Positions 1-64,000 of a stretch of DNA of 64,000 nucleotides are shown in pieces. The position numbers were made by a program, and so were the translations under genes. How positions within the stretch are numbered: position 1 is the first letter of the stretch; every line of letters starts with the position of its first letter. The stretch lies in contig NZ_CM001368.1 in assembly GCF_000177215.2 (NCBI RefSeq), positions 1,984,001 through 2,048,000 on the forward strand, given 5' to 3'. The stretch is from Solidesulfovibrio carbinoliphilus subsp. oakridgensis (GTDB taxonomy: Bacteria > Desulfobacterota > Desulfovibrionia > Desulfovibrionales > Desulfovibrionaceae). The notes beneath the pieces were generated by a model that saw only the letters and a program-made list of their open reading frames with translations, made no database searches and was not told the DNA's origin.

Positions 1-1029
1 GAACAGGACCACAAAGCCAAGAACATCATCATCAAGCGCGTGAAAAAGGTCGCGGCCGGGGCCCACGGCGGTTCGTGGAAAGTGGCCTACGCCGACCTGG
101 TCACGGCCATGATGGCCTTTTTCCTTTTGATGTGGCTCTTGAACATGGTGCCCCAGGACAAGAAGGAACAACTGGCCTCCTATTTCAACGACTTCAGCAT
201 TTTCCAGAACCCCGGCCCCTCGGCCCAGCTCCTCGACTCGGGCGGCCTCGGACCGCCGGGGGCCGTTGTCGGCAGCCAGGACGAACGGCCCGACGTGGCC
301 ATCGACCGGGACGGCAAGGCCCCTTCCGGCGGCAAGGGCCAGGGCACCGGCGACCTCGACGGCGGCAGGCAGCTCGACGCCAAGGCGGCGGCCGAGGCCC
401 AGGCGGCGGCCAAGGCCGAGGCGGCCGCCGAAGCGCAGGCCGTCGCCCTGGAACAGCAGGTGGAAAAGGCCTTGCAGGAGTCCGTGCCGGAGCTGGCCGG
501 CCAGGTGTCGGTCACCCAGGAGAAGGACAAGGTCCGCATCGAGATCATGGACAAGTCCGACCGGCCGCTGTTCGACCTCGGCGGCGTGGCCCTTTTGCCC
601 GACGCCCAGCGCATCCTGGCCGCGGTCACGGGCGTGATCAGGAAAGACGGGATCAAGGTGGCCATCGAGGGGCATACCGACGCCTACCGGTATTCCGGGA
701 CCTATTCGAACTGGGACCTGTCGGCCGGCCGGGCCCTGTCCGCCCGGCGGCTCATGCTCCAGCAGGGCCTGCCGCCGGACCAGGTGGCCGCGGTGTCCGG
801 CTTTGCCGACACCCGGCCCTATGTGCCGGGAAAGCCCCTTGACGCGAGAAACCGCCGCATAAGCCTGCTCCTTTACCGTGAGCCCAAACCCGGCGAAACG
901 CCGGCCGGCGGCAAGGGCGGCGTTGGTGCCGCCAAACCGGCGCCAACGCCCAGGACACCGGACGTGGGCGAGGTCCTGGAGAAGCAGATCGACAACCTCT
1001 ACGACAAATCGACCGACGGCCAGTTCTAG
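1..1029 (+). CDS. motB: MotB-type flagellar stator protein (first paralogue, 5' end outside window)
   Basis: Peptidoglycan-anchoring stator subunit of the flagellar motor, paired with the MotA that follows. The frame is open from base 1 (EQDHKAKNIIIKR...), so the true start probably lies upstream; a GTG at 40 is the first start codon inside the window. The sequence shows the MotB signature YADLVTAMMAFFLLMWLL with the ion-binding Asp in the single membrane helix, as in proton-driven MotB. An Ala/Gln-rich, probably coiled linker covers about residues 105-150. An OmpA-like peptidoglycan-binding domain follows (IEGHTDAYR...NWDLSAGRA...NRRISLLL). It precedes motA by 26 bases, the reverse of the usual motA-motB order. 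Function is clear; which motor it serves is not. Confidence 0.9.
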   Translation, partial: EQDHKAKNIIIKRVKKVAAGAHGGSWKVAYADLVTAMMAFFLLMWLLNMVPQDKKEQLASYFNDFSIFQNPGPSAQLLDSGGLGPPGAVVGSQDERPDVAIDRDGKAPSGGKGQGTGDLDGGRQLDAKAAAEAQAAAKAEAAAEAQAVALEQQVEKALQESVPELAGQVSVTQEKDKVRIEIMDKSDRPLFDLGGVALLPDAQRILAAVTGVIRKDGIKVAIEGHTDAYRYSGTYSNWDLSAGRALSARRLMLQQGLPPDQVAAVSGFADTRPYVPGKPLDARNRRISLLLYREPKPGETPAGGKGGVGAAKPAPTPRTPDVGEVLEKQIDNLYDKSTDGQF

Positions 1030-1055
1030 GGCCCCGGCGGTTTCATGGCGAGGCT

Positions 1056-1922
1056 ATGTTCGCGATACTTGGCGTTGTAATCGTCCTAGGCTGCATCCTG
1101 GCCGGCTTCATCATGGAGAAAGGCAACTTCGACCTGATCCTGTCGGCCGCTCCGCCGGAACTGCTCATGATCGGCGGCGGGGCCCTCGGGGCCCTGGTCC
1201 TCAGTTCCCCCAAGGATGTCCTTGGGGCCACCTTCAAGGGCGCGCTGTCCATCTTCGGCGGCATGATCACCAGCAAGGCCTACTATCTGGAGCTCCTGAC
1301 CACGCTCTCGGGCCTTTACATGAAGATCCGCCGCGAGGGCCTGGTCGCCATCGAAAAAGACGTGGAGCGGCCGGCCGAGAGCCCGATTTTCAGCAACTTC
1401 GCCAAGAACAAGAAAAACCACGAGGTGTTGACCTTCATCTGCGACACCATGCGGATCTTTTCCACGGTCAACATCGAGGCCCACGAGTTCGAGACCATCA
1501 TGGACGCGGACATCGAAGCCACGGTCCACGAGGCCCTCATCCCGGCCCACAGCATCGCCAAGGTGGCCGACGCCCTGCCGGGTCTCGGCATCGTGGCCTG
1601 CGTCCTTGGCGTCGTTTTGACCATGGGCAAGATCAACGAGCCGGCCGAGGTCCTCGGCCACAGCATCGGCGCGGCCCTGGTCGGCACCTTTCTCGGCGTG
1701 CTCGGGGCCTACGGCTTTGTCGCGCCCGTGGCCACCAACATCGAATACCGGGCCAAGGAAACCGAGGCCATTCTCCTCACCGCCAAGGCGTCGCTGACCG
1801 CCTTTGTCGGCGGCAACCCGCCGCCCGTGGCCCTCGAAGCCGGACGCCGGGCCATCCCCATCCACAAGCGCCCCTCGTTCGAGGAGCTCGAACAGGCCAT
1901 CAAGGCCAGCAAGGGCAAGTAG
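1056..1922 (+). CDS. motA: MotA-type flagellar stator protein (first paralogue)
   Basis: Ion-channel subunit of the flagellar stator, inner membrane, 288 residues, normal for the family. The N-terminus MFAILGVVIVLGCILAGF is the usual first helix. The conserved cytoplasmic loop (IRREGLVAIE) and the pair of C-terminal helices with ADALPGLGIVACVLGVVLTMG and LGHSIGAALVGTFLG are present. ATG at 1056 is chosen by this family N-terminus, with a modest GAGG just upstream. It lies directly after motB and is probably co-transcribed. A second MotA at 27.8 kb is clearly paralogous, sharing ADALPGLGIVA and GHSIGAALVGTFLG, but differs in most loops. Confidence 0.93.
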   Translation: MFAILGVVIVLGCILAGFIMEKGNFDLILSAAPPELLMIGGGALGALVLSSPKDVLGATFKGALSIFGGMITSKAYYLELLTTLSGLYMKIRREGLVAIEKDVERPAESPIFSNFAKNKKNHEVLTFICDTMRIFSTVNIEAHEFETIMDADIEATVHEALIPAHSIAKVADALPGLGIVACVLGVVLTMGKINEPAEVLGHSIGAALVGTFLGVLGAYGFVAPVATNIEYRAKETEAILLTAKASLTAFVGGNPPPVALEAGRRAIPIHKRPSFEELEQAIKASKGK

Positions 1923-1932
1923 GCCGGCGCGG

Positions 1933-1965
1933 GAAGAAGGGGCCGTGTCGGGCCGGCCCCTCTTC
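1933..1965 (+). terminator. Hairpin after motA
   Basis: GAAGAAGGGGCC and GGCCCCTCTTC form an 11-pair stem with one bulged base, starting 11 bases after the motA stop. There is no clear T-run, so it is a stem typical of GC-rich 3' ends rather than a textbook terminator. Confidence 0.45.
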
Positions 1966-1994
1966 GGACTTGCGAAAGGTTCGCGCCCCGCTGT

Positions 1995-2022
1995 AGAGGA
2001 ATTCCTCTTTATCACCTGTGAT
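1995..2022. promoter_or_regulatory. Two adjacent palindromes upstream of the diguanylate cyclase
   Basis: A perfect 14-base palindrome AGAGGAATTCCTCT (1995-2008) is followed two bases later by ATCACCTGTGAT (2011-2022), an inverted repeat with a two-base centre. They lie about 90-117 bases upstream of the cyclase start in an otherwise GC-rich gap. They could be operator sites or a small RNA stem; neither is matched to a known regulator. Confidence 0.3.
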
Positions 2023-2111
2023 CGCCTTGACCGGCCGCCGGCCGGGGACCCCGTCCCGGCGCCGGCGGCCGCTTCGCCGCACCAGCAATTCCCAGGGAGC
2101 AGGTTTTCTCC

Positions 2112-3635
2112 TTGCAAGCCGTGACGTCCTCCTCCGCACCCAGACCATTCACGCCGGGCGGCGAATTCCGCGCCCCCGGGTTGGAAGCGAAATACCGGGC
2201 CGAGCGCCTGCCCGAAACCCTGCGCCACGTCCGGCTGGCCTTTCTCGGCGCGTTTGGCGTCAATGTCCTTTTCTACCTGAGCGACTGGCGCTTTTACGGC
2301 CAGCCCCACTTCCCCGCCGCCCTGGCCGCCCGCACGGCGATCGTGGCCGCCTCGCTCCTGTGCCTGGGCCTGACCGGCCGGGTCCGCGCCTTTCCCCAAC
2401 TCGATCGCCTCTGCGCCGGCTGGTCCGTGCCGGTCATCGCGGCCGGCGCGATCCTCGTCACCCCGCACACCGACGTCGCCCTGTTCATCATTTTCGTCCT
2501 GCCGGTCATCTTCTACCTGGCCCTGCCCATGTCCTTCTCCCGGACGTTGGCCGCGGGCCTCGGCTGCAGCGCCGCCACCCTGGCCGGCTACCTGTCCCAG
2601 GCCCCGGTCCGGGACACCGCCGTCGGCCTCGGGCTGGCCATGCTGACCGAGAACGTGGTGCTGGCCCTGCTGCTCATCCGGGCCAACCGGCTGCAGCGCC
2701 TGGCCTGGGACGCCACCCGCGCCGCCCGGGCGGCGGGCGAGGGCCTGGCCCAACACCGCCAGGCCCTGCAGACCGTGCTCCAGGCCGTGCCCGCGCCCCT
2801 GGTCATCGTGGCCCGGGACAGCCGGCGGGTGCTCCAGAGCAACGACGCGGCCCGGGCTTTTTTCGGCGAGGCGGCCTGCCAGGGCCGGCCGGCCCTGGAC
2901 AGCTTTTTCGACCGCCGGGAACTGGCCCGGCTGGCCGGACGGCTGCGGGACCGGGGCCATGTGGAGGAGTTCGAGACGCGGCTGTCCTGGCCGGACGGGA
3001 CGGTCCGGGACGTGCTTCTGGCCGCGACGCGCATTGTGTTCGGGAGCGTGGAGGCCGTGGTGGCCATCGTCATGGACATCACCGGCCGCAAGGAAATGGA
3101 GGCGCACCTGCAACTTCTGGCCAACACCGACCCCCTGACGGGGCTGGCCAACCGGGCCCGCTTTTTCGCCGCCGCCGCGGCCGCCATCCGGCGCACCCAG
3201 CGGGAGGGCCGGCCGCTTTCGGTGGTCATGCTCGACCTCGACCACTTCAAGGCCATCAACGACACCCACGGCCCCGAGGCCGGCGACGCCTTCCTCAAAG
3301 CCCTGGCCGGATTGTGCCGGGACCTCCTGCGGGGGCAGTATCTGGCGGCCAGGATCGGCGGCGAGGAGTTCGCCCTGCTCCTGCCCGACACCGACACGGC
3401 CGGGGCCCTGGCCCTGGCCGACCGGCTGCGCCTGGCCACGGCCGGCCGGCCCCTTGCCGGCCTGGACCAGACCGTGACGCTGAGCGCCGGGGTGTCCGAA
3501 GTCCGCGCCGGAGAAACGACGGTGGACGCCGTCCTGTCCCGGGCCGACCAGGCCCTCTATGCCGCCAAGCACGCCGGCCGCAACCACGTCCTGGTCTACG
3601 GGGACCTGCTCGGGCCGGACGCCCTCAAAAACTGA
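2112..3635 (+). CDS. Membrane diguanylate cyclase with PAS-like domain
   Basis: Predicted to make cyclic di-GMP from two GTP. The N-terminal 200 residues hold about six hydrophobic segments. A PAS-like domain follows (VLQAVPAPLVIVARDSRRVLQSNDAARAFFG, about 220-330), linked to the catalytic domain by DITGRKEMEAHLQLLANTDPLTGLANR. The GGDEF domain has LDLDHFKAIND and the signature GGEEF at about residue 416, so it should be active. The product-inhibition I-site RxxD, expected five residues before GGEEF, reads RGQY and so is probably non-functional. The proposed TTG start has a GGAG about 12 bases upstream. It follows motA, a plausible motility link, but the 189-base gap contains a hairpin. Confidence 0.88.
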   Translation: MQAVTSSSAPRPFTPGGEFRAPGLEAKYRAERLPETLRHVRLAFLGAFGVNVLFYLSDWRFYGQPHFPAALAARTAIVAASLLCLGLTGRVRAFPQLDRLCAGWSVPVIAAGAILVTPHTDVALFIIFVLPVIFYLALPMSFSRTLAAGLGCSAATLAGYLSQAPVRDTAVGLGLAMLTENVVLALLLIRANRLQRLAWDATRAARAAGEGLAQHRQALQTVLQAVPAPLVIVARDSRRVLQSNDAARAFFGEAACQGRPALDSFFDRRELARLAGRLRDRGHVEEFETRLSWPDGTVRDVLLAATRIVFGSVEAVVAIVMDITGRKEMEAHLQLLANTDPLTGLANRARFFAAAAAAIRRTQREGRPLSVVMLDLDHFKAINDTHGPEAGDAFLKALAGLCRDLLRGQYLAARIGGEEFALLLPDTDTAGALALADRLRLATAGRPLAGLDQTVTLSAGVSEVRAGETTVDAVLSRADQALYAAKHAGRNHVLVYGDLLGPDALKN

Positions 3636-3710
3636 CGCCGCCCAAACGGTCAAAACCATCCGGCGCGGCGCCATAAGCCGAGCGGAATACATCCGCGCGA
3701 CTCTCGCCCC

Positions 3711-3762
3711 ACCCCGTTCGGGGGGTCCGGGGGGATGATCCCCCCCGGCCGCCGGAGGCATC
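3711..3762 (-). repeat. Dispersed 3' repeat, copy 1
   Basis: Minus-strand copy of the GATGCCTCCGGCGGCC core followed by a GC hairpin around GATCAT and then GGACCCCCC. The core begins 14 bases after the stop of the GDSL hydrolase gene, separated by a purine-rich AGAGAAAG leader. Confidence 0.8.
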
Positions 3763-3776
3763 TTTCTCTTCCCTCC

Positions 3777-4373
3777 TCAACACCCCCGCATCCAGGCCTG
3801 CCAGGCTTCCCACTCCGCCACCTTGCCGGCCATGGCCGCGTAGCCGGCCGCTTCGGGGTGGTAGCCGTCGCCGGCGGCCACGAGGCTGTCCAGGTAGGCT
3901 GTGTCGCGGCCAAGGGCCCGGCACATCTCCAGGTAGGGCACGCCCATGTCCTCGCAGGTGCGGGAGAAGACGTCGGAGAGTTCCTCGACGCGGCTGCGGT
4001 GGCCGTCGTCGAGGACGGGCGGCGGCCCGACCATGAGGACCGGACTCAGTTTGGAGACCTGGGTGACGATGTCGAAGAGGTTGTCCACGGACTGGGACAG
4101 CTCGACCTTGCGCCGGCCGTTTTCGACCTTGGCGTCGTTGACGCCAAACGACAGGACCACCCGGGCCTCGTCGCGGGGCAGGAGCCGGGGCGGCAGTTCC
4201 CGGCCGATGCGGTTCTTGATGTGGGTGCTGGTTTCGGATCGCACGCCGAGGTTGTAGGCGGTAAGGGCCAGGCCGGCCAGGGAGGAGGCCGCGCACAGCC
4301 GGCCCACCCAACCGAGGTAATGCGGATCGCCGACGCCGACGGTCAGCGAGTCTCCGACAAAGGCGATGCGCAT
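3777..4373 (-). CDS. GDSL/SGNH-family hydrolase
   Basis: Predicted serine esterase or lipase of 198 residues. The N-terminus MRIAFVGDSLTVGVGDPHYLGW carries block I of the SGNH family (GDSL with the nucleophile Ser). Block III is FGVNDAKVENG, and the C-terminal DGYHPEAAGYAAMA supplies the Asp-x-x-His pair. No signal peptide is visible, so it is probably cytoplasmic; the substrate is unknown. The ATG at 4373 is chosen because the family N-terminus starts there and it lies 2 bases after the stop of the upstream gene, consistent with translational coupling. Confidence 0.85.
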   Translation of the reverse strand: MRIAFVGDSLTVGVGDPHYLGWVGRLCAASSLAGLALTAYNLGVRSETSTHIKNRIGRELPPRLLPRDEARVVLSFGVNDAKVENGRRKVELSQSVDNLFDIVTQVSKLSPVLMVGPPPVLDDGHRSRVEELSDVFSRTCEDMGVPYLEMCRALGRDTAYLDSLVAAGDGYHPEAAGYAAMAGKVAEWEAWQAWMRGC

Positions 4374-4375
4374 GG

Positions 4376-4849
4376 CTAGCTCCACTCTTCGTACGGCGGG
4401 TTGGCCTTGCCGGTCATGGATTCGATGTCGATGCGGACCACGGCCGTGCGGGGCAGGATTTCGGGCCGGAAGCCTTCGGTCGGGCCGGCGTGGCGGCGCA
4501 TGATGATGCGAAGGCCCTCCAGCTTTTCGGCCTCGTCCTCGACGAAAACGGCCGTGCCGAAGCCGATGACCGACTTGTAGCGGGTGGTGTAGTTGCAGGG
4601 CTTCTCGCCGGTCACCACTTCCACGTCGCAGTCCATCTCGAAGCAGACTTTGGGACTTGCGCGCAGGATTTCCATCTTTTTGCCCTTGAGGCCCGAGTGG
4701 AAATAGAGGCAGCCGGCGGCGTAGCCCATGTTGACGGGCACCACGTAGGGCCACTGGCCGTCATACAGGCCCAGCCGGCAGATGCGCGACTGCATGAGCA
4801 GTTGTTCGAGGCTGGCCTTGTCGGTGATCTGCCGCTCTTTTTTACGCAT
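4376..4849 (-). CDS. Pyridoxamine 5'-phosphate oxidase-like flavin-binding protein
   Basis: Member of the split-barrel FMN-binding superfamily, related to NimA-type proteins; 157 residues. Family features are the RICRLGLYDGQWPYVVPVNMGY strand, the YFHSGLKGKKMEILRASPKVCFEMD segment and YKSVIGFGTAVFVEDEAEK. It probably binds flavin or haem and reduces a small substrate; the actual reaction cannot be read from sequence. It is followed after 2 bases by the GDSL hydrolase, so the two are likely co-transcribed. Confidence 0.8.
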   Translation of the reverse strand: MRKKERQITDKASLEQLLMQSRICRLGLYDGQWPYVVPVNMGYAAGCLYFHSGLKGKKMEILRASPKVCFEMDCDVEVVTGEKPCNYTTRYKSVIGFGTAVFVEDEAEKLEGLRIIMRRHAGPTEGFRPEILPRTAVVRIDIESMTGKANPPYEEWS

Positions 4850-4920
4850 GGCATGCTCCGGGCGTTGGTTGCTGCGTGGATACTCCGCTTCCCGACCGGA
4901 AAGCGGGATACTTTCGGGGC

Positions 4921-5625
4921 CTAGGCTTCCTGGCCGGCGGCCAGGGCGTCGAGCATGTCGAACATGATTTTCCGGATGTCCTTGAAGGCTTCGCGGCCGG
5001 CATGCATCTGCTTGGGATGGTGGATGGTCGGGCCGGGCACGGACACGTCGTCGGCGCAGTGCTTGATCAGGTTCTGCATGCCGGGAGGCGTGGTCTCGAG
5101 ATGGAACTGAAGCCCTATGGCCTTGTGGTTGTAGACGAAGGCCTGGTTGGGGCAGGCGGCGGACGTCGCGGCGTGGACGGCTCCCGGCGGGATGGAGAAA
5201 GTGTCGCCGTGCCAGTGGAAGGCGTAAAAGGACTGGGGAAAGGCGGCCAAGGCCGGTTCAGCCCGGCCTTCCGGCGTCATTTCGACCTTGAACCAGCCGA
5301 TTTCCGGGACCGGATTGCGGCTGACCGAGCCGCCGAGGACGACCGCCAGCAGTTGGGCGCCCAGGCAAATGCCAAGCACGATCTTGTCCGCGGCCACGGC
5401 CTCGGCAATGGCCTTTTTCTCTTCGGCCAGCCAGGGATAGTCCTTCTCGTCGTAGACGCCCATGGGGCCGCCCATGATGACGAGCAGGTCGTATTCCGAG
5501 GCCGCCGGCGGCAATTCGCCGGCGAAATAGGCCGTAAAGGTCAGCTCGTGCCCCTTTTCGGCGGCCCAGGCTTTTATGGAGCCCACGTCCTCGAAGGGGA
5601 CGTGGTAAAAGGCGTGCAGACGCAT
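4921..5625 (-). CDS. Class I glutamine amidotransferase-like protein
   Basis: Stand-alone type 1 glutamine amidotransferase domain of 234 residues, resembling GuaA-N-like proteins of unknown partner. The nucleophile elbow GICLGAQ places Cys at 87. The His-Glu pair is in LQFHLE (His 175, Glu 177). The oxyanion strand IMGGPMGVYDE is present. The start at 5625 has an excellent CGGGAGG ribosome site. It could hydrolyse gamma-glutamyl compounds or act as a peptidase, since no synthetase domain or obvious acceptor subunit is adjacent. It is divergent from metY. Confidence 0.85.
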   Translation of the reverse strand: MRLHAFYHVPFEDVGSIKAWAAEKGHELTFTAYFAGELPPAASEYDLLVIMGGPMGVYDEKDYPWLAEEKKAIAEAVAADKIVLGICLGAQLLAVVLGGSVSRNPVPEIGWFKVEMTPEGRAEPALAAFPQSFYAFHWHGDTFSIPPGAVHAATSAACPNQAFVYNHKAIGLQFHLETTPPGMQNLIKHCADDVSVPGPTIHHPKQMHAGREAFKDIRKIMFDMLDALAAGQEA

Positions 5626-5815
5626 GAAAAACCTCCCGGGAGTAACGGTGAAAAGGAGTCGGCGGCGTGTATCGCCGGCCATGGTTGTCAGGTCCGGGCC
5701 CCCTGTTGTCAAGGCCGAAACCGGGCCTGACCGCCCTTTCGCCCCATCCGGGATTGGCTTATACGACGGCCATGCGGCGAAGCTGCGGCCGCCACCCAAA
5801 ACCGCGAGGCACACC

Positions 5816-7126
5816 ATGAGCAAGTCCCAGTGGCATGACCAGACCCTGGCCCTGCATGCCGGGCACGATCCGGACGCGGACACCCTGTCCCGGGCCGTGC
5901 CGATCCACCAGACCACGAGCTTTCTCTTCCGCGACGCCGAGCACGCGGCCAACCTCTTTGCCTTGAAGGAAGCGGGCTACATCTACACCCGTCTTGGCAA
6001 CCCGACCACCGACGTGCTGGAAAAACGGCTGGCCGCCTTGCACGGGGCTGCGGCCTGCGTCTGCACGGCGTCCGGGATGTCGGCCATCTTCTACGCCGTG
6101 GCCGCCATCACCAAGGCCGGCCAGAACATCGTCTCCGGCAGCAATCTCTACGGCGGCACCCACACCCTCTTCGAGCACACCCTCAAGCGCTTCGGCATCG
6201 AGGTCCGGTTCGTCGATTCGTCAGGAACGTCGGGCCCGGCCAATTTCGCCCGGGCCATCGACAAGGACACCCGGCTGGTCTTTTCCGAGTCCATCGGCAA
6301 CCCGCGCTGCAACGTGGACGATTTGCCCGCCATCGCCCGGGTGGCCCACGACCATGGCCTGCCTTTCGTGCTCGACAACACCGTGGCCGCGCCGCCGATC
6401 TTAAACCCCTTCGACGTGGGCGCGGACCTGGCCGTCTATTCGCTGACGAAAATCATCGGCGGGCACGGCACCTGTATCGGCGGGGCCATTGTCGAGGTGG
6501 GTGGCTTCGACTGGGCGGCCGGGGGCCGGTTTCCGGAGATCACCGCCCCGGACCCGACCTACCACGGGGCCAATTTCTGGGACATGCTCTGCCGGATCGA
6601 GGGCACGCCCTGCTCGGCCTTTTGCACCAAGGTCAGGACCGGGCTCATGCGCGACATCGGGGCCACGCCCTCGCCCTTTAACAGCTTCCTGGTCATCCAG
6701 GGCGTCGAAACTCTGCCGCTTCGGGCACGGGCCCACTGCGCCAACGCCCAGCAGGTGGCCGAGTTCCTGGAGACCCACCCCAAGGTGGCCTGGGTCAACT
6801 ATGCGGGCCTGCCGAGCCACAAGGACCATGCGCGGGCCAAGGCGTTTTTCCCCATCGGCCCGGGCGCGGTCTTCGGCTTCGGCCTGACCGGCGGCAAGGC
6901 GGCCGGCCGGAAATTCATCGAGTCGGTCAAGCTCTGCTCGCACCTGGCCAACATCCTGGACGCCAAGACGCTCGTCATCCACCCGGCCAGCACCACCCAC
7001 TCCCAGCTAACCCCGGAGGAACTGGCGCAGGCCGGCGTCACGCCGGACATGGTGCGCATCTCGGTCGGCATCGAAAACGTGGAGGACATCATCGCGGATT
7101 TGCGGCAGGCGCTGGAGCAGGTGTAG
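5816..7126 (+). CDS. metY: O-acetylhomoserine sulfhydrylase-type PLP enzyme
   Basis: PLP-dependent Cys/Met metabolism enzyme, 436 residues, expected to make homocysteine from O-acetylhomoserine and sulfide in the cytoplasm. Visible features are the N-terminus ALHAGHDPDADTLSRAVPIHQTTSF, the YTRLGNPTTDVLEKRLAALHG substrate motif and the PLP-lysine in YSLTKIIGGHG (Lys 212). The C-terminal HPASTTHSQL is typical of the family. ATG 5816 follows a GAGG site. Cystathionine synthases share this fold, but the length and the IGGHG motif favour the sulfhydrylase. Sulfide supply in a sulfate reducer would suit this route. Confidence 0.88.
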   Translation: MSKSQWHDQTLALHAGHDPDADTLSRAVPIHQTTSFLFRDAEHAANLFALKEAGYIYTRLGNPTTDVLEKRLAALHGAAACVCTASGMSAIFYAVAAITKAGQNIVSGSNLYGGTHTLFEHTLKRFGIEVRFVDSSGTSGPANFARAIDKDTRLVFSESIGNPRCNVDDLPAIARVAHDHGLPFVLDNTVAAPPILNPFDVGADLAVYSLTKIIGGHGTCIGGAIVEVGGFDWAAGGRFPEITAPDPTYHGANFWDMLCRIEGTPCSAFCTKVRTGLMRDIGATPSPFNSFLVIQGVETLPLRARAHCANAQQVAEFLETHPKVAWVNYAGLPSHKDHARAKAFFPIGPGAVFGFGLTGGKAAGRKFIESVKLCSHLANILDAKTLVIHPASTTHSQLTPEELAQAGVTPDMVRISVGIENVEDIIADLRQALEQV

Positions 7127-7147
7127 GGAGAGAGAAGAGAAAGACCG

Positions 7148-7177
7148 GGGGAAACGCTTTTTAAAAGCGTTCCCCCC
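7148..7177. terminator. Inverted repeat after metY
   Basis: Arms GGGGGAAACGCTTTT and AAAAGCGTTCCCCC pair over 14 bases with one bulge. The stem lies about 20 bases after the metY stop, behind a GAGAGAAGAGAAAG leader like the one before the dispersed 3' repeats. A bidirectional terminator serving metY and the convergent toxin gene is the simplest reading. Confidence 0.6.
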
Positions 7178-7216
7178 CGAACCCCCTTGGAAAGAAGGGG
7201 ATGGGACGGACGCGGC

Positions 7217-7549
7217 TCAGCGTCCGGCGGCCAAAAGCCTTCTGAGCAAGAGGCGCTGCATGTCCCGCCGCCCGTCCGCCACGAGGAAGACGTGCACCGT
7301 CTCCTCTTCAATCTGGTAGATGATGCGAAACGGACGGACGGCGATTTCCCTGTATTCGCGGATACCGAGCGCCAAGAGTTCCGGAGGGTGATGCCCCCGC
7401 TGGGGCTGGCGCGCCAACGAGCCCAGGGCCTGCCCGATCTTTTCAAGCACCTGCTCGGCCGCTTCGGCCGAATCCCGCCAGACGAGGTAGGCATCGATCT
7501 CCCGCAGATCCCCGACGGCATCCTCGGTCAGCAAGACCGAAAACGCCAT
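7217..7549 (-). CDS. ParE/RelE-family toxin
   Basis: Toxin of a type II toxin-antitoxin pair, 110 residues. The sequence has the RelE/ParE fold pattern: LTEDAVGDLREIDAYLVWRDSAEAAEQVLEKI helices, then RQPQRGHHPPELLALGIREYREI and RPFRIIYQIEEETVHVFLVADGRRD strands. Whether it poisons gyrase (ParE) or cleaves mRNA (RelE) cannot be settled from sequence. Its start overlaps the antitoxin stop by 1 base, the usual coupled arrangement. Confidence 0.85.
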   Translation of the reverse strand: MAFSVLLTEDAVGDLREIDAYLVWRDSAEAAEQVLEKIGQALGSLARQPQRGHHPPELLALGIREYREIAVRPFRIIYQIEEETVHVFLVADGRRDMQRLLLRRLLAAGR

Positions 7550-7824
7550 CAGCGCGGTTCCCGGCCACGCCGGATGGCCTCGATGGCCTCCTCGGCGGGC
7601 ACAACCCTGCCCTCTTCGATCTGACGCTTGCCCAAAGCCAGTATTTGCAGCAAGGCCAGGGTTTCCTGCGTCTGTTCGTAGCTTACGACATCTTGCAGGA
7701 CCGCCTTGGCCTCGCCGTTTTGGGTGATGACCACCGGCCCGCCCCCGCTTTCCAGATCACGGATGACAGCGGCCGCGTGGGCCTTGAGGTAGCTGATCGG
7801 CTTGACCTGCTCGGAAAATTTCAC
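7549..7824 (-). CDS. Phd/YefM-family antitoxin
   Basis: Antitoxin of the pair, 91 residues. The N-terminal DNA-binding part has the Phd/YefM pattern KPISYLKAHAAAVIRDL...PVVITQNGEAKAVLQDV. The C-terminal part, rich in Glu and Arg (RQIEEGRVVPAEEAIEAIRRGREPR), would wrap the toxin. The GTG start at 7824 follows an AGGAGGGG ribosome site. These proteins normally repress their own promoter; a palindrome overlapping the promoter is visible just upstream. Confidence 0.85.
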   Translation of the reverse strand: MKFSEQVKPISYLKAHAAAVIRDLESGGGPVVITQNGEAKAVLQDVVSYEQTQETLALLQILALGKRQIEEGRVVPAEEAIEAIRRGREPR

Positions 7825-7846
7825 GACGCCCCTCCTGGAACCGTTT

Positions 7847-7881
7847 GGACCAAATATAGTCCTTTAAAAGTCCACTGGCAA
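7847..7881 (-). promoter_or_regulatory. Sigma-70-type promoter and candidate operator of the toxin-antitoxin module
   Basis: On the minus strand TTGCCA (7881-7876) and TATATT (7858-7853) are separated by exactly 17 bases. An inverted repeat GGAC-N8-GTCC (7847-7862) covers the -10 element, where a Phd-type repressor would be expected to bind. This is one of the best-formed sigma-70-type promoters in the window. Confidence 0.65.
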
Positions 7882-7918
7882 CAGCCCCAAGGACGACGGT
7901 CGCGGGGACGGCCCCCTT

Positions 7919-10027
7919 TCACTCCTTCTCCACCGCGCACAAAAGCCCCCGCAGTTGATACGACCCGAAGGCCGGGTCGTAGGGCGGGGCGTCGCTGGTC
8001 AGGACGTTGGCGTTGGACTCGAAGGCGCCGAAGTCGAAGCTCCCCCGCTCCGGGAACCACCAGCCGTGGTCGATGCTGACCACGCCTTCCATGATGTCCT
8101 GCGACACTTTCGCCCGCATCCGGATGGCCCCACGCGGGCTTTTGACGCGTATCCAGTCGCCGTCGGCAATGCCAAACTTCGCCGCCGTCTTCACCCCCAG
8201 CTCGGCCAGGGGATCGGGCCGCCGGGCCCGCAGCCTTGGCGACTGGCGGCCGTCGCTGTGGAAGTATTCGGGACGGCGGGCCCCGGTGGTCAGGACCAGC
8301 GGGAAGTCGGCCGCCACCCCGGGCGCGGACACCGGGCTCTCCGGCGGCTCGGCAAAGGACGGCAGGGGGTCGTAGCCGAGACGCGAAAGCGCCTTGCAGG
8401 ACAGCTCCACCTTGCGGCTTGGCGTGCGAAAGCCCTTGTCCGCGTACCGCCGGTAGGCCGGTTCGGCCCGGACCATGAACCGGTCGGCCAGTGCGTCGAA
8501 GGTCAGGCCGATGGGCTTCAAGCGCTGGTCCAGAATGTCGGTCAAGCTCTCGTCGGCCCCGGGCAGGCCCAGCCGGCGGGCCAGATCGGACAGGATCAGC
8601 TCGTTTTGCCGGCACTCCCCGACGGTCGCCACTTTACGGTGGGCAAAGACGGCCTGGGGCGCGACCAGGGGCAGTTCGATCAACTGGTCGATCTCCGGCC
8701 AGAAGGCCGAGGGCAGGACGTAATCGGCCAGGGCGGCTGTCGGCGTGAGGAAATGGTCGGCCACCACGAGCAGATCCAGGGCGCGAAGCGCCTCGTACAC
8801 GCCCCGCGCGTTGGCGACCGTGGCCAGGGGGTTGTTGCCGAAAAGGAGCAGGGCCCGGACCCGGTACGGGTCGCCGGTCCGCATGGCATGAAAAAGCCCG
8901 GGGATGTGGGCCGAGGGCATGAAGGCCCGGAAGCCGCCGAGGAGCTTGAACCGGTCGGCCCCGATGCGTTTCCCCAGGGCATCCGGCGGCAGGGCCTGCC
9001 TGAGGACCGGATAGGCGGCCACCAGATCGTGGCCGAAGACGTCCCCGCCCGGCACGTCGAGGTTGCCGGTCAGGCCCCGCAGGAGGGCCACGGCCCGCAC
9101 GGTTTGCAGGCTGTTGGGGTTCTGCTCGATGGCCACGCCCCAGTCGAGAATCGACGGCTTGTCCAGGGCGTAGCGCCGGGCGGCTTCGAGCATGTCCCGG
9201 GCCGGCACGCCGGTCACGGCCTCGGCCCAGGCGGGCGTGCAGCCGGCCACCCGGGCACGCAGGTCGTCAAAGCCGGTGGTGTGGGTGGCGACAAACTCCT
9301 TGTCGTACCAGCCCTCTTCGATAATGGCCCGGATCATGGAGAGGGCGAGGGCCGCGTCCGTGCCCGGGCGCAGGGGCAGCCACAGGCCGCACCGTCTGGC
9401 CGTCTCGGAGCGACGGGGATCGACGGCGATGCCGTAGGCCCCGCCGGCTAGCGCCCGCTTGACCGGAAAGGCCAGCTCCCCGTCCGGACCCGAGACCAGG
9501 GGATTGTGGCCCCAGAAGAGGATGGTCTTGGGCGGGACCTCGCCGTAGTAGTCCCCGGCCACGAACCCGCCGTAGGTCAGGTTGGAGACGGTGATGCGCG
9601 GGATGAAGCAGTTGGCCAGGCCCGGCTCGTACCAGTTGGGCGTGCCAAAGGTGTTGGCGAAGCGGATGACGTGGAAATAGTGGTGCCGTCCCGTGCCCTG
9701 GCCAAGGGCGACCGACTCGGGCCCGGTCTCGCGGCGAAATCCGTCGAGCCGTGCCGCGATGTCGGCCAGGGCCTCGTCCCAGGAAACCGGCACGAATTTG
9801 CCCGAACCGCGCGGGCCGACGCGCTTTTGCGGCCTGACCAGCCGGTCCGGGTGGTACATCAGGTCCGGGGTGGAGAGGCCCTTGACGCACATGCGGCCAA
9901 GGCTAAAGGGCGACCCGGGCCAGGGCCGCACCCGGGTGACCCGGCCCCCGGCCACGGTCAGCCGGGCGGCGCAGCCGCCGTGGCAGATGCGGCAGACGCT
10001 TCGGTGTTCGCCGTCGGGAAACGCCAT
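7919..10027 (-). CDS. Molybdopterin oxidoreductase, DMSO-reductase superfamily
   Basis: Mo- or W-bis-pterin enzyme of 702 residues. An N-terminal [4Fe-4S] site is formed by Cys 12, 15, 19 (CRICHGGC) and 47. The probable metal ligand is Cys 140 in ANCFIPR. Domains continue with PVSWDEALADIAARL, ILFWGHNPLVS, DPRRSETA and LLFGNNPLAT. The C-terminal pterin domain contains LTTGARRPEYFHSD and IDHGWWFPE. There is no twin-arginine signal, so it is predicted cytoplasmic. The substrate is not readable; formate, thiosulfate and acetylene-hydratase-type subgroups are all related. It is the last gene of the leftward run, 6 bases after a DUF1772-like gene, with no electron-transfer subunit adjacent. Confidence 0.88.
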   Translation of the reverse strand: MAFPDGEHRSVCRICHGGCAARLTVAGGRVTRVRPWPGSPFSLGRMCVKGLSTPDLMYHPDRLVRPQKRVGPRGSGKFVPVSWDEALADIAARLDGFRRETGPESVALGQGTGRHHYFHVIRFANTFGTPNWYEPGLANCFIPRITVSNLTYGGFVAGDYYGEVPPKTILFWGHNPLVSGPDGELAFPVKRALAGGAYGIAVDPRRSETARRCGLWLPLRPGTDAALALSMIRAIIEEGWYDKEFVATHTTGFDDLRARVAGCTPAWAEAVTGVPARDMLEAARRYALDKPSILDWGVAIEQNPNSLQTVRAVALLRGLTGNLDVPGGDVFGHDLVAAYPVLRQALPPDALGKRIGADRFKLLGGFRAFMPSAHIPGLFHAMRTGDPYRVRALLLFGNNPLATVANARGVYEALRALDLLVVADHFLTPTAALADYVLPSAFWPEIDQLIELPLVAPQAVFAHRKVATVGECRQNELILSDLARRLGLPGADESLTDILDQRLKPIGLTFDALADRFMVRAEPAYRRYADKGFRTPSRKVELSCKALSRLGYDPLPSFAEPPESPVSAPGVAADFPLVLTTGARRPEYFHSDGRQSPRLRARRPDPLAELGVKTAAKFGIADGDWIRVKSPRGAIRMRAKVSQDIMEGVVSIDHGWWFPERGSFDFGAFESNANVLTSDAPPYDPAFGSYQLRGLLCAVEKE

Positions 10028-10033
10028 GACGAA

Positions 10034-10462
10034 TCAGGGCAGGGCCGCGAAGAACGAGACCACGGCCGCAAACCCAAGGCCCGTGCGCACGCCGTGGAGC
10101 ATGTTCCACTTTTCGAGCAGGACCAGGGTTGCGTCGTCGGCCGCGTCCGGGTCCGTGTCCAGAAGGACGCGGTTGACCGGCATGACGAACTTGTAGGTGA
10201 AGACCCAGTTGGCAATGGAAAAAAGGGCGCCCGTGAGGTTCAAGGCCCCGCCGGCCCAAAAAAGGGCCAGGATGCCGAAGAAAAAGCCGGCCAGGGCGAG
10301 GGAGGCCTGCAGCCACCGTGCCCGGGGGTAGCTCTGCTGCCACTGGGCCAGCCCCTCGCCGCCGAGCAGGGCCCGGCGGGCCGGATGCTCGACCAGGTTG
10401 ATATAGAGGGCCACGCCCGTAAACGCGGCCATGACGGCCAGGGCGATCGCGGTAAATTCCAT
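10034..10462 (-). CDS. DUF1772-like small membrane protein
   Basis: A 142-residue protein with four hydrophobic segments (FTAIALAVMAAFTGVALYINLVEHPA; LQASLALAGFFFGILALFWAGG; ALFSIANWVFTYKFVMPVNRVL; GLGFAAVVSFFAAL). The EHPAR motif after helix 1 and MPVNR in helix 3 fit the DUF1772/anthrone-oxygenase-like family, whose bacterial members are uncharacterised. The start at 10462 has GAGGAAG 6 bases upstream. It lies 14 bases after the aminotransferase and 6 before the molybdopterin oxidoreductase, so one transcript is likely. Confidence 0.7.
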   Translation of the reverse strand: MEFTAIALAVMAAFTGVALYINLVEHPARRALLGGEGLAQWQQSYPRARWLQASLALAGFFFGILALFWAGGALNLTGALFSIANWVFTYKFVMPVNRVLLDTDPDAADDATLVLLEKWNMLHGVRTGLGFAAVVSFFAALP

Positions 10463-10476
10463 GGATTCTTCCTCGC

Positions 10477-11589
10477 TTACGCCGCAAGGCCGGCCAGCGT
10501 TTCGCGCAGGGCGGCGATGGCCGTGTCCTGCTCGGCGTCGGTCAGGGACGGATACAGGGGCAGGGAGAAGATCTCCCGGGCCGCGGCCTCGGTGGCCGGC
10601 AGGTCGCCCTCCTTGTAGCCCAGGTGGGCATAGCCCGTCATGGTGTGGATGGGCCAGGGGTAGCTGATGTTGACGTTGACCCCCCGCTCCCTGAGGCCGG
10701 CCATGACGGCGTCGCGCCGAGGGTGGCGGACGACGTAGAGGTAGTAGGCGTGTTCGTTGCCCGGGGCGGTGGCGGGCAAGGTGAGCGCCGTGCCGGCCAG
10801 GGCGGCGTCGTAGCGGCCGGCCAGCTCCCGGCGGCGGGCGATGTAGCCGGGCAGGTGCTTGAGCTTGCCGCGCAGGATGGCGGCGTGGATTTCGTCCAGG
10901 CGCGAATTGAACCCGTGCTCCAGGGCGTAGTAGGTCTTTTCCATGCCGTAAAAACGCAGGCGCTTGAGCTTTTCGGCCACCTCGGCCCGGTCCGTCAGGA
11001 CCATGCCGCCGTCGCCGTAGGTGCCGAGAATCTTGGTCGGGTAGAAGGAGAAGGCGGCCGCGTCGGCCAGCGACCCGGCCACCCGGCCGCCCTGGGTCGC
11101 GCCGTGGGACTGGGCGCAGTCCTCGACCACGAACAGACCGTGGCGGTCGGCCACGGCGCGAACGGCCGCCATGTCCACACACTGGCCGAAAAGGTGCACG
11201 GCCACCACGGCCCGGGTGCGGGGGGTGATCGCGGCTTCGAGTTTCGAGACGTCCATCAGGCCGGTGGCCGGGTCGATGTCCACGAACCGGGGCGCGCCGC
11301 CGGCGCTGACGATGGCCGAGACGGTCGGCACGGCGGTGTTGGCCACGGTCACGACCTCGTCGCCGGGATTGAGGCCCAGGGCCAGCAGGGCCAGCATGAC
11401 GGCGCTCGTGCCGTTGTCGCAGCCGACGCCGTATTTGGCGCCGCAGTACGCCGCGAACTCCTCCTCGAAGGCCGCGACGTTCGGCCCCAGGATCAGCTTG
11501 CCCGACCGCAGGACAGACTCCACGGCCGCCAGGATCTCTTCCCGCTCGGCCTCGTATTCGTGCAGATAGCCCCAGACATTGACGGCCAT
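10477..11589 (-). CDS. DegT/DnrJ/EryC1-family sugar aminotransferase
   Basis: PLP-dependent aminotransferase acting on a keto-sugar nucleotide, 370 residues. Landmarks are the start WGYLHEYEAEREEILAAVESVLRSGKLILG, the cofactor motif NGTSAVMLAL, VEDCAQSHGA, and the PLP lysine in FYPTKILGTYGDGG (Lys 186). GFNSRLDEIHAAIL and YPWPIHTM complete the family pattern. ATG 11589 follows AAGGAG. Together with the ketoisomerase upstream it resembles FdtB/QdtB-type enzymes that make dTDP-3-amino-3,6-dideoxyhexoses; with the 2,3-dehydratase it could act like EvaB-type 3-aminotransferases. Which keto-sugar it uses cannot be decided here. Confidence 0.87.
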   Translation of the reverse strand: MAVNVWGYLHEYEAEREEILAAVESVLRSGKLILGPNVAAFEEEFAAYCGAKYGVGCDNGTSAVMLALLALGLNPGDEVVTVANTAVPTVSAIVSAGGAPRFVDIDPATGLMDVSKLEAAITPRTRAVVAVHLFGQCVDMAAVRAVADRHGLFVVEDCAQSHGATQGGRVAGSLADAAAFSFYPTKILGTYGDGGMVLTDRAEVAEKLKRLRFYGMEKTYYALEHGFNSRLDEIHAAILRGKLKHLPGYIARRRELAGRYDAALAGTALTLPATAPGNEHAYYLYVVRHPRRDAVMAGLRERGVNVNISYPWPIHTMTGYAHLGYKEGDLPATEAAAREIFSLPLYPSLTDAEQDTAIAALRETLAGLAA

Positions 11590-11617
11590 ATGGCTCTCCT
11601 TCGGCGTGACAAGACCG

Positions 11618-11672
11618 GGGCGCCGCCCCGGACCCCGCCGGGGGGAATGATTCCCCCCGGACCCCCTCGATT
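11618..11672. repeat. Tandem GC hairpins between oxidoreductase and aminotransferase
   Basis: Two short hairpins, GGGGCGCCGCCCC and GGGGGGAATGATTCCCCCC, separated by GGACCCCGCC. They resemble the hairpin part of the dispersed 3' repeats but lack the GATGCC core. They separate the tightly coupled upstream sugar genes from the aminotransferase and may attenuate or process the transcript. Confidence 0.5.
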
Positions 11673-11741
11673 GTTTTCTCAGCGCATCGCCTGCTTCGGC
11701 CGGCGCAGGCCGCGCGTCCCCCCCCCTACCCCACCCCCGCC

Positions 11742-12692
11742 TTACTCCGCCCCCCCGGCCGCCCGGCGCAGCCGGGACAGGGTGCGGGCGTCGGCCAGGA
11801 GGTCGGCGAGGAGTCCGTCGCCTTTTCCCGCGTCCATGGCGGCGAAGACCCGGGCGAAAAAGCCGGCAAAGGCGTCGGCCGGCTCGAACGTGGCCGTCCG
11901 GGGCCCGGCCGGGCTGTTGAGGCCGAGCGTCAGGGCCGTCCCCAGCGGCGGGGTGAAGGCCCGGTCCATGGAGGCGGCCAGATCCGGGCCGAGGACGTCC
12001 AGCCGGTTGGCGTAGCCGGTGTCGCCGCCGAAGACGCCGGTGAGGCTCTTGCCGCCCGGATAGAGGAGCAGGCAGGAAAAGGCGGTTTCGACCAGCGGCC
12101 CTTGCGCCAGGACACGGCAGAAGACCTCGTCCGGCTCGGCGCCGAAAAAGATCCGGCCCGGGCTCGCGGCATAGGGGCCGAGATCGAAGAGCATCCCGCC
12201 GCCGCACTCGGGCCGATGCCGGAAATTGCCGGCCGCAAGCGGCGGAAAGGAAAAGACGGCGGCAAGGCGCGTCGGCGCGGCCCCGGCGTCGGCAAAGGCC
12301 TTTCTCAGGCCCGAAAAGCGCGGATGGTCGGCCCAGACCGTGGCCTCGGCCAGGACGAGGCCCTTTTTCGCGGCCAGGTCGGCCGCTTTTTCGGCCGTTT
12401 CCAGATCCAGAAAGGCCGGCTTGTCCACCACCACGTGGTGGCCCGAATCCAGAGCGGCCAGGGTGAGGGCGGCGTGGCGGCTGTTTTCCGTGGTCACGTA
12501 AACCGCCTCGGCCGGACTCCCGGCCAGGGCCGCGGCCGGGTCGTCGAAAAAACGCAGGGGAAGGGCCGGCTCGGCCGGCGGCCGGCGGCCGGACCGCGAG
12601 GCCAGGTCCACGGCCGTGACGCCAAGGCCGGGCAGGATGGGCAGGACGCGGCGGAAAAAGATGTCCGAGCCGCCAAGGACGAGCAGCCTCAT
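11742..12692 (-). CDS. Gfo/Idh/MocA-family oxidoreductase
   Basis: NAD(P)-dependent sugar oxidoreductase, 316 residues. The N-terminal Rossmann fold begins MRLLVLGGSDIFFRRVLPIL. The conserved dinucleotide and catalytic-lysine region reads VYVTTENSRHAALTLAALDSGHHVVVDKPAF, and the C-terminal domain has FRHRPECGGGMLFDLGPYA. Next to a 2,3-dehydratase the natural role is NDP-hexose 3-ketoreduction, as for TylCII- and KijD10-type enzymes; that is inference from context. The ATG overlaps the dehydratase stop by 4 bases (ATGA). Confidence 0.8.
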   Translation of the reverse strand: MRLLVLGGSDIFFRRVLPILPGLGVTAVDLASRSGRRPPAEPALPLRFFDDPAAALAGSPAEAVYVTTENSRHAALTLAALDSGHHVVVDKPAFLDLETAEKAADLAAKKGLVLAEATVWADHPRFSGLRKAFADAGAAPTRLAAVFSFPPLAAGNFRHRPECGGGMLFDLGPYAASPGRIFFGAEPDEVFCRVLAQGPLVETAFSCLLLYPGGKSLTGVFGGDTGYANRLDVLGPDLAASMDRAFTPPLGTALTLGLNSPAGPRTATFEPADAFAGFFARVFAAMDAGKGDGLLADLLADARTLSRLRRAAGGAE

Positions 12693-14110
12693 GAACCAGC
12701 CTCCGGCGCGCCGAGACAGGCGAGCAGGTTTCTGGCCTCGATGTTGACGTGGCCGTGGCGGGCCATGCGCCACAGTTGGCCAAGGGTCAGCCACAGGCAG
12801 TGGTCCGGGATGTCGAGGTCCTGGCCCTCGGGCAGCTCCACGATCATGTAGCGGTTGCGGAAGTGGTGGAACCGGCCGCCCTCTTCGGACTGGACCGCGT
12901 CGTAGCGCACGGTTCCCTCGCCCGGATCGAGGAAGCGTTCGAGGAACAGCGGGGCGCAGGACCGGCCGGCCCGGGCGGCCACTTCCGAGCAGGCGATGGT
13001 CGGGCCGATCTCCATGCCGTCGCGGTTGCCGGGTTCGAGGCTGCCCCGGGCCAGAAAGTGGAGCACCCCGTCCTGCCGCTGGCAGAGAAACCCGACCAGC
13101 CCCTGGCCCTGGTGGTGCAGGAGCGGCTGGGACCAGCGGGTGGCCTCCCGGGTGCGGGCCTCGACCGCCACGCCGATGACGGAAAAATAGAGCCCCGACT
13201 CGTGGCCGATGGCCTCGTCGGTCACCTGCCAGCCGCGCAGCCGGTCGAGCGGCAGGGGGGTCACGTCCATGCCGTACCGGGCCTTCCCTCCGGTCAGCCA
13301 GGCCATGATGGCGTCCATGGTGTGGCGCTCCCGGTCCGAGCGGCAATAGGACCGGAAGACCGCCCGGCAAAATTCCGGCAGCCCGTCCAGGAGCCCCTCG
13401 TCCGGCGGCTCGTCGGGATCGGCCAGGGGGATGAGCGAGACCACGGTGCGGGCGTCCATGTTGACGATGTCGTCGCGGCCGAGCAGGGCTTTTATCTGGC
13501 CCAAGGTCATCCAGCGGAAGTCCTCGTGCCCGGGCACGTCGTGGTCGACGACCACGACCATGTTGCGGTTTCGCTTGCGCAGAAACCGGGCCCCCTGCTC
13601 GGGCTGGAGCTGGTCGAGGAGGATGGTGGCCCGGCCGGGCTCGGTGAAGTATTCGAGGTAGCGCGGGGCCCTGCCGCCGTGGACCCGGGAGTAGTTGCTG
13701 CGGGTGGCCTGGACGGTCGGGGACAGCTGCAGGATGTTGACGTTTCCCGGCTCCATCTTGGCCTGCATGAGAAAATGGAGCGTGCCGCCGATCTCCCGGG
13801 CGAGCAGGCCCAGAATCCCGACCTCGGGCTGGTTGATGATGGGCTGGTCCCAGGACGGCACCGGCCCGAAATCCGTCTCCACCCGGATGCCCTCGATGGT
13901 GAAGAACTTGCCCGAGACGTGGCCGAGACGGAGCGGATCGGGCAGGAAGTCCCACTGGTCAAGGGCCGCAAACGGCACCCGCCGGACCTCGAACCGGTCC
14001 CGCCGGTCCTTGGCCGCAAACCAGGCCAACACCGTGTCCATATCCGGCAGGACGCCGGAGACGGTCCGGCAGGACCGCAAAAAGGCCCGGCGCGCGTCGC
14101 TGTCCCTCAT
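12689..14110 (-). CDS. NDP-hexose 2,3-dehydratase
   Basis: Family of EvaA/TylCVI/SpnO, which removes the C-2 hydroxyl of an NDP-4-keto-6-deoxyhexose to give a 3,4-diketo-2,6-dideoxy sugar. The 473-residue length fits the family, which is an internal duplication. The duplication is visible here: QPIINQPEVGILGLLAREIGG...MEPGNVN and QPLLHHQGQGLVGFLCQRQDG...LEPGNRD align, as do the RFLRKRNRNMVVV and RFHHFRNRYMIVE segments. It is coupled by 4-base overlaps to genes on both sides. Most described members come from actinomycete antibiotic clusters, so its place in a polysaccharide-type operon here is notable. Confidence 0.87.
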   Translation of the reverse strand: MRDSDARRAFLRSCRTVSGVLPDMDTVLAWFAAKDRRDRFEVRRVPFAALDQWDFLPDPLRLGHVSGKFFTIEGIRVETDFGPVPSWDQPIINQPEVGILGLLAREIGGTLHFLMQAKMEPGNVNILQLSPTVQATRSNYSRVHGGRAPRYLEYFTEPGRATILLDQLQPEQGARFLRKRNRNMVVVVDHDVPGHEDFRWMTLGQIKALLGRDDIVNMDARTVVSLIPLADPDEPPDEGLLDGLPEFCRAVFRSYCRSDRERHTMDAIMAWLTGGKARYGMDVTPLPLDRLRGWQVTDEAIGHESGLYFSVIGVAVEARTREATRWSQPLLHHQGQGLVGFLCQRQDGVLHFLARGSLEPGNRDGMEIGPTIACSEVAARAGRSCAPLFLERFLDPGEGTVRYDAVQSEEGGRFHHFRNRYMIVELPEGQDLDIPDHCLWLTLGQLWRMARHGHVNIEARNLLACLGAPEAGS

Positions 14111-14529
14111 TTCGCCGCCACCGCCGCCAGAAAGGCCTCCCGGGTCCGCAGGCTTTTGCCCTGGTCGTAGTGGGTGCTGGCCAGGACCAGACAGACGGCG
14201 TCCGGACTTATGTCGGTGATGTCGATGAAAATCATGGGCGGCAGATAGAGGCCCCGGGTCGGATCGTTAAGGACATGGGACACCGTGTCCCGGCCGTCGG
14301 TCAGGGTCAGGGTCAGGGAACCGGCCACGGCCAGGACCAGCTGCTCGGTGTCGCGGTGGGCGTGCCCGCCCCGGTCCACGGTCATGTGGTGCATGTAAAA
14401 GACCCGGGCCACGGCAAAGGGGATGTGCGTCCCGGCCTCGATCACGGACAGGGCCCCACGGTCGTCCCGGACGGTCGGCACGTCGATGGTGCGGACGCCG
14501 GCCAGGGGGCCGGAGTGCGGCCCCGTCAT
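14107..14529 (-). CDS. FdtA/WxcM-type sugar 3,4-ketoisomerase
   Basis: Cupin-fold enzyme of 140 residues, expected to convert dTDP-4-keto-6-deoxyglucose to its 3-keto isomer. The catalytic His pair is in GGHAHRDTEQ. The cupin strands VFYMHHMTVD, GSLTLTLTDGRDTVSHVLNDPTRGLYLPPMIF and VCLVLASTHYDQG follow the FdtA/QdtA pattern closely. Both ends overlap neighbours by 4 bases (ATGA), indicating translational coupling with the glycosyltransferase upstream and the dehydratase downstream. Confidence 0.85.
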   Translation of the reverse strand: MTGPHSGPLAGVRTIDVPTVRDDRGALSVIEAGTHIPFAVARVFYMHHMTVDRGGHAHRDTEQLVLAVAGSLTLTLTDGRDTVSHVLNDPTRGLYLPPMIFIDITDISPDAVCLVLASTHYDQGKSLRTREAFLAAVAAK

Positions 14530-15497
14530 GGCCGGGGCTCCGGGCCCGGGCGGCCGTCGCCGCCGTGGATCTCGCGGACCACGTACTGGGGGGCCTTGTT
14601 GGCCTCCAGGAGCCCCCGGCCGACGTATTCGCCGAGAAGCCCGAGCATGACCAGCTGGATGCCCGAAAAGATGACCACCGTGACGTAAAGAGTGGTCCAG
14701 CCCGTGGGCACGGCCACGTCGAAGAGCTTCTCGAGGAGGCTCCAGATGCCCATGAGGAGGCCGAATCCGCCGATGGCCAGGCCGAGGACGGCGGAACACC
14801 GCAGCGGGGCCACGGAAAAATTGACGAACATGGTCAGCCACAGGCGCACCAGCTTCCAGAGCGTATAGCCGGACTGGCCGCACTCCCGGTCGCAGTGCTC
14901 GACCTCGACCTGGCCGATGTTGTCGGTCACCCGCAGGATGAGCCCGTCCACATAGGGCGAAGGGCCGGCGTATTCCGTGATCCGGTCGACCAGGAAGCGG
15001 CTCAGGCACTTGAAACTCGAAAGATACAGCTGGGGCGGCTTGCCAAGGAGCCAGGTGGCCACCTTGTCGTTGAACCGGCTGCCCCGGTTTCGCAGCCAGT
15101 CGTGGCGCTTTTCCCGGAAGGCGGCGTAGACCACGTCGTAGCCGCCGGCCACGGCCGTGGCCAAGAGCCGTGCCGCCTCGGACGGCGGGTTCTGGAAATC
15201 GTCGTCCATGATGACGACGTAGTCGCCCCCGGCCCGGCCAAGGCCGGCCATGACCGCGTTGTGCTCCCCGAAGTTGCGGGCCAGGCGCAGGTAGGTGACC
15301 CGGTCCGGAAACCGGTCGCAGCAGTCCCGGCAGGCCCGGTCGCTGCCGTCGCGGCTGCCGTCGTTGACCAGCACGATGTCGGTGTCGGCCACCGGCGGGG
15401 CAGCGAGAAGCGTGTCCACCAGCCGGCCGATGGTGGCTTCGGCGTTGTAGACCGGAATGACGATGGTCAGCGACGGCGTCGCAAGCTCTGGCTTCAT
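14526..15497 (-). CDS. Family 2 glycosyltransferase, polyprenyl-phosphate type
   Basis: A 323-residue GtrB/ArnC/DPM1-like transferase that would load a sugar onto polyprenyl phosphate at the inner membrane. The GT-A domain has TIVIPVYNAEATIGRLVD, VLVNDGSRDGSD, the RNFGEHNAVMAGL segment and the metal-binding MDDDFQNPP. Two C-terminal membrane helices follow (about residues 235-300), ending in LLGEYVGRGLLEANKAPQYVV. ATG 15497 follows AAGGAC and overlaps the methyltransferase stop by 4 bases. It probably transfers the sugar made by the neighbouring genes, or a related one. Confidence 0.88.
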   Translation of the reverse strand: MKPELATPSLTIVIPVYNAEATIGRLVDTLLAAPPVADTDIVLVNDGSRDGSDRACRDCCDRFPDRVTYLRLARNFGEHNAVMAGLGRAGGDYVVIMDDDFQNPPSEAARLLATAVAGGYDVVYAAFREKRHDWLRNRGSRFNDKVATWLLGKPPQLYLSSFKCLSRFLVDRITEYAGPSPYVDGLILRVTDNIGQVEVEHCDRECGQSGYTLWKLVRLWLTMFVNFSVAPLRCSAVLGLAIGGFGLLMGIWSLLEKLFDVAVPTGWTTLYVTVVIFSGIQLVMLGLLGEYVGRGLLEANKAPQYVVREIHGGDGRPGPEPRP

Positions 15498-16291
15498 GTC
15501 CTTGTACGGCTCGGTTGGGGGTGGGGCCGGCCCGGTCCGGCGGGACGCCGGGCCAGGGCGAAAATCGACAGGCCAAACGGCATGGGCAGGCCAAGGCCCA
15601 CCATGAGGTCGTTCTCGAACGACCGGACCCGGGCCAGGGCCGTGTTGAGCAGCCCCGGCAGCGGGGACAGGTCGGACCGGGGAACCTCCCCGGGACGCTC
15701 GCGTTTGCGCCACAGCCGGACCAGGGCGGCGGCCGGAAAAAGAAGCGTGTTGGAATAGGTCAGAAGCTCGACGTCGAAACCCGCCCCGGCCAGCAGCCGG
15801 GCCACCTGGCCGCGCCGGTAGCGCCGGACCACGCCGACGGCCCGGTCGTGGTCGCTATAGAGCGACTGGAAGGCCACGAGGTTGAGGATGAGCCGCCCGC
15901 CCGGGACCAGCACCCGGCGGCAGTCGGCCAAAGCGGCCGGCACGGCCGAGGGCGGCAGGTTGGCCAGGACGTCGAGGGAAAGGATCACATCGAAGGCGGC
16001 CTCGCGCACGGGCAGGGCGGCCACCGAGGCCCGCACCAGCGGAAAGGGGCCCCGGCGTCCGGCCAGGGCCAGGGCCGTGGCCGACAGGTCGAGGCCGGTT
16101 GCGGCGTGGCCGTCCCGGGCCAGCAGTTCGAGGACCTTGCCCGAGCCGCACCCGGCGTCGAGGACCCTAAGCGGGCCGTCTTTTCCCTGGCGGCAGCGGT
16201 CCAGGGCCTTTCGCACCTGATCGTGCAGGCCCCGGTACCACCAGTGGCCTTCCTCGGCCCCGAACATGGTCGCGTATTCGGCTTCCAGCAT
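15494..16291 (-). CDS. Class I SAM-dependent methyltransferase
   Basis: A 265-residue methyltransferase, first gene of the leftward deoxysugar run. The N-terminal GAEEGHWWYRGLHDQV is typical of small-molecule methylases in surface-sugar clusters. SAM motif I is RVLDAGCGSGKVLELL, followed by ATGLDLSATALALA and FDVILSLDVLANLP. The last 25 residues are basic and proline-rich. A sugar or lipid-carrier substrate fits the context; the target atom is unknown. Confidence 0.8.
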   Translation of the reverse strand: MLEAEYATMFGAEEGHWWYRGLHDQVRKALDRCRQGKDGPLRVLDAGCGSGKVLELLARDGHAATGLDLSATALALAGRRGPFPLVRASVAALPVREAAFDVILSLDVLANLPPSAVPAALADCRRVLVPGGRLILNLVAFQSLYSDHDRAVGVVRRYRRGQVARLLAGAGFDVELLTYSNTLLFPAAALVRLWRKRERPGEVPRSDLSPLPGLLNTALARVRSFENDLMVGLGLPMPFGLSIFALARRPAGPGRPHPQPSRTRT

Positions 16292-16436
16292 GGCAGATAT
16301 CCGTCTCCCGGCGGGTCGGCGGCGACGCGCGTCGGGGGAACGGGTTACGGTCTCCTTACGAGCTACCAGGGTCCTAGCGGTTTCCCGGGAAAAAATCTAT
16401 TGCACAGACAGACGACGACACCCGGCCGAGGCTGCC

Positions 16437-17171
16437 ATGATCCCACCGCGTCCCCTGCGCCCCCTTTTTTCCGTGGTAACGCCCGTGCTCGGCGAGGCCG
16501 GACGGATAAACGACCTGGTGGACCACATCCGCATGTCGGGCTACGGCCTGGCCCTGGAAATCATCGTGGTGGACGGCGATCCGGCCTCTTCGACCCTGGC
16601 CGCCCTGTCCCGGGAGGGGGTCCTCGGGCTGACCGCCCCCCGGGGCCGGGCCAGCCAGCTCAATGCCGGCGCGGCCGCCGCCCGGGGCGAAAACCTGCTT
16701 TTTCTCCATGCCGACACCAGGCTTCCGGCCGGAGCCTTCCAGGCGGCGGCCGCCGCCCTTGACGGGCCGGCCGACGCCGGGGCCTTTTCCCTGGCCATCC
16801 GCTCGAAAAATCCGCTGCTCGCCTGCATCGCGGCCGGGGCCACCCTGCGCTCGCGGCTTTTTTCCCTGCCCTACGGCGATCAGGCCCAGTTCGTGCGGCG
16901 CGACCTTTTTAACGCCATGGGCGGTTTCCCGGCCATCCCCCTCATGGAGGACGTGGCCCTCATGCGGACCATCGTCCGGGCCGGGGGCCGGGTCGTCATC
17001 CTGCCTCTGCGGGCCACCACTTCGGCCAGGCGGTGGCGGGCCGAAGGCATCCTGAAGACCACGGCCAGGAACCTCGCGCTCATCACCCTTTACAGCCTTG
17101 GCGTGGCGCCCGCCCGGCTGGCCCGGCTCTACCCGGCCATGCCGGACCTGGCCCGCCGGGGCCGGGGCTAA
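16437..17171 (+). CDS. TIGR04283-type family 2 glycosyltransferase
   Basis: Small GT2-fold protein of 244 residues, matching the group annotated as rSAM/selenodomain-associated transferase 2. Features are LFSVVTPVLGEAGRINDLVDHI, EIIVVDGDPASST, GRASQLNAGAAAARGENLLFLHADTRLP and the FPAIPLMEDVALMRTI segment. No membrane helix is present. It is followed after 22 bases by its habitual partner, a TIGR04282-type protein. The true reaction of this pair is not established. Confidence 0.82.
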   Translation: MIPPRPLRPLFSVVTPVLGEAGRINDLVDHIRMSGYGLALEIIVVDGDPASSTLAALSREGVLGLTAPRGRASQLNAGAAAARGENLLFLHADTRLPAGAFQAAAAALDGPADAGAFSLAIRSKNPLLACIAAGATLRSRLFSLPYGDQAQFVRRDLFNAMGGFPAIPLMEDVALMRTIVRAGGRVVILPLRATTSARRWRAEGILKTTARNLALITLYSLGVAPARLARLYPAMPDLARRGRG

Positions 17172-17193
17172 GGCGCCCTCCTCCCTTTCCCGC

Positions 17194-17898
17194 ATGGACG
17201 TCCGGCTGCTCGTGTGCCTCAAGGCCCCCCTGCCCGGGCTGGTCAAGACCCGGCTGGCCGCCGGCATCGGCCCGGAAGCGGCCCTTGGCGCCTACCGGGC
17301 CATGGTGGCCGACGTCCTGGCCGCGGCCGACGCCTCGGGCCTGCCGACGACCCTCCACTTCGCCCCGACGGATGCCCTCCCGGCCGTGCGCGACCTGTGC
17401 GGCCGGGATCGAACGTACCGGCCCCAGGCGGCCGGCGACCTCGGGGCGCGCATGGCCGGGGCCCTGGCCGACGCCTTTGCGGCCGGGGCCGGGGCGGCGC
17501 TCCTGGTCGGCGGCGACCTGCCGCTCTTGACGGGCAGTCTCCTGGCCCGGGCGGCCGGGCTCCTCGCCACGGCCGACGCGGTCCTCGGCCCGGCCACCGA
17601 CGGCGGCTACTACGCCATCGGCTTCACCCGGGCCGGCTTTTGCCGGGAGGCCTTTGCCGACATGCCCTGGAGCACCCCGGCCGTGGCCGGGCGGACGCTG
17701 GCCGTCCTTGGCCGGACCGGCCGGCGGGTGGCCCTTTTGCCCGCGCTTCCGGACTGCGACACCCCGGCCGACCTGGCCGCCCTGTCCCGGCCGCCCTGGC
17801 GGGAGCTGCTTGCCGGCACGGCCTTTGGCGCTTTTCTGGCGGCCCTGCCCCGCGATTCGTTTGACCACAACCCGGCCTATCGTTTATCCATGCCATAA
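17194..17898 (+). CDS. TIGR04282/DUF2064-type nucleotidyl- or glycosyl-transferase-like protein
   Basis: A 234-residue protein of the CofC/MobA-like GT-A fold, annotated in relatives as rSAM/selenodomain-associated transferase 1. It shows VCLKAPLPGLVKTRLAAGIGPEAAL, the LVGGDLPLLTG metal-site loop and LGPATDGGYYAIGF. It forms a pair with the preceding transferase, an association seen in many genomes, sometimes as a fusion. The substrate is unknown; no radical SAM partner is in the window. Confidence 0.8.
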   Translation: MDVRLLVCLKAPLPGLVKTRLAAGIGPEAALGAYRAMVADVLAAADASGLPTTLHFAPTDALPAVRDLCGRDRTYRPQAAGDLGARMAGALADAFAAGAGAALLVGGDLPLLTGSLLARAAGLLATADAVLGPATDGGYYAIGFTRAGFCREAFADMPWSTPAVAGRTLAVLGRTGRRVALLPALPDCDTPADLAALSRPPWRELLAGTAFGAFLAALPRDSFDHNPAYRLSMP

Positions 17899-18074
17899 AC
17901 GGCCGGGGGCATGGCCTGCCCTTGTGGACGGCCTGGCGCGGAAAAACGGCCCGCCCGGCATTTTTGGATGGCCCGGCCCTGTACGGCAGCCCGGACAGGA
18001 CGTACTGGTCGGCTGGCGCTTGGCCGCGCCGGACAGGGAGACGAGAGGCCGGCACGCGGGGAGGCGGTGCGCGT

Positions 18075-18827
18075 TTGGGGGAAAAAAGCGGAGAACTCGA
18101 CGCCAGGACCCTTGTGTCCTGTTTTTTGCGTTGCTACCTGATCGGGGCCGCCTACAACACCCGTGGGCTGCAGCACGTCGGCCTGGCCTATGCCATGGAG
18201 CCGGGGCTCACCGTCCTCTATCCCGATCCGGACCTGCGAAGCCGCATCTTTGACCGCTACTTGAACCTCTACAACACCCATTTTTTCTGGACACCGCTTC
18301 TGGTCGGCCTCTTTTTGTCCCTGGAGGTCAAGATCGCCCGGGGGGTGGTGCCGTCGGAGATGCTCGACAGCGTCAAGACCACCACGGCGTTTACCCTGTC
18401 GGCCATCGGCGACACGTTTTTTTCCGCCAGCATCATGGGCCTGTGGGGGCTTTCCGCCGCCTGCCTGGTGGCCTGGGGCCATTACGGCCTGCTGGCGGCC
18501 CTGACGGCCGCCCTGTTCCTGGCGGCCCAGGTTTTCAAGGCCATGACCTTCCGGGCCGGCTACCGGGAAGGTTTCCATGTGCTCAGGAGGCTCAAGCGCT
18601 GGGATCTGGTCAACCTCGGCCGCAAGGTCAAGGTGGCCAATGCCGCGCTTTTGACCGTGTTCTGGATTCTCGCCCATCCCCGGGCCGGGACGCCCTCCCT
18701 GGCCGACGCGGCCCTGGTGGTCGTGCTGGCGGCCTGGGCCGCGACCCGACCGTCGGTGTCGCGGGAATTGGCGCTCTTGGCCCTGGCCGCCGGCTGGGTG
18801 CTCGTGCGCTCCATGTGGCCGGCCTGA
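18075..18827 (+). CDS. PTS mannose-family IID component
   Basis: Membrane subunit of a mannose/fructose/sorbose-type phosphotransferase system, 250 residues from the proposed start. The family motif LDARTLVSCFLRCYLIGAAYNTRGLQHVGLAYAM opens the protein. LKRWDLVNLGRKVKVANA and several hydrophobic segments follow. TTG 18075 is proposed because a strong GGGGAGG lies 10 bases upstream and the family N-terminus begins 8 residues later; a longer reading is less likely. HPr and Enzyme I follow, but no IIA, IIB or IIC is adjacent. Confidence 0.82.
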   Translation: MGEKSGELDARTLVSCFLRCYLIGAAYNTRGLQHVGLAYAMEPGLTVLYPDPDLRSRIFDRYLNLYNTHFFWTPLLVGLFLSLEVKIARGVVPSEMLDSVKTTTAFTLSAIGDTFFSASIMGLWGLSAACLVAWGHYGLLAALTAALFLAAQVFKAMTFRAGYREGFHVLRRLKRWDLVNLGRKVKVANAALLTVFWILAHPRAGTPSLADAALVVVLAAWAATRPSVSRELALLALAAGWVLVRSMWPA

Positions 18828-18885
18828 GCCCCCGGCGAAACGCCCCGGCCAAAAACCGGGCCAACCCCCGCCAACGCGGTGGACA

Positions 18886-19209
18886 ATGACCAACCAAACC
18901 TCATACGCCGAGTCCCAGGCCCAAAACGACATCCTGCCCCGGGACGGCGGCTTTTCCCTGCGCGTCCGGGTCTTAAACGACCAGGGCCTCCACGCCCGGC
19001 CGGCCGCCCGCCTGGCCCAGGAAGCCCAGAAGTTCCCTTGCGACATACGCCTCGTGCACGGCGACGAGGCCGTGGACGCGAAAAGCATCCTCGACATCCT
19101 GACCCTGGCCGCCGGCCACGGCAGCGAGCTGGAACTGCGGGCCAACGGCCCCGAGGCCGAGGACGCCCTGACCCATCTGGGGGCCCTCATCCGCAACCGA
19201 TTCAAGTAG
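18886..19209 (+). CDS. ptsH: PTS phosphocarrier protein HPr
   Basis: Cytoplasmic phosphocarrier of 107 residues, receiving phosphate from Enzyme I. The active His is in LHARPAARLA (His 36). The regulatory serine aligned with Ser 46 of classical HPr is present (DAKSILDIL, Ser 67), so control by an HPr kinase is possible. An unusual 21-residue extension precedes the domain. It lies between IID and Enzyme I. Confidence 0.93.
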   Translation: MTNQTSYAESQAQNDILPRDGGFSLRVRVLNDQGLHARPAARLAQEAQKFPCDIRLVHGDEAVDAKSILDILTLAAGHGSELELRANGPEAEDALTHLGALIRNRFK

Positions 19210-19298
19210 GCCGCCCCGGCATGACACCGCAAGAACCCACCGGGCGCGCGCCCGACATCCCTCCCCAGGCACGGCGCGCCCCAAGGACAACCCCGGAC

Positions 19299-21080
19299 AT
19301 GGCAACCCTCAAAGGCATTCCGGTCTCGGCCGGCATCTCCATCGGACGGGCGTTTTTCCTGAACCGTTCGGGCGTCGGGCCCCTGCCCCGCCAGACCCTG
19401 GCCGAGTCCCTGACCGAGGCCGAGACCGTCCGCCTGGACAAGGCCTTCGAGCAGTTCGGCCTGGAGATCGACCAGGCCCGGGAGCGGATTCCGGCGGAGC
19501 TCAAGGAACACGGGCTCATCCTCGACTCCCATCTCATGATCTTGAAAGACCCCAAGCTCGCGGGCGCGGCCAAGAAATACATCCGCAGCCTGCGCATCAA
19601 CGCCGAATGGGCCCTGGACAAGGCCGTGGACGACCTGGAAAAGGCTTTCGCGGCCCTGGACGACCCCTATTTCCGCGACCGCATCCAGGACGTGCGCACC
19701 GTGGCCGGCCGGGTCCAGGCCCGGCTCACCGGCCAGGCCAGCGAAATGAAGGCCATCGAGAACCGGGTGGTCCTCATGGCCCACGACATCTCCCCGGCCG
19801 ACACGGCCACGCTCCAGACCGACAAGATCATGGCCCTGGTCACGGTCCAGGGCGGCAAGACCTCCCACACCGGCATCCTGGCCCGGACGCTCGGCATCCC
19901 GGCCGTGGTCGGGGTGACCGAGCTCGAACGCGAGGTCCGCGACGGCGACCTGGTGGTGGTCGACGGGCTGCGCGGGGTGGTGGTCCTGTCTCCCGGCGAG
20001 GCGGAGCTCGAGCGGCTCTCCGACCTCAAGTACCAGTTCGAGGCCTACCAGGCCGGCATCATGCGCGGCTGCCACCTGCCGGGCGAGACCATCGACGGCT
20101 ACCGGGTCAAGGTCAAAGCCAACATCGAGATGCTCGAGGAAGTGCCGACCGTGGTCAACAACGGCGGCGAAGGCATCGGCCTCTACCGGACCGAGTATTC
20201 CTACATGAACCGGTCGAAGCTGCCGACAGAAGAAGAATTATACCAGGAATACCTGGATCTTGCCACCATCATGTCGCCCCGGCGCGTCACCCTTCGCACC
20301 CTGGACGCCGGGGCGGACAAGTTCGTCTCCACCCTTGGCGCCCTGGACGAGCGCAACCCGGCCCTCGGGCTTCGGGCCATTCGCCTGTGCATGCGCCACC
20401 GCGACATCTTCAAGACCCAGCTGCGGGCCATCCTCAGGGCATCGCTCGCCGGCAACGTCTCGGTCATGTTCCCCATGATTTCGGGCCTGCGCGAAATCCG
20501 CCAGGCCAAGGCCATGCTGGCCGAGGCCAAGGCCGAGCTGCGCCAGGAAGGCAGCCGGTTCGAGGCCGACATGCCGGTCGGCATCATGATGGAGCTGCCC
20601 TCGGCTGTGATGATCGCCGAGATCCTGGCCCGGGAAGTGGATTTTTTCAGCATCGGCACCAACGACCTCATCCAGTATTCGCTCGGCATCGACCGGACCA
20701 ACCGTTACGTCTCCCACATGTACCAGCCGCTGCATCCGGCCGTGGTCAGGAGCATCAAGCACGTGGTCGACGCGGCCCACCAGGCCGGCATCGAAGTGAG
20801 CCTTTGCGGCGAGATGGCCTCCGATCCCTTTTGCGTCCCCATCCTCATGGGCATGCAGATCGACTGCATAAGCCTCACCCCCCAGGCCATCCCCGGCATC
20901 AAGCGCATCATCCGGCAGGCCACCATGGACGATTGCAAAAAACTGCTTAAATTGGTGCTGGAAAGCCCCTCGGTCAGCCGGACCAACGCCCTTGTCCAGG
21001 AAACGATCTTCCGCCAGTTCCCGGACGAGTTGATGTTTTATTCCTCGCTCCTGGACCGCGAGGACGGGCCGGCCCACTAG
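19299..21080 (+). CDS. ptsI: PTS Enzyme I (phosphoenolpyruvate-protein phosphotransferase)
   Basis: Transfers phosphate from PEP to HPr; 593 residues, slightly longer than the E. coli enzyme. The phospho-His lies in GGKTSHTGILAR (His 190). The PEP-binding barrel contains GIGLYRTEYSYM, ALGLRAIR, MFPMISGLREI, GIMMELPSAV and FFSIGTNDLIQYSLGIDRTN, with the catalytic Cys in SLCGEMASDP. All catalytic motifs are intact. ATG 19299 follows AAGGAC. It ends the short PTS group IID-HPr-EI. Confidence 0.95.
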   Translation: MATLKGIPVSAGISIGRAFFLNRSGVGPLPRQTLAESLTEAETVRLDKAFEQFGLEIDQARERIPAELKEHGLILDSHLMILKDPKLAGAAKKYIRSLRINAEWALDKAVDDLEKAFAALDDPYFRDRIQDVRTVAGRVQARLTGQASEMKAIENRVVLMAHDISPADTATLQTDKIMALVTVQGGKTSHTGILARTLGIPAVVGVTELEREVRDGDLVVVDGLRGVVVLSPGEAELERLSDLKYQFEAYQAGIMRGCHLPGETIDGYRVKVKANIEMLEEVPTVVNNGGEGIGLYRTEYSYMNRSKLPTEEELYQEYLDLATIMSPRRVTLRTLDAGADKFVSTLGALDERNPALGLRAIRLCMRHRDIFKTQLRAILRASLAGNVSVMFPMISGLREIRQAKAMLAEAKAELRQEGSRFEADMPVGIMMELPSAVMIAEILAREVDFFSIGTNDLIQYSLGIDRTNRYVSHMYQPLHPAVVRSIKHVVDAAHQAGIEVSLCGEMASDPFCVPILMGMQIDCISLTPQAIPGIKRIIRQATMDDCKKLLKLVLESPSVSRTNALVQETIFRQFPDELMFYSSLLDREDGPAH

Positions 21081-21161
21081 CGCCGGGACGTGCCCCGTTT
21101 TTCACTGGCAGGACGCGGGGAAAACACGTATCAGTCGAATCCTCGCAGCCAAAAGGACGCC

Positions 21162-21626
21162 ATGTCAGCCAAAGAATCCGGCGAGAAACTGATCGCCCAG
21201 AACAAAAAAGCCAGGCACCTCTACGAATTCATTGATAAATACGAAGCCGGCCTGGTGCTTGTCGGCACCGAGGTCAAATCCTTGCGGGCCGGCCACATCA
21301 GCTTCAAGGACGGCTACGTGAAGTTCACCGCCACCGAGGCCTTTCTCGTCGGCGTCCACATCGCGCCCTACGAAAACGCCGGCCAGGACGGCCACGACCC
21401 GGAACGGCCGCGGAAACTTCTCCTGCACGCCGCGGAAATAAACACCCTGCGCGCCAAGGTGGAGCAGAAAGGCCTCACCGTCGCGCCGGTGCGGGTGTAT
21501 TTCAAAAACGGCAAGGTCAAGGTGGAGATCGCCCTTTGCCGGGGCAAGAAGACCTTCGACCGCCGCGACGACCTGAAAAACCGGGACCTGGCCCGGGACG
21601 CGGCCAGGGAGCTGGCCAGGCACTAG
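21162..21626 (+). CDS. smpB: SsrA-binding protein SmpB
   Basis: RNA-binding partner of tmRNA in trans-translation, rescuing stalled ribosomes; 154 residues, normal length. The family core is obvious: [41 protein letters not shown], then HIAPYENA and [33 protein letters not shown] 21162 follows AAAGGAC. The tmRNA gene itself is not in the window. Confidence 0.96.
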
Positions 21627-21754
21627 TCCGGCCGCCGGTCGCCGCGCGCCGCGCCCCGGGTGGCCGGACGGCCGCCTCCGCGGTCGATGCGGCAAACGGC
21701 GCATCGGGCCGGGGCAACGGCAGCCCGGCCGCGGGCGCCACGAGGAGTCGTTCC

Positions 21755-22273
21755 ATGGTTTTGCACCGACACGCCCTGCTTTTTGCGCTGCTCCTGTGCC
21801 TTTTGGCCCCTGCCCCGGCCCGGGCCGGCCAGGCCACCGAGGCCGACGAGCGCGTGGACGCCTTTCTGGACGAGACGGCCGGCCTCTTCGGTCCGACCGA
21901 GGCCGACGTGGTGCAACGCCTCGGCCCTCCCCGAGACCGCCAGGCCATGCCCTTCACCAGCCCCCACGACGACGCGCCCTACGAGATCATCACCCTCGCC
22001 TACGACGGCCTGTCCGTGTCGCTTTACAGCATGGAAGGCGGCGCCCGGCAGTTCTTCCACCAGATCCGCGTCACGGCGGGTCCGGCCTGCTTCGCCCGCA
22101 AGATCTGCCTGGGCACGCCCCGGGAACGCCTGACCGCCGCCCTGGGCGCCCCCGAGGACGTGGAGGACAACGTCTGGCGCTATTCCGACATGAGCGGCTT
22201 CAACGAACTGTCCTTCACCATCAACGACAAGGGCGCCATCGACTCCATGACCTGGACGGCCGAGGCGGATTGA
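21755..22273 (+). CDS. Exported protein of unknown function
   Basis: A 172-residue protein with a clear signal peptide (MVLHRHALLFALLLCLLAPAPARAG). The mature part contains FGPTEADVVQRLGPPRDRQAM and LGTPRERLTAALGAPEDVEDNVWRY, two short segments that look like repeats of a SmpA/OmlA- or BamE-like pattern, and two Cys (ACFARKICLG) that may form a disulfide. A GAGGAG site precedes ATG 21755. It is followed after 5 bases by the GlcD-like gene; the functional link is unclear. Confidence 0.7.
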   Translation: MVLHRHALLFALLLCLLAPAPARAGQATEADERVDAFLDETAGLFGPTEADVVQRLGPPRDRQAMPFTSPHDDAPYEIITLAYDGLSVSLYSMEGGARQFFHQIRVTAGPACFARKICLGTPRERLTAALGAPEDVEDNVWRYSDMSGFNELSFTINDKGAIDSMTWTAEAD

Positions 22274-22278
22274 GGCGG

Positions 22279-23667
22279 ATGACCGGCTCCCCCCCCCTTT
22301 CCCCGGCCGCCCGCCGCTTCCTGGCCCAGTGCTTCCCCGGCGACGCGGCCGTCACCTCGCCCGAGGAGACCCTCGTCTACGGCACCGACGCCTCGCGCCG
22401 GTTCGCTCCGGCCTCGGCCGTGGTCCGTCCCGAAACCCTCGAACAGGTCCGGGAACTGCTGGCCTTCGCCCAGGCCGAGCGCATCCCCATCCTGCCGCGC
22501 GGCCGGGCCACCAACACCGTGGGCGACTGCGTGCCGGTCACCGGCGGCATCGTGGTCTCGACCGCGCGTTTAAACCGCATCCTTGAGATCGACGCCCGGG
22601 ACTTCGTGGCCGTGGTCGAACCCGGCGTGGTCACCGGCGACCTCCAGGCCGCCCTGGCCAAGGAACGGCTTTTCTACGCCCCGGACCCGGCCAGCGTGAA
22701 GTTTTCCACCCTCGGCGGCAACGCCGCCACCTGCGCCGGCGGCATGCGGGCCGTCAAGTACGGCGTCACCCGCGACCACATCCTCGGCATAGAGGCCGTG
22801 CTGCCGGGCGGCGACCTCCTGGTGGCCGGCGGCCGGACCCACAAGAACGTGGTCGGCCTGGACCTGACCCGGCTGCTGGTCGGCTCGGAAGGGACGCTCG
22901 CGTTTTTCACGAAACTGACGGTCAAGCTCCTGCCCCTGCCCGTGGCCACGGCCACCCTGGCCGTGGCCTATCCGACCGTGGACGCGGCCCTTTCCGCCGC
23001 CGACGATGTCTTTCGGGCCGGCATCCTGCCCGTGGCCCTGGAGCTGCTCGGCCGGGAGGCCATGCAGGCGGTGGCCGCCATCGCCGCCGTGCCCTGGCCG
23101 GACGCGGCCGGGGCCGCGCTGTTCATCCGGGTCGACGGTTCCCCCGAGGCCGTGGCCGCGGACCTGCGCCTGCTCACCGCGGCCACGGCCCCGGCCGGCC
23201 CGGTCTGGAGCCAGGCCGCGGCCACGCCCGAGGCCGAGGAGCCGCTCTGGGAACTGCGCCGCCTGCTCAATCCCGCGTCCTTCAAGGCCGCGCCGGACAA
23301 GATCAGCGACGACGTGACCGTGCCGCGCGGCAGGCTTCGCGAGGCCGCCGCCGGCATCGCGGCCATCGGCCGGGAACAGCGCGTGCGCATCCTGGTCTTC
23401 GGCCACATCGGCGACGGCAACCTCCACGTCAACATCATGCACGACGCGGCCGTGGCCGACGAACGCGACCGGGCGCTCACCGCCCGCGAACGGGTCCTCA
23501 TGCTGTGCCTGGGGCTTCGGGGCACCCTGTCCGGCGAACACGGGGTCGGGCTCTCCAAGCTCCCCTTCCTCGACCGCCAGCTCGACGCCACCCACCGGAC
23601 GATCCTTAGCCGGATCAAGGCCGTGTTCGACCCGGCCGGCATCATGAATCCCGAGAAGGCCTATTAG
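22279..23667 (+). CDS. FAD-linked D-2-hydroxyacid dehydrogenase, GlcD type
   Basis: FAD-binding catalytic subunit of 462 residues, oxidising D-lactate, glycolate or a related acid. FAD-binding PCMH features are ILPRGRATNTVGDCVPVTGGIVVST and the STLGGNAATCAGGMRAVKYG, LLVGSEGTLA segments. The C-terminal FAD-oxidase domain has VFGHIGDGNLHVNI and GTLSGEHGVGLSKL. It is followed 2 bases later by its iron-sulfur partner. In Desulfovibrio-type organisms D-lactate is the most likely substrate; this is inference. Confidence 0.88.
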   Translation: MTGSPPLSPAARRFLAQCFPGDAAVTSPEETLVYGTDASRRFAPASAVVRPETLEQVRELLAFAQAERIPILPRGRATNTVGDCVPVTGGIVVSTARLNRILEIDARDFVAVVEPGVVTGDLQAALAKERLFYAPDPASVKFSTLGGNAATCAGGMRAVKYGVTRDHILGIEAVLPGGDLLVAGGRTHKNVVGLDLTRLLVGSEGTLAFFTKLTVKLLPLPVATATLAVAYPTVDAALSAADDVFRAGILPVALELLGREAMQAVAAIAAVPWPDAAGAALFIRVDGSPEAVAADLRLLTAATAPAGPVWSQAAATPEAEEPLWELRRLLNPASFKAAPDKISDDVTVPRGRLREAAAGIAAIGREQRVRILVFGHIGDGNLHVNIMHDAAVADERDRALTARERVLMLCLGLRGTLSGEHGVGLSKLPFLDRQLDATHRTILSRIKAVFDPAGIMNPEKAY

Positions 23668-23669
23668 AC

Positions 23670-24857
23670 GTGCCAAGCGAACTCGCCCCCGTCCACTGCC
23701 TGCACGGCCAGGGCCGCCGGCCGGAATGCATCCTGTGCGGCCGCTGCTTGTCCGCCTGCCCCCTTTTCGCGGCCACCGGCCGCGAGGAGCTGTCCCCGCG
23801 CGCCAAATTCTTCCTGGCCCGGGCCGTGGCCGAAGGCCGGGCCGATTTGTCCAAAAAGGCGGCCGACCTCCTGGCCACGGTCTGCCTGTCCTGCGGCAAG
23901 TGCGAAAACGCCTGTCCGCTCGGGCTTTGCGGCCCGGATCTGGTGGCCGAGCTGCGGGCCGCGCATCCGGGGTTCGCCGGATTTCTGTGGAAGCTGTGGA
24001 TCGAGCAGGCCGGGCTCATGTGGCCGGTGGCCCGTTCGCTCTCGCGCCTCCTGCCCGGCAACATCCCCATCGAAGCCGTGGCCCAGGCCAAAAGCGCCAT
24101 CGAGGCCATGGGCTCGGGCCGGGCCCCCAGGCCGTGGCTCTTTCCCCGGTCCTTCGACCAGGGCCATGCCGGGAAAAAGGCCGTCATTTTCGCCGGCTGC
24201 GTGGCCGAGCACGCCAACCCGCGCTGGAAGGACGCCGCCCGGCGCCTTTTGGCCGGCCTTGGCGTCACGGTGCTCCCGGACCCGGGGTTCACCTGCTGCG
24301 GCTGCACGCTCGGCCACGCCGGAGCCCCGGACGCCCAGGCCGCCATGCAGCAGCACAACATCGAGGCCTGGCGCAAGGCCGGCCGGCCGCTGATGGTCGT
24401 TTTCTGCGCCACCTGCCGTTGCGGCCTGCGGGCCTATGCCCGCAAGGACCTGGGCCTTTCCATGGACGAGCTTGGCCTCTGGCGCGAAAATCTCGTGTCC
24501 CTGGCCGAACTCATGGGCGACACCGATTTCACGGTGGGCGAGGCCGCGCCCCCGGCCGTGCGCTACCACCGCCCCTGCCACGGGGCCGGCGGCAACCAGG
24601 ACTTGGCCTTTTTGCGCCGGGCCATGGGCGAGCGGCTGGTCTTTCGCGAAAGCGAGACCCCGTGCTGCGGCTTCGGGGGCCTGACCAAGCTCACCTCGCC
24701 GGAACTCTCCGAAAAGGTGGCCGCCCACGCCCTGGCCATCTACCAGCCCAAGCCCGGCGAGCAGATCGTCACCGGCTGCGCCGGCTGCGTGACGCAACTG
24801 CGAAGCGCCGCCCCGGGCGACGTCGCCGTCGGCCACTGGCTGGAACTTGTGGGCTGA
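23670..24857 (+). CDS. GlcF-type iron-sulfur subunit of D-2-hydroxyacid dehydrogenase
   Basis: Electron-transfer partner of the preceding FAD protein, 395 residues. Two ferredoxin-type [4Fe-4S] motifs are present: CILCGRCLSACP and CLSCGKCENACP. Two CCG domains follow, with FTCCGCTLGHAG and TPCCGFGGL as their cysteine-rich ends. GTG 23670 is used as the start, 2 bases after the upstream stop. It would pass electrons towards the quinone pool; no membrane segment is evident. Confidence 0.88.
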   Translation: MPSELAPVHCLHGQGRRPECILCGRCLSACPLFAATGREELSPRAKFFLARAVAEGRADLSKKAADLLATVCLSCGKCENACPLGLCGPDLVAELRAAHPGFAGFLWKLWIEQAGLMWPVARSLSRLLPGNIPIEAVAQAKSAIEAMGSGRAPRPWLFPRSFDQGHAGKKAVIFAGCVAEHANPRWKDAARRLLAGLGVTVLPDPGFTCCGCTLGHAGAPDAQAAMQQHNIEAWRKAGRPLMVVFCATCRCGLRAYARKDLGLSMDELGLWRENLVSLAELMGDTDFTVGEAAPPAVRYHRPCHGAGGNQDLAFLRRAMGERLVFRESETPCCGFGGLTKLTSPELSEKVAAHALAIYQPKPGEQIVTGCAGCVTQLRSAAPGDVAVGHWLELVG

Positions 24858-25091
24858 CGCCGCCGGCCGGCCATGGTATGCAGGCCCCGGGGCGCGGACG
24901 CGCCTTCGCCTGCGCCAGACGCACGTTTCCCCGCCTGTTGCGGCTCTCCCGGCCCCGTCCGCACCATGCGCCCCAACGTCGAACCCTCCGACGCCCGCCG
25001 ACCGGGCACCGGAACACGGGCCGCGGCAAAATACCCGTCTGACCACACTATCCGCCGCATCGCCCCATAGATCAGAGAAGGAGCTCCCTGT

Positions 25092-27605
<2,514 letters not shown>

Positions 27606-27609
27606 CAAA

Positions 27610-27660
27610 GATGCCTCCGGCGGCCGGGGGGGATCATCCCCCCCGGACCCCCTGGACGGG
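27610..27660 (+). repeat. Dispersed 3' repeat, copy 2
   Basis: Core GATGCCTCCGGCGGCC at 27610, then GGGGGG-ATCAT-CCCCCC hairpin and GGACCCCCT. It begins 4 bases after the secA stop. Confidence 0.85.
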
Positions 27661-27676
27661 GGCGAGCGGCGGGCCG

Positions 27677-27710
27677 CCGGCTCCCCTTGCCCGTGGGGCC
27701 GGTTTTTTTT
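27677..27710 (+). terminator. Rho-independent terminator of secA
   Basis: CCGGCTCCCC pairs with GGGGCCGG (two-base bulge) and is followed directly by eight T residues at 27703-27710. It lies about 100 bases after the secA stop, beyond the dispersed repeat, and separates secA from the motA/motB pair. Confidence 0.7.
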
Positions 27711-27823
27711 ACACCTAGGGGCAGGCGCCCGTCGGGCGCGTTCACCAGACACTATTCGCCAGGAGGCCCCGGCCCCCTGGCGGTGAGCACGGGCGGCCCG
27801 TTCGCGCGCCCACGCGGTGGGTC

Positions 27824-28678
27824 ATGTTCGTCATCATCGGCATCGTGGTGGTCCTTGGCTCCGTCTTCGGCGGGTTTCTCCTCGAAGGCGGCCATATGGC
27901 CGTGCTTTTTCAGCCCATCGAACTCCTCATCATCGGGGGAGCCGCCCTTGGCTCCTTTTTCATTTCCGCGCCCAAATCCATCGCCCTTGGCACCTTCAAG
28001 CACGTTTTGCACGTCTTCAAAGGGAAGGAGCCGGCCGCCGCCGACTACCAGGACCTGCTGACGCTGCTCTTCGAACTCATCAACATCGCCCGCCGCGACG
28101 GCATCGTGGCCCTCGAGCCCCACGTGTCCAAGCCCGAGCAGTCGGCCACCATCAACCGCTATCCCAACATCGCCAAGAACAGGCAGCTGGCCTATTTCAT
28201 CTGCGACAACATCAAGGCGCTTCTCTCCGAAGGCATCGACGCCCACCGCTACGACGACCTCATGCGCACCGACATCGCAACGCTCCACCACCACGCCATG
28301 ATCGCCCCCGGCGCCGTGACCAAGGTGGCCGACGCCCTGCCCGGCCTTGGCATCGTGGCCGCGGTCCTCGGCATCGTGCTGACCATGGGCAAAATCAACG
28401 AGCCGCCGGAAGTCCTCGGCCACAGCATCGGCGCGGCCCTGGTCGGCACCTTTCTCGGCATTCTCTTAAGCTACGGCTTCGTCGGCCCCATGGCCAGCAA
28501 CCTGGAATACCAGGCCAAGGCCCAGCAGCACATGCTGCATGTGGCCAAGGAAGTCCTGGCCGCCTTCAACTCCGGGTTTTCCCCCATGCTTTCGGTGGAA
28601 ATGGGCCGCCGGGCCATCCCGGACGACGTGCGGCCGACCATGGAAGACATGGAAGGAGCCCTGCGTGGCAAAAAATAG
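27824..28678 (+). CDS. motA: MotA-type flagellar stator protein (second paralogue)
   Basis: Second MotA, 284 residues, membrane-embedded. It begins MFVIIGIVVVLGSVFGGFLLEGG and keeps the cytoplasmic LINIARRDGIVALE loop and the ADALPGLGIVAAVLGIVLTMG and LGHSIGAALVGTFLGIL helices. It shares these with the copy at 1.1 kb but the two are clearly divergent. The order motA-motB is standard here, and motB begins inside the 3' end of this gene. Confidence 0.93.
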   Translation: MFVIIGIVVVLGSVFGGFLLEGGHMAVLFQPIELLIIGGAALGSFFISAPKSIALGTFKHVLHVFKGKEPAAADYQDLLTLLFELINIARRDGIVALEPHVSKPEQSATINRYPNIAKNRQLAYFICDNIKALLSEGIDAHRYDDLMRTDIATLHHHAMIAPGAVTKVADALPGLGIVAAVLGIVLTMGKINEPPEVLGHSIGAALVGTFLGILLSYGFVGPMASNLEYQAKAQQHMLHVAKEVLAAFNSGFSPMLSVEMGRRAIPDDVRPTMEDMEGALRGKK

Positions 28679-29456
28679 CGACGGCAAGACGGTCGTCATC
28701 TACCGCGAATCCGACGAGGGACACGGCGGCCACCACGGCGGCTCGTGGAAGGTGGCCTACGCCGACTTCGTCACGGCCATGATGGCCTTTTTCCTGCTCC
28801 TGTGGCTGGTGGTGTCGCTCAAGCCCCAGCGCAAGCAGGAGCTGTCCCTGGTCTTCCAGGACAAGAACGTGCCGAGCAAGGAAAAGGTCCAGAACCTGGA
28901 AAAGGTGCCGACCTTCATCAGCCCCGACGCCATCAAGGGCAGCCCGGAATTCAAGCTGTCCCAGGAAAACAAGCTCAAGTACGAAATCGCCCTGCTGATA
29001 AAGGAGCTCATCAGCTCCGATCTGAGCGTCAAGAACAACTCCGGGGTGAGCAACGACTCCTCCGGCGTGCTCATGCAGGTCAACAACTCGGTGATGTTTC
29101 GGACCGGCTCGGCCGAACTGACCCCGGCCGCGGCCAAGGTCCTCGACGGCGTGGCCAGGATCCTGCAAGACTTCAAGATCAACCTGACCGTGCGCGGCCA
29201 TGCCGACGACGAGGAGAAAGGCGGCCCCTACCCGTCCAAATGGGAGCTCTCGGCCGCCCGGGCCGCGGCCGCCACCCGGTACCTGGCCGAAAAGACCGGC
29301 ATTCCGACCACGCGGCTTCGGGCCGTGGGCCTGGCCGACAGCCAGCCGCTGGTGCCGCCGACCTCGGCCGAGAACAAGGCCCGCAACCGGCGCATCGAAT
29401 TCTTCTACACCAGTCCCGACATGCGCCCGGCCGAGCGGTCCCAGGACGGGCCGTAG
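28665..29456 (+). CDS. motB: MotB-type flagellar stator protein (second paralogue)
   Basis: Peptidoglycan-binding stator subunit, 263 residues. The membrane helix YADFVTAMMAFFLLLWLVV has the conserved Asp. The OmpA-like domain shows NNSVMFRTGSAELTPAAAKVL, LTVRGHADDEEKGG and NKARNRRIEFFY. GTG 28665 overlaps motA by 14 bases and has AAGGAG 6 bases upstream, in the motA coding region. Unlike the first MotB it lacks the Ala/Gln-rich linker. Confidence 0.93.
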   Translation: MAKNSDGKTVVIYRESDEGHGGHHGGSWKVAYADFVTAMMAFFLLLWLVVSLKPQRKQELSLVFQDKNVPSKEKVQNLEKVPTFISPDAIKGSPEFKLSQENKLKYEIALLIKELISSDLSVKNNSGVSNDSSGVLMQVNNSVMFRTGSAELTPAAAKVLDGVARILQDFKINLTVRGHADDEEKGGPYPSKWELSAARAAAATRYLAEKTGIPTTRLRAVGLADSQPLVPPTSAENKARNRRIEFFYTSPDMRPAERSQDGP

Positions 29457-29504
29457 GCCGGGGCAGGAGCTGGGACAGGAGCCGGGGAGAGCTGGGGGAG
29501 GAGA

Positions 29505-29555
29505 AATGCCTCCGGCGGCCAAAGGGCTTGGCCCTTTGGAATCCCTGGCCGGGTG
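29505..29555 (+). repeat. Dispersed 3' repeat, copy 3 (variant hairpin)
   Basis: Core ATGCCTCCGGCGGCC followed by a different stem, AAAGGGCttgGCCCTTT, then GGAATCCC. It lies 49 bases after the second motB stop, behind a GAGGAGAA leader. The conserved core with a changed hairpin shows that the core, not the stem sequence, defines the family. Confidence 0.75.
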
Positions 29556-29650
29556 CGGCGGATAGGGCCTGGGTCCCCCTGCCGTCCCGGGTGCCCGGCT
29601 TCCCGGCGACGTTGCGATGCGCCCCGGGCCGGGCAGCGCCCCACGCAAAA

Positions 29651-29691
29651 ACGACAAGGCCGGGAGGTGTTCGTCTCCCGGCCTTTGTCGT
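29651..29691. terminator. Bidirectional hairpin between motB and a convergent gene
   Basis: ACGACAAGGCCGGGAG and CTCCCGGCCTTTGTCGT pair over 16 bases with one bulged base and an eight-base loop. It sits in the 323-base gene-free gap between the convergent motB and the proline-rich protein gene, where no other gene is seen. Confidence 0.65.
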
Positions 29692-29779
29692 GTCCCGCCC
29701 GCGTATCCGATATTTCGGCGCGGGCGGGGCTTTCTCCCGTGACGCGGGAAAACGCGCTGCGTCCCCGGCGGGCTCGGAC

Positions 29780-30076
29780 CTAGGGCCCGATGTAGATGCC
29801 CGGGGCCGGAATGTAGACGTTGATCCCCGGCGGCGGCGGCACGGGCCGGCAGGCTCCGGCGCGCCACAGGGTGCCCGGCGGGCACGGACGCGGATAATAG
29901 TAGGCCGGCGGCGGGGGCGGCGGAGGCGGCGCGTACCCGTAGGGCATGCAGCCGCGCGGGCCGTCCCAGAAATAGCCCGGCGGACACGGCGGCCGGGCCT
30001 CGGCGTCGCCGGCCACCACGGCCACGGCCGCGAACACGAAGCCGGCCAGAAGGAACAGACAGAGCAATTTTCTCAT
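29780..30076 (-). CDS. Small proline-rich exported protein
   Basis: A 98-residue protein with a clear signal peptide (MRKLLCLFLLAGFVFAAVAVVAGDAEA). The mature part is short and built of Pro/Tyr/Gly tracts (YAPPPPPPPPAYYYPRPCPPG). Two CPPG-x-W-x-C-like units (CPPGYFWDGPRGC, CPPGTLWRAGAC) form an internal duplication. It may be a structural envelope or adhesive peptide; no family is recognised. AGGAGG lies 6 bases before ATG 30076. Confidence 0.7.
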   Translation of the reverse strand: MRKLLCLFLLAGFVFAAVAVVAGDAEARPPCPPGYFWDGPRGCMPYGYAPPPPPPPPAYYYPRPCPPGTLWRAGACRPVPPPPGINVYIPAPGIYIGP

Positions 30077-30170
30077 TTTGCCTCCTCGCTTGGGCGAACG
30101 CCCGGCAGAATGCGCAATTTCTCCATTGCATCCTTGGCACAACCCCGGCCCCTTGGCAAGACGCCGCCCG

Positions 30171-30737
30171 TCACGGCTGTCCGCCGCCGAGGCTGATCTG
30201 GCGGACGATGGCCGCCACCCGCTCCTGGAGCTGGCCAAAGGCCTCCCGGTTCTTGCCGCCGCCCGACCGGACATAGGCGGCCAGCGCCTCGATGGCTTGC
30301 CGTTCGATCTCGTAGAACCCGATCAAAAGGGCCAGATCCGTTTTCTCCTGGTCGGAAAGCTCGCCCATGAGCCGGCCCCGGAAGGCGGCCAGGACCAGAT
30401 CGGCATAGCGGGCCGCGTCGCCGAGGCTGGCCAGGGCCTGGTCCTTGGGCAAAAGCTTGTTCTCATAGCGGACGAAAATCCCGTCCAGGCTCTCGTGGCC
30501 AAGAACCAGACCCTGGCCGGCCAACATGCCGATGGCCTGGAGAAACACGTCCCGCCCGGCCTCGCGGCCCGGTTCGCGGCCCGGCTCCCGGGCAGCGAGG
30601 CCGGGCTGGGTACGGGGCGGCTGGGTCCCCAGCCGGGGCGGCGGCGCCGGAATCCGGCCCTGGGCCGCGCCCGGCACCGGCGGGCCAAGGAGGAGCAGGA
30701 CCCCAAGGAGCAGGCAGGCAAGCCTTCCAACCGTCAT
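30171..30737 (-). CDS. Exported protein of unknown function
   Basis: A 188-residue protein with an N-terminal signal (MTVGRLACLLLGVLLLLGPPVPGAAQ), a Pro/Arg-rich linker (about residues 25-60) and a helical, charged domain (LQAIGMLAGQGLVLGHESLDGIFVRYENKLLPKDQALASLGDAARY...). ATG 30737 is preferred over one five codons upstream because GGGGAG lies 7 bases before it. No family is recognised. The proline-rich gene lies 94 bases downstream on the same strand. Confidence 0.65.
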   Translation of the reverse strand: MTVGRLACLLLGVLLLLGPPVPGAAQGRIPAPPPRLGTQPPRTQPGLAAREPGREPGREAGRDVFLQAIGMLAGQGLVLGHESLDGIFVRYENKLLPKDQALASLGDAARYADLVLAAFRGRLMGELSDQEKTDLALLIGFYEIERQAIEALAAYVRSGGGKNREAFGQLQERVAAIVRQISLGGGQP

Positions 30738-30849
30738 GCAACGTCTCCCCATGGTTTTTTCGCCCTTCTACCCGCCCCGCCCGGAAAGGAAAAGCCGGCC
30801 AGTTCCGCGCCCCTCTCTCCGGGCCTGGACAAGAAGGAAAAAATGCATT

Positions 30850-30905
30850 CCCCCGTTGGGGTGGGTCCGGGAGGGGATCATCCCCTCCCGGCCGCCGGAG
30901 GCATC
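30850..30905 (-). repeat. Dispersed 3' repeat, copy 4 (overlaps LysR gene end)
   Basis: Minus-strand core GATGCCTCCGGCGGCC followed by the GGGAGGGG-ATGATC-CCTCCC hairpin. The LysR reading frame runs through the core and stops at the TGA in the hairpin loop, so the last ten residues (GMPPAAGRG tail) are encoded by the repeat. Confidence 0.8.
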
Positions 30906-31837
30906 CCTCCTCTCCCTTCCCCTCCCAACCCCTCCCTCTCCTCCTGCGCCAACACACTCCGGACCGCTTCCACAAAGACGGCCCCGGCCCGGGTCAGGGG
31001 CCGGCCGGCCTGCCGCACCAGCATGACCGGCGCGTCGAGGGGTCTTCCGGCCCAGGGCAGGACGGCGAGAAGGCCCGCCTCCCGCTCACGGCGGACAGCC
31101 CGCCGGGGGGCCAGGGCCAGGCCCTGGCCGGCGGCCACGCACCGGATGACGATGGCCAGGCTCGTGCATTCGGTGAGGACGGCCGGGCCGGCGCCGGCCA
31201 GGGCCAGGGCGTTTTCCACCCGCCGCCGGGCGCTCCAGATCTGCGGCGTGACGAAGAGCTCCCGGCCGTCCAGGTCTTCGGGCCGGGCGGCCGCCCGGCC
31301 GGCCAGGTCGGAGCCGGGCGGGGCGATGACCACCAGCTCCTCCCGATGGATCTCGGTCACGAGGATACCCTCGGCCGCAAACGGCTCGCCAAGGACGAGG
31401 CCGAGATCCACGGCCCCCTGGCGGAGGTCCCGGGCCAGCCCCTGGCGGGAATGGGTGGCCAGGAGGAGCCGGGTGTGGGGAAAGCGGTCCCGGAACCGGG
31501 GCAGGACGGCCGGCACCAGGTCGAGGCCCAGGCTTTCGGACAGGCGCACGGCCAGTTCCGGACAGGCGTCGTCCTCGCCGCCAAGACCCAGCCGGATCTC
31601 GGCCTCGAGGTCCAGGAGCCGCCGGGCGTGGCCGACCAGCCGCCGGCCGTGCTCGGTCAGGATCGTTCCCGCCCCGGCCCGTTCGAAGAGCCTGACGCCG
31701 AGCGTCTCCTCCAGGCTGCGGATCTGGGTGGTCACGGTGGAGGGGGCCATGGCCAAGTCCTCGGCCGCCTGCCGGAAGGACGGGCCGGCGGCCGCGGCCA
31801 GAAACGTCCGCAACTGCCAGGGGTCGAGCATGTTCAT
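30878..31837 (-). CDS. LysR-family transcriptional regulator
   Basis: A 319-residue LysR regulator. The N-terminal winged helix reads LDPWQLRTFLAAAAGPSFRQAAEDLAMAPSTVTTQIRSLEETLGVRLFER. The effector domain has LAVRLSESLGLDLVPAVLPRFRDRFPHTRLLL and ELFVTPQIWSARRRVENAL. ATG 31837 is chosen since it precedes the helix by a few residues. It is divergent from the TauE exporter with a 146-base gap, the classical arrangement for a LysR protein and its target. The C-terminal tail is abnormal because the gene end lies in a dispersed repeat. Confidence 0.88.
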   Translation of the reverse strand: MNMLDPWQLRTFLAAAAGPSFRQAAEDLAMAPSTVTTQIRSLEETLGVRLFERAGAGTILTEHGRRLVGHARRLLDLEAEIRLGLGGEDDACPELAVRLSESLGLDLVPAVLPRFRDRFPHTRLLLATHSRQGLARDLRQGAVDLGLVLGEPFAAEGILVTEIHREELVVIAPPGSDLAGRAAARPEDLDGRELFVTPQIWSARRRVENALALAGAGPAVLTECTSLAIVIRCVAAGQGLALAPRRAVRREREAGLLAVLPWAGRPLDAPVMLVRQAGRPLTRAGAVFVEAVRSVLAQEEREGLGGEGRGGMPPAAGRG

Positions 31838-31869
31838 CTTTTTCGAACGCCCCCTTTGGATCAAATCGT

Positions 31870-31898
31870 TTGCCCAGGCAATGAACAGTCTTTATGAC
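31870..31898 (+). promoter_or_regulatory. Candidate promoter of the TauE gene with LysR-type palindrome
   Basis: TTGCCC (31870) and TATGAC (31893) are 17 bases apart. The -35 region overlaps TTGCCCAGGCAA, a near-perfect 12-base palindrome and a plausible site for the divergent LysR protein. The surrounding sequence is AT-richer than its neighbours. Position between divergent genes supports it; the -10 match is only moderate. Confidence 0.4.
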
Positions 31899-31983
31899 TT
31901 TTGCATCTGTTTTGTAAATTCGAAGAAGGGGTCGGTCCGGGACCGGTCCCGACGCCTGGCCCCGAGCCCGGCCCGGAGTCGGA

Positions 31984-32718
31984 ATGGACGCTTCGCTTCT
32001 CCTCGCCTTGACGGCCGCCGGCTTCGGCGCCGGCTTCACCCAGGGATTGGCCGGGTTCGGCTCGACGCTGGTCGCCCTGCCCTGTCTGATCCTGGTCATG
32101 GACCTGCGCCAGGCCACGCCCGTGGCCTGCATCCTGGCCATTGTCCTCAACGCCGTGCTGGCCTGCCGGCTGCGCGGCCACGTGCGGACCCGGGCCCTGG
32201 GGCTCCTCCTGGCGGCCTCCCTGCCGGGCATGGCCGTGGGGGCCTACGGCCTGCGGTCCCTGCCCGAAGCCTGGCTCAAGGGCCTCTTGGCCATGACCAT
32301 CCTGGGCTATGTGGCCTGGTTCCTCCGCCGGTCCGGGCCGGCCCGGCGGGCGGACTGGAAGTTCGGCGTGGCGGCCGGGTTCCTGGCCGGAAGCCTCGGC
32401 GCGGCCATCGGCGTCAACGGCCCGCCGGTGGTGGCCTGGGTGTCGCGCCTCGGGATCGACCGCAACGCGGTGCGGGGGACCCAGACCGCCTATTTCTTCC
32501 TGGCCGGGATCGGGGTGGTGGCCTCGCAAGCCGCGGCCGGGCTGGTGACGGGGCAGGTGCTGGCCCGGACGGCCGTGGCCGTGCCGGCGCTCCTGGTCGG
32601 GCTCGCGGCCGGCATGGCCGGGTGCGGCCGCATCAGCGAGGCAGCGTTCGGCCGGGTGGTCCTCGTGGTCCTGGTGCTCACGGCCGCAAGCCTCCTGGCC
32701 CAGGTCGCGGCCGGCTGA
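31984..32718 (+). CDS. TauE/SafE-family membrane exporter
   Basis: Integral membrane protein of 244 residues with about eight hydrophobic helices, family TauE/SafE (DUF81). The paired family motifs are visible: GFGAGFTQGLAGFGSTLVALP in the first half and AGFLAGSLGAAIGVNGPPVVAW in the second. Members are proposed to export sulfite or organosulfonate-derived anions. In a sulfate-reducer setting export of a sulfur oxyanion is plausible, but the substrate is not readable. The neighbouring LysR gene is its likely regulator. Confidence 0.85.
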   Translation: MDASLLLALTAAGFGAGFTQGLAGFGSTLVALPCLILVMDLRQATPVACILAIVLNAVLACRLRGHVRTRALGLLLAASLPGMAVGAYGLRSLPEAWLKGLLAMTILGYVAWFLRRSGPARRADWKFGVAAGFLAGSLGAAIGVNGPPVVAWVSRLGIDRNAVRGTQTAYFFLAGIGVVASQAAAGLVTGQVLARTAVAVPALLVGLAAGMAGCGRISEAAFGRVVLVVLVLTAASLLAQVAAG

Positions 32719-32774
32719 CCCCGGCCTTGGCTTGGCCCGGCAAAACAGGTAGGACAGGGGGCCAAGGAGGAGCC

Positions 32775-32873
32775 ATGGCCACCCTGCCGATGCCAGATCC
32801 CGACAGCCTGCCGCCCGACGCCTCCGACTTTCGTGACGTGCCCCTTCCCGAAGGAACGCCGCCTCCCTTTTAA
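32775..32873 (+). CDS. Possible 32-residue peptide with strong ribosome site
   Basis: ATG 32775 sits 4 bases after a full AAGGAGGAG ribosome site and opens a 32-codon frame ending in TAA. The peptide is acidic and proline-rich with PDPDSLPPDASDF and ends PLPEGTPPPF. No hydrophobic segment or known family is visible. It lies between the TauE and aldehyde dehydrogenase genes on the same strand. The ribosome site is the strongest support; codon use is too short to judge. Confidence 0.45.
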   Translation: MATLPMPDPDSLPPDASDFRDVPLPEGTPPPF

Positions 32874-32940
32874 CCCGAGGCCCCCTGCCACGCCGGCTTC
32901 CGCCGGCCCGGGCACGGTTGGCACCTCCACACCACCACCC

Positions 32941-34308
32941 ATGTTTGTCAGCACCAATCCGGCCACGGGCCAGTCTTTCGCCCGCTATGCCGCCCACGAC
33001 GCCCCGGCCGCGACGCGCCTCCTCGACGGCTGCGGCCGGGCCTTCGGCCGGTGGCGGGACACACCCCTGGCCGCGCGTCTGGACATCCTCCTCCGCCTGG
33101 CCGGGCTTTTCGAGGACCGGGTCCGGGACCTGGCGGTCCTCTCCAGCCGGGAGATGGGCAAGCTGTTGCCCGAAGCCGAGGCCGAGGTCCGGCGCTGCGC
33201 CCGGGTCTGCCGGTTCTACGCCAAGATGGCCCCGCGCTGGCTGGCCGACGAGCCGTATCCGGCCGAGACCGGCCGGCGTATGGTCGTCCACGAGCCGCTT
33301 GGCGTCATCCTGGCCGTCATGCCCTGGAATTTTCCCTACTGGCAGGTCATGCGGGCCGCGGCCCCGCTGCTCGCCTGCGGCAATGTCCTGGCCGTCAAGC
33401 ACGCGGCCAACGTCACGGGCGCGGCCCTGGCCCTGGAGGCGCTTGGCCGGGAGGCCGGGCTGCCGGACGGGGCCTTGCGGGTGCTTTGCATCGAAAACGG
33501 GCTGGTGGCCGGGGCCGTGGCCCACCCGGCCGTGCGCGGGGTGACCCTGACCGGCTCGGCCCGGGCCGGGGCGGCCGTCGGGGCCCTGGCCGGGGCCCAC
33601 ATCAAGAAGGCTGTCATGGAGCTTGGCGGCTCGGATCCGTTCGTGGTCCTGGCCGACGCCAACCTCGGCGACTGCTGCGTGGCGGCCGAGTCGGCCCGGA
33701 TGCGGGCCTGCGGCCAGGCCTGCATCGCGGCCAAGCGGCTCATCGTCGAGCAGCCACTGGTGGCCGCCTTCACCGAAAACCTGGCCGCCAGGCTGGCCGC
33801 CCACAGGCCGGGCGATCCCCTGGACCCGGCCACCACGGTCGGGCCGCTGGCCCGCGAGGATCTGCTCGAAAATCTCGACCGGCAGGTCCGCCAATCCCTC
33901 GAAAAGGGTGCCCGGCTGGTCCTTGGCGGCCACCGGCTGCCGCGGCCCGGCTTCTTCTACGCCCCGACCCTCCTCACCGACGTGCGGCCGGGCATGCCGG
34001 CCTTTGACGAGGAGCTTTTCGGGCCGGTGGCCGCCGTCACCGAGGCGGCCGACGCCGAGGAGGCGGTCCGGCTCGCCAACGCCACGGACTACGGCCTGGG
34101 CGCGAGCGTCTGGACGGCGGACACGGCCCGGGGCCTGGCCCTGGCCCGGCGTATCGAGGCCGGCATGGTGGCGGTCAACGCCGTGCCGCGCTCGGATTTC
34201 CGCCTCCCCTTCGGCGGGGTCAAACGGTCGGGCTACGGCCGGGAGCTGGCCCGGTCGGGACTGACGGAATTTTCCAACATCAAGACCATTGTCGTGGAGG
34301 ACGCATGA
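32941..34308 (+). CDS. Aldehyde dehydrogenase family protein (succinate-semialdehyde type)
   Basis: NAD(P)-dependent aldehyde dehydrogenase of 455 residues. Features are NPATGQSFARY at the N-terminus, VMPWNFPYWQVMRAAAPLLACGNVLAVKHA, the general-base Glu in MELGGSDPF, and the catalytic Cys in RACGQACIAAKRL. The C-terminal SDFRLPFGGVKRSGYGRE closes the active site. The consensus Thr after the catalytic Cys is Ile here, a common change in the semialdehyde subgroup. ATG 32941 is chosen by family N-terminus. It overlaps the next small gene by 4 bases. Confidence 0.85.
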   Translation: MFVSTNPATGQSFARYAAHDAPAATRLLDGCGRAFGRWRDTPLAARLDILLRLAGLFEDRVRDLAVLSSREMGKLLPEAEAEVRRCARVCRFYAKMAPRWLADEPYPAETGRRMVVHEPLGVILAVMPWNFPYWQVMRAAAPLLACGNVLAVKHAANVTGAALALEALGREAGLPDGALRVLCIENGLVAGAVAHPAVRGVTLTGSARAGAAVGALAGAHIKKAVMELGGSDPFVVLADANLGDCCVAAESARMRACGQACIAAKRLIVEQPLVAAFTENLAARLAAHRPGDPLDPATTVGPLAREDLLENLDRQVRQSLEKGARLVLGGHRLPRPGFFYAPTLLTDVRPGMPAFDEELFGPVAAVTEAADAEEAVRLANATDYGLGASVWTADTARGLALARRIEAGMVAVNAVPRSDFRLPFGGVKRSGYGRELARSGLTEFSNIKTIVVEDA

Positions 34309-34550
34309 CGGGAACCGACGAGACGGACATCGCGGCCAAGGAAGCGGAATTGTCCGCCAGGATGGAAGCGCTGGCCGCGCGCAAGGCGGTCGTGGAAAAA
34401 CAGGTGCGCGAACTCATGGCCGCCGAGGACCACAAGGCGGGTATTTCCCATGCCCAGGCCATTTTCGCGGCCAAACAGGAAAAGCTGGCCCTGGAGACGG
34501 AACTCGAGATCGCCCGGCGCCAGAAAAAACGGCTCACCATGTCCTTTTGA
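34305..34550 (+). CDS. Small coiled-coil protein
   Basis: An 81-residue, highly charged protein predicted to be almost wholly helical and coiled-coil (KEAELSARMEALAARKAVVEKQV...ETELEIARRQKKRLTMSF). Its ATG overlaps the aldehyde dehydrogenase stop (ATGA), so it is translated from the same message. No family is recognised. Its end overlaps the 3' end of a convergent gene by 17 bases. Confidence 0.65.
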   Translation: MTGTDETDIAAKEAELSARMEALAARKAVVEKQVRELMAAEDHKAGISHAQAIFAAKQEKLALETELEIARRQKKRLTMSF

Positions 34551-35274
34551 CGGGGACCGGCCGGCCCGGCTCGGGCGTGCCCGGCCCCACTCCCGGCCGG
34601 ACCCGCGGCCGGGACCCCGCCTCGGGCCGCCCAGGGCGGCCCGACACGGAAGTCGGCCGGCCCGACGACGCGGAATCGGCCTGGCGCAGGGCCTCGGCAG
34701 CCAGCGTGTTGACGCTGAAAAGCATGATGACCGCGTTTATGGCCGCGTCCCGCCGACACCGCCGCCGGGCCTCCAGCAGGACCGGCTGGAGGTGCGTCTC
34801 GATTTCCCGGCCCACCCGGCCGGCCACGGCCCGGAGCAGGGTCTGCGTCGCCGGGTCCAGCATGTCCGTGTCGCCTGCGGCAAAGATCAGGGACCGGGCC
34901 AGATGGGCGAAGGCCGTGGCGGCATCGCCGCCGGTCCGGCCGGCCGGGTCCGAGACAAAGCGCCTGAAAAAGGGGCAGGGCGCGTGGCCAAGCCCCGAGG
35001 CCAGCAGCCGGAAAGCGGCCTCCTGCCCGGTCTCCTCGATGATGGTGGTCACCCGGTCGTCGCGGCACGAGACCAGGACCTTCTGGTGGGAGACGACCTG
35101 GGAGAAGTACTCGAGGGTCGGCAGGACCGTGCGGGCCACCAGGCAGCGCTCCTCGGGCTCGGACCGTCGGCACAGCTCCTCCTCGCCGCAGGGATGCGCG
35201 CCCTCGGGCGCAACCGGTGTGGCGGGATCATAGCGGAATGACGACAGGCCCGGGGCCGCAACCAGAAATTCCAT
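34534..35274 (-). CDS. Protein resembling the sensory half of a sigma-54 activator
   Basis: A 246-residue cytoplasmic protein. The central part, RTVLPTLEYFSQVVSHQKVLVSCRDDRVTTIIEETGQ, resembles the opening of the GAF-type domain of AcoR-like regulators, and RAVAGRVGREIETHLQPVLLEARRR resembles the helix leading out of it. No AAA+ domain or helix-turn-helix follows; instead the protein ends in a basic Pro/Gly tail. It may be a truncated regulator or a stand-alone ligand sensor. The start at 35274 has a GAGGAGAATGCC-type site. A canonical sigma-54 promoter lies 440 bases upstream on the other strand. Confidence 0.5.
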   Translation of the reverse strand: MEFLVAAPGLSSFRYDPATPVAPEGAHPCGEEELCRRSEPEERCLVARTVLPTLEYFSQVVSHQKVLVSCRDDRVTTIIEETGQEAAFRLLASGLGHAPCPFFRRFVSDPAGRTGGDAATAFAHLARSLIFAAGDTDMLDPATQTLLRAVAGRVGREIETHLQPVLLEARRRCRRDAAINAVIMLFSVNTLAAEALRQADSASSGRPTSVSGRPGRPEAGSRPRVRPGVGPGTPEPGRPVPVKRTW

Positions 35275-35700
35275 GGCATTCTCCTCGCGCAGCGGGATCT
35301 TCCCTACTCGCACTTGTGCTCGTGTCGCCGGCGGATGGCAAGCGGTTCGCTTTTCCCGGCCCCCCATTCCCTCTTCCCGCCCTGCCTCCGTCCGGCCCCG
35401 CCGCCCGGGAGCGGCGCGGGACAAAGATTTGTACCGCCTTGGCCCCCACACGGCTCCGGCCCGGCCGGCCGGGTGGCGGGGCCTTGGCCGATCCGCACGG
35501 CCTTCTGATCCTAATCGCATAAAATACAATAGTATTCAGAGAGCTCCCGCCCGGGTACAAAATCCTGAACACCCGTTGGCCGGGTGGCCGGGCCGGGTAA
35601 AAGCATTTGTACCGGTTGGGGGGCCAAAAACCGGCCCGGCCCGGGGGCCGGCAAGGCGCCTTGTGCATAAGTTCCTGTCATACCAACACATACTCGTTAT
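35275..35700. other. Gene-free region with repeated TTTGTAC motifs
   Basis: No gene is seen here. The motif ATTTGTACCG occurs at 35427-35436 and 35605-35614, and its core as GTACAAA at 35555-35561 in the opposite direction. An AT island with the inverted repeat AATAC-AATA-GTATT lies at about 35523-35537. The rest is GC-rich. These are probably promoter or operator sequences of the minus-strand gene, but no single promoter can be picked with confidence. Confidence 0.4.
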
Positions 35701-35708
35701 TTTTTGAG

Positions 35709-35726
35709 TTTGGCACACCGGTTGCT
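35709..35726 (+). promoter_or_regulatory. Sigma-54 promoter
   Basis: The sequence TTTGGCACACCGGTTGCT contains TGGCAC and TTGCT with the invariant GG (35712-35713) and GC (35724-35725) exactly 12 bases apart, the strict sigma-54 geometry. Transcription would begin near 35737. No protein-coding gene starts downstream on this strand; instead a hairpin-rich segment ending in a terminator-like stem follows. Confidence 0.75.
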
Positions 35727-35736
35727 ACGGGTGAGG

Positions 35737-35805
35737 CATCCTTCCTCCGAAAAGGACATTTCAGAAAGCGGCTCCGGGATGGCGACCTGGAGCCGCTTTC
35801 TCGTT
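35737..35805 (+). ncRNA. Candidate sigma-54-dependent small RNA
   Basis: A transcript from the predicted start at 35737 to the terminator-like stem would be about 69 bases. Its 5' part folds as TCCTT (35739-35743) with AAGGA (35752-35756), leaving the loop CCTCCGAA. The CCTCC in the loop is complementary to the GGAGG of ribosome-binding sites. A second, longer stem (35764-35800) ends the segment. The architecture, a C-rich loop followed by a terminator hairpin, is that of many trans-acting bacterial small RNAs. Expression is not shown by sequence alone. Confidence 0.45.
35764..35805 (+). terminator. Terminator-like stem of the candidate small RNA
   Basis: GAAAGCGGCTCC (35764-35775) pairs perfectly with GGAGCCGCTTTC (35789-35800), with a 13-base loop, followed by TCGTT. 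The T content after the stem is only moderate. The convergent gene has its own terminator further right, so this stem is not needed for that gene. Confidence 0.6.
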
Positions 35806-35887
35806 GTGGCCCTCCCCCGCTCGTCCTTCATGCCGGACAGCCCGGCCGCCGACCATGGGCGCTTCCCCCCCTTTTCCCGCGGTCGGC

Positions 35888-35920
35888 AAAAAAAAACGCC
35901 GCCCCGTTGCCGGAGCGGCG
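35888..35920 (-). terminator. Rho-independent terminator of the small Cys-rich protein gene
   Basis: On the minus strand CGCCGCTCCG pairs with CGGGGCGGCG (one G-T pair) and is followed by nine T residues (35896-35888). It starts 24 bases after the stop at 35944. Confidence 0.85.
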
Positions 35921-35943
35921 TGCGAAAGGCTGCGGCCGGGCCG

Positions 35944-36252
35944 CTACTGGACAGGATGCTTGTTGCGGCAGGCCCGTTCCACGCCCCAGGCCTCCTCGTC
36001 ATGCTCGACCGGCATCAGGTTCGACACCATGCAGTTGAGCGCCAGCGGCGAATACTGTTTGCACTCGGGTGCGCCCGGCTCCTGGAAGCGGCACTTGCAG
36101 GCCCGGCGCATGAGCATGCCGCCGTCCCGGGAGGCAGCCTTTTTCGCGTAGAGCATGACGCACTCGGCGTAATTTTTCGGGGCGAATCCCTGGGCCGACG
36201 CCATGGTTGCCGTGCCCAGCACAACGATCAAAGCCAGAATGAAGCGTCCCAT
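35944..36252 (-). CDS. Small exported cysteine-containing protein
   Basis: A 102-residue protein with a signal peptide (MGRFILALIVVLGTATMASAQG). The mature part has six Cys residues (AEC, RRACKC, PEC, LNC, ERAC), suggesting disulfides or metal binding in the periplasm. No known family is recognised. ATG 36252 follows GAGGAGA. A strong terminator follows the gene, so it is probably a single-gene transcript. Confidence 0.72.
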   Translation of the reverse strand: MGRFILALIVVLGTATMASAQGFAPKNYAECVMLYAKKAASRDGGMLMRRACKCRFQEPGAPECKQYSPLALNCMVSNLMPVEHDEEAWGVERACRNKHPVQ

Positions 36253-36453
36253 GCGGTCTCCTCGAAGGCCGTTTTCGCGACAGGCAAACGCCTGCCCCCT
36301 CGGCCATGACGCACCTTGTAAGAAATGGCCCGCTCCGTCAACCGGACCGCCGGTGGCGCGTCTCATAAAAAACACGATCGCGCCTTCCATCAAAACAGAG
36401 GCATGCAAGGCTGTTACGCGCAAAATCCCGGCGCCGGCTGGAACGGCGCGCCA

Positions 36454-37530
36454 TCAGGGAGCCGGCGGAGCGGCCTGGGATCCGGACGGGGCGGCCCCCG
36501 GCGCAATCGAGCCCGGTGCGGCGGGCGTCGCCGCCTTGTGGCCGGGCCTGGCCCCAGGCCTGTCGGCGGCTTTCCCCCCGGCCGTGGCGTCCGCCTTCCC
36601 CGGTCCGGCCGCCTTGCCCTTGGCCGGCGGCAGCGTCCGGCCGGCCTCGCCGGTCGGCCGGGGCGGCAACTCCCGGGCGTTTCCCGGCACCGGCAGGCCC
36701 AGGACCTTGGCCGCGGCCGCGTTGCCCGGATCGATGGACAGGGCCCGTTCGTAGGCCCGCCTGGCTTCCTCGGGACGATCGGCCAGGCTCGCGGCCAGGC
36801 CCTCGTCCTCGGCCAGCCGGGACAGGAAAAACCGGGCATGGGCATCGTCCGGGCTGACGGCCAGGGCCTGGTCCCAGGCGCTTTTGGCCAGCCCGGCCTG
36901 GCCGAGCCGCCGGTAGACCAGGCCGAGGAGATCGAGGGCCGCGGTATTCCGCGGTTCGAGCTCCAGCGTCGCCTCCAGCTCCAGCCGGGCGTTGGCCGGG
37001 GCGTCGAGGCTCCAGTAGGCGAGCCCGGTCAGATACCGCACCAGCGGATCCGGGCTCTCGGACTCCTGGACCGCGGCGAGTTGCCCGAGGCCTTCGGCCA
37101 GATGGCCCTGGTCCAGGGCCGCAAGCCCAAGGCCGAGCCGGCCCCGGGCGTTTCCCGGGTCGGCCCGGACCATGGCCGCGAAGCGGGCCCCGGCCGCCGC
37201 CGGCCGGGCGTCCAAAAGCTCCAGGCAGCCAAGCGTCCACAGGGCGAAGAGATCGTCTCCGCGCGCGGCCACGGCCGCCTCCAGGACGGCGACCGCCTTT
37301 TGCGTCTGGCCCGAGGCGGCCAGGGCCAGGGCCAGCCGGCCCCGGGCGTAGGGGTTTTCCGGATCACGGGCGACCGCTTCGGCAAAGGCCTGGCCGGCCT
37401 GCTCGAACCGGCCCCGGTCCAGGGATTCCGTGCCGTAGAAAAGAAGGTCGTTGAGGCTCATGGCCGCCCGGGCCGGCGGGCCGGACAGGAGCAGCCCCAG
37501 GAAAAGGGCCGCGAGGATGGCGGGTTTCAT
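36454..37530 (-). CDS. Exported TPR-repeat protein
   Basis: A 358-residue protein with a signal peptide (MKPAILAALFLGLLLSGPPARA) and about seven tetratricopeptide repeats over residues 25-270, such as SLDRGRFEQAGQAFAEAVARDPENPYARGRL and DRPEEARRAYERALSIDPGNAAAAKVLG. The last 70 residues are Pro/Ala/Lys-rich low-complexity sequence. TPR proteins of this kind act as periplasmic scaffolds; the partner is unknown. It is divergent from the EF-hand lipoprotein. Confidence 0.82.
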   Translation of the reverse strand: MKPAILAALFLGLLLSGPPARAAMSLNDLLFYGTESLDRGRFEQAGQAFAEAVARDPENPYARGRLALALAASGQTQKAVAVLEAAVAARGDDLFALWTLGCLELLDARPAAAGARFAAMVRADPGNARGRLGLGLAALDQGHLAEGLGQLAAVQESESPDPLVRYLTGLAYWSLDAPANARLELEATLELEPRNTAALDLLGLVYRRLGQAGLAKSAWDQALAVSPDDAHARFFLSRLAEDEGLAASLADRPEEARRAYERALSIDPGNAAAAKVLGLPVPGNARELPPRPTGEAGRTLPPAKGKAAGPGKADATAGGKAADRPGARPGHKAATPAAPGSIAPGAAPSGSQAAPPAP

Positions 37531-37677
37531 GGGGTGGGGCTTGGCAAAGGGGCGCGGGCCTGTCAAGACCAGTATGGCCTGGCGGACCGGTTTGGTGTAG
37601 GAAATGGCCTGCGCCGCCGGCCGTCCGGCCCGGCCGGCGGTCCGGCTGCCGGCAATCCCCGGCCAAGGAGCACTGCC

Positions 37678-38154
37678 ATGAAAATGTCCGCCCTGTCCCC
37701 GGTCCTTTTGTCCCTGGTCCTCCTCGGCGCCGGCTGCGCCGCGAAAAACGAGGCCCCGGCCCCAACCGCGCCCCAGACGTCCTATCCGTCGCCGGACTAT
37801 CCGCCGCAAACGGCCGCGCCCCAGGCGCCCGTCCCGCCGGCCGAACGCACCGCCACCCCCCAGGCCGCCGCACCCGTGGCCCCGGCCACCCCGCCCATGG
37901 CCCCGGCCGGCGGCTCCCCGCGTCCGGACGGCCCGCCGCGTCCCGGCATGCTCTTCGACATGATGGACACGGACCATAACGGCCGGGTGACCCTGGAGGA
38001 ATGGCGCGCCTTCCAGGACAAGGCCTTTCGCCGCATGGACAAGAACAACGACAACGTCCTCACCCGCGAGGAGATGGCCGCTTCGCTGCCTCCCCGCCGC
38101 GGGCCCGGCGGTCCCGGCGGCTCTGGCGGACCCGGCCCCCGGCCGGCGCCCTGA
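37678..38154 (+). CDS. EF-hand lipoprotein
   Basis: A 158-residue lipoprotein: the signal ends in the lipobox LLGAGC (Cys 20). A Pro/Ala-rich linker spans residues 25-95. Two EF-hand calcium loops follow, DTDHNGRVTLEEW and DKNNDNVLTREEM, each with acidic residues at the expected ligand positions. The C-terminus is a Gly/Pro tail. It is expected to be anchored in the outer membrane or the periplasmic face of the inner membrane and to bind calcium. AAGGAG precedes ATG 37678. Confidence 0.85.
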   Translation: MKMSALSPVLLSLVLLGAGCAAKNEAPAPTAPQTSYPSPDYPPQTAAPQAPVPPAERTATPQAAAPVAPATPPMAPAGGSPRPDGPPRPGMLFDMMDTDHNGRVTLEEWRAFQDKAFRRMDKNNDNVLTREEMAASLPPRRGPGGPGGSGGPGPRPAP

Positions 38155-38218
38155 GGCCCGGGCGCCTTGCCGCCCGTGGCCCCTTTTCCTTTGACGCAGC
38201 CCATTTGAAGGAGCTTCC

Positions 38219-39418
38219 ATGACCTCGCCCGTGATCCCCCTGCCCAAGGGTTTTTCCTTCGCCACCGCGGCGGCCGGCTTCAAGCACCCCGGCCGCGACG
38301 ACCTGGCCCTGGTCGTCAGCGACGTGCCGGCCGTGGCCGCCGGCGTCTTTACCAAAAACCTGTTCCAGGCGGCCCCGGTCCTGGTGGCCAAAAAGCGCCT
38401 CTCCACCTCCGGCGGCCACGCCCGGGCCATCCTGGTCAACTCCGGCCAGGCCAACGCCTGCACCGGCCAGGGCGGCATCGACGACTGCCGCGAGACCCTC
38501 TCCCTGGTGGCCAAGGCCACGGACCTGTCGGCCGACGAGATCCTGCCGGCCTCGACCGGGGTCATCGGCGCGCGCCTGAAGCTCGACAAATGGAAGGCGG
38601 CCGTGCCGGCCCTGGCGGCGGGCCTCGGCCAGACCTCGCCCGTGGCCGTGGCCAAGGCCATCATGACCACGGACTCGTTCCCGAAGATCGCCTGGGGCAC
38701 GCTCACCACCGACGCCGGCGAGGTCCGGGTCATGGGCATGGCCAAGGGAGCCGGCATGATCGCCCCCAACATGGCCACCATGATCGGCCTGCTCCTTTGC
38801 GACGCCAAGGTCGGGTCGCTGTGGTGGCAGGAGGCCGTGGCCGCGGCCGCGGACCGCAGCTTCAACAGCATCACCGTGGACGGCGACACCTCCACCAACG
38901 ACTGCGTCCTGGCCCTGGCCAACGGCGCGTCGGAAGTGGCCATCGACTCGGCCGAAGGCCGGCAGGCCCTGCTCGGCGTCATGGTCGAGGTCTGCCAGGC
39001 GCTGGCCTACATGCTGATCCAGGACGCCGAGGGCGGCACCAAGATCCTGCGGGTCAAGGTCCAGGGCGCGGCCTCCCATGCCGAGGCCGAGCTGGCCGCC
39101 CGGGCGGTCGGCAATTCGCCCCTGGTCAAGACGGCCTTTTTCGGCCGCGACGCCAACTGGGGCCGGATCGTGGCCGCGCTCGGCCGGTCCGGGGCCAGCT
39201 TCGCCCCGGAGGACGTGTCTGTCCGCATCGGCGGGGTGGCGGTCTTCCAGAACGGCATGCCCGTGGCCGAGGACCTGGACGCGCTTTTGGCCCCGCACAT
39301 GCGCCGGGGCGAGATCTCGGTGGACGTGGAGCTTGGCGACGGCCCGGGCCGCTACCTCCTTCTGGCCTCGGACCTGACCTACGACTACATCAAGATCAAC
39401 GCCGACTACCGGACGTAG
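38219..39418 (+). CDS. argJ: Glutamate N-acetyltransferase / ornithine acetyltransferase ArgJ
   Basis: Arginine biosynthesis enzyme that moves the acetyl group from N-acetylornithine to glutamate; 399 residues. It is made as a precursor and self-cleaves before the nucleophile Thr, which lies in GMIAPNMATMIGLL (Thr 187). Other motifs are VFTKNLFQAAPVLV, NSGQANACTG, SFNSITVDGDTSTNDCV and GRDANWGRIVAALG. ATG 38219 follows AAGGAG. Whether it is mono- or bifunctional cannot be told from sequence. The rest of the arginine pathway is not nearby. Confidence 0.94.
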   Translation: MTSPVIPLPKGFSFATAAAGFKHPGRDDLALVVSDVPAVAAGVFTKNLFQAAPVLVAKKRLSTSGGHARAILVNSGQANACTGQGGIDDCRETLSLVAKATDLSADEILPASTGVIGARLKLDKWKAAVPALAAGLGQTSPVAVAKAIMTTDSFPKIAWGTLTTDAGEVRVMGMAKGAGMIAPNMATMIGLLLCDAKVGSLWWQEAVAAAADRSFNSITVDGDTSTNDCVLALANGASEVAIDSAEGRQALLGVMVEVCQALAYMLIQDAEGGTKILRVKVQGAASHAEAELAARAVGNSPLVKTAFFGRDANWGRIVAALGRSGASFAPEDVSVRIGGVAVFQNGMPVAEDLDALLAPHMRRGEISVDVELGDGPGRYLLLASDLTYDYIKINADYRT

Positions 39419-39427
39419 CGGCCCTCC

Positions 39428-39469
39428 CCGGCCGGCCCGCCCCCTTTCGCGACAGGGGCGGGCGGCCGG
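39428..39469 (+). terminator. GC hairpin after argJ
   Basis: CCGGCCGGCCCGCCCC (39428-39443) pairs with GGGGCGGGCGGCCGG (39455-39469) with one bulge. It begins 9 bases after the argJ stop. No T-run follows, so it may stabilise the 3' end rather than terminate. Confidence 0.5.
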
Positions 39470-39490
39470 ACCACGGAAAAAGAGTTTCCC

Positions 39491-40153
39491 ATGACGACCC
39501 CCGACCACGGCACCGTGGACATGAGCGACCGGGACCGGCTGACCCGGCTGGCGGATTTCGTCTTCGAGGCCGGCATGCTGCGAAAGACCCCGCGCACCGG
39601 CTACCAGTTTCTGGGCTCCGGCGCGGAAAACGTGGCCGAGCACAGCTTCCGGGCGGCGCTGATCGGTTTCGTCCTGGCCACCGAGGCCGGGGCCGACCCG
39701 AATAGGACCATGGCCCTTTGCCTCTTCCACGACCTGCCCGAAGCCCGCACCGGCGATTTCAACTACGTCAACAAGCTCTACAACACCGCCGACCCCAGGC
39801 GGGCCCTGGCCGACGCCCTGGCCGGCACGGGCCTCTCCGCCACGGTCCTGCCGCTCCACGACGAGCTGGAGGCGGCCGTGACCCCGGAAGCCGCCCTGGC
39901 CCAGGACGCGGACCAGATCGACCTCATCGCCAACCTGAAGGAAGAGCTGGACCTGGGCAACCGCTACGCCGCCGCCTGGATCGACGCCGCCATGGCCCGG
40001 CTGCGCACCGACGCCGGCCGCCGGCTGGCCGGGGCCGTGGCCGCCACCGACCACACCGAGTGGTGGTTCAACGGCCCGGACCGGGAGTGGTGGAATCGCA
40101 AAAACGGCTGCGCCCCCAAGGGTTCCAAGGCCCCGAAGGCCCCGGAGGAATGA
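39491..40153 (+). CDS. HD-domain phosphohydrolase (YfbR-like)
   Basis: Metal-dependent phosphohydrolase of 220 residues. The HD signature is split in the usual way: ENVAEHSFRAALIGFVLA, then CLFHDLPEARTGD, and Asp in AQDADQIDLIANLKEE. The pattern fits YfbR-type 5'-deoxynucleotidases, which remove phosphate from dNMPs. It overlaps nothing but lies 4 bases before the phosphoesterase gene, so they are likely co-transcribed. Confidence 0.83.
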   Translation: MTTPDHGTVDMSDRDRLTRLADFVFEAGMLRKTPRTGYQFLGSGAENVAEHSFRAALIGFVLATEAGADPNRTMALCLFHDLPEARTGDFNYVNKLYNTADPRRALADALAGTGLSATVLPLHDELEAAVTPEAALAQDADQIDLIANLKEELDLGNRYAAAWIDAAMARLRTDAGRRLAGAVAATDHTEWWFNGPDREWWNRKNGCAPKGSKAPKAPEE

Positions 40154-40157
40154 CGCC

Positions 40158-40634
40158 GTGCGTCTGGCCGTCATCTCCGACACCCACCTGCGGGCCGCCA
40201 CCCCCTGGTTCGAGGCGGTCTACGAAAAGTATCTGGCCCCGGCCGACATGGTGCTCCACTGCGGCGACCACACCGGCCACAGCCTGTGGGCCTCCCTGCT
40301 CCGGCACCAGGATTTCGCCTCCGTGGCCGGCAACTCCGATGCCTGGGACCTGGCCATGGAACTGCCGCCGCTCCTCGAACGCACCGTCTGCGGCCTGCGT
40401 CTGGCCGTGACCCACGGCTGGGGCCCGAGGCCCGGCCTGTCCGAGCGCATCGCCACGGCCCTGGCCGGCCGCTTCGACGTCATCTTCTTCGGCCACTCCC
40501 ACACCATCGAGGACACCCGCTGCGGCCAAACCCGCCTCATCAACCCCGGGGCCCTGGAACCCGGCGGCAGCCTGGCCCTGGTCGACTGCGACGACGGGAC
40601 GGGCATCCGCGACGTGGCGTTCGTGCGGGTGTAG
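40158..40634 (+). CDS. YfcE/MJ0936-type metallophosphoesterase
   Basis: Calcineurin-like phosphoesterase of 158 residues. Metal-binding motifs are present in order: ISDTHL, HCGDHTG, VAGNSDAWD, THGWG and GHSHTIEDTRCGQTRLINPGA. The family hydrolyses phosphodiesters in vitro, and the physiological substrate is usually unknown. GTG 40158 is the start, 4 bases after the HD gene. A dispersed 3' repeat begins 10 bases after the stop. Confidence 0.87.
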   Translation: MRLAVISDTHLRAATPWFEAVYEKYLAPADMVLHCGDHTGHSLWASLLRHQDFASVAGNSDAWDLAMELPPLLERTVCGLRLAVTHGWGPRPGLSERIATALAGRFDVIFFGHSHTIEDTRCGQTRLINPGALEPGGSLALVDCDDGTGIRDVAFVRV

Positions 40635-40644
40635 GGAGAGGGAA

Positions 40645-40696
40645 GATGCCTCCGGCGGCCGGGAGGGGGTCACCCCCTCCCGGACCCTCCCGGATG
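40645..40696 (+). repeat. Dispersed 3' repeat, copy 5
   Basis: Core GATGCCTCCGGCGGCC, hairpin GGGAGGGGGTCACCCCCTCCC and then GGACCCTCC. The core begins 10 bases after the phosphoesterase stop, behind GGGAGAGGGAA. Confidence 0.85.
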
Positions 40697-40739
40697 GACC
40701 ATGGTGGACGGCTTTTTCGTCGCGGCGCGAAAGGCTCGG

Positions 40740-42791
40740 CTAGATACGGACCTTGATGACGCTCAGGAGATCGTTGGCGTAGGTGCCGTCGCGCTTGTAC
40801 TCCCGGTAGCCGGCCGAATGGGCGCAGCCCACGGCATAGAGCCTGTCGCCGTCGGCCACCAGGTGCGAGGTGGCCTGGCCGCAGGCCAGCTGGCAGAAGA
40901 CCCCGGCCAGGTCCACGGTGTCGCCTGGCGCGTGGTCCGGGTTGGTGGAGGCGATGACCATGCCCCTGGCGTCCACGAACATGCCTTCCGACCCGTCCAG
41001 GATGTTGCCGCCGCCGTCCCGGGGCAGGGCGTCGTGGAGCATGGACAGGAACTGCGGCTCGGAGTCGAACACGATGCCGATGCCGCCAAGCACCGCGCCC
41101 CCGCCGGCCAGCGAGGTGATGGAAGCGCTGTAGATGTAGGTGGGCCGGGCACGCCCCCGCTCCTCGTAGAGGTCGGTCGCCTCGAAATTCGACACGCGGT
41201 AGCGCTGCGAATCGCAAAGGGCCAGGGTCTCGGCCACGTAGCGGTCGGCGAGGCGGCGGCCTTCCTGCCTGTGCTCGTCCGGATTGGAGCAGGCGAGAAT
41301 CACCCCTTCGCGGTCGTAGACGAACAGGTTCGTGTACACGGTGTACAGGCTGTTGATGTAGGCCAGGATCTCGCGCATCCGTCCGCGATCTTCCTCCGAA
41401 AGGCGCTCCCGTTCCAGCATGCGCCGGAACTCGGAGGTCAGGGCCCACCAGCGGCAGTCGTTGGCCCGCTCGTAGAGGTTGCGGTCCATGATGTCGATGG
41501 CCAGGGCGGCCAAAAACCGCACGTCGTGCAGGCGCGAGGACGTGACGAGCTTTAAAAGGCCGCCGGTCGAGGTCTGGAAGACCTGCTGCACCTGGTCCCC
41601 GATTTTCTTGACCTCGTTCAAGACATGGGGCAGGGCTTGCGCCTCCACCTTTTCCGAGGCGTCGGCCTGGACCGACTTCTTGGCGGCCATGATCTCGCCG
41701 TTTTGCACCACGAGCTCCAGGTCCGAAAGCACGTTTTCCGACGCCTCCTCCACCTTGACCAGCCGGCCGGAAAAAATCGCGTTGCGGCGAATCGTCGCCT
41801 CGTCGAGGCCGTGGCCGTGGGTGCCGTTTTGAAAGGCCGTGGCCACGCGCTTGAGGACCTGGCCGTACCAGGGCAGGCCGAAAAAGCCCTGGTAGCCCTT
41901 GGTGGCCAGGGTCTTGGCCAGGTAGGCGTCGCCGCCGAGGGCGACCATGGTGAAGTCGTCGCGAAGCGACATCCGGTAGGTCCGGCCGACCGGCGCCTTG
42001 GCCGGATCGCTCGAGGCGATGGCCCGGCCGCCGGCATCCAGGATCAGGATGATGCTGTCCTCGGAAGAAGCCCGGAGGTTGTCGAAAATGCCTTCCATCT
42101 CGCCGGCGAAGTCGAAAAACAGGCACAGGACGCCAAGGGCCGCGCCCGAGGCCGGGTCCTTGACGGCCTGGGAATAGACCAGCGCGTCGCCGCGCCCCGG
42201 GGCCAGGTCGCTTTCCCGGTAGGTCTCCACGTAGGACGCGGCGGCCAGGGTTTCGGCCAGGAGGGGATCGGCGCTTGCGGTCACGGGATTGTCCCGGTCC
42301 AGGTGGGCCCGGACCCGGCCCCGCCTGTCGCAGACGATGATCTCGTCATAGACGGTGTATTTGTCCCGGTACTCGCCAAGCCGCCGTTCGATGCGGGCCC
42401 GGGCCTCGTCGTCGGTCTCGCTGTTTCCCAGAAACCGCACGATGTCGTCGTCCGTGGCCAGGAAGCCGACATCGGCCGTGCGCTCGAACAGGTTGCGCTT
42501 GAGGATGTCGATGGCCACCTGGGCCACGGCCGCGATCTCCAGCACGACCTTCTGGGTGTTTTCCAGAACCAGGGTGTCCACCAGGTCCTGTTGCAGGACC
42601 GCGAAGTTCTCCTGGGTCGTGATGATGAAATCAATGAGCGTCTGGGCGATGCGGCTGCAGTTGATCTTGCCGGTCAGCGTCGCCCGGGTCCATTGCCGGT
42701 CCAGGCGGGAAAGCACCTCCTGGCACTCCCCGACGCCGGACATGGCGCCGAGCAAAGACGTTTCGTGTTTCTTGATCAATTCCCTGTTCAT
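40740..42791 (-). CDS. Soluble tandem Cache-domain sensor protein
   Basis: A 683-residue protein with no membrane segment. It contains two related halves: ILKRNLFERTADVGFLA and IDIMDRNLYERANDCRWWA align, as do DKYTVYDEIIVCDRRGRV and SLYTVYTNLFVYDREGVI. Each half continues in a Cache-like sensory fold. No histidine kinase, GGDEF or methyl-accepting signalling domain follows. Relatives are often annotated as chemotaxis sensors; its output is unknown. GGAGGGGGAGGA precedes the ATG at 42791. A terminator separates it from ppiD on the same strand. Confidence 0.7.
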   Translation of the reverse strand: MNRELIKKHETSLLGAMSGVGECQEVLSRLDRQWTRATLTGKINCSRIAQTLIDFIITTQENFAVLQQDLVDTLVLENTQKVVLEIAAVAQVAIDILKRNLFERTADVGFLATDDDIVRFLGNSETDDEARARIERRLGEYRDKYTVYDEIIVCDRRGRVRAHLDRDNPVTASADPLLAETLAAASYVETYRESDLAPGRGDALVYSQAVKDPASGAALGVLCLFFDFAGEMEGIFDNLRASSEDSIILILDAGGRAIASSDPAKAPVGRTYRMSLRDDFTMVALGGDAYLAKTLATKGYQGFFGLPWYGQVLKRVATAFQNGTHGHGLDEATIRRNAIFSGRLVKVEEASENVLSDLELVVQNGEIMAAKKSVQADASEKVEAQALPHVLNEVKKIGDQVQQVFQTSTGGLLKLVTSSRLHDVRFLAALAIDIMDRNLYERANDCRWWALTSEFRRMLERERLSEEDRGRMREILAYINSLYTVYTNLFVYDREGVILACSNPDEHRQEGRRLADRYVAETLALCDSQRYRVSNFEATDLYEERGRARPTYIYSASITSLAGGGAVLGGIGIVFDSEPQFLSMLHDALPRDGGGNILDGSEGMFVDARGMVIASTNPDHAPGDTVDLAGVFCQLACGQATSHLVADGDRLYAVGCAHSAGYREYKRDGTYANDLLSVIKVRI

Positions 42792-42809
42792 TGCGATTCC
42801 TCCCCCTCC

Positions 42810-42841
42810 AAAAAAAGGGCGCGGCCGAGGCCGCGCCCTTT
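42810..42841 (-). terminator. Rho-independent terminator of ppiD
   Basis: A perfect 13-pair stem, AAAGGGCGCGGCC with GGCCGCGCCCTTT and a two-base loop, is followed on the minus strand by a T-run (42816-42810). It lies 22 bases after the ppiD stop and just before the Cache gene start. Confidence 0.9.
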
Positions 42842-42863
42842 GGCGTGTCGCGGATCGGCCGCG

Positions 42864-44816
42864 TTATTCGGCCGCGCCCGGGGTCGGAGCGCCAGGGCCG
42901 GTCGGCTTGGGGCCGAGGATGGCGTCGTTTAGGATTTCCACCTTGGCCGTCTGCTGCACGGTCTGGAGGTAGGCCTTGAAAAGCTCGGACTGCTTGGACT
43001 GGGCGAGGGTGGACATCCAGCGGTCCTTTTCCTTGTCCCACAAGGCCGTCTCGGCCGGCATCCGCTTCTCGAGGCCGGCCAGCACGTAGCCGTCGGACAC
43101 GGCGTAGGCCGCCTTGAACCAGCCGGGACCGGTGGCCTCGAAGGCCGTCTGGACCAGCACCGGGGCCATGCCGAGGGCCGGGATGAAGCCCTGGCGGGTA
43201 AACGGCTGGGAAATCTGGATCTTGTCCTTGTAGTCGGCCAGGACCTTGGCCTTGCCTTCCTCGGTCTCCATGGCCTTGGCCACGGTGTCGGCCTGGGCCC
43301 GGGCCCGCTTCTGGGCCTCCTCGGCCACGAGCCGGTCCTTGATGACGTCCGTGACGGCTTCCATCGGCTCGAAGCCGGCCGGCTTCGTCTCGGCCACCCG
43401 GGCCAGCAGGAACCCGTCCTGGGTCGAGAGCGGCTGGTCGGCCCCGCCGCCCTGCTTGAAGGTGAAAAGCGCGGCCAGGGCCTGCTCCGACAGGCCGAGT
43501 TCGGCCGGCGGGGTGTCCTTGGCAAAAAAATCGGTCGTCTTGGTCTCGAGCTTCTCTTCTGCGGCGGCCTTTTTGAGGTCCTCGCCGGCAGCGACCTTTT
43601 CCTGGATCGTGTCCAGGGCCTTGGTCAGCTTGTCGGCGGCCTTCTGTTCGGCCAGGTCGCTTCGGATCTCGTCCTTGACTTCGGCCAGGGTCTTCTCGCC
43701 GGCGGCCTGATGCTCGCCGGCCTGGATCAGGTGCAGGCCGAGCGCGGTGCGCACGGGTTCGCCGATCTCGTCTTTCTTGAGCGAAAAGGCTTTCTCCTCA
43801 AAGGCGCCGAATTCCTTGGGCAGGCTGCCCTTGGGCAGCCAGGCCCAGTCTTCGCCGATGAGCCCCTCGGGGTTGTTGGGGTTTTTCGGCAGAAGCGAGG
43901 CGAAGTCCGCCCCGGCCTTGAGCTTGGCGGCCAGATCCTTGAGTTTGGCCGTGGCCGCGTCCACGGCCTCTTTCGGCGCGTCGGCCGGCAGCATGACGAG
44001 GAAGTGGCGCACCCGGACCTGTTCGGGCTTGGCGTACTTCTTCTGGTTGGCCTTGTACGCCGTCTCGATATCCGCGTCGGTCACCTCGGCCGGCTTGGCC
44101 AGGGCCTTGGGCGTGAATTCCACGTAGTCGATCCTGATCTGGGCGGGCGTGGCGAACTGGTCTTTTCTGGCCTCGTAGTAGGCCTTGATCTGGTCCGCGG
44201 TCGGGGCGACACCCTTGGTGAAATCCTCGGTCTTGAAGGGAATGTAGTGGATGGTGGCCTGCTCGCGCATGAAGTCGAAGATGGAGCGGGCCTCGGTGTC
44301 GGTGACGGCCGCCGGCAGGCTGACGTAGGCGGCCAGCTTTTCGAGCAGCAGGTTCTGGCGGAAGTCCGCCTCGAACTCGCCCGGGGTCACGTCGTTGGCC
44401 TGGAGCAGATTTTCGTAGCGCTTGGCGTCGAACTGCTTGGACTCGTTCTGGAAGGCCGGGATCTTGGCGATCTCGGCCCGCAGCTCTTCCGGGGACACGG
44501 CGATGCCGAGCTTGGCGGCCTGGTCTTCCAGCAGACGCGTGGTCACCATGTTGCTGAAGACCTGCCAGCGAAAGCCCCCGTCCTGCAGATCCTTGTCCGT
44601 GACATTGGGGTTTTTGTTTTTCACCAGGCGCAGGTTTTCCTGGTAGGCCTTTTCATAGTCCTTGATGAGGACGGGCTGGCCGTCGATGGTGGCAAGGACC
44701 GTGGCCTTGTCGCCCTGGAAGCTGCCGACGCCCCAGAAGACGAAGACCAGGATAATGAGGCCGAAAACGATCTTGATGCCCCACGATTGGGCGTATTTCC
44801 GCATGGGATCGAGCAT
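42864..44816 (-). CDS. ppiD: PpiD/SurA-type peptidyl-prolyl isomerase, membrane anchored
   Basis: Periplasmic folding factor of 650 residues. One N-terminal membrane helix (IKIVFGLIILVFVFWGVGSF) anchors it, followed by a SurA_N-like chaperone domain (VLATIDGQPVLIKDYEKAYQENL...). A parvulin domain is centred on VRVRHFLVMLPADAP...LGLHLIQAGE, about residues 290-390. The large C-terminal domain is helical and PpiD-like. ATG 44816 follows GAGGAG. It is a single gene with its own terminator. Confidence 0.9.
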   Translation of the reverse strand: MLDPMRKYAQSWGIKIVFGLIILVFVFWGVGSFQGDKATVLATIDGQPVLIKDYEKAYQENLRLVKNKNPNVTDKDLQDGGFRWQVFSNMVTTRLLEDQAAKLGIAVSPEELRAEIAKIPAFQNESKQFDAKRYENLLQANDVTPGEFEADFRQNLLLEKLAAYVSLPAAVTDTEARSIFDFMREQATIHYIPFKTEDFTKGVAPTADQIKAYYEARKDQFATPAQIRIDYVEFTPKALAKPAEVTDADIETAYKANQKKYAKPEQVRVRHFLVMLPADAPKEAVDAATAKLKDLAAKLKAGADFASLLPKNPNNPEGLIGEDWAWLPKGSLPKEFGAFEEKAFSLKKDEIGEPVRTALGLHLIQAGEHQAAGEKTLAEVKDEIRSDLAEQKAADKLTKALDTIQEKVAAGEDLKKAAAEEKLETKTTDFFAKDTPPAELGLSEQALAALFTFKQGGGADQPLSTQDGFLLARVAETKPAGFEPMEAVTDVIKDRLVAEEAQKRARAQADTVAKAMETEEGKAKVLADYKDKIQISQPFTRQGFIPALGMAPVLVQTAFEATGPGWFKAAYAVSDGYVLAGLEKRMPAETALWDKEKDRWMSTLAQSKQSELFKAYLQTVQQTAKVEILNDAILGPKPTGPGAPTPGAAE

Positions 44817-44968
44817 TTTTACTCCTCGGCGCGTGGTGCGCCGCTTCGCGTGTCGCGTCCGCCGGATCGGTCCCGGCGGATTCGGGAAAAGACTGGCGGG
44901 AACGTAGCCGCTTTTAGCGAAAAAACAACGTTCCGTATCGTCACGGGCGCGGGCTGGTGTGGCGACCC

Positions 44969-44994
44969 TTAAAAAATACACCAGTATTTTTTAA
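44969..44994. repeat. AT-rich 26-base palindrome A
   Basis: Arms TTAAAAAATAC and GTATTTTTTAA pair perfectly around ACCA. It lies 65 bases after the aconitase stop and 153 bases before the ppiD start, both on the minus strand. A near-identical palindrome of the same length lies at 57603. Terminator or operator roles are both possible. Confidence 0.6.
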
Positions 44995-45014
44995 CAAAAA
45001 AGTAATCATCTTAT

Positions 45015-45026
45015 ATGGTTAACCAT
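45015..45026. promoter_or_regulatory. Palindrome ATGGTTAACCAT
   Basis: A perfect 12-base palindrome in the same AT-rich gap, 33 bases after the aconitase stop. It may be an operator for ppiD or part of the aconitase 3' region. No regulator is assigned. Confidence 0.3.
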
Positions 45027-45058
45027 GGAAAGCATGCACTTTTTTCCTGGACGCGACA

Positions 45059-46981
45059 CTAGGCCCGGGCCTGCCGCACGAGGTTCAGCAGGCCGCCAGC
45101 CCGGATGATCTCCAGTTCCTTGGCGGTCAGGTCGTTTTTGACGGCAACCGGGCCCACGCCGGCAACCGTCATCGCAACGGTGCCGCCAGGCGTGATGTCG
45201 CCGGTCCGGATGGCGATCTCCGCCCCGGCCGGGATGCGGTCGTAGTCGGCCTTGTCCGCCAACAAAAGCGGCAGGATGCCGAAGTTGACCAGGTTGGCCC
45301 GGTGGATGCGGGCCATGGACTTGGCCACCACGGCCACCACGCCGAGGTAGCGGGGCCCGAGGGCCGCGTGCTCGCGGCTCGATCCCTGGCCGTAGTTGTC
45401 CCCGGCCAGGATCACGCCCTTGCCGAGCTTTTTGATGCGCGGCACGAATTCGGCGTCCACCCGGCTGAAGATGTATTCGCTGATGGCCGGGATGTTGGAG
45501 CGAAGGGCCGTGATCTGGGCCCCGGCCGGCAGGATGTGGTCGGTGGTGATGTCGTCGCCGACCTTGAGGGCCACCGGCGCCGCAACCGTGGCCGCAAGCG
45601 GCGTGAAGGGCGGCAGGGGCGCGATGTTCGGGCCGCGCTTTATTTCCACGCCCGCACCGTCGGCCGGGGGGGTGAGAAAGAGGTGACGGATGCTCGGGGC
45701 GTTCTCCGGCAGCTCGGCCCGGGCCGGAGCCTCGCCCCAGGTGGCCGGGTCCGAGAACTCGCCGCGCAGGGCGGCCATGGCCGCGGTTTGCGGGCTGACC
45801 AGATAGACCTTGGCGTCCTGGGTGCCGGAGCGGCCCTCGAAATTGCGGTTGAACGTCCGGGCGCTGACCCCGCCCGAGACCGGCGAGCCGCCCATGCCGA
45901 TGCACGGGCCGCAGGCGCACTCGAGGATGCGGGCCCCGGCGTCGAGCATCGGGTCGATGCGGCCCTCGGCGGCCAGCATCTTGAGCACCTGCTTGGACCC
46001 GGGTGCGATCAAAAGATCCGTGGTCGGGTCGATGCGCTTGCCGGCCAGGATCTCGGACACGGCCATGAGGTCGGCATACGACGAGTTGGTGCACGAGCCG
46101 ATGCAGGACTGGTCCACCTTCATGCCGGCCAGTTCCCGGATGGTCACGGCCCGGTCCGGCATGTGGGGGGCGGCGGCCATGGGCTCAAGCGTCGAAAGGT
46201 CGATCTCGATCACCTCGTCGTAGGCGGCGTCGGGATCGGCGGTGAGCTCCACCCAGTCGCCGGGGCGGCCCATGGCCGTCAGGAAGGCCTTGGTTGCCGC
46301 GTCGCTCGGGAAAATCGAGGTCGTGGCCCCAAGCTCGGCCCCCATGTTGGTGATGACCGCCCGCTCGGGCACCGACAGCGTGGCCACGCCCGGTCCGGCG
46401 TACTCGATGACCTTGCCGACCCCGCCCTTGACCGTCATGATCCCCAAAAGCGTCAGGATCACGTCCTTGGCCGTGGCCCAGCCGGTGAGCCTGCCGGTCA
46501 GGTTGACCTTGACCACCTTGGGCATGGCGATGACGTAGGCCTCGCCGGCCATGGCCAGGGCCACGGACAGGCCGCCCGCGCCCATGGCCATGGAGCCGAC
46601 GCCGCCGGCGGTCGGGGTGTGGGAGTCCGACCCGACCAGCGTCCTGCCCGGCCTGGCGAAATTTTCCAGGTGGAGCTGGTGGCAGATGCCCGTGCCGGCC
46701 GGCGAGAAGGTGATGCCGTATTTGGCGGCCACGGTGCGCAGGTAGGCGTGGTCGTCGGGGTTGCGGAAGCCCATCTGGAGCGTGTTGTGGTCCACGTAGC
46801 TGACCGAAAGCTCGGTGCGCACGCGCGGCAGCCCGATGGCCTCGAACTGCAGGTAGGCCATGGTGCCGGTGGCGTCCTGGGTCAGCGTCTGGTCGATGCG
46901 CAAGGCAATCTCGGCGCCGGGGGTCATTTCTCCGGAAACGAGGTGGTCCTTGATGATTTTTTGCGTAAGATTGAGCGCCAT
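45059..46981 (-). CDS. Aconitate hydratase
   Basis: Interconverts citrate and isocitrate in the cytoplasm; 640 residues, the compact bacterial form. The [4Fe-4S] ligands are in QSCIGSCTNSS and ECACGPCIGMGG. Substrate-site motifs GSDSHTPTAGGVGSMAMGAGG, RNFEGRSGTQDAKVYLVSP and GDNYGQGSSREHAALGPRYLG are intact. ATG 46981 matches the family N-terminus MALNLTQKI and follows AAGGAATCC. In a sulfate reducer it would serve an incomplete, biosynthetic citrate pathway. Confidence 0.94.
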   Translation of the reverse strand: MALNLTQKIIKDHLVSGEMTPGAEIALRIDQTLTQDATGTMAYLQFEAIGLPRVRTELSVSYVDHNTLQMGFRNPDDHAYLRTVAAKYGITFSPAGTGICHQLHLENFARPGRTLVGSDSHTPTAGGVGSMAMGAGGLSVALAMAGEAYVIAMPKVVKVNLTGRLTGWATAKDVILTLLGIMTVKGGVGKVIEYAGPGVATLSVPERAVITNMGAELGATTSIFPSDAATKAFLTAMGRPGDWVELTADPDAAYDEVIEIDLSTLEPMAAAPHMPDRAVTIRELAGMKVDQSCIGSCTNSSYADLMAVSEILAGKRIDPTTDLLIAPGSKQVLKMLAAEGRIDPMLDAGARILECACGPCIGMGGSPVSGGVSARTFNRNFEGRSGTQDAKVYLVSPQTAAMAALRGEFSDPATWGEAPARAELPENAPSIRHLFLTPPADGAGVEIKRGPNIAPLPPFTPLAATVAAPVALKVGDDITTDHILPAGAQITALRSNIPAISEYIFSRVDAEFVPRIKKLGKGVILAGDNYGQGSSREHAALGPRYLGVVAVVAKSMARIHRANLVNFGILPLLLADKADYDRIPAGAEIAIRTGDITPGGTVAMTVAGVGPVAVKNDLTAKELEIIRAGGLLNLVRQARA

Positions 46982-47189
46982 GGAGGATTCCTTTGAGGTA
47001 TGACGGAAAAGGGAAAAAGGTCCGGCCTGCATGCCTCCCCCGGCGGCCGAAGTCAAGGGGCCGAACCGCTTGCGGTCCTGGCGCCGCAGGGCCCCAGGCG
47101 TTGGGCCGGGCCGCCCGCCCCCCCGGCCCGGCTGTTGACTAACCGCTACGACGGGCGCAAACAGAGAGCATCGGGAAAAGGAGCACGCG

Positions 47190-47369
47190 ATGGAGTTTCA
47201 CGACGGCGTGCGCGCCGCCTTCGGCATCCCCGCCCGCTTCCGGATTCCGCGCATCATGGCCGTGGGACACCTGAAGCCCGGAGCCGCCGTCCTGCCGCCC
47301 AAATGGCGCCCGGGCCTGGGCGACATTCTCTCTCGCCTGCCCGACCCTTCCCAAGGAGAAAACGCATGA
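47190..47369 (+). CDS. Possible 59-residue protein, nitroreductase C-terminus-like fragment
   Basis: ATG 47190 has AAAGGAG 6 bases upstream and opens a 59-codon frame. The product EFHDGVRAAFGIPARFRIPRIMAVGHLKPGA resembles the C-terminal strand-helix region of nitroreductases, where GIP...RI..I.A.G is common, but the flavin-binding part is missing. Its stop overlaps the YceI start (ATGA), so it may be translated as a leader of that gene. It could be a decayed nitroreductase that kept a ribosome site. Confidence 0.4.
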   Translation: MEFHDGVRAAFGIPARFRIPRIMAVGHLKPGAAVLPPKWRPGLGDILSRLPDPSQGENA

Positions 47370-48055
47370 AAACCGTCCTGCCAGCACTTCTCATCCTGGC
47401 CGCCCTCGGCCTCGCCCCCTGCCCCGCTCCGGCCCAGGCGGCCGATCCCCAGCCCGGGGCCGACGCCGCCAAGGCGGCCGCGCCGCCGGCTCCGGTCGTG
47501 GACGGCGTCACCCTCGACACGCCCCACCTCTCGACCACCTTCTGGATCCGCCACATCCTGGCCCCGGTGGCCGGACGCTTCGACCAGGCCGCCGGCACCA
47601 TCGACCTCCCGGCCAAGTCGCCGGACAAGGGCCACGTCCGCTTCACCGTCAAGACCGAAAGCGTGGACACCGGCGTGGCCGCCCGCGACACCCACCTGCG
47701 CACCGCCGAATTCCTCGACACCGCCGTTTATCCGGAAATGACCTTCGTCAGCGACCGGATCGTGGCCGGTCCCAAGGGCGTCTACAACGTCACCGGCAAG
47801 CTGACCATCAAGGACGTGACCAGGACCGTCACCATCCCGGTCCGCGCCCTGGGCACCAAGCCCAGCCCCATGACGCCCTGCGTCGACGTCTCGGGCTACG
47901 AAGCCTCGCTCTCGCTCAACCGCCTCGAATACCACGTCGGCACCGGCAAGTACTTCAAGATGGGAGTCGTCGGCGACACCGTCGACATCCGCCTCGCCGG
48001 CGAAACCCTCGGCCAGCGGCCCAATTGCGTGCCGCCGCCCCACCCGCAGCAGTAA
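47366..48055 (+). CDS. YceI-family exported lipid-binding protein
   Basis: Periplasmic lipocalin-like protein of 229 residues. A signal peptide (MKTVLPALLILAALGLAPCPAPAQA) is followed by the YceI fold: DTPHLSTTFWIRHILAPVAGRFDQAAGTIDL, DTGVAARDTHLRTAEFLDTAVYPEMTFVSDRI and YNVTGKLTIKDVTRTVTIPV. Members bind isoprenoid lipids. AAGGAG precedes ATG 47366. The C-terminal tail is Pro-rich. A dispersed 3' repeat begins 17 bases after the stop. Confidence 0.9.
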   Translation: MKTVLPALLILAALGLAPCPAPAQAADPQPGADAAKAAAPPAPVVDGVTLDTPHLSTTFWIRHILAPVAGRFDQAAGTIDLPAKSPDKGHVRFTVKTESVDTGVAARDTHLRTAEFLDTAVYPEMTFVSDRIVAGPKGVYNVTGKLTIKDVTRTVTIPVRALGTKPSPMTPCVDVSGYEASLSLNRLEYHVGTGKYFKMGVVGDTVDIRLAGETLGQRPNCVPPPHPQQ

Positions 48056-48072
48056 GACGAGAGAAGAGAAGA

Positions 48073-48120
48073 ATGCCTCCGGCGGCCGGGAGGGGGTCAC
48101 CCCCTCCCGGACCCACCCGC
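48073..48120 (+). repeat. Dispersed 3' repeat, copy 6
   Basis: Core ATGCCTCCGGCGGCC, hairpin GGGAGGGGGTCACCCCCTCCC and GGACCCACC, 17 bases after the YceI stop behind GAGAGAAGAGAAGA. It abuts the left piece of copy 7, which points the other way. Confidence 0.85.
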
Positions 48121-48136
48121 CTCCCCAACCCCCGCC

Positions 48137-48160
48137 CACCCCGTTCGGGGGGTCCGGGGG
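48137..48160 (-). repeat. Dispersed 3' repeat, copy 7, distal piece split by IS element
   Basis: CACCCCGTTCGGGGGGTCCGGGGG matches the distal part of copy 1 base for base, but is followed here by the left end of the IS element. The remaining part lies at 49467-49495. Confidence 0.75.
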
Positions 48161-48166
48161 CTGTGC

Positions 48167-49458
48167 AACCGGGAACATCGTTGACAGTTTGGACCGGGTA
48201 CATCCCTGACACTTTTTAGCTGATCAGGGATCGAACCGGAACCACCCGTTTGGGGTCTTTGGGGCAAAACCCGCCGAGCAGGTGCTCTCCAAGATAAACC
48301 AGCCAACGATCATCATAATTTCTGGTCAGGCCGATGCGACATTTCGCAAATGCCTCGCCGAGAAAAATCTGCCTGCCTTCCCAGTTGAACATCCCATCCC
48401 GGCGAACCGTCCGACTTTCGAAAGAGGAGGGATACTCAAAGCATGGTTCGTTTCGAGGCAGCCGCCGGGACGAAGGCCGGTAGATTGAAGCCGGCGTGGC
48501 CTGATCAAGTGCTTCATGGGGACGATGGCTATTAAATCGCTCCCGCCAGGACTCCAATCGTTCTTGTTGCTCCCGCAGATTCGCCGAAGGCGGGATAGTG
48601 GCTTCCAGTTTCAAGGTCCGATGCATTCTTTCGTGGCAGCCATTTTGCTCGGGCTTTCCAGGCGCGATGAAGTCCACGACAATACCCAGCTGGAGCCACC
48701 AGACGCTTAAGCCGGTCAAACCTGCGATCCCGGTCGAACCAAACGGAGTCCCATTGTCCACGCGGATGGCGCGTGGCAGGCCGTATCGCATAAACACCCG
48801 CCGCATCGCCTCTTTTGTTCGTTCAAGCGTCTGCGTAGGAAAGACGTAACACCCTAAGACATAGCGGCTAAAGATGTCACTGATTGTCAAAGGATGGCAA
48901 ATGCTCCTGTCCTCCAGGCGAAACCAGCCCTTGTAATCCGCACTCCAAACATCATTTGCCTGTTTGGGCTGCCGGAGATCCTCTCGCCGCAACCGGCCTC
49001 CTGACTGACGGCGCTTTGCTTTTGTGGCGGTGATCAATCCGTGCCGTTTCAAAATGTCGCCGGCTGTACTTTTGGCCGGTGGGTACTCTATGCCGTGCAC
49101 ATCTTGCAGAAGCCTGACGAGCTTTTTGGGACCCCAGTAGGGATTCTCCTGTCGCAATGCGAGTAATAACGTGACGACTGCATCAGGTGTTTTGTGCGGG
49201 CAATGCCGGGCAACGCGGCTTCGTTCCCCAAGCCCTTCCCCTGCCTGATAGCGGCGCAGCCACTTGTAACCCGTTTCGCGACTGATCCCATACTTGCGGC
49301 ACAAGGCTGCAAATGATTCCCGTCGCTGCGACAACTCCACAATGAACCGGGCGCGTTCTTCCATCGGATTGACCTTTTTCCAGGGCATTGGAGCTTCCTC
49401 CTCTGCCCAAAAGTGTCAACCATGTACCCGGTCCGTTCTGTCAATCATGTACCCGGTT
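48167..49458 (-). mobile_element. IS481-family insertion sequence
   Basis: An element of about 1.3 kb with one transposase gene. The two ends are imperfect inverted repeats of about 47 bases (48167-48213 and 49411-49458). Each end holds two tandem copies of a unit like ACCGGGTACATNNTTGACA, probably transposase-binding sites. Base composition is visibly AT-richer than the flanks. The target is inside a dispersed 3' repeat; exact outer bases and target duplication cannot be fixed. Confidence 0.8.
48216..49388 (-). CDS. IS481-family transposase
   Basis: DDE-type transposase of 390 residues. An N-terminal helix-turn-helix (ESFAALCRKYGISRETGYKWLRRYQ) is followed by an rve integrase core. Catalytic acids can be assigned to VWSADYKGWF, IRVDNGTPFG and KPEQNGCHERMHRTLK. 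A C-terminal extension (SRRLPRNEPCFEYPSSF...) is typical of the IS481 group. The frame is intact, so the element may be active. AGGAGGAAG precedes the ATG at 49388; a second ATG eight codons later is possible. Confidence 0.9.
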   Translation of the reverse strand: MPWKKVNPMEERARFIVELSQRRESFAALCRKYGISRETGYKWLRRYQAGEGLGERSRVARHCPHKTPDAVVTLLLALRQENPYWGPKKLVRLLQDVHGIEYPPAKSTAGDILKRHGLITATKAKRRQSGGRLRREDLRQPKQANDVWSADYKGWFRLEDRSICHPLTISDIFSRYVLGCYVFPTQTLERTKEAMRRVFMRYGLPRAIRVDNGTPFGSTGIAGLTGLSVWWLQLGIVVDFIAPGKPEQNGCHERMHRTLKLEATIPPSANLREQQERLESWRERFNSHRPHEALDQATPASIYRPSSRRLPRNEPCFEYPSSFESRTVRRDGMFNWEGRQIFLGEAFAKCRIGLTRNYDDRWLVYLGEHLLGGFCPKDPKRVVPVRSLIS

Positions 49459-49466
49459 CATACCGG

Positions 49467-49495
49467 CGTCACGCCCCCCGGCCGCCGGAGGCATC
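49467..49495 (-). repeat. Dispersed 3' repeat, copy 7, core piece
   Basis: Minus-strand core GATGCCTCCGGCGGCC with the start of its hairpin (GGGGGGCGTGACG), 13 bases after the stop of the glycosidase gene. The hairpin is cut by the right end of the IS element. Confidence 0.75.
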
Positions 49496-49508
49496 TTCCC
49501 TTCCTCCC

Positions 49509-51137
49509 TTATCCACCCCGCCGCGATGCACCGCCGCCGCCGCTGCGCCTCGCGCCGGGCGCTTCGGCGCGCAGGCGGGCGGCCCCGTCCGCGGCAAAGG
49601 GCAGGGTGAGGACGGTCAGGGACACGGCCGGCAGGGCCAGCCGGGCCTGGCCCTGGCGGATGTCGACCGGCGCGCCGCGGCGAAGGAACGGACGCGGGTC
49701 GTCCGGACCGAGGCCGGACCAGACGGTGCGTGCGGCCGCGCGGCCGGGCCGGCCGCCGTCAAGGCGCACGGCCACGTCGCGGGCCGTGTCCTTGTTGAGA
49801 AGAAAGACGGTCATCTCGCCGGTCCGGTCGTCCTGGAAGGCGACGGTCCGCACGCCCGGCGCGTCCGTGGCCGCCACCAGCCGGCCGCCGAGGCGCGCGG
49901 CCAGGAGTTTGACGGCCGTGCCGGTGGGCAGGAGGTTGTTTTTGCCGTCAAGGGCGTCCCAGAGTTCCGGGCCGGTGTCGTTGTTGAGCCAACGGGTGGC
50001 CCAGACTTGCGCCGTCACCACCCGGGGGTCGCTTATGGCCTGCCCCATCATGTCGAACAGGACCAGGGCGTGGCCGAGGGTGTTTTCGTGCTTCCAGCCG
50101 AGGTTCCGGGGATGGGCATACCAGTCGGCGGAGTTGATCTCGGTCAAGAGGTAGCGCAGGCGGCCGGCCAGCCCGGGCGGCCCGTAACGGCGGGCCGCCT
50201 TGTCGATCTCCTCCACCCCGAGCATGCGCACCGGGTTTTCCCGGTAATAGTCGTAGCCGTACCAGGAATAGCAAGGGTATTCGTGGACGGCGACGAAGTC
50301 GATGCTGCCGGCCGCCTGGGCAAAGACGGCCTCCCACCAGGGGGTGGTGACGCCGTTTAAATTGTCGAGGGCGCCGACGCCGTCGGCCGCGACCGGGCCG
50401 TTGGCGCCGACCTGGATGGTCGGGTCCACGCCCTTCATGGCCGAGGCGAAAACCACGAAATCCCGGGCGTAGTCCGCCGCCCTGGCCCCGCCGTTGTAGA
50501 CGTAGAAATACGATTCGTTGCCGATTTCCCAGTATTTGACGCCGTAGCCCCGCTCGATGTTGGCGTAGCGGACCCAGGAAACGGCGTTTTCGAGGAGCCT
50601 GGCCAGGTCCGGCACGGTCTCGCCCGGTTCGCCGGGCTTGTACATGGAGTCGTAGGCCACCACGATGACCGGCTCGGCCCCGGTTTCGCGGCACAGGCGG
50701 ATGAAGGCGTCGAAATCGAGCGGTTTGTGCACGTACCGGTCGTGGAGCAGGTCGTAGACCCGGGCGTCGTTGGACGGCCATTCCTCGGGCCCGAGCCGGG
50801 CGAGTTGCGGACCCGGCTTGTGGAACGGCGGCGCGGCCCACAGCATGCCGTCGGACTTTTCGCCGCCGGGATAGCGCAGGGTGCCGGCCCGCATGTCGAG
50901 GACGGCCCGGGCCAGACGCCGGGCCCCGGGCCGGCGGTTGGCGTCGTTGTCGAGCAGGTAGTTGACGTTTAGGCCAAGGAGCGAGCGGCTGGTGGCGCGA
51001 AGCGTCCTCGCGGCATCGACGGTGACGGCGGCTGGAGCGGCGGCGGGCGGCTCGGCGGCCCGGACGGGCCGGGAGAGGATCAGGCCGGCGAGCAGGAGTG
51101 CCGCGGCCGCGAGCGTTTTGGTCGAAAAACAGGGCAT
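49509..51137 (-). CDS. Exported GH51-like glycoside hydrolase
   Basis: Secreted or periplasmic protein of 542 residues with a signal peptide (MPCFSTKTLAAAALLLAGLILSRPVRA). A clan GH-A barrel shows SLLGLNVNYLLDNDANRR, MRAGTLRYPGGEKSDGMLW and the acid/base Glu in YWEIGNESYF (Glu 208). The probable nucleophile is Glu 333 in LLTEINSADW. The C-terminal beta domain (LAARLGGRLVAATDAPGVRTVAFQ...) and overall order resemble alpha-L-arabinofuranosidases of GH51. The substrate is unproven. GGAAGAGG precedes the ATG. Confidence 0.8.
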   Translation of the reverse strand: MPCFSTKTLAAAALLLAGLILSRPVRAAEPPAAAPAAVTVDAARTLRATSRSLLGLNVNYLLDNDANRRPGARRLARAVLDMRAGTLRYPGGEKSDGMLWAAPPFHKPGPQLARLGPEEWPSNDARVYDLLHDRYVHKPLDFDAFIRLCRETGAEPVIVVAYDSMYKPGEPGETVPDLARLLENAVSWVRYANIERGYGVKYWEIGNESYFYVYNGGARAADYARDFVVFASAMKGVDPTIQVGANGPVAADGVGALDNLNGVTTPWWEAVFAQAAGSIDFVAVHEYPCYSWYGYDYYRENPVRMLGVEEIDKAARRYGPPGLAGRLRYLLTEINSADWYAHPRNLGWKHENTLGHALVLFDMMGQAISDPRVVTAQVWATRWLNNDTGPELWDALDGKNNLLPTGTAVKLLAARLGGRLVAATDAPGVRTVAFQDDRTGEMTVFLLNKDTARDVAVRLDGGRPGRAAARTVWSGLGPDDPRPFLRRGAPVDIRQGQARLALPAVSLTVLTLPFAADGAARLRAEAPGARRSGGGGASRRGG

Positions 51138-51471
51138 GGACCTCTTCCTTGCGGGCAAAGGCAGTGCGTCTAGCCTTGGGAAGCCGTTGTGGCAAGCGCG
51201 GCCGGCCGGCGTTTGGATGACGTTTTGGCAACCAGGTCTTCCGGCGGCAGCTTTACCGATGTGGCCCAAGCGCGTAACCGCAGGCCCCGTCGTCCGACTG
51301 GACGCATGGGAAACGCGGCGCGGCGGTCCCGACCGGCGGGGCCGCCATGAAAGCGGCCCTTGCAAGGGCCTCGGCTTTGATAGTAATGCAGGGCCTCGCG
51401 GCAGGCCGGCCCGAGCCCGACGCCGCGCTCCCGGACAAATCGGTCCACACACGGACCCGGAGGAACCCCCT
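51138..51471. other. Gene-free divergent intergenic region
   Basis: A 334-base gap between the divergent glycosidase and FG-GAP genes; no coding frame with a ribosome site is seen. It must hold both promoters. A weak plus-strand candidate is TTGCAA near 51360 followed by an AT-rich GATAGTAATGC, but the spacing is not ideal. No hairpin stands out. Confidence 0.5.
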
Positions 51472-53136
51472 ATGACGCTTTTCCGTCGCCTCGTCCTTTT
51501 GGTCGCGGCCTTGCTGTGCCTGCCGGCGACCGCGCTGACCGCCGAGGTCAAAACCTTTGCCGTGGCCCCCTTTGCCGTGCACGGCCCCGAGAAATACCAG
51601 TACCTGAGCCAGGGCGTGCAGAGCATGCTCGAGTCGCGCATGAACTGGCCCGGCCACCTGACGCCCCTGGACAAGGGCAAGGTCGCGGCCCGGCTGGCCA
51701 AGGCGCCGGCCTCCGAGGCCGAGGCCCAGAAGGCCCTGGCCGACATCGGCGCGGATTACCTCGCCTACGGCGCGGTCACGGTATCCGGGGAACAGGCCAG
51801 CATCGACATCATGGTCGTGGGCAAGGGTGGCAAGAAATGGCCGAAAAACCTGAGCACCAAGCTGGCCGACCTGATCCCGGCCATGGAACGCACGGCCCAG
51901 GCCTTGAATAACGAGATCTTCCAGCGCCCGGCCGGCCCGGCCTCGGGCAAGGGCGAGGGCGGCCAGACCATCAACCAGATGAACCCGGATTTCGTGGTCA
52001 ACCAGACCAGCGAAAACCAGAAGGTCTTCCTCAACCCGTCGTTCCGCTACGCCGGCCCCTCCGACACCCCGGGCGTATGGCGCAGCCAGTCCATGCCCAT
52101 CGTCTCCGCCGGCATCTCCGTCGCGGACCTAAACGGCGACGGCCACAACGAAGTGGCCATCCTGACCCAGCACTCGGTCGAGACCTACGTCTACAAGGAC
52201 CGCCAGCTGCTGCCCCTTGGCCGGTACGAGACGCCGCCCAACCTCAAACTCTTGAACATCAGCACCCTTGACGTGAACGGCGACGGCAAGGCCGAAATCA
52301 TCGTCTCGGCCAGCTACTTCAAGGAGCCGCGCTCGTTCATCCTCGGCCTCGAGGGCAACCAGCTCAAACCCCTTTACAAGGACATCAAGCTCTACCTGAA
52401 CGTGGCCGCCGTGCCGCCCGACTTCACCCGCCAGCTCGTGGGCTCCAAGGGCGAACCCAAGGAACTCTTCGTCCAGGGCGTGCACAACGTCATCTTCTCC
52501 GGCGGCCAGCCCCAGCTCTCGACGCGGCTGAACCTGCCGAGCAAGGCCAACCCGTTCAACTTCGTCTATCTGCCCGAGAAAAGCGGCTACAAGGTCGTCT
52601 TGAACGACGACAAGGACCATCTGGTCGTCTACACGGCCAAGGGCGAACGCGTGGCCGCCACCGAGGAGCAGTACTGCGGCTCGGCCATCGGCCTGGAATT
52701 CGACCCGCTCATGGCCCCCATGGACAAGCCCAAGTCCGACTATCTTTGGACCTACTACTACATCCCGCTGCCCATGATCGTGGCCAACCTCGACAAGGAC
52801 GACCGCAGCGAACTGCTCGTCAGCAAGAACATCTCCCTGGCCGCCCAGTTCTTCGAGACCTTCCGCACCTTCTCCCAGGGCGAGATCCACTCCCTGTACT
52901 GGGACGGCGTGGGCATGAACCTCCTGTGGAAGACCCGGCGGATCAAGGGCACCATCACGGGCTACGCCCTGGCCGACATCGACAACGACGGCCAGAAGGA
53001 ACTCGTGGTGTGCTTGAACACCTGGCCCGGCGCCACCGGCACCTCGGCCCGGCGCACCATCGTCCTGGCCTACAAGATCGACACCTCGAACGTCGGCCAG
53101 CCCGGCGAATACGGCATCGACCAGAGCGGGGAATAA
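51472..53136 (+). CDS. Exported FG-GAP/VCBS-repeat protein
   Basis: A 554-residue exported protein (signal MTLFRRLVLLVAALLCLPATALTAEV). The first 150 residues resemble a CsgG/TolB-like domain (KTFAVAPFAVHGPEKYQYLSQGVQSMLESRM). A beta-propeller follows with calcium-type FG-GAP loops ADLNGDGHNEVAIL, LDVNGDGKAEIIVSA, ANLDKDDRSELLVS and ADIDNDGQKELVVC. It probably sits in the periplasm or outer membrane; its ligand is unknown. GGAGGAA precedes ATG 51472. A strong terminator follows. Confidence 0.82.
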   Translation: MTLFRRLVLLVAALLCLPATALTAEVKTFAVAPFAVHGPEKYQYLSQGVQSMLESRMNWPGHLTPLDKGKVAARLAKAPASEAEAQKALADIGADYLAYGAVTVSGEQASIDIMVVGKGGKKWPKNLSTKLADLIPAMERTAQALNNEIFQRPAGPASGKGEGGQTINQMNPDFVVNQTSENQKVFLNPSFRYAGPSDTPGVWRSQSMPIVSAGISVADLNGDGHNEVAILTQHSVETYVYKDRQLLPLGRYETPPNLKLLNISTLDVNGDGKAEIIVSASYFKEPRSFILGLEGNQLKPLYKDIKLYLNVAAVPPDFTRQLVGSKGEPKELFVQGVHNVIFSGGQPQLSTRLNLPSKANPFNFVYLPEKSGYKVVLNDDKDHLVVYTAKGERVAATEEQYCGSAIGLEFDPLMAPMDKPKSDYLWTYYYIPLPMIVANLDKDDRSELLVSKNISLAAQFFETFRTFSQGEIHSLYWDGVGMNLLWKTRRIKGTITGYALADIDNDGQKELVVCLNTWPGATGTSARRTIVLAYKIDTSNVGQPGEYGIDQSGE

Positions 53137-53156
53137 CCCGCCCTACGCGACTCCCG

Positions 53157-53197
53157 GACGGGGGAACCGCATCCTGCGGCGGTTCCCCCGTCTTTTT
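53157..53197 (+). terminator. Rho-independent terminator of the FG-GAP gene
   Basis: GACGGGGGAACCGC (53157-53170) pairs perfectly with GCGGTTCCCCCGTC (53179-53192), followed by five T residues. It begins 20 bases after the stop. Confidence 0.92.
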
Positions 53198-53226
53198 GTG
53201 CAAAAAAAGCTTTTTCCGAGGTCCCT

Positions 53227-54096
53227 TTGTTCGCCTTGTACCTGGCCCAGATCGTCAACTCGGGACTGGCCCTGGGGGCCGTCTACGGCATCATGGCCCT
53301 CGGGTTTTCCCTGATCTTTTCCGCCAGCCGGCTGATCAACTTCGCCCAGGGCGAACTCTTGCTCCTTGGCGGCCTGATCACGGCCACCCTGGCCGGTTCC
53401 ATGCACCTCTCCCCGCTCCTTGCCCTCCTGGCCGCCGTGGCGGCCGGACTGGGGCTTGGCCGGGCCCTTTTCGCCACCACCCTTGGCCTGACCCTTCGCG
53501 CCTCGCCGCTTCGGCAACTCATGCTGACCGTGGCCGCCAGCCTGGTTTTCCAGGGCGTGGCCATCCTGGCCTGGGGCAAGAGCCCGCTCATGCCGCCGCG
53601 CCTCTTGCCGCTGCCGGACCTCCGGCTCGGACCGCTGTTTCTTGGCCGCGACACGGCAACAGCCCTGGTCCTGGCCGTGGCCTGCATGGCCGTTCTCGGG
53701 GTCTTCCTGAACCACACCCGGCTTGGCCGGGCCCTGCGCGCCACCTCGCAAAACGCCGTGGCCGCCCGCCTCCAGGGGGTCAATCCGGTCTTTTGCCACG
53801 CCCTGTCCTTTGCCCTGGCCGGGGCCCTGGCCTCGCTGGCCGCCCTGGCCGTCGGGCCCCAGACCGGCCTTCGCTACGACATGGGCCTTGGGCTCGGGCT
53901 CAAGGGCTTCGCCGCGGCCACCATCGGCGGTTATACCTCCCTTGGCCGGGTCTTCGCCGGCGGCTTGGTCCTCGGCCTGGCCGAGGCGGCCCTGGTGCTG
54001 CTCCTTTCCGGCGAACTCAAGGAAACCGCCACCTACGCGCTCATCATCCTCCTGCTCGTCCTCGTTCCGGGCGAAGGCGAGGCCGACCGCCCATGA
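53227..54096 (+). CDS. livH: Branched-chain amino-acid ABC transporter permease LivH
   Basis: Inner-membrane permease of 289 residues with about eight helices. Family motifs are LAQIVNSGLALGAVYGIMALGFSLIF, SRLINFAQGELLLLGG, LGRALRATSQNAVAARLQGVN and GLGLGLKGFAAATIGG. TTG 53227 is taken as start since a GAGG lies 6 bases upstream and the family N-terminus begins here. It overlaps livM by 4 bases. Confidence 0.9.
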   Translation: MFALYLAQIVNSGLALGAVYGIMALGFSLIFSASRLINFAQGELLLLGGLITATLAGSMHLSPLLALLAAVAAGLGLGRALFATTLGLTLRASPLRQLMLTVAASLVFQGVAILAWGKSPLMPPRLLPLPDLRLGPLFLGRDTATALVLAVACMAVLGVFLNHTRLGRALRATSQNAVAARLQGVNPVFCHALSFALAGALASLAALAVGPQTGLRYDMGLGLGLKGFAAATIGGYTSLGRVFAGGLVLGLAEAALVLLLSGELKETATYALIILLLVLVPGEGEADRP

Positions 54097-55037
54097 CGGC
54101 CCTGCGGCTGCCCCGCCAGGCCTCCCTGGGCCTTTTTTTCGCCGCCCTGGCCCTTGTCGGCCTCGTCACGCCGTCCTACCGGCTGCTCGGCGTCAACCAG
54201 CACCTGTTCCTGGCCTTGAACGTTTTGGCGCTTAATTTCTGCCTGGGCCTCGGCGGCCAGATCTCCCTGGCCCAGGCCGCCTTTGCCGGGCTCGGGGCCT
54301 ACGGCTCGGTCCTTTTGCACGCCCGTTTTCCCGGGGCGACGCTTCTGATCGCGCCGGCGGTGGTCTTTGGCGTGGGCCTGCTGGCCGCGCTCCTGAGCCG
54401 CCCCATGGAACGGCTCGGGGAAGGCTTTCTGGCCATGGCCACCCTGTGCGTGTCCCTGGTCACCATCAACCTGGCCCTGACCCTGGAGGGCCTGACCGGC
54501 GGCTCGGCCGGACTCATGGTCGAAAGCCAGCTCGCCCTGCCCGTGATCGGCCCCCTGGCCGGCGACCGGACCACCTTTTTCCTCTTTTTCGGCCTCATGG
54601 CCCTGGGGGCCTACCTCTTCCAGGCCATGCGCGACAGTCGGCTCGGCCGGGCCCTGGCCGCCTGTCGGGACGACCGTCACGCGGCCTCGAGCCTCGGCAT
54701 CGACCGGCCGGCCGTCCGGGCCGTGTCCTTTGGCCTCGGCGGGGGGCTCTCGGCTGCGGCCGGGGTCATCCACGGCCACTACATCGGCTTCATCAGTCCC
54801 GAGCAGTTCAATCTGGAGCTTTCCCTCAAGGCCCTGCTCTTCCTGGTCATCGGCGGGCCGGGCAACCTGTTGCGCCCGCTTCTGGCCGCCCTGGTCCTCG
54901 AAACGGCCATGGGCTGGCTGCAGGTCCTCGGCGAGGCCCGCACCCTCGTCAACGGACTGCTCCTCGGCACGGCGCTCCTGGTCGGCTACCACCGGGGCCG
55001 GACCGGCCGTCCCCCCTCGCTTCCCTTGCAAAAATGA
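54093..55037 (+). CDS. livM: Branched-chain amino-acid ABC transporter permease LivM
   Basis: Second permease of the transporter, 314 residues. It shows LALNFCLGLGGQISLAQAAFAGLGAYGSVLL, FLAMATLCVSLVTINLAL, DSRLGRALAACRDDRHAASSLGID and ISPEQFNLELSLKALLFLVIGGPGNLLRPL. It is translationally coupled to livH (ATGA) and followed by the binding-protein gene. The ATPase genes livG and livF are not present downstream. Confidence 0.9.
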   Translation: MTALRLPRQASLGLFFAALALVGLVTPSYRLLGVNQHLFLALNVLALNFCLGLGGQISLAQAAFAGLGAYGSVLLHARFPGATLLIAPAVVFGVGLLAALLSRPMERLGEGFLAMATLCVSLVTINLALTLEGLTGGSAGLMVESQLALPVIGPLAGDRTTFFLFFGLMALGAYLFQAMRDSRLGRALAACRDDRHAASSLGIDRPAVRAVSFGLGGGLSAAAGVIHGHYIGFISPEQFNLELSLKALLFLVIGGPGNLLRPLLAALVLETAMGWLQVLGEARTLVNGLLLGTALLVGYHRGRTGRPPSLPLQK

Positions 55038-55108
55038 TTTACACGGCTCCCGTTGCGGTTCAAAATCCCTGTCGCCCTTTCGCGACAATCCGTCCTGGAG
55101 GCTTCCCC

Positions 55109-56278
55109 ATGGCCAAAATCCTTTTGCTGCTCGCCGCCTTCCTGTGCTGGCCGGCCGCATCCGCCCCGGCCCAGCCGGAAGGCGAACCCATCGTCATCGG
55201 CGGCCTGTTCGCCCAGTCCGGCCCGGCCGCCGTGGTCGGCACCCCGAGCAAGCTCGTGGCCGAGATGACCGTCCAGCAGATAAACGACATGGGCGGCATC
55301 CTCGGCCGACCCGTCACCCTCATAAGCTACGACACCGAATCCTCGCCCGATGTGGCCCTGCGGCAAGCCCGCCAGCTCGTCGAGGGCGACAAGGTCCTGG
55401 CCATCATCGGCCCGACGTCCACGGGAGAGGGCCTGGCCGTCAAGAAATACACCGAAGAGAGCCACGTGCCGGTCATCATGACCGTGGGCGGCGACGCCGT
55501 CATCTCCGGCGGCAAGTTCGGGCCCTACGACTGGACCTTCAAGGCCCCCCAGCGCACGGCCACGGCCGTGGCCAAGATCTACGACTACCTCAAGGGCAAA
55601 AACATCGCCAAGATCGCGGTCATGAGCTCCAAGGACGCCTTCGGCCAGGACGGACTGAACGATCTCAAGGAAAACGCGTCGAAGTTCGGCATCGAAATCA
55701 TCGCCGAGGAGACCTTCGATCCCAAGGGCACGGACTTCTCGGCCCAGGCCTTCAAGCTGCAGGCCGCCAAGCCGCAGGCCGTGGTCGTCTGGACCATCGG
55801 ACCGGCCGGGGCCATCGCGGCCAAAAACTTCGCCGCCCTGCCCGGCGACCGGCCGCTTCTCATCCAGTGCCACGGCCAGCCCGGCCCGAGCTACCTGGAA
55901 CTGGCCGGCGAGGCGGCCGGCGGCACGGTCATGCCCGGCACCAAGCTCATGGCCCCGGAATCCCTGCCCGACGAGGACCCGCAAAAGCTCGTCATCGAGA
56001 CCTTCATCAAGGCCTACAAGGACAACGGCATCCAGGAGAAGTTTCCCCTCAACACCCACTCGGGCTACGCCTACGACGCCCTGACCCTCCTGCGGGCCGG
56101 TCTGGAGAAGGCCGGCAAGGCCGATCCCGAAGCCCTGCGCGCCGCCCTGGAGAAACTGCAAAACGTGGTCGGCGTCTCCGGTGTCTACAATCTCTCCTCC
56201 CAGGACCACAACGGCCTGCACGCCGATTCGCTCATCATGCTCATCGTCGACTCCGGCCGCTTCAAACTCGCGCCGTAG
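55109..56278 (+). CDS. livJ: Branched-chain amino-acid ABC transporter binding protein
   Basis: Periplasmic substrate-binding protein of 389 residues. The signal is MAKILLLLAAFLCWPAASAPAQ. The type 1 periplasmic-binding fold shows IVIGGLFAQSGPAAVVGTPSKLVAEM, GPTSTGEGLAVKKYTEESHVP, and IAVMSSKDAFGQDGLNDLKENA. The ligand may be a branched-chain amino acid, another amino acid or a small acid. GGAG precedes ATG 55109. A long hairpin follows the stop. Confidence 0.88.
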   Translation: MAKILLLLAAFLCWPAASAPAQPEGEPIVIGGLFAQSGPAAVVGTPSKLVAEMTVQQINDMGGILGRPVTLISYDTESSPDVALRQARQLVEGDKVLAIIGPTSTGEGLAVKKYTEESHVPVIMTVGGDAVISGGKFGPYDWTFKAPQRTATAVAKIYDYLKGKNIAKIAVMSSKDAFGQDGLNDLKENASKFGIEIIAEETFDPKGTDFSAQAFKLQAAKPQAVVVWTIGPAGAIAAKNFAALPGDRPLLIQCHGQPGPSYLELAGEAAGGTVMPGTKLMAPESLPDEDPQKLVIETFIKAYKDNGIQEKFPLNTHSGYAYDALTLLRAGLEKAGKADPEALRAALEKLQNVVGVSGVYNLSSQDHNGLHADSLIMLIVDSGRFKLAP

Positions 56279-56296
56279 CGGGAGAAAAGAGAAGAT

Positions 56297-56336
56297 GCGA
56301 GAGGGACCCCTTTTTGAAAAAAGGGGTCCCTCTCGC
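56297..56336. terminator. Long inverted repeat after livJ
   Basis: GCGAGAGGGACCCCTTTTT pairs with AAAAAGGGGTCCCTCTCGC almost without a loop, giving about 19 base pairs. It starts 18 bases after the livJ stop behind GGGAGAAAAGAGAAGAT. The T tract inside the stem would serve both directions. Confidence 0.75.
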
Positions 56337-56535
56337 GCTCTCCTCCCCAAAAACTTTCAAAGGGGGCGCGATTGGCCGATAAGTGCTGTTCCCGCAGGCC
56401 TCGCCGGCCACTCGGCCGTCCGTTCCCCCGTCGAGGGGGTCCGGGGGGCCCTCTTCCGGTGACGCCCCCCGGCGGGGTGCAGGGGTGGCGCCCCTGCTTG
56501 CACGCCCGTCCACCCATGCCTTCCTCCCCTCTCCC

Positions 56536-57537
56536 ATGAAGACGCCCGTCCAGACCTTCACCGTCAGCCCGGCCGAGGCCGGGCAGAAGCTGCTCCAGTA
56601 CCTGGCCCGGCGCCTGGGCAGCGGCGTGCCCCAGGCGGCCCTCCAAAAGTTCATCCGCACCGGCCAGGTCCGGCTCGACGGCAAGCGGTGCAAGCCCTTT
56701 GACCGCATCAGCGAGGGCCAGCTCGTGCGTGTGCCGCCCTACGAAACCGACGCGCCCGGCGCGCCGCCCCCGCCGAAGGCCGAAACCGGGACCAGGGGGC
56801 AGGCGCTGCACCTCTTGCGACGGGGCGGGGAACCGGCCCGGCCGGGGGACGGCGGGCGCCGGGACATCGTTTTGGACATCCTCCACGAGGACGACGAGCT
56901 GCTCGTGGTGGTGAAGCCTGCCGGTCTGCCGGTCCATCCGGGCTCCGGCCACCCCTTCGCCCTGACCACGCTGCTGCACGAACGCCATGCCGACGCGCCC
57001 TTCGCCCCGACCCCGGCCCACCGCCTGGACCGGGACACCACGGGCCTTCTCCTGGTGGCCAAGACCTACCGGAAGCTTCGGGCCCTCCACGAGGCCATGG
57101 TGACGGGCGCGGCCCGCAAGGATTATTTCGCCTGGGTCCGGGGCCGGTGGCTTCTGGGCGAGGAAGGCGAGTGGCTGACCCTTCGCGACCGGCTGGCCAA
57201 GGAAGGGGGTCCGGGACGCCAGCGGGTGGAGGCGTCGGAGGCGGGCAAGGAGGCGGTGTCCAAGGTGCGGCTGCTGGCCGCCACGCCCCAGGCGAGCCTC
57301 CTTGAAGTACGCCTGGAAACGGGCCGCACCCAGCAGATCCGGGCCCAACTCGCCTCGCGCGGCTATCCCATCGTCGGGGACGCCAAGTACGGCGGCGGGG
57401 TCCCGCCGCTTTTGCTCCACGCCTGGCGGGTGACACTGCCCGGCGAGGCCTACTGCGTGCCGCCGGACTGGCCCGCGCCCTGGGCCGTCAGCCGACCGAG
57501 GCGGGACACCGTCGACGGCTGCCGGGAAAAACCCTAG
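56536..57537 (+). CDS. RluA-family pseudouridine synthase
   Basis: Isomerises uridine to pseudouridine in ribosomal or transfer RNA; 333 residues. An N-terminal S4 RNA-binding domain (GQKLLQYLARRLGSGVPQAALQKFIRTGQVRLDGKR) precedes the catalytic domain. The catalytic Asp is in HRLDRDTTG (Asp 165), with GLPVHPGSGH and ETGRTQQIRAQLASRGYPIVGDAKYG. The architecture suits RluC or RluD. ATG 56536 is preferred over in-frame upstream starts because it begins the S4 domain. Confidence 0.87.
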   Translation: MKTPVQTFTVSPAEAGQKLLQYLARRLGSGVPQAALQKFIRTGQVRLDGKRCKPFDRISEGQLVRVPPYETDAPGAPPPPKAETGTRGQALHLLRRGGEPARPGDGGRRDIVLDILHEDDELLVVVKPAGLPVHPGSGHPFALTTLLHERHADAPFAPTPAHRLDRDTTGLLLVAKTYRKLRALHEAMVTGAARKDYFAWVRGRWLLGEEGEWLTLRDRLAKEGGPGRQRVEASEAGKEAVSKVRLLAATPQASLLEVRLETGRTQQIRAQLASRGYPIVGDAKYGGGVPPLLLHAWRVTLPGEAYCVPPDWPAPWAVSRPRRDTVDGCREKP

Positions 57538-57602
57538 CGTGGCGTTCTCGAAATTCGTTCATCCGAATTTTAAGAATAAAATATTTAAATAATTATTTTT
57601 TT

Positions 57603-57628
57603 CTAAAAAATACGAGCATATTTTTTAG
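57603..57628. repeat. AT-rich 26-base palindrome B
   Basis: Arms CTAAAAAATA and TATTTTTTAG pair around CGAGCA. The sequence matches palindrome A at 44969 in all but its centre and end bases. It lies 66 bases after the rluA-type gene stop, the same distance as palindrome A from the aconitase stop, inside a 90-base AT-rich island flanked by GCGTTC/GAACGC arms. Confidence 0.6.
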
Positions 57629-57699
57629 CGAACGCTACACGAGCCGTCAGGCCCTCCCACCCCTCCCGGGTTTCCAATGGGCCACGCCCTTTGGCCGCC

Positions 57700-58524
57700 T
57701 CAAGACGTCTCTTGCCCCCGCAGGCCGGCCAGACGGCCGAGGAGGATGGCCCCGGCCTGGGCCACGTTCAGGGAATCGAGGGGCCGGGCCTGGGGAATGC
57801 GGTAGAGGGTCTGGCACCGCTTGCGCACCCCCAGGCGAATGCCCTCGTCCTCGTTGCCAAGGACCAGGACCAGGGGAAATTCCGGCCTGGCGGCCAGCGC
57901 GTTTTCCGCCCCGTCCTCGCCGGCCGCGCCGACGACGGCGAACCCGGCCTCGGCCGCCTCTTCCAGGGCCCGGGACAGGTTGGCCACCTTGGCCACGGGC
58001 AGGCGCGACAGCGTGCCGGCCGAGGCCTTGGCCGCGCCCGGCCCAAGCCGCGCCCCCTCGTGGCGGGGCAGGATGATGCCGCCGCCGCCCAGGGCGTAGA
58101 GCGTGCGGGCCAGCGCCCCGACGTTGCCCGGGTCCTGCACCCGGTCCAGGGCCAGGGCCACCGGCAGCGGGGCGTTTCGGGTCGCTTCGAGCACGTCGTC
58201 AAGGCTCGCCAGTTCGCCGGCGATCAGCCGGGCCAGCACGCCCTGGTGGTTGCCGGGATAGAGCCGGTCGAGGTCGCCTGTCGGCACGAACCGGAAGCGC
58301 ACCCCGGCCTCGCGGCAGGAGGCCACGATGGCGTCGATGTCCGGGCCGCGAAGGCCCTGGCGCAGGAGCACGTCGTCCACGCTCTTGGGCCGTTCGGCCA
58401 ACAATTCGCGCACGGGCTTGCGGCCCGGGAGCATGTCCTCGGGCAGGGTCGGCACAGGCGACTGGGACGGGGACGACAAGGCCGGCGACGGGGCCGGGCG
58501 GCGGGGACGGTCTTGGTGGGACAT
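57700..58524 (-). CDS. rlmB: TrmH/SpoU-family rRNA methyltransferase (RlmB type)
   Basis: 2'-O-methyltransferase of 274 residues, probably for 23S rRNA. The substrate-binding domain (LPGRKPVRELLAERPKSVDDVLLRQG) is followed by the knotted SPOUT domain: ALDRVQDPGNVGALARTLYALG, VLVLGNEDEGIRLGVRKRC and RIPQARPLDSLNVAQAGAILL. ATG 58524 is chosen because AAGGGG lies 3 bases upstream and the longer alternative adds only a basic tail. It is convergent with the pseudouridine synthase. Confidence 0.88.
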   Translation of the reverse strand: MSHQDRPRRPAPSPALSSPSQSPVPTLPEDMLPGRKPVRELLAERPKSVDDVLLRQGLRGPDIDAIVASCREAGVRFRFVPTGDLDRLYPGNHQGVLARLIAGELASLDDVLEATRNAPLPVALALDRVQDPGNVGALARTLYALGGGGIILPRHEGARLGPGAAKASAGTLSRLPVAKVANLSRALEEAAEAGFAVVGAAGEDGAENALAARPEFPLVLVLGNEDEGIRLGVRKRCQTLYRIPQARPLDSLNVAQAGAILLGRLAGLRGQETS

Positions 58525-58703
58525 GCCCCTTGGTGGCGCAAACCGGCCGGGACCACAAGTCTTTTTTCTCCTTGCCTTTTCCCCCAACCTGGACTAATAA
58601 TTTATTAATTATTCAAGAAAATACGACATTTCGATTTCCTTCGCCAACTCCCGGCGCGGCCGACTTCCGGTCCCCGGTCCTTTTCCCCTTCTGGAGACGC
58701 TCG

Positions 58704-60905
58704 ATGGCTCGCAACTTCCTGCTGGCAATCCTCCCGGTCCTGCTCCTCCTTTCCGGCTGCGCCGGAAACAAATACGACAAAAATAACGACATGAAGGCCA
58801 ACCTGGAGCCCGAGGTCTGGGACACCAGCCAGATCTTGAAGGACCTGAAGCGCGGCCGCCCCCTGACCGAACAGGAGAAAAAGGCGCTGGCCTCGCGCGG
58901 GGCCATCCAGTTCGACCTCGACGTCAAGGACAACGAGGAAGTCCAGATGTTCCTCCAGTACTTCTCCATGGACAAGCGCGGCTCCATGGACAAGTGGCTG
59001 CAGCGGGCCGAGCCCCACCTGCCCTATGTCCGGGCGGTGCTGGCCAGCTACAACCTGCCGCCGGACCTGATCGTCCTGCCCTTTATCGAATCCGGGTACA
59101 GCACCATGGCCTATTCGCCGGTCGGGGCCGGCGGCATGTGGCAGTTCATGCCCTACACCGGCCGCCGGTTCGGGCTGACCGTGGACTGGTGGGTGGACGA
59201 GCGCCGCGACCCCTACAAGTCCACCGTGGCCGCGGCCAAGTACCTGACCAAGCTCTACCAGATGTTCGGCGACTGGAACCTGGCGCTCGCCGCCTACAAC
59301 GCCGGCGAAGGCAAGATCTCGCGGGTCATGGCCGCAAGCGGCCAGTGCGACTTCTTCGACATCGCCAAGGACCCCAAGCTGCTGAAGGAAGAGACCCGCC
59401 ACTACGTGCCGAAGTTCCTGGCCGTGCTCAAGATCTTCCAGAACCTCGACACCCTGGGCTTTCACAAGATCAACTGGCAGGCCGGGCCGAACCTCAAGGA
59501 GGTCGGGGCCCCCGGCGGCACGGATCTGGCCGCCCTGGCCCAGGCCTGCGGCCTCTCCTGGGAACAGTTCCGCGAATACAACCCCGGCTTCCGCCGCCGG
59601 GTCAGCCCGCCGGACACCACCGTCAACGTCTACGTGCCCGTGGCCAAGGAGCAGACCGCCCTGGCCTACCTCAATAATCCCGGCAACTACCCGTCGAGCG
59701 GCGTCCAGACCGTGACGGCCGAGGCCGGCGACTCCTGGTGGAACATCGCCCGCCGGGCCGGCATGCCCGTGGCCGAGCTGCGGCAGTTAAACGCCTCCCT
59801 GCCCGAATCCCTGCCGCCCGGCCAGACCGTGCGCGTGGCCCTGAGCGCCTTTAGCGTGGACAACACGGCCCTGGCCGAAGGCCCGGACGCCTGCGCGCCC
59901 AAGCCGCTGGCGGCCTCGGCCAAGCCCCAGCGCCACCGGGTGAACAAGGGCGAATCCATCGGCTCCATCGCCAAGAAGTACGGCGTGGCGCCCAAGGAAC
60001 TGTTGGCCGCCAACAAGATGAAACGCGAGGGCCGGCTGACGCTCGGCTCCTGGCTGGTCATTCCCGGCGGCGCCTCCGGCTCCGCCGGCACGGCCGTGGC
60101 CGCCGCGCCCGCGCCCCAGCCCCTGGCCGGCGGCAAGGCCTCGTCCGGCCCGGCCGTGGCCGAGGCTTCCCACACCGTCCGGCGCGGCGAGACCGTAAGC
60201 GGCATCGCGGCCAAGTACGGCGTCGGCACCGAAGAGCTCCTGGCCGCCAACAAGATGCGCTCGGGCAAGGACCTGCTCGCCGGCCAGCGGCTGGCCATCC
60301 CCGGGACCACCCCGGCCAAGGCCGGCCCGGCCGCCCCGGCCAAGGGCGGGCCCGAACCGCGCCTCACGCCCGAACCCAGACTGTTCGCGGCCGCCACCCC
60401 GGCCGGCGGCTCCTACACCGTCAAGGCGGGCGACACCCTGGCTTCGGTCGGCAAGCATCTGGGCGTCGATCCCAAGGAGCTGGCGGCGGCCAACAAGGAC
60501 GCCGGCGGCAAGCTCCGTCCCGGCGCGACCCTGACCGTGCCCGGTAAGGGGCAGGCCAAGGGCCCGGCCCCAAGCGAGCCGGCCACATCCGCCAAGTCTT
60601 CCAAGGCCGTGGCCCAAAACGAACCCGCCCCGTCGGCCAGGACGCCCAAGCCCCTGGCCCAGGCCCAGGTCCCGACGCCGCTCCCGTCCGCATCGGACAA
60701 GGCCGGACAAGGCGCGGCCAAGTCCCCGCCCCAGGCGGCGGCCAAGCCCGCGGCCAAGGCCGTCAGCTACAAGGTGGAACCCGGGGAAACGGTCTGGGGC
60801 ATTGCCAAGAAATTCAACGTGGAGCCGTCCTCGCTCATGGCCTGGAACAACATTAAGGGCGGCGCCCTCCAGGCCGGCAGCCAGCTCACCATCCGCAAGG
60901 ATTAA
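58704..60905 (+). CDS. mltD: MltD-like lytic transglycosylase with five LysM domains
   Basis: Lipoprotein of 733 residues that cleaves peptidoglycan. The lipobox LLLLSGC gives Cys 19. The SLT domain has LPFIESGYSTMAYSPVGAGGMWQFMPYTGRRFGL (catalytic Glu 129) and LALAAYNAGEGKI. Five LysM modules follow, beginning near TVTAEAGDSWWN, HRVNKGESIG, HTVRRGETVS, YTVKAGDTLA and YKVEPGETVW. The linkers are Ala/Pro/Lys-rich. The E. coli enzyme has two LysM modules, so this is a longer wall-binding tail. GGAG precedes ATG 58704. Confidence 0.9.
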   Translation: MARNFLLAILPVLLLLSGCAGNKYDKNNDMKANLEPEVWDTSQILKDLKRGRPLTEQEKKALASRGAIQFDLDVKDNEEVQMFLQYFSMDKRGSMDKWLQRAEPHLPYVRAVLASYNLPPDLIVLPFIESGYSTMAYSPVGAGGMWQFMPYTGRRFGLTVDWWVDERRDPYKSTVAAAKYLTKLYQMFGDWNLALAAYNAGEGKISRVMAASGQCDFFDIAKDPKLLKEETRHYVPKFLAVLKIFQNLDTLGFHKINWQAGPNLKEVGAPGGTDLAALAQACGLSWEQFREYNPGFRRRVSPPDTTVNVYVPVAKEQTALAYLNNPGNYPSSGVQTVTAEAGDSWWNIARRAGMPVAELRQLNASLPESLPPGQTVRVALSAFSVDNTALAEGPDACAPKPLAASAKPQRHRVNKGESIGSIAKKYGVAPKELLAANKMKREGRLTLGSWLVIPGGASGSAGTAVAAAPAPQPLAGGKASSGPAVAEASHTVRRGETVSGIAAKYGVGTEELLAANKMRSGKDLLAGQRLAIPGTTPAKAGPAAPAKGGPEPRLTPEPRLFAAATPAGGSYTVKAGDTLASVGKHLGVDPKELAAANKDAGGKLRPGATLTVPGKGQAKGPAPSEPATSAKSSKAVAQNEPAPSARTPKPLAQAQVPTPLPSASDKAGQGAAKSPPQAAAKPAAKAVSYKVEPGETVWGIAKKFNVEPSSLMAWNNIKGGALQAGSQLTIRKD

Positions 60906-60907
60906 CC

Positions 60908-60980
60908 GGGGCTCTGCCCCGGACCCCGCCAGGGCGCTGCCCTGAACCCGCCGGGGGGAATGATTCCCCCCCCGTCCCCC
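60908..60980 (+). repeat. Tandem GC hairpins after mltD
   Basis: Three short inverted repeats follow the stop: GGGGCTCTGCCCC, AGGGCGCTGCCCT and GGGGGGAATGATTCCCCCC, joined by GGACCCCGCC-like spacers. The last resembles the hairpin of 11.6 kb. This may end the mltD message. Confidence 0.55.
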
Positions 60981-61029
60981 CCATCCGGCCCGAGCGGACC
61001 CACGCCGCAGTAGCACAGCGCTTTTAGTG

Positions 61030-61113
61030 CCCCTTTCAGGGGGTCCGGGGGGGATGATCCCCCCGGCGGAGAGGTCCAGGAGAGGCAGAGCCTCTCCTGG
61101 CCGCCGGAGGCTC
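61030..61113 (-). repeat. Dispersed 3' repeat, copy 8 (enlarged)
   Basis: Minus-strand core variant GCCTCCGGCGGCC followed by an extra hairpin (AGGAGAGGCTCTGCCTCTCCT) and then the standard GGGGGGATCATCCCCCC hairpin with GGACCCCC. It starts 11 bases after the DUF1499 gene stop. Confidence 0.7.
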
Positions 61114-61124
61114 TGCCTCTCCCC

Positions 61125-61643
61125 TCACCCCTTCTTGCCGTTCCCCGCCAGCCCGGTTGCCCGGAAGATCGCCTCCAGCCGGCGGCGGTTGACGCCGAAA
61201 TCGCTGTACCCGACGCGCGAGGCCGAGCGGGCGTGGAGCAGGCCCTGGTTCGGATCGTAGAGGAACTCGAGGTCGTCCACGAAACCGAACCGGGCCGAGG
61301 ACTGGGTGGCGTGGATATAGCGCTCGGTGGCGGCCACGACCGTGAACTTCCCCTGGCGCAGATGGTCGAGGAGAGCCGGAACCGGGTTGGACGGGCTTGG
61401 CCGGGGAGCGATGTAATGGAGTGGGTCCCGGGGGGGAGCGGTGGATGCCACCCAGTTGGGCTTGGCGCCGTCGGCCCGGAGCGGCCCGCCCGTGGGCGAG
61501 ACCGCAGGCGGCATCCGGCGGCTGGCCCGGCCCATCCAGGCGAAACGGATCGCGCCGACGACGATGGCCGCCACGAGCAGCGTGCCGACCACCTGGCCCA
61601 CGGCCTCGAAAAACGACAACACGGTCCGAATGGTCTCCATCAT
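61125..61643 (-). CDS. DUF1499-domain membrane protein
   Basis: A 172-residue protein with one N-terminal membrane helix (EAVGQVVGTLLVAAIVVGAIRFAWMG). The C-terminal domain matches DUF1499: FTVVAATERYIHATQSSARFGFVDDLEFLYDPNQGLLHARSASRVGYSDFGVNRRRLEAI. The function of this domain is unknown. ATG 61643 is preferred over a GTG three codons earlier because GAGAGG lies 8 bases before it. It is downstream of a diguanylate cyclase gene by 12 bases. Confidence 0.75.
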   Translation of the reverse strand: MMETIRTVLSFFEAVGQVVGTLLVAAIVVGAIRFAWMGRASRRMPPAVSPTGGPLRADGAKPNWVASTAPPRDPLHYIAPRPSPSNPVPALLDHLRQGKFTVVAATERYIHATQSSARFGFVDDLEFLYDPNQGLLHARSASRVGYSDFGVNRRRLEAIFRATGLAGNGKKG

Positions 61644-61655
61644 GGCGGGCACCTC

Positions 61656-62852
61656 TCATGGCCCCGTGGCGGCCACGGCGACGGGTTGCGGCTCGACCCG
61701 GTTGCGGCCGGCCCTTTTGGCGGCATACAGGCATTCGTCGGCCAAAGCCAGCAAGGCGTCCACGTCCTTGTCCCCCTCGGCCACGCCGAAGCTGGCGGTG
61801 ACGGCCAGGCCGTCGGGCCTGAGCGCCTCGAGGCTCCGGCGCAGCCGCTCGGCCATGGCGACCGCCGCCGGGCCGGACACGCCGGGCAGGAGGACGCCGA
61901 ACTCCTCGCCCCCAAGCCGCCCCACCCGGCCCGGGGCCGGCAAGGCGCCGGCCAGACACCGGCCCACGCCCATAAGGACCCGGTCCCCGGTCTGATGGCC
62001 GTGGGTGTCGTTGACGGTCTTGAAATTGTCGAGATCGAGCATGACGAGGCTGACGCCAAACCCCTGCTCCCTGGCCCGGTCCAGGGCCTCCCCGGCCAGG
62101 CGCAGGAAGTGGCGCCGGTTGGGCAGGCCGGTCAGGCCATCGGTTTCGGCCAGGTGGCGCAGCTCGTCCCGGGCCTCGCCAAGCTCCGCCTCCACCCGGC
62201 TCGATGTCATGGCCAGGATGGAAAAGACGAAAAACGGCGAACAGAGCATGGCGACCAGGAGCAACAGCTTGGCCACATGGTCCGGAGAGGCCGTGGGACA
62301 GTCCACGGCCTGCAGGGAAAGAACGGTCCGCACGGCGAACAGTGCGGCCACCACGAAAAAAAAGCCCGAAAAAAGGCCCTGGGTGGCGTAGGTGCGCCAG
62401 TTCCTGGTCAGGTACGGTTCCAGGGAGATGCGGCCGAAGACAATGGCGCAGAAGGCCGAATAGATGGCCGCGCGCCGGCAGGTGTTGTAATCGATGAAGA
62501 GGTAGTGGGTGATCGCGACCATGGCCAGGCCGTACAGCACGACATTGAGTCCCGAGCGCAACCGGATGTCCCCGATCTGGCCGTAGCGGGCCAGGCCGTG
62601 GAACACCAGCACGGCCTCCACGAGCATGAGGGCGTTGCCCGCGAAAAGAGAGGGCGTCTCGCCAAGGACGCGGTAGAAGTTGAGGAAGATGCCGACAAAC
62701 CACAGGACCTGCCCAAGGGTCATGGCCCCGAAACCGGGATAGGTCCGGCGGCAGGCATAGGCGTAGACGAGCACCAGGGACAGGGCCGCATAGAGGACCA
62801 CCACCATGAGGACCATGGTCGGGGCATGGAGCAGCGACAGGAAATCGGGCAT
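61656..62852 (-). CDS. Membrane diguanylate cyclase
   Basis: Predicted cyclic di-GMP synthase, 398 residues. The N-terminal half has seven hydrophobic helices (about residues 10-225) resembling a 7TM sensor. The GGDEF domain begins ELRHLAETDGLTGLPNRRHFL, contains LDLDNFKTVNDTHGHQTGD and GGEEFGVLLPG, and keeps the catalytic residues. No RxxD inhibition site precedes GGEEF. GGAAGAAG precedes the ATG at 62852. It and DUF1499 are likely co-transcribed. Confidence 0.88.
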   Translation of the reverse strand: MPDFLSLLHAPTMVLMVVVLYAALSLVLVYAYACRRTYPGFGAMTLGQVLWFVGIFLNFYRVLGETPSLFAGNALMLVEAVLVFHGLARYGQIGDIRLRSGLNVVLYGLAMVAITHYLFIDYNTCRRAAIYSAFCAIVFGRISLEPYLTRNWRTYATQGLFSGFFFVVAALFAVRTVLSLQAVDCPTASPDHVAKLLLLVAMLCSPFFVFSILAMTSSRVEAELGEARDELRHLAETDGLTGLPNRRHFLRLAGEALDRAREQGFGVSLVMLDLDNFKTVNDTHGHQTGDRVLMGVGRCLAGALPAPGRVGRLGGEEFGVLLPGVSGPAAVAMAERLRRSLEALRPDGLAVTASFGVAEGDKDVDALLALADECLYAAKRAGRNRVEPQPVAVAATGP

Positions 62853-62938
62853 CGGCTTCTTCCAGACATTGCGAGGATATGACGCGAGAGCTATCGCATC
62901 ATCCCGTCCGGCGCACAAGCCCGGAACGGCGCGATGCC

Positions 62939-63751
62939 TCAGCCGCCGTAGAGGGCCTGGCGCAAAAGCGGCCGCAGTTCGTCGTCCGGCAGCACCCGGC
63001 CGGTCCACAGGCAAAACTGCTCCACGGCCTGGTACAAAAACATCTCGAGTCCCGGCACCACGCCGGCCCCGGCCCGGGCGGCTTCGGCCAGAAACCGCGT
63101 TTCGTAGGGATTGTAGACCAGGTCGTAGGCCAGTCGCCCGGGCTCCCAGGCCGCGGCCGGGTAGGGGGAGACGCCCTCCTGCCGGCCGGACATGCCGATG
63201 GGCGTGGCGTTGACCACCAGCGCGGCCGGAAAATCCGCCCGGTCTTCCCAGGCCACCGGTTCCAGGCCGAACTCCAGGGCCAGGGCCCGGGCCTTGTCCA
63301 GGGACCGCCCCGTGACGCCGATCCGGGGCACCTGCAGGCGCCGCAGTCCGGCGGCCACGGCCCGGGCCGCGCCGCCGCAGCCGAGGAGCAGCGCCGCCCC
63401 GGGCGCGATGCCCCGGACCACCAGCGGCCGGCAGAACCCCTCCACGTCGGTATTGTCGGCGTGGAGGGCCCCGCCGCGCCAGAAAAGGGTGTTGACGGCC
63501 CCGACCTCCCGGCCAAGATCCGTGACCACGTCCACGAAATCCATGACCGCCGTCTTGTGCGGGATGGTGACGCTCAGGCCCTGGATCGGGGTTTCCCGCA
63601 CCCGGGCCATGAAGGCCGGCAGTTCCTCGGGCAGGGTGGCCCAGGCCTCGTAGCGGGCCTCGATGCCGAAACGCGCAAACCCCCAGTTGTGGACCAGGGG
63701 ACTCAACGTATGGCCCAGCGGGTGGCCAATGATGCCGTAGAGCCGCGTCAT
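62939..63751 (-). CDS. aroE: Shikimate dehydrogenase
   Basis: Reduces 3-dehydroshikimate with NADPH in aromatic amino-acid synthesis; 270 residues. Substrate-site motifs are IGHPLGHTLSPLVHN and SVTIPHKTAVMDFVD (catalytic Lys), with the Asp in ADNTDVEGF. The cofactor loop is LLGCGGAARAVAAGL, with GRSLDKARAL and NATPIGMSG. The ATG at 63751 follows AAGGACGC. A long palindrome lies 20-65 bases upstream. Confidence 0.92.
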   Translation of the reverse strand: MTRLYGIIGHPLGHTLSPLVHNWGFARFGIEARYEAWATLPEELPAFMARVRETPIQGLSVTIPHKTAVMDFVDVVTDLGREVGAVNTLFWRGGALHADNTDVEGFCRPLVVRGIAPGAALLLGCGGAARAVAAGLRRLQVPRIGVTGRSLDKARALALEFGLEPVAWEDRADFPAALVVNATPIGMSGRQEGVSPYPAAAWEPGRLAYDLVYNPYETRFLAEAARAGAGVVPGLEMFLYQAVEQFCLWTGRVLPDDELRPLLRQALYGG

Positions 63752-63770
63752 GTCGCGTCCTTGTGGAGAG

Positions 63771-63816
63771 CCGGGGGAGGGAACCCTTTTTTGCAAAAAA
63801 GGGTTCCCTCCCCCGG
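63771..63816. repeat. Perfect 46-base palindrome upstream of aroE
   Basis: Both arms are 23 bases and complement exactly with no loop: CCGGGGGAGGGAACCC then TTTTTTG, mirrored by CAAAAAA and GGGTTCCCTCCCCCGG. The centre resembles the stems after livJ and metY. It lies 20 bases before the aroE start. It may be the terminator of a gene to the right of the window. Confidence 0.8.
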
Positions 63817-63926
63817 ACCCCCTCCTTCCCAAATTTTTCAAAGGGGTGGCGGCACAACGTCGAAGAATTTTTTCGAAAGCTTGGCTGCCGCCCGCCTCAG
63901 GCCAGCGCGGTGTGGCGACCACGCTC

Positions 63927-63981
63927 CCACGTTCGGGTGGGTCCGGGAGGGGGTGACCCCCTCCCGGCCGCCGGAGGCATC
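63927..63981 (-). repeat. Dispersed 3' repeat, copy 9
   Basis: Minus-strand core GATGCCTCCGGCGGCC, hairpin GGGAGGGGGTCACCCCCTCCC and GGACCCACC. By analogy with the other copies, a minus-strand gene should end shortly to the right of the window. Confidence 0.8.
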
Positions 63982-64000
63982 TTTCCGTTTCTTCTCTCCC

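Follow-up and report, generated by a model that had tools for sequence, protein, structure and literature searches.

Predicted sigma-54-dependent small RNAs of the Desulfovibrionales with complementarity to porin ribosome-binding sites

A probable small-RNA gene behind a sigma-54 promoter

What is transcribed from a sigma-54 promoter that no gene appears to follow? The 64-kb stretch of DNA analyzed here (the window) raises this question at 35711-35726 on the + strand, where TGGCAC-ACCGG-TTGCT was recognized as a -24/-12 promoter by its motif, spacing, and conservation. The elements TGGCAC (35711-35716) and TTGCT (35722-35726) place the GG (35712-35713) and the GC (35724-35725) exactly 12 bases apart, as an earlier interpretation made from the letters alone (the sequence-only reading) had pointed out. 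This is the only site on either strand of the window to match 10 of the 11 letters of the sigma-54 consensus, and none matched all 11. We saw no likely gene start on the + strand just downstream, in agreement with that reading; a short region stands there instead. Counting the C of the GC element as -12 puts +1 at 35737, from which a predicted small RNA of about 65-70 nt (type 1) would extend to 35805 (+ strand), its start set by the promoter spacing and its end by a hairpin. The locus is very probably a real small-RNA gene with a sigma-54 promoter, the 5' end CAUCCUUCCUCC, and a terminator-like hairpin.

The 5' seed of this RNA (CATCCTTCCTCC, 35737-35748, + strand) is complementary to GGAGGAAGGATG, which is a Shine-Dalgarno sequence adjoining a start codon, and alignment and complementarity predict that it pairs with porin ribosome-binding sites. 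Columns 2-12 of the seed are invariant in an alignment of 24 type 1 and type 2 sequences. A sigma-54-driven regulatory RNA whose C-rich part pairs with ribosome-binding sites had been proposed before, and the comparative evidence below supports it, as a predicted pairing. We consider it highly likely that the RNA represents a family of sigma-54-driven, trans-acting, porin-repressing RNAs, similar to MicA and RybB in their targets and to Qrr in their wiring.

Structure of the predicted RNA

The segment 35737-35815 folded at -36.4 kcal/mol (z -4.35), and none of 200 shuffles was as low. Fold and alignment define a terminator-like hairpin at 35764-35800 (+ strand), in which the perfect 12-pair stem reported earlier was recovered (35764-35775 with 35789-35800) and continues inwards by GGG/CCU around a conserved loop (GGG AUGGCGA CCU). 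The U tail of this copy is weak (UCGUUGU), and a terminator scan of the window did not report the RNA's own hairpin. The scan did find a separate terminator-like site at 35896-35921 on the - strand, in keeping with the claim that the convergent gene has a terminator of its own. Among the 24 type 1 and type 2 copies, the terminator loop GGGAUGGCGACC is invariant save for one position, which is more than 90% conserved; a second seed and a protein site are candidate readings of it. The Solidesulfovibrio loop was also seen at L185, in another genus, and loops elsewhere were of kinds such as GGGUGGUCC or GGCGGUCC. We rejected an open reading frame beginning in the loop (AUGGCGACC), which meets a stop after three codons in several copies.

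Type 1 folds a further small hairpin at 35739-35756 (+ strand), with UCCUU (35739-35743) paired to AAGGA (35752-35756) around CCUCCGAA. In the 24-sequence alignment, no row outside the 13 of type 1 keeps its C-G pairs, and the hairpin is absent from types 2 and 3. Because the alignment holds no two-sided change in this stem, we rejected it as a functional element. The suggestion that the hairpin exposes CCUCC gave way to a different picture, in which conservation extends over the entire 5' end, which is mostly single-stranded: the first 16 nt had a mean unpaired probability of 0.84 over 22 RNAs (lowest 0.60). Comparison with relatives, which the sequence-only reading had called for, thus upheld the promoter, the C-rich stretch, and the terminator stem as conserved, and yielded no compensatory change for the small stem. 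We also rejected pairing of CAUCC with the loop GGAUG as a pseudoknot, since the seed is nearly invariant and leaves hardly any room for a pairing change to appear. For types 2 and 3, a specified 17-pair stem was 83.0% paired with a covariation score above all 500 shuffles; its eight pairs with two-sided change were equaled by 33 of the 500 shuffles, and its pair-type count by 339. RNAalifold yielded just 8-10 pairs because the RNA types differ by indels.

Paralogs and distribution of the RNA family

A DNA search gave matches in all 14 Solidesulfovibrio genomes, of type 1 (CCTTCCTCCGAAAAGG..., the window copy) and type 2 (CCTTCCTCCAAGAAC...), each listed copy having its own TGGC[AC]C...TGCT promoter. 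The covariance model R1 brought in a third kind, type 3 (CCTTCCTCTGAA..., loop GGGTGGCTCCC), and returned two to five matches in each of the 14 genomes. The source genome carries four promoter-bearing copies with common upstream sites, and all three types are present in it. Across the order, R1 matched 21 of 348 Desulfovibrionales genomes, comprising the 14 of the genus, three sister-genus genomes (two copies in each), G218 with a divergent copy that has a promoter, and three by chance. Among the 33 further R1 matches listed, 28 had a -24/-12 pair, two had decayed promoters (L097, L107), and three were chance; the weak matches L104-L106 were judged chance for want of a promoter. At L094, a frame that by eye resembles a phage or mobile-element primase adjoins two type-3 RNAs separated by 2.6 kb, and the L079 stretch, with another type-3 copy, holds a transposase-like frame.

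A simpler pattern reached further. We searched the 348 genomes for TGGCAY-N5-YTGCW-N10-15-CCTTCC, with the reversed pattern as the control. Promoter plus CCTTCC occurred in 104 genomes, 21 of 59 genera, and three families of Desulfovibrionales, some of which will be chance; the control gave nine hits in eight genomes (summed from the table by us). Reading of loci in partly overlapping sets of 30, 15, and four showed almost always the same anatomy, with the promoter followed by a leader at the predicted +1 and a terminator-like hairpin that in many cases has a U run. The typical leader in other genera is ACCUUCCUYCUUUUGC. The pattern hits L128, L129, L139, L142, and L144, with no such hairpin and no upstream site, were judged chance. 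Two tandem arrangements were seen along the way: RNAs of genus g5 (L140/L159, L158, L160) contain two AUCCUUCC seeds in tandem, and in G076 (L157) another copy of promoter and leader stands about 500 nt upstream of the tested one, a tandem as in G075.

Palindromes upstream of the promoters

Candidate activator sites precede the promoter in the form of palindromes, listed without a strand. Site 1 (GTAAAAGCATTTGTAC, 35597-35612) lies at -114 from the -24 element and 42 bp from site 2 (GTACAAAATCCTGAAC, of the form GGTACA-N6-TGTACC, 35555-35570), which lies at -156; a third site-like palindrome (GGACAAAGATTTGTAC, 35419-35434) lies 292 nt upstream of the -24 element. Sites near -114 and -156 recur in most copies of all three types, and the third palindrome is found at -290 to -294 in 13 of 13 type-1 loci. 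The dyad GTA-N10-TAC was present in 38 of 47 upstream stretches; 384 control stretches taken from the same loci put the expectation at 0.55. Site spacing was 40-42 bp in 38 of 42 pairs (the genus, the sister genus g17, and L103). Many RNAs of other genera are also preceded by similar sites, where a laxer cut-off gave spacings of 51-53 bp in 10 of 22 pairs and 62 bp in two; all of these spacings are near four, five, or six helical turns. L091 had no upstream site at 8 of 10 letters, and L084 had a single one, at -93.

The palindromes are probable enhancer sites, as judged from their placement and recurrence. The source genome has 55 sites with at most one mismatch. At the 15 loci examined, a 10/11 sigma-54 promoter lay beyond the site only at two RNA genes, and weaker (9/11) promoters lay beyond a site at L112, L120, and L122.

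Porins as predicted targets

We searched the source genome for GGAGGAAGG-N0-9-ATG and obtained 20 hits versus three for the control. Three of the 20 are DESULF_POR1 porins (NF033939, 379-387 bits, cut-off 250). One other is barrel-like and just below the Pfam cut-off (L265), one is TrpG-like (L260), two are the antisense of RNA genes, about four belong to an extragenic repeat, and several have no long frame. DESULF_POR1 porins were present in 23 of the 24 genomes searched, and G069 had the RNA with no porin at E 1e-10. The three Solidesulfovibrio genomes searched had 7-14 porin matches each. We read porin starts for part of the porin matches, 84 outside the source genome plus its own three; L331 and L339 were dropped as their starts could not be located, and the stretches L277, L280, L284, and L289 were replaced by L311, L318, L339, and L338.

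Perfect runs of 13-17 nt between a porin leader and the RNA of the same genome were found in six genera. The longest were 17 nt in G191, G076, and G075; 16 nt in G111, G044, and G037, the last two through GCAAAAGGAGGAAGGT with ACCTTCCTCCTTTTGC; and 15 nt in G288 and 13 nt in G286, where the matches belong to unusual AUUGCUUUUGC leaders. G075 has two RNAs and two porins, with runs of 17 and 13 nt. The best run was just 8 nt in G117 and G089. In the window's genus, the core GAGGAAGG was present in 16 of the 20 porin leaders read; the three genomes searched in this genus have 35 porin matches. The paralogous RNAs of Solidesulfovibrio differ in their second halves and may divide the porins among themselves: by prediction, L250 is the best partner of type 2 (-30.3) and L249 that of one type 3 (-27.6).

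The fit between RNAs and porins was evaluated by exchanging RNAs among 13 genera. The mean best run fell from an observed 12.3 to 8.86 (sd 0.64) on exchange, and none of 200,000 permutations, which are not fully independent since the genera are related, reached the observed value. Permutation by energy and with one RNA per genus gave a like result. With everything up to CCTTCC removed, the means were 8.9 and 6.9, again with 0 of 200,000, and the same held without genera g1 and g17. The source-genome porins, having been picked by the pattern, were excluded from the permutation, and second RNA copies of G096 and G076 were left out of the tests. These comparisons show complementarity between RNA and porin ribosome-binding site that co-varies between genera.

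Non-porin starts with Shine-Dalgarno-like sequences provided a second comparison, of 65 controls with 51 porins in 14 genomes (Mann-Whitney p 6e-11 for run length and 8e-8 for energy). Runs of at least 10 were found for 13 of the 51 porins versus one of the 65 controls; that match is 23 nt long, so it can only be the RNA gene's own antisense. In G330, the energy of the single control gene was better than that of any porin. In the source genome, 122 control starts gave at most 9 nt versus 11-12 for the three porins, which were chosen by the pattern. A genus's own RNA was not the best in eight of the 13 genera by longest run and in seven by energy. With the core masked, own RNAs ranked 5th of 13 sets in g1 (the window's genus) and 10th in g17. 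In the window's genus, the predicted pairing rests mainly on the core.

Candidate activator of the RNA genes

Scans of the RNA flanks did not find a sigma-54 activator beside the RNAs. In the flanks of L125-L174, a motif scan gave an activator at L142 only, a chance match, and a stricter scan gave none in the flanks of L030-L049 and L079-L109. In the window, the sequence-only reading had likened a nearby - strand product to the sensory half of a sigma-54 activator. This divergent 246-aa protein (34534-35274) has no Pfam match at E 0.001, its BLAST comparison with 27 source-genome sigma-54 activators was unconvincing (best E 0.41), and tblastn matched it at only four of 12 type-1 loci of relatives; we rejected it as the activator on these grounds. 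Its start is preceded, at about 150 nt, by an enhancer-like site.

Genomes with few activators were more informative. The source genome has 35 PF00158 matches, weak ones included. Two reduced genomes that kept the RNA have two strong matches (G187, one 1.41-Mb contig, 98% complete) and three (G122, 99% complete); their weak matches (21.8-26.9 bits) were put aside by judgment as other AAA proteins. The only strong match common to both is one GSFTGA response regulator, with a tail like LGISKSLLQYKLKKYGITGH. A GSFTGA response regulator is also present in G082, a genome 73% complete whose activators L228 and L231 were left out of characterization. The source-genome counterpart, L199, has REC, sigma-54, and Fis-type HTH domains and is preceded by a kinase-like frame. 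We favor, with some reserve, the GSFTGA regulator at G000:C1:2740994 as the activator. From its conservation, L199 is perhaps of the DVU3220 type, a label made less sure by the presence of GSFTGA in DVU2394 and in two other source-genome activators (L202, L221). The L199 stretch held no palindrome site and stops short of the kinase-gene start. Site-like matches were noted beside two activators, L204 (a short repeat) and L213.

Table 1 of PMC4641369 assigns GSFTGA to DVU3220 and DVU2394 and lists DVU3220 without a motif, and the available portions of that paper and of PMC3333781 report no binding motif for a regulator of this type. In the available text of PMC3333781, DVU3220 is counted together with one other regulator as conserved throughout Desulfovibrio; it has no DAP-chip data there, and EMSA placed a target of it at the ammonium-transporter operon. 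The nitrogen role proposed there (PMC3333781) is left unexplained by the porin reading. It is also conceivable, if rather doubtful, that the RNA acts as described under a different sigma-54 regulator, for instance a DVU0151-like protein (L230/L219). L230 is also encoded in G187 and its relative L219 in the source genome, but no L230-like protein is among the three strong PF00158 matches of the RNA-bearing G122.

Comparison with known regulatory RNAs

Rfam gave no gathering-threshold match in the window or where the RNAs lie in 18 related stretches; relaxing the cut-off to E 1 brought up sub-threshold matches only (e.g., BjrC68, 15.8 bits versus 39). Hfq (PF17209) was not found in the source genome or in any of 120 sampled Desulfovibrionales genomes (101 of good quality), and five of 14 control genomes were positive, E. 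coli included. Because Hfq was not found in the sampled genomes, the predicted pairing would probably proceed unaided or with another chaperone.

MicA, RybB, and VrrA are sigma-E-dependent small RNAs that repress outer-membrane proteins, and RybB pairs through its 5' end. Our predicted RNAs are like them in pairing, by prediction, with omp or porin mRNAs near the ribosome-binding site, and we found the conserved complementarity to porin ribosome-binding sites that marks MicA and RybB, some porins excepted. They differ from these RNAs in having a sigma-54 promoter in place of a sigma-E promoter, in the absence of a detected Hfq gene (the dependence of MicA, RybB, and Qrr) or Rfam match, and in the porin family concerned. 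Qrr1-5 of Vibrio are governed by LuxO and sigma-54. The likeness here is that paralogous sigma-54 RNA genes occur in several copies behind shared enhancer-like sites, perhaps under a single NtrC-type regulator; the GG and GC at fixed spacing at -24/-12, with candidate activator sites upstream, are the features of sigma-54 dependence. The RNAs differ from Qrr in being shorter, with one leader and a terminator, in lacking an Rfam match at the gathering threshold, and in having porins, not quorum-sensing regulators, as predicted targets. RNAs of the MicA/RybB/VrrA type that repress outer-membrane proteins are the subject of PMC1804206, as far as its available text goes.

Closer relatives may be found within the order. 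The available text of the D. vulgaris regulome papers describes sigma-54-dependent ncRNAs of the same order (PMC4641369) that are targets of DVU0653, DVU0679, DVU1419, and DVU2359 (PMC4641369, PMC3333781), and one of them may belong to the porin-RNA family. They differ in that three of the four are near the regulator's gene, and their own targets are unnamed in the portions available (PMC4641369, PMC3333781). We regard DVU1419, DVU0653, DVU0679, and DVU2359 as less likely activators, the published ncRNAs being mostly near a regulator gene and the flanks scanned here giving no activator apart from the chance match at L142. NcS25 of Burkholderia cenocepacia is likewise a conserved small RNA repressing a porin at its 5' UTR and Shine-Dalgarno sequence; by the available text, it differs in having no upstream sigma-54 motif, two Hfq homologs, and an unrelated genus as its host (PMC10117139). 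Among the matches listed from the open-access literature, we found no description of this RNA family or of porin control by sigma-54 RNAs in Desulfovibrionales.

Proposed mechanism and alternatives

We propose that a phosphorylated NtrC-type response regulator would bind two or three GGTACA-N6-TGTACC sites and loop from the paired sites to the sigma-54 polymerase, turning on all RNA copies together. The mostly unpaired 5' end of each RNA (CAUCCUUCCUCC in the window) would then pair with the Shine-Dalgarno region of DESULF_POR1 porin mRNAs, and covering of the Shine-Dalgarno sequence would block ribosome entry and lower porin synthesis; the 3' hairpin would terminate and protect the RNA. Both the transcription of the RNA and repression by pairing are inferred from sequence, and envelope or nutrient state is our guess at the inducing signal. 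A wider reading is more tentative and in our estimate falls somewhat short of an even chance: an order-wide, Hfq-less outer-membrane circuit, in which a DVU3220-type regulator, the most conserved sigma-54 response regulator of Desulfovibrionales, would work largely through minimal RNAs of seed plus terminator, which co-evolve base by base with porins and fill the role of sigma-E small RNAs.

A challenge to porins as the specific targets is that the RNA might be a general anti-Shine-Dalgarno RNA lowering the translation of many mRNAs, with porins notable merely for very strong ribosome-binding sites. The 5' end of the RNA presumably resembles the 3' end of 16S rRNA, GGAGGAAGG also stands at the TrpG-like and barrel-like non-porin starts of the source genome (L260, L265), and letters outside the core are unspecific in the window's genus. 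Over 13 genera, however, the genus-specific letters outside the core co-vary with the porin leaders, and the 122 source-genome controls fall short of the three pattern-chosen porins, which makes the general reading improbable. That same co-variation would go unexplained if the RNA titrated a protein, as a CsrA-like sponge, through the GGA of its terminator loop instead of base pairing. The near-invariance of that loop in 24 type 1 and type 2 copies and its recurrence at L185 speak for a sponge, but loops of other genera lack GGA and the element common to the order is the 5' end, not the loop; we give this idea hardly any weight. Slightly less remote, though still very unlikely, is that the same pairing raises porin translation or protects the porin mRNA: this is compatible with the sequence, but covering a Shine-Dalgarno sequence near the start codon is the usual geometry of repression.

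The porin-repressing reading proposes a function for a sigma-54 RNA family missing from Rfam, and would assign both a binding motif and a regulon to a response regulator that is widely conserved. It also offers a natural experiment in how small RNAs find their targets where an Hfq gene was not found. The outer-membrane permeability of sulfate reducers is dominated by porins, and the circuit could therefore influence uptake, phage entry, and stress among bacteria that play an important part in corrosion and in the gut. In D. vulgaris, the major porin is DVU0799, according to the available text of PMC5686591. The RNA-porin pairs differ between genera, which opens the mechanism to ordinary swap experiments.

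Neighboring genes and repeats

Among the 12 type-1 loci compared in relatives, every one gave a match to the aldehyde dehydrogenase and to an 81-aa protein, and 10 gave a match to the TPR protein and to the small convergent protein; in the window, the latter is encoded at 35944-36252 on the - strand and is secreted, to judge by its N-terminus. The TPR gene also adjoins the RNA copies of the sister genus. In other genera, RNAs were seen by eye near TsaC/Sua5-like genes (L185, L189, L190) and glycogen-synthase-like genes (L180, L185, L189).

An extragenic repeat, ATGCCTCCGGCGGC, has eight copies in the window, most of them with an inverted repeat behind it. The copies are located at 27611, 29506, 40646, and 48073 on the + strand and at 49494, 30904, 3761, and 63980 (at the edge) on the - strand. 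This repeat mimics start codons behind purine-rich stretches.
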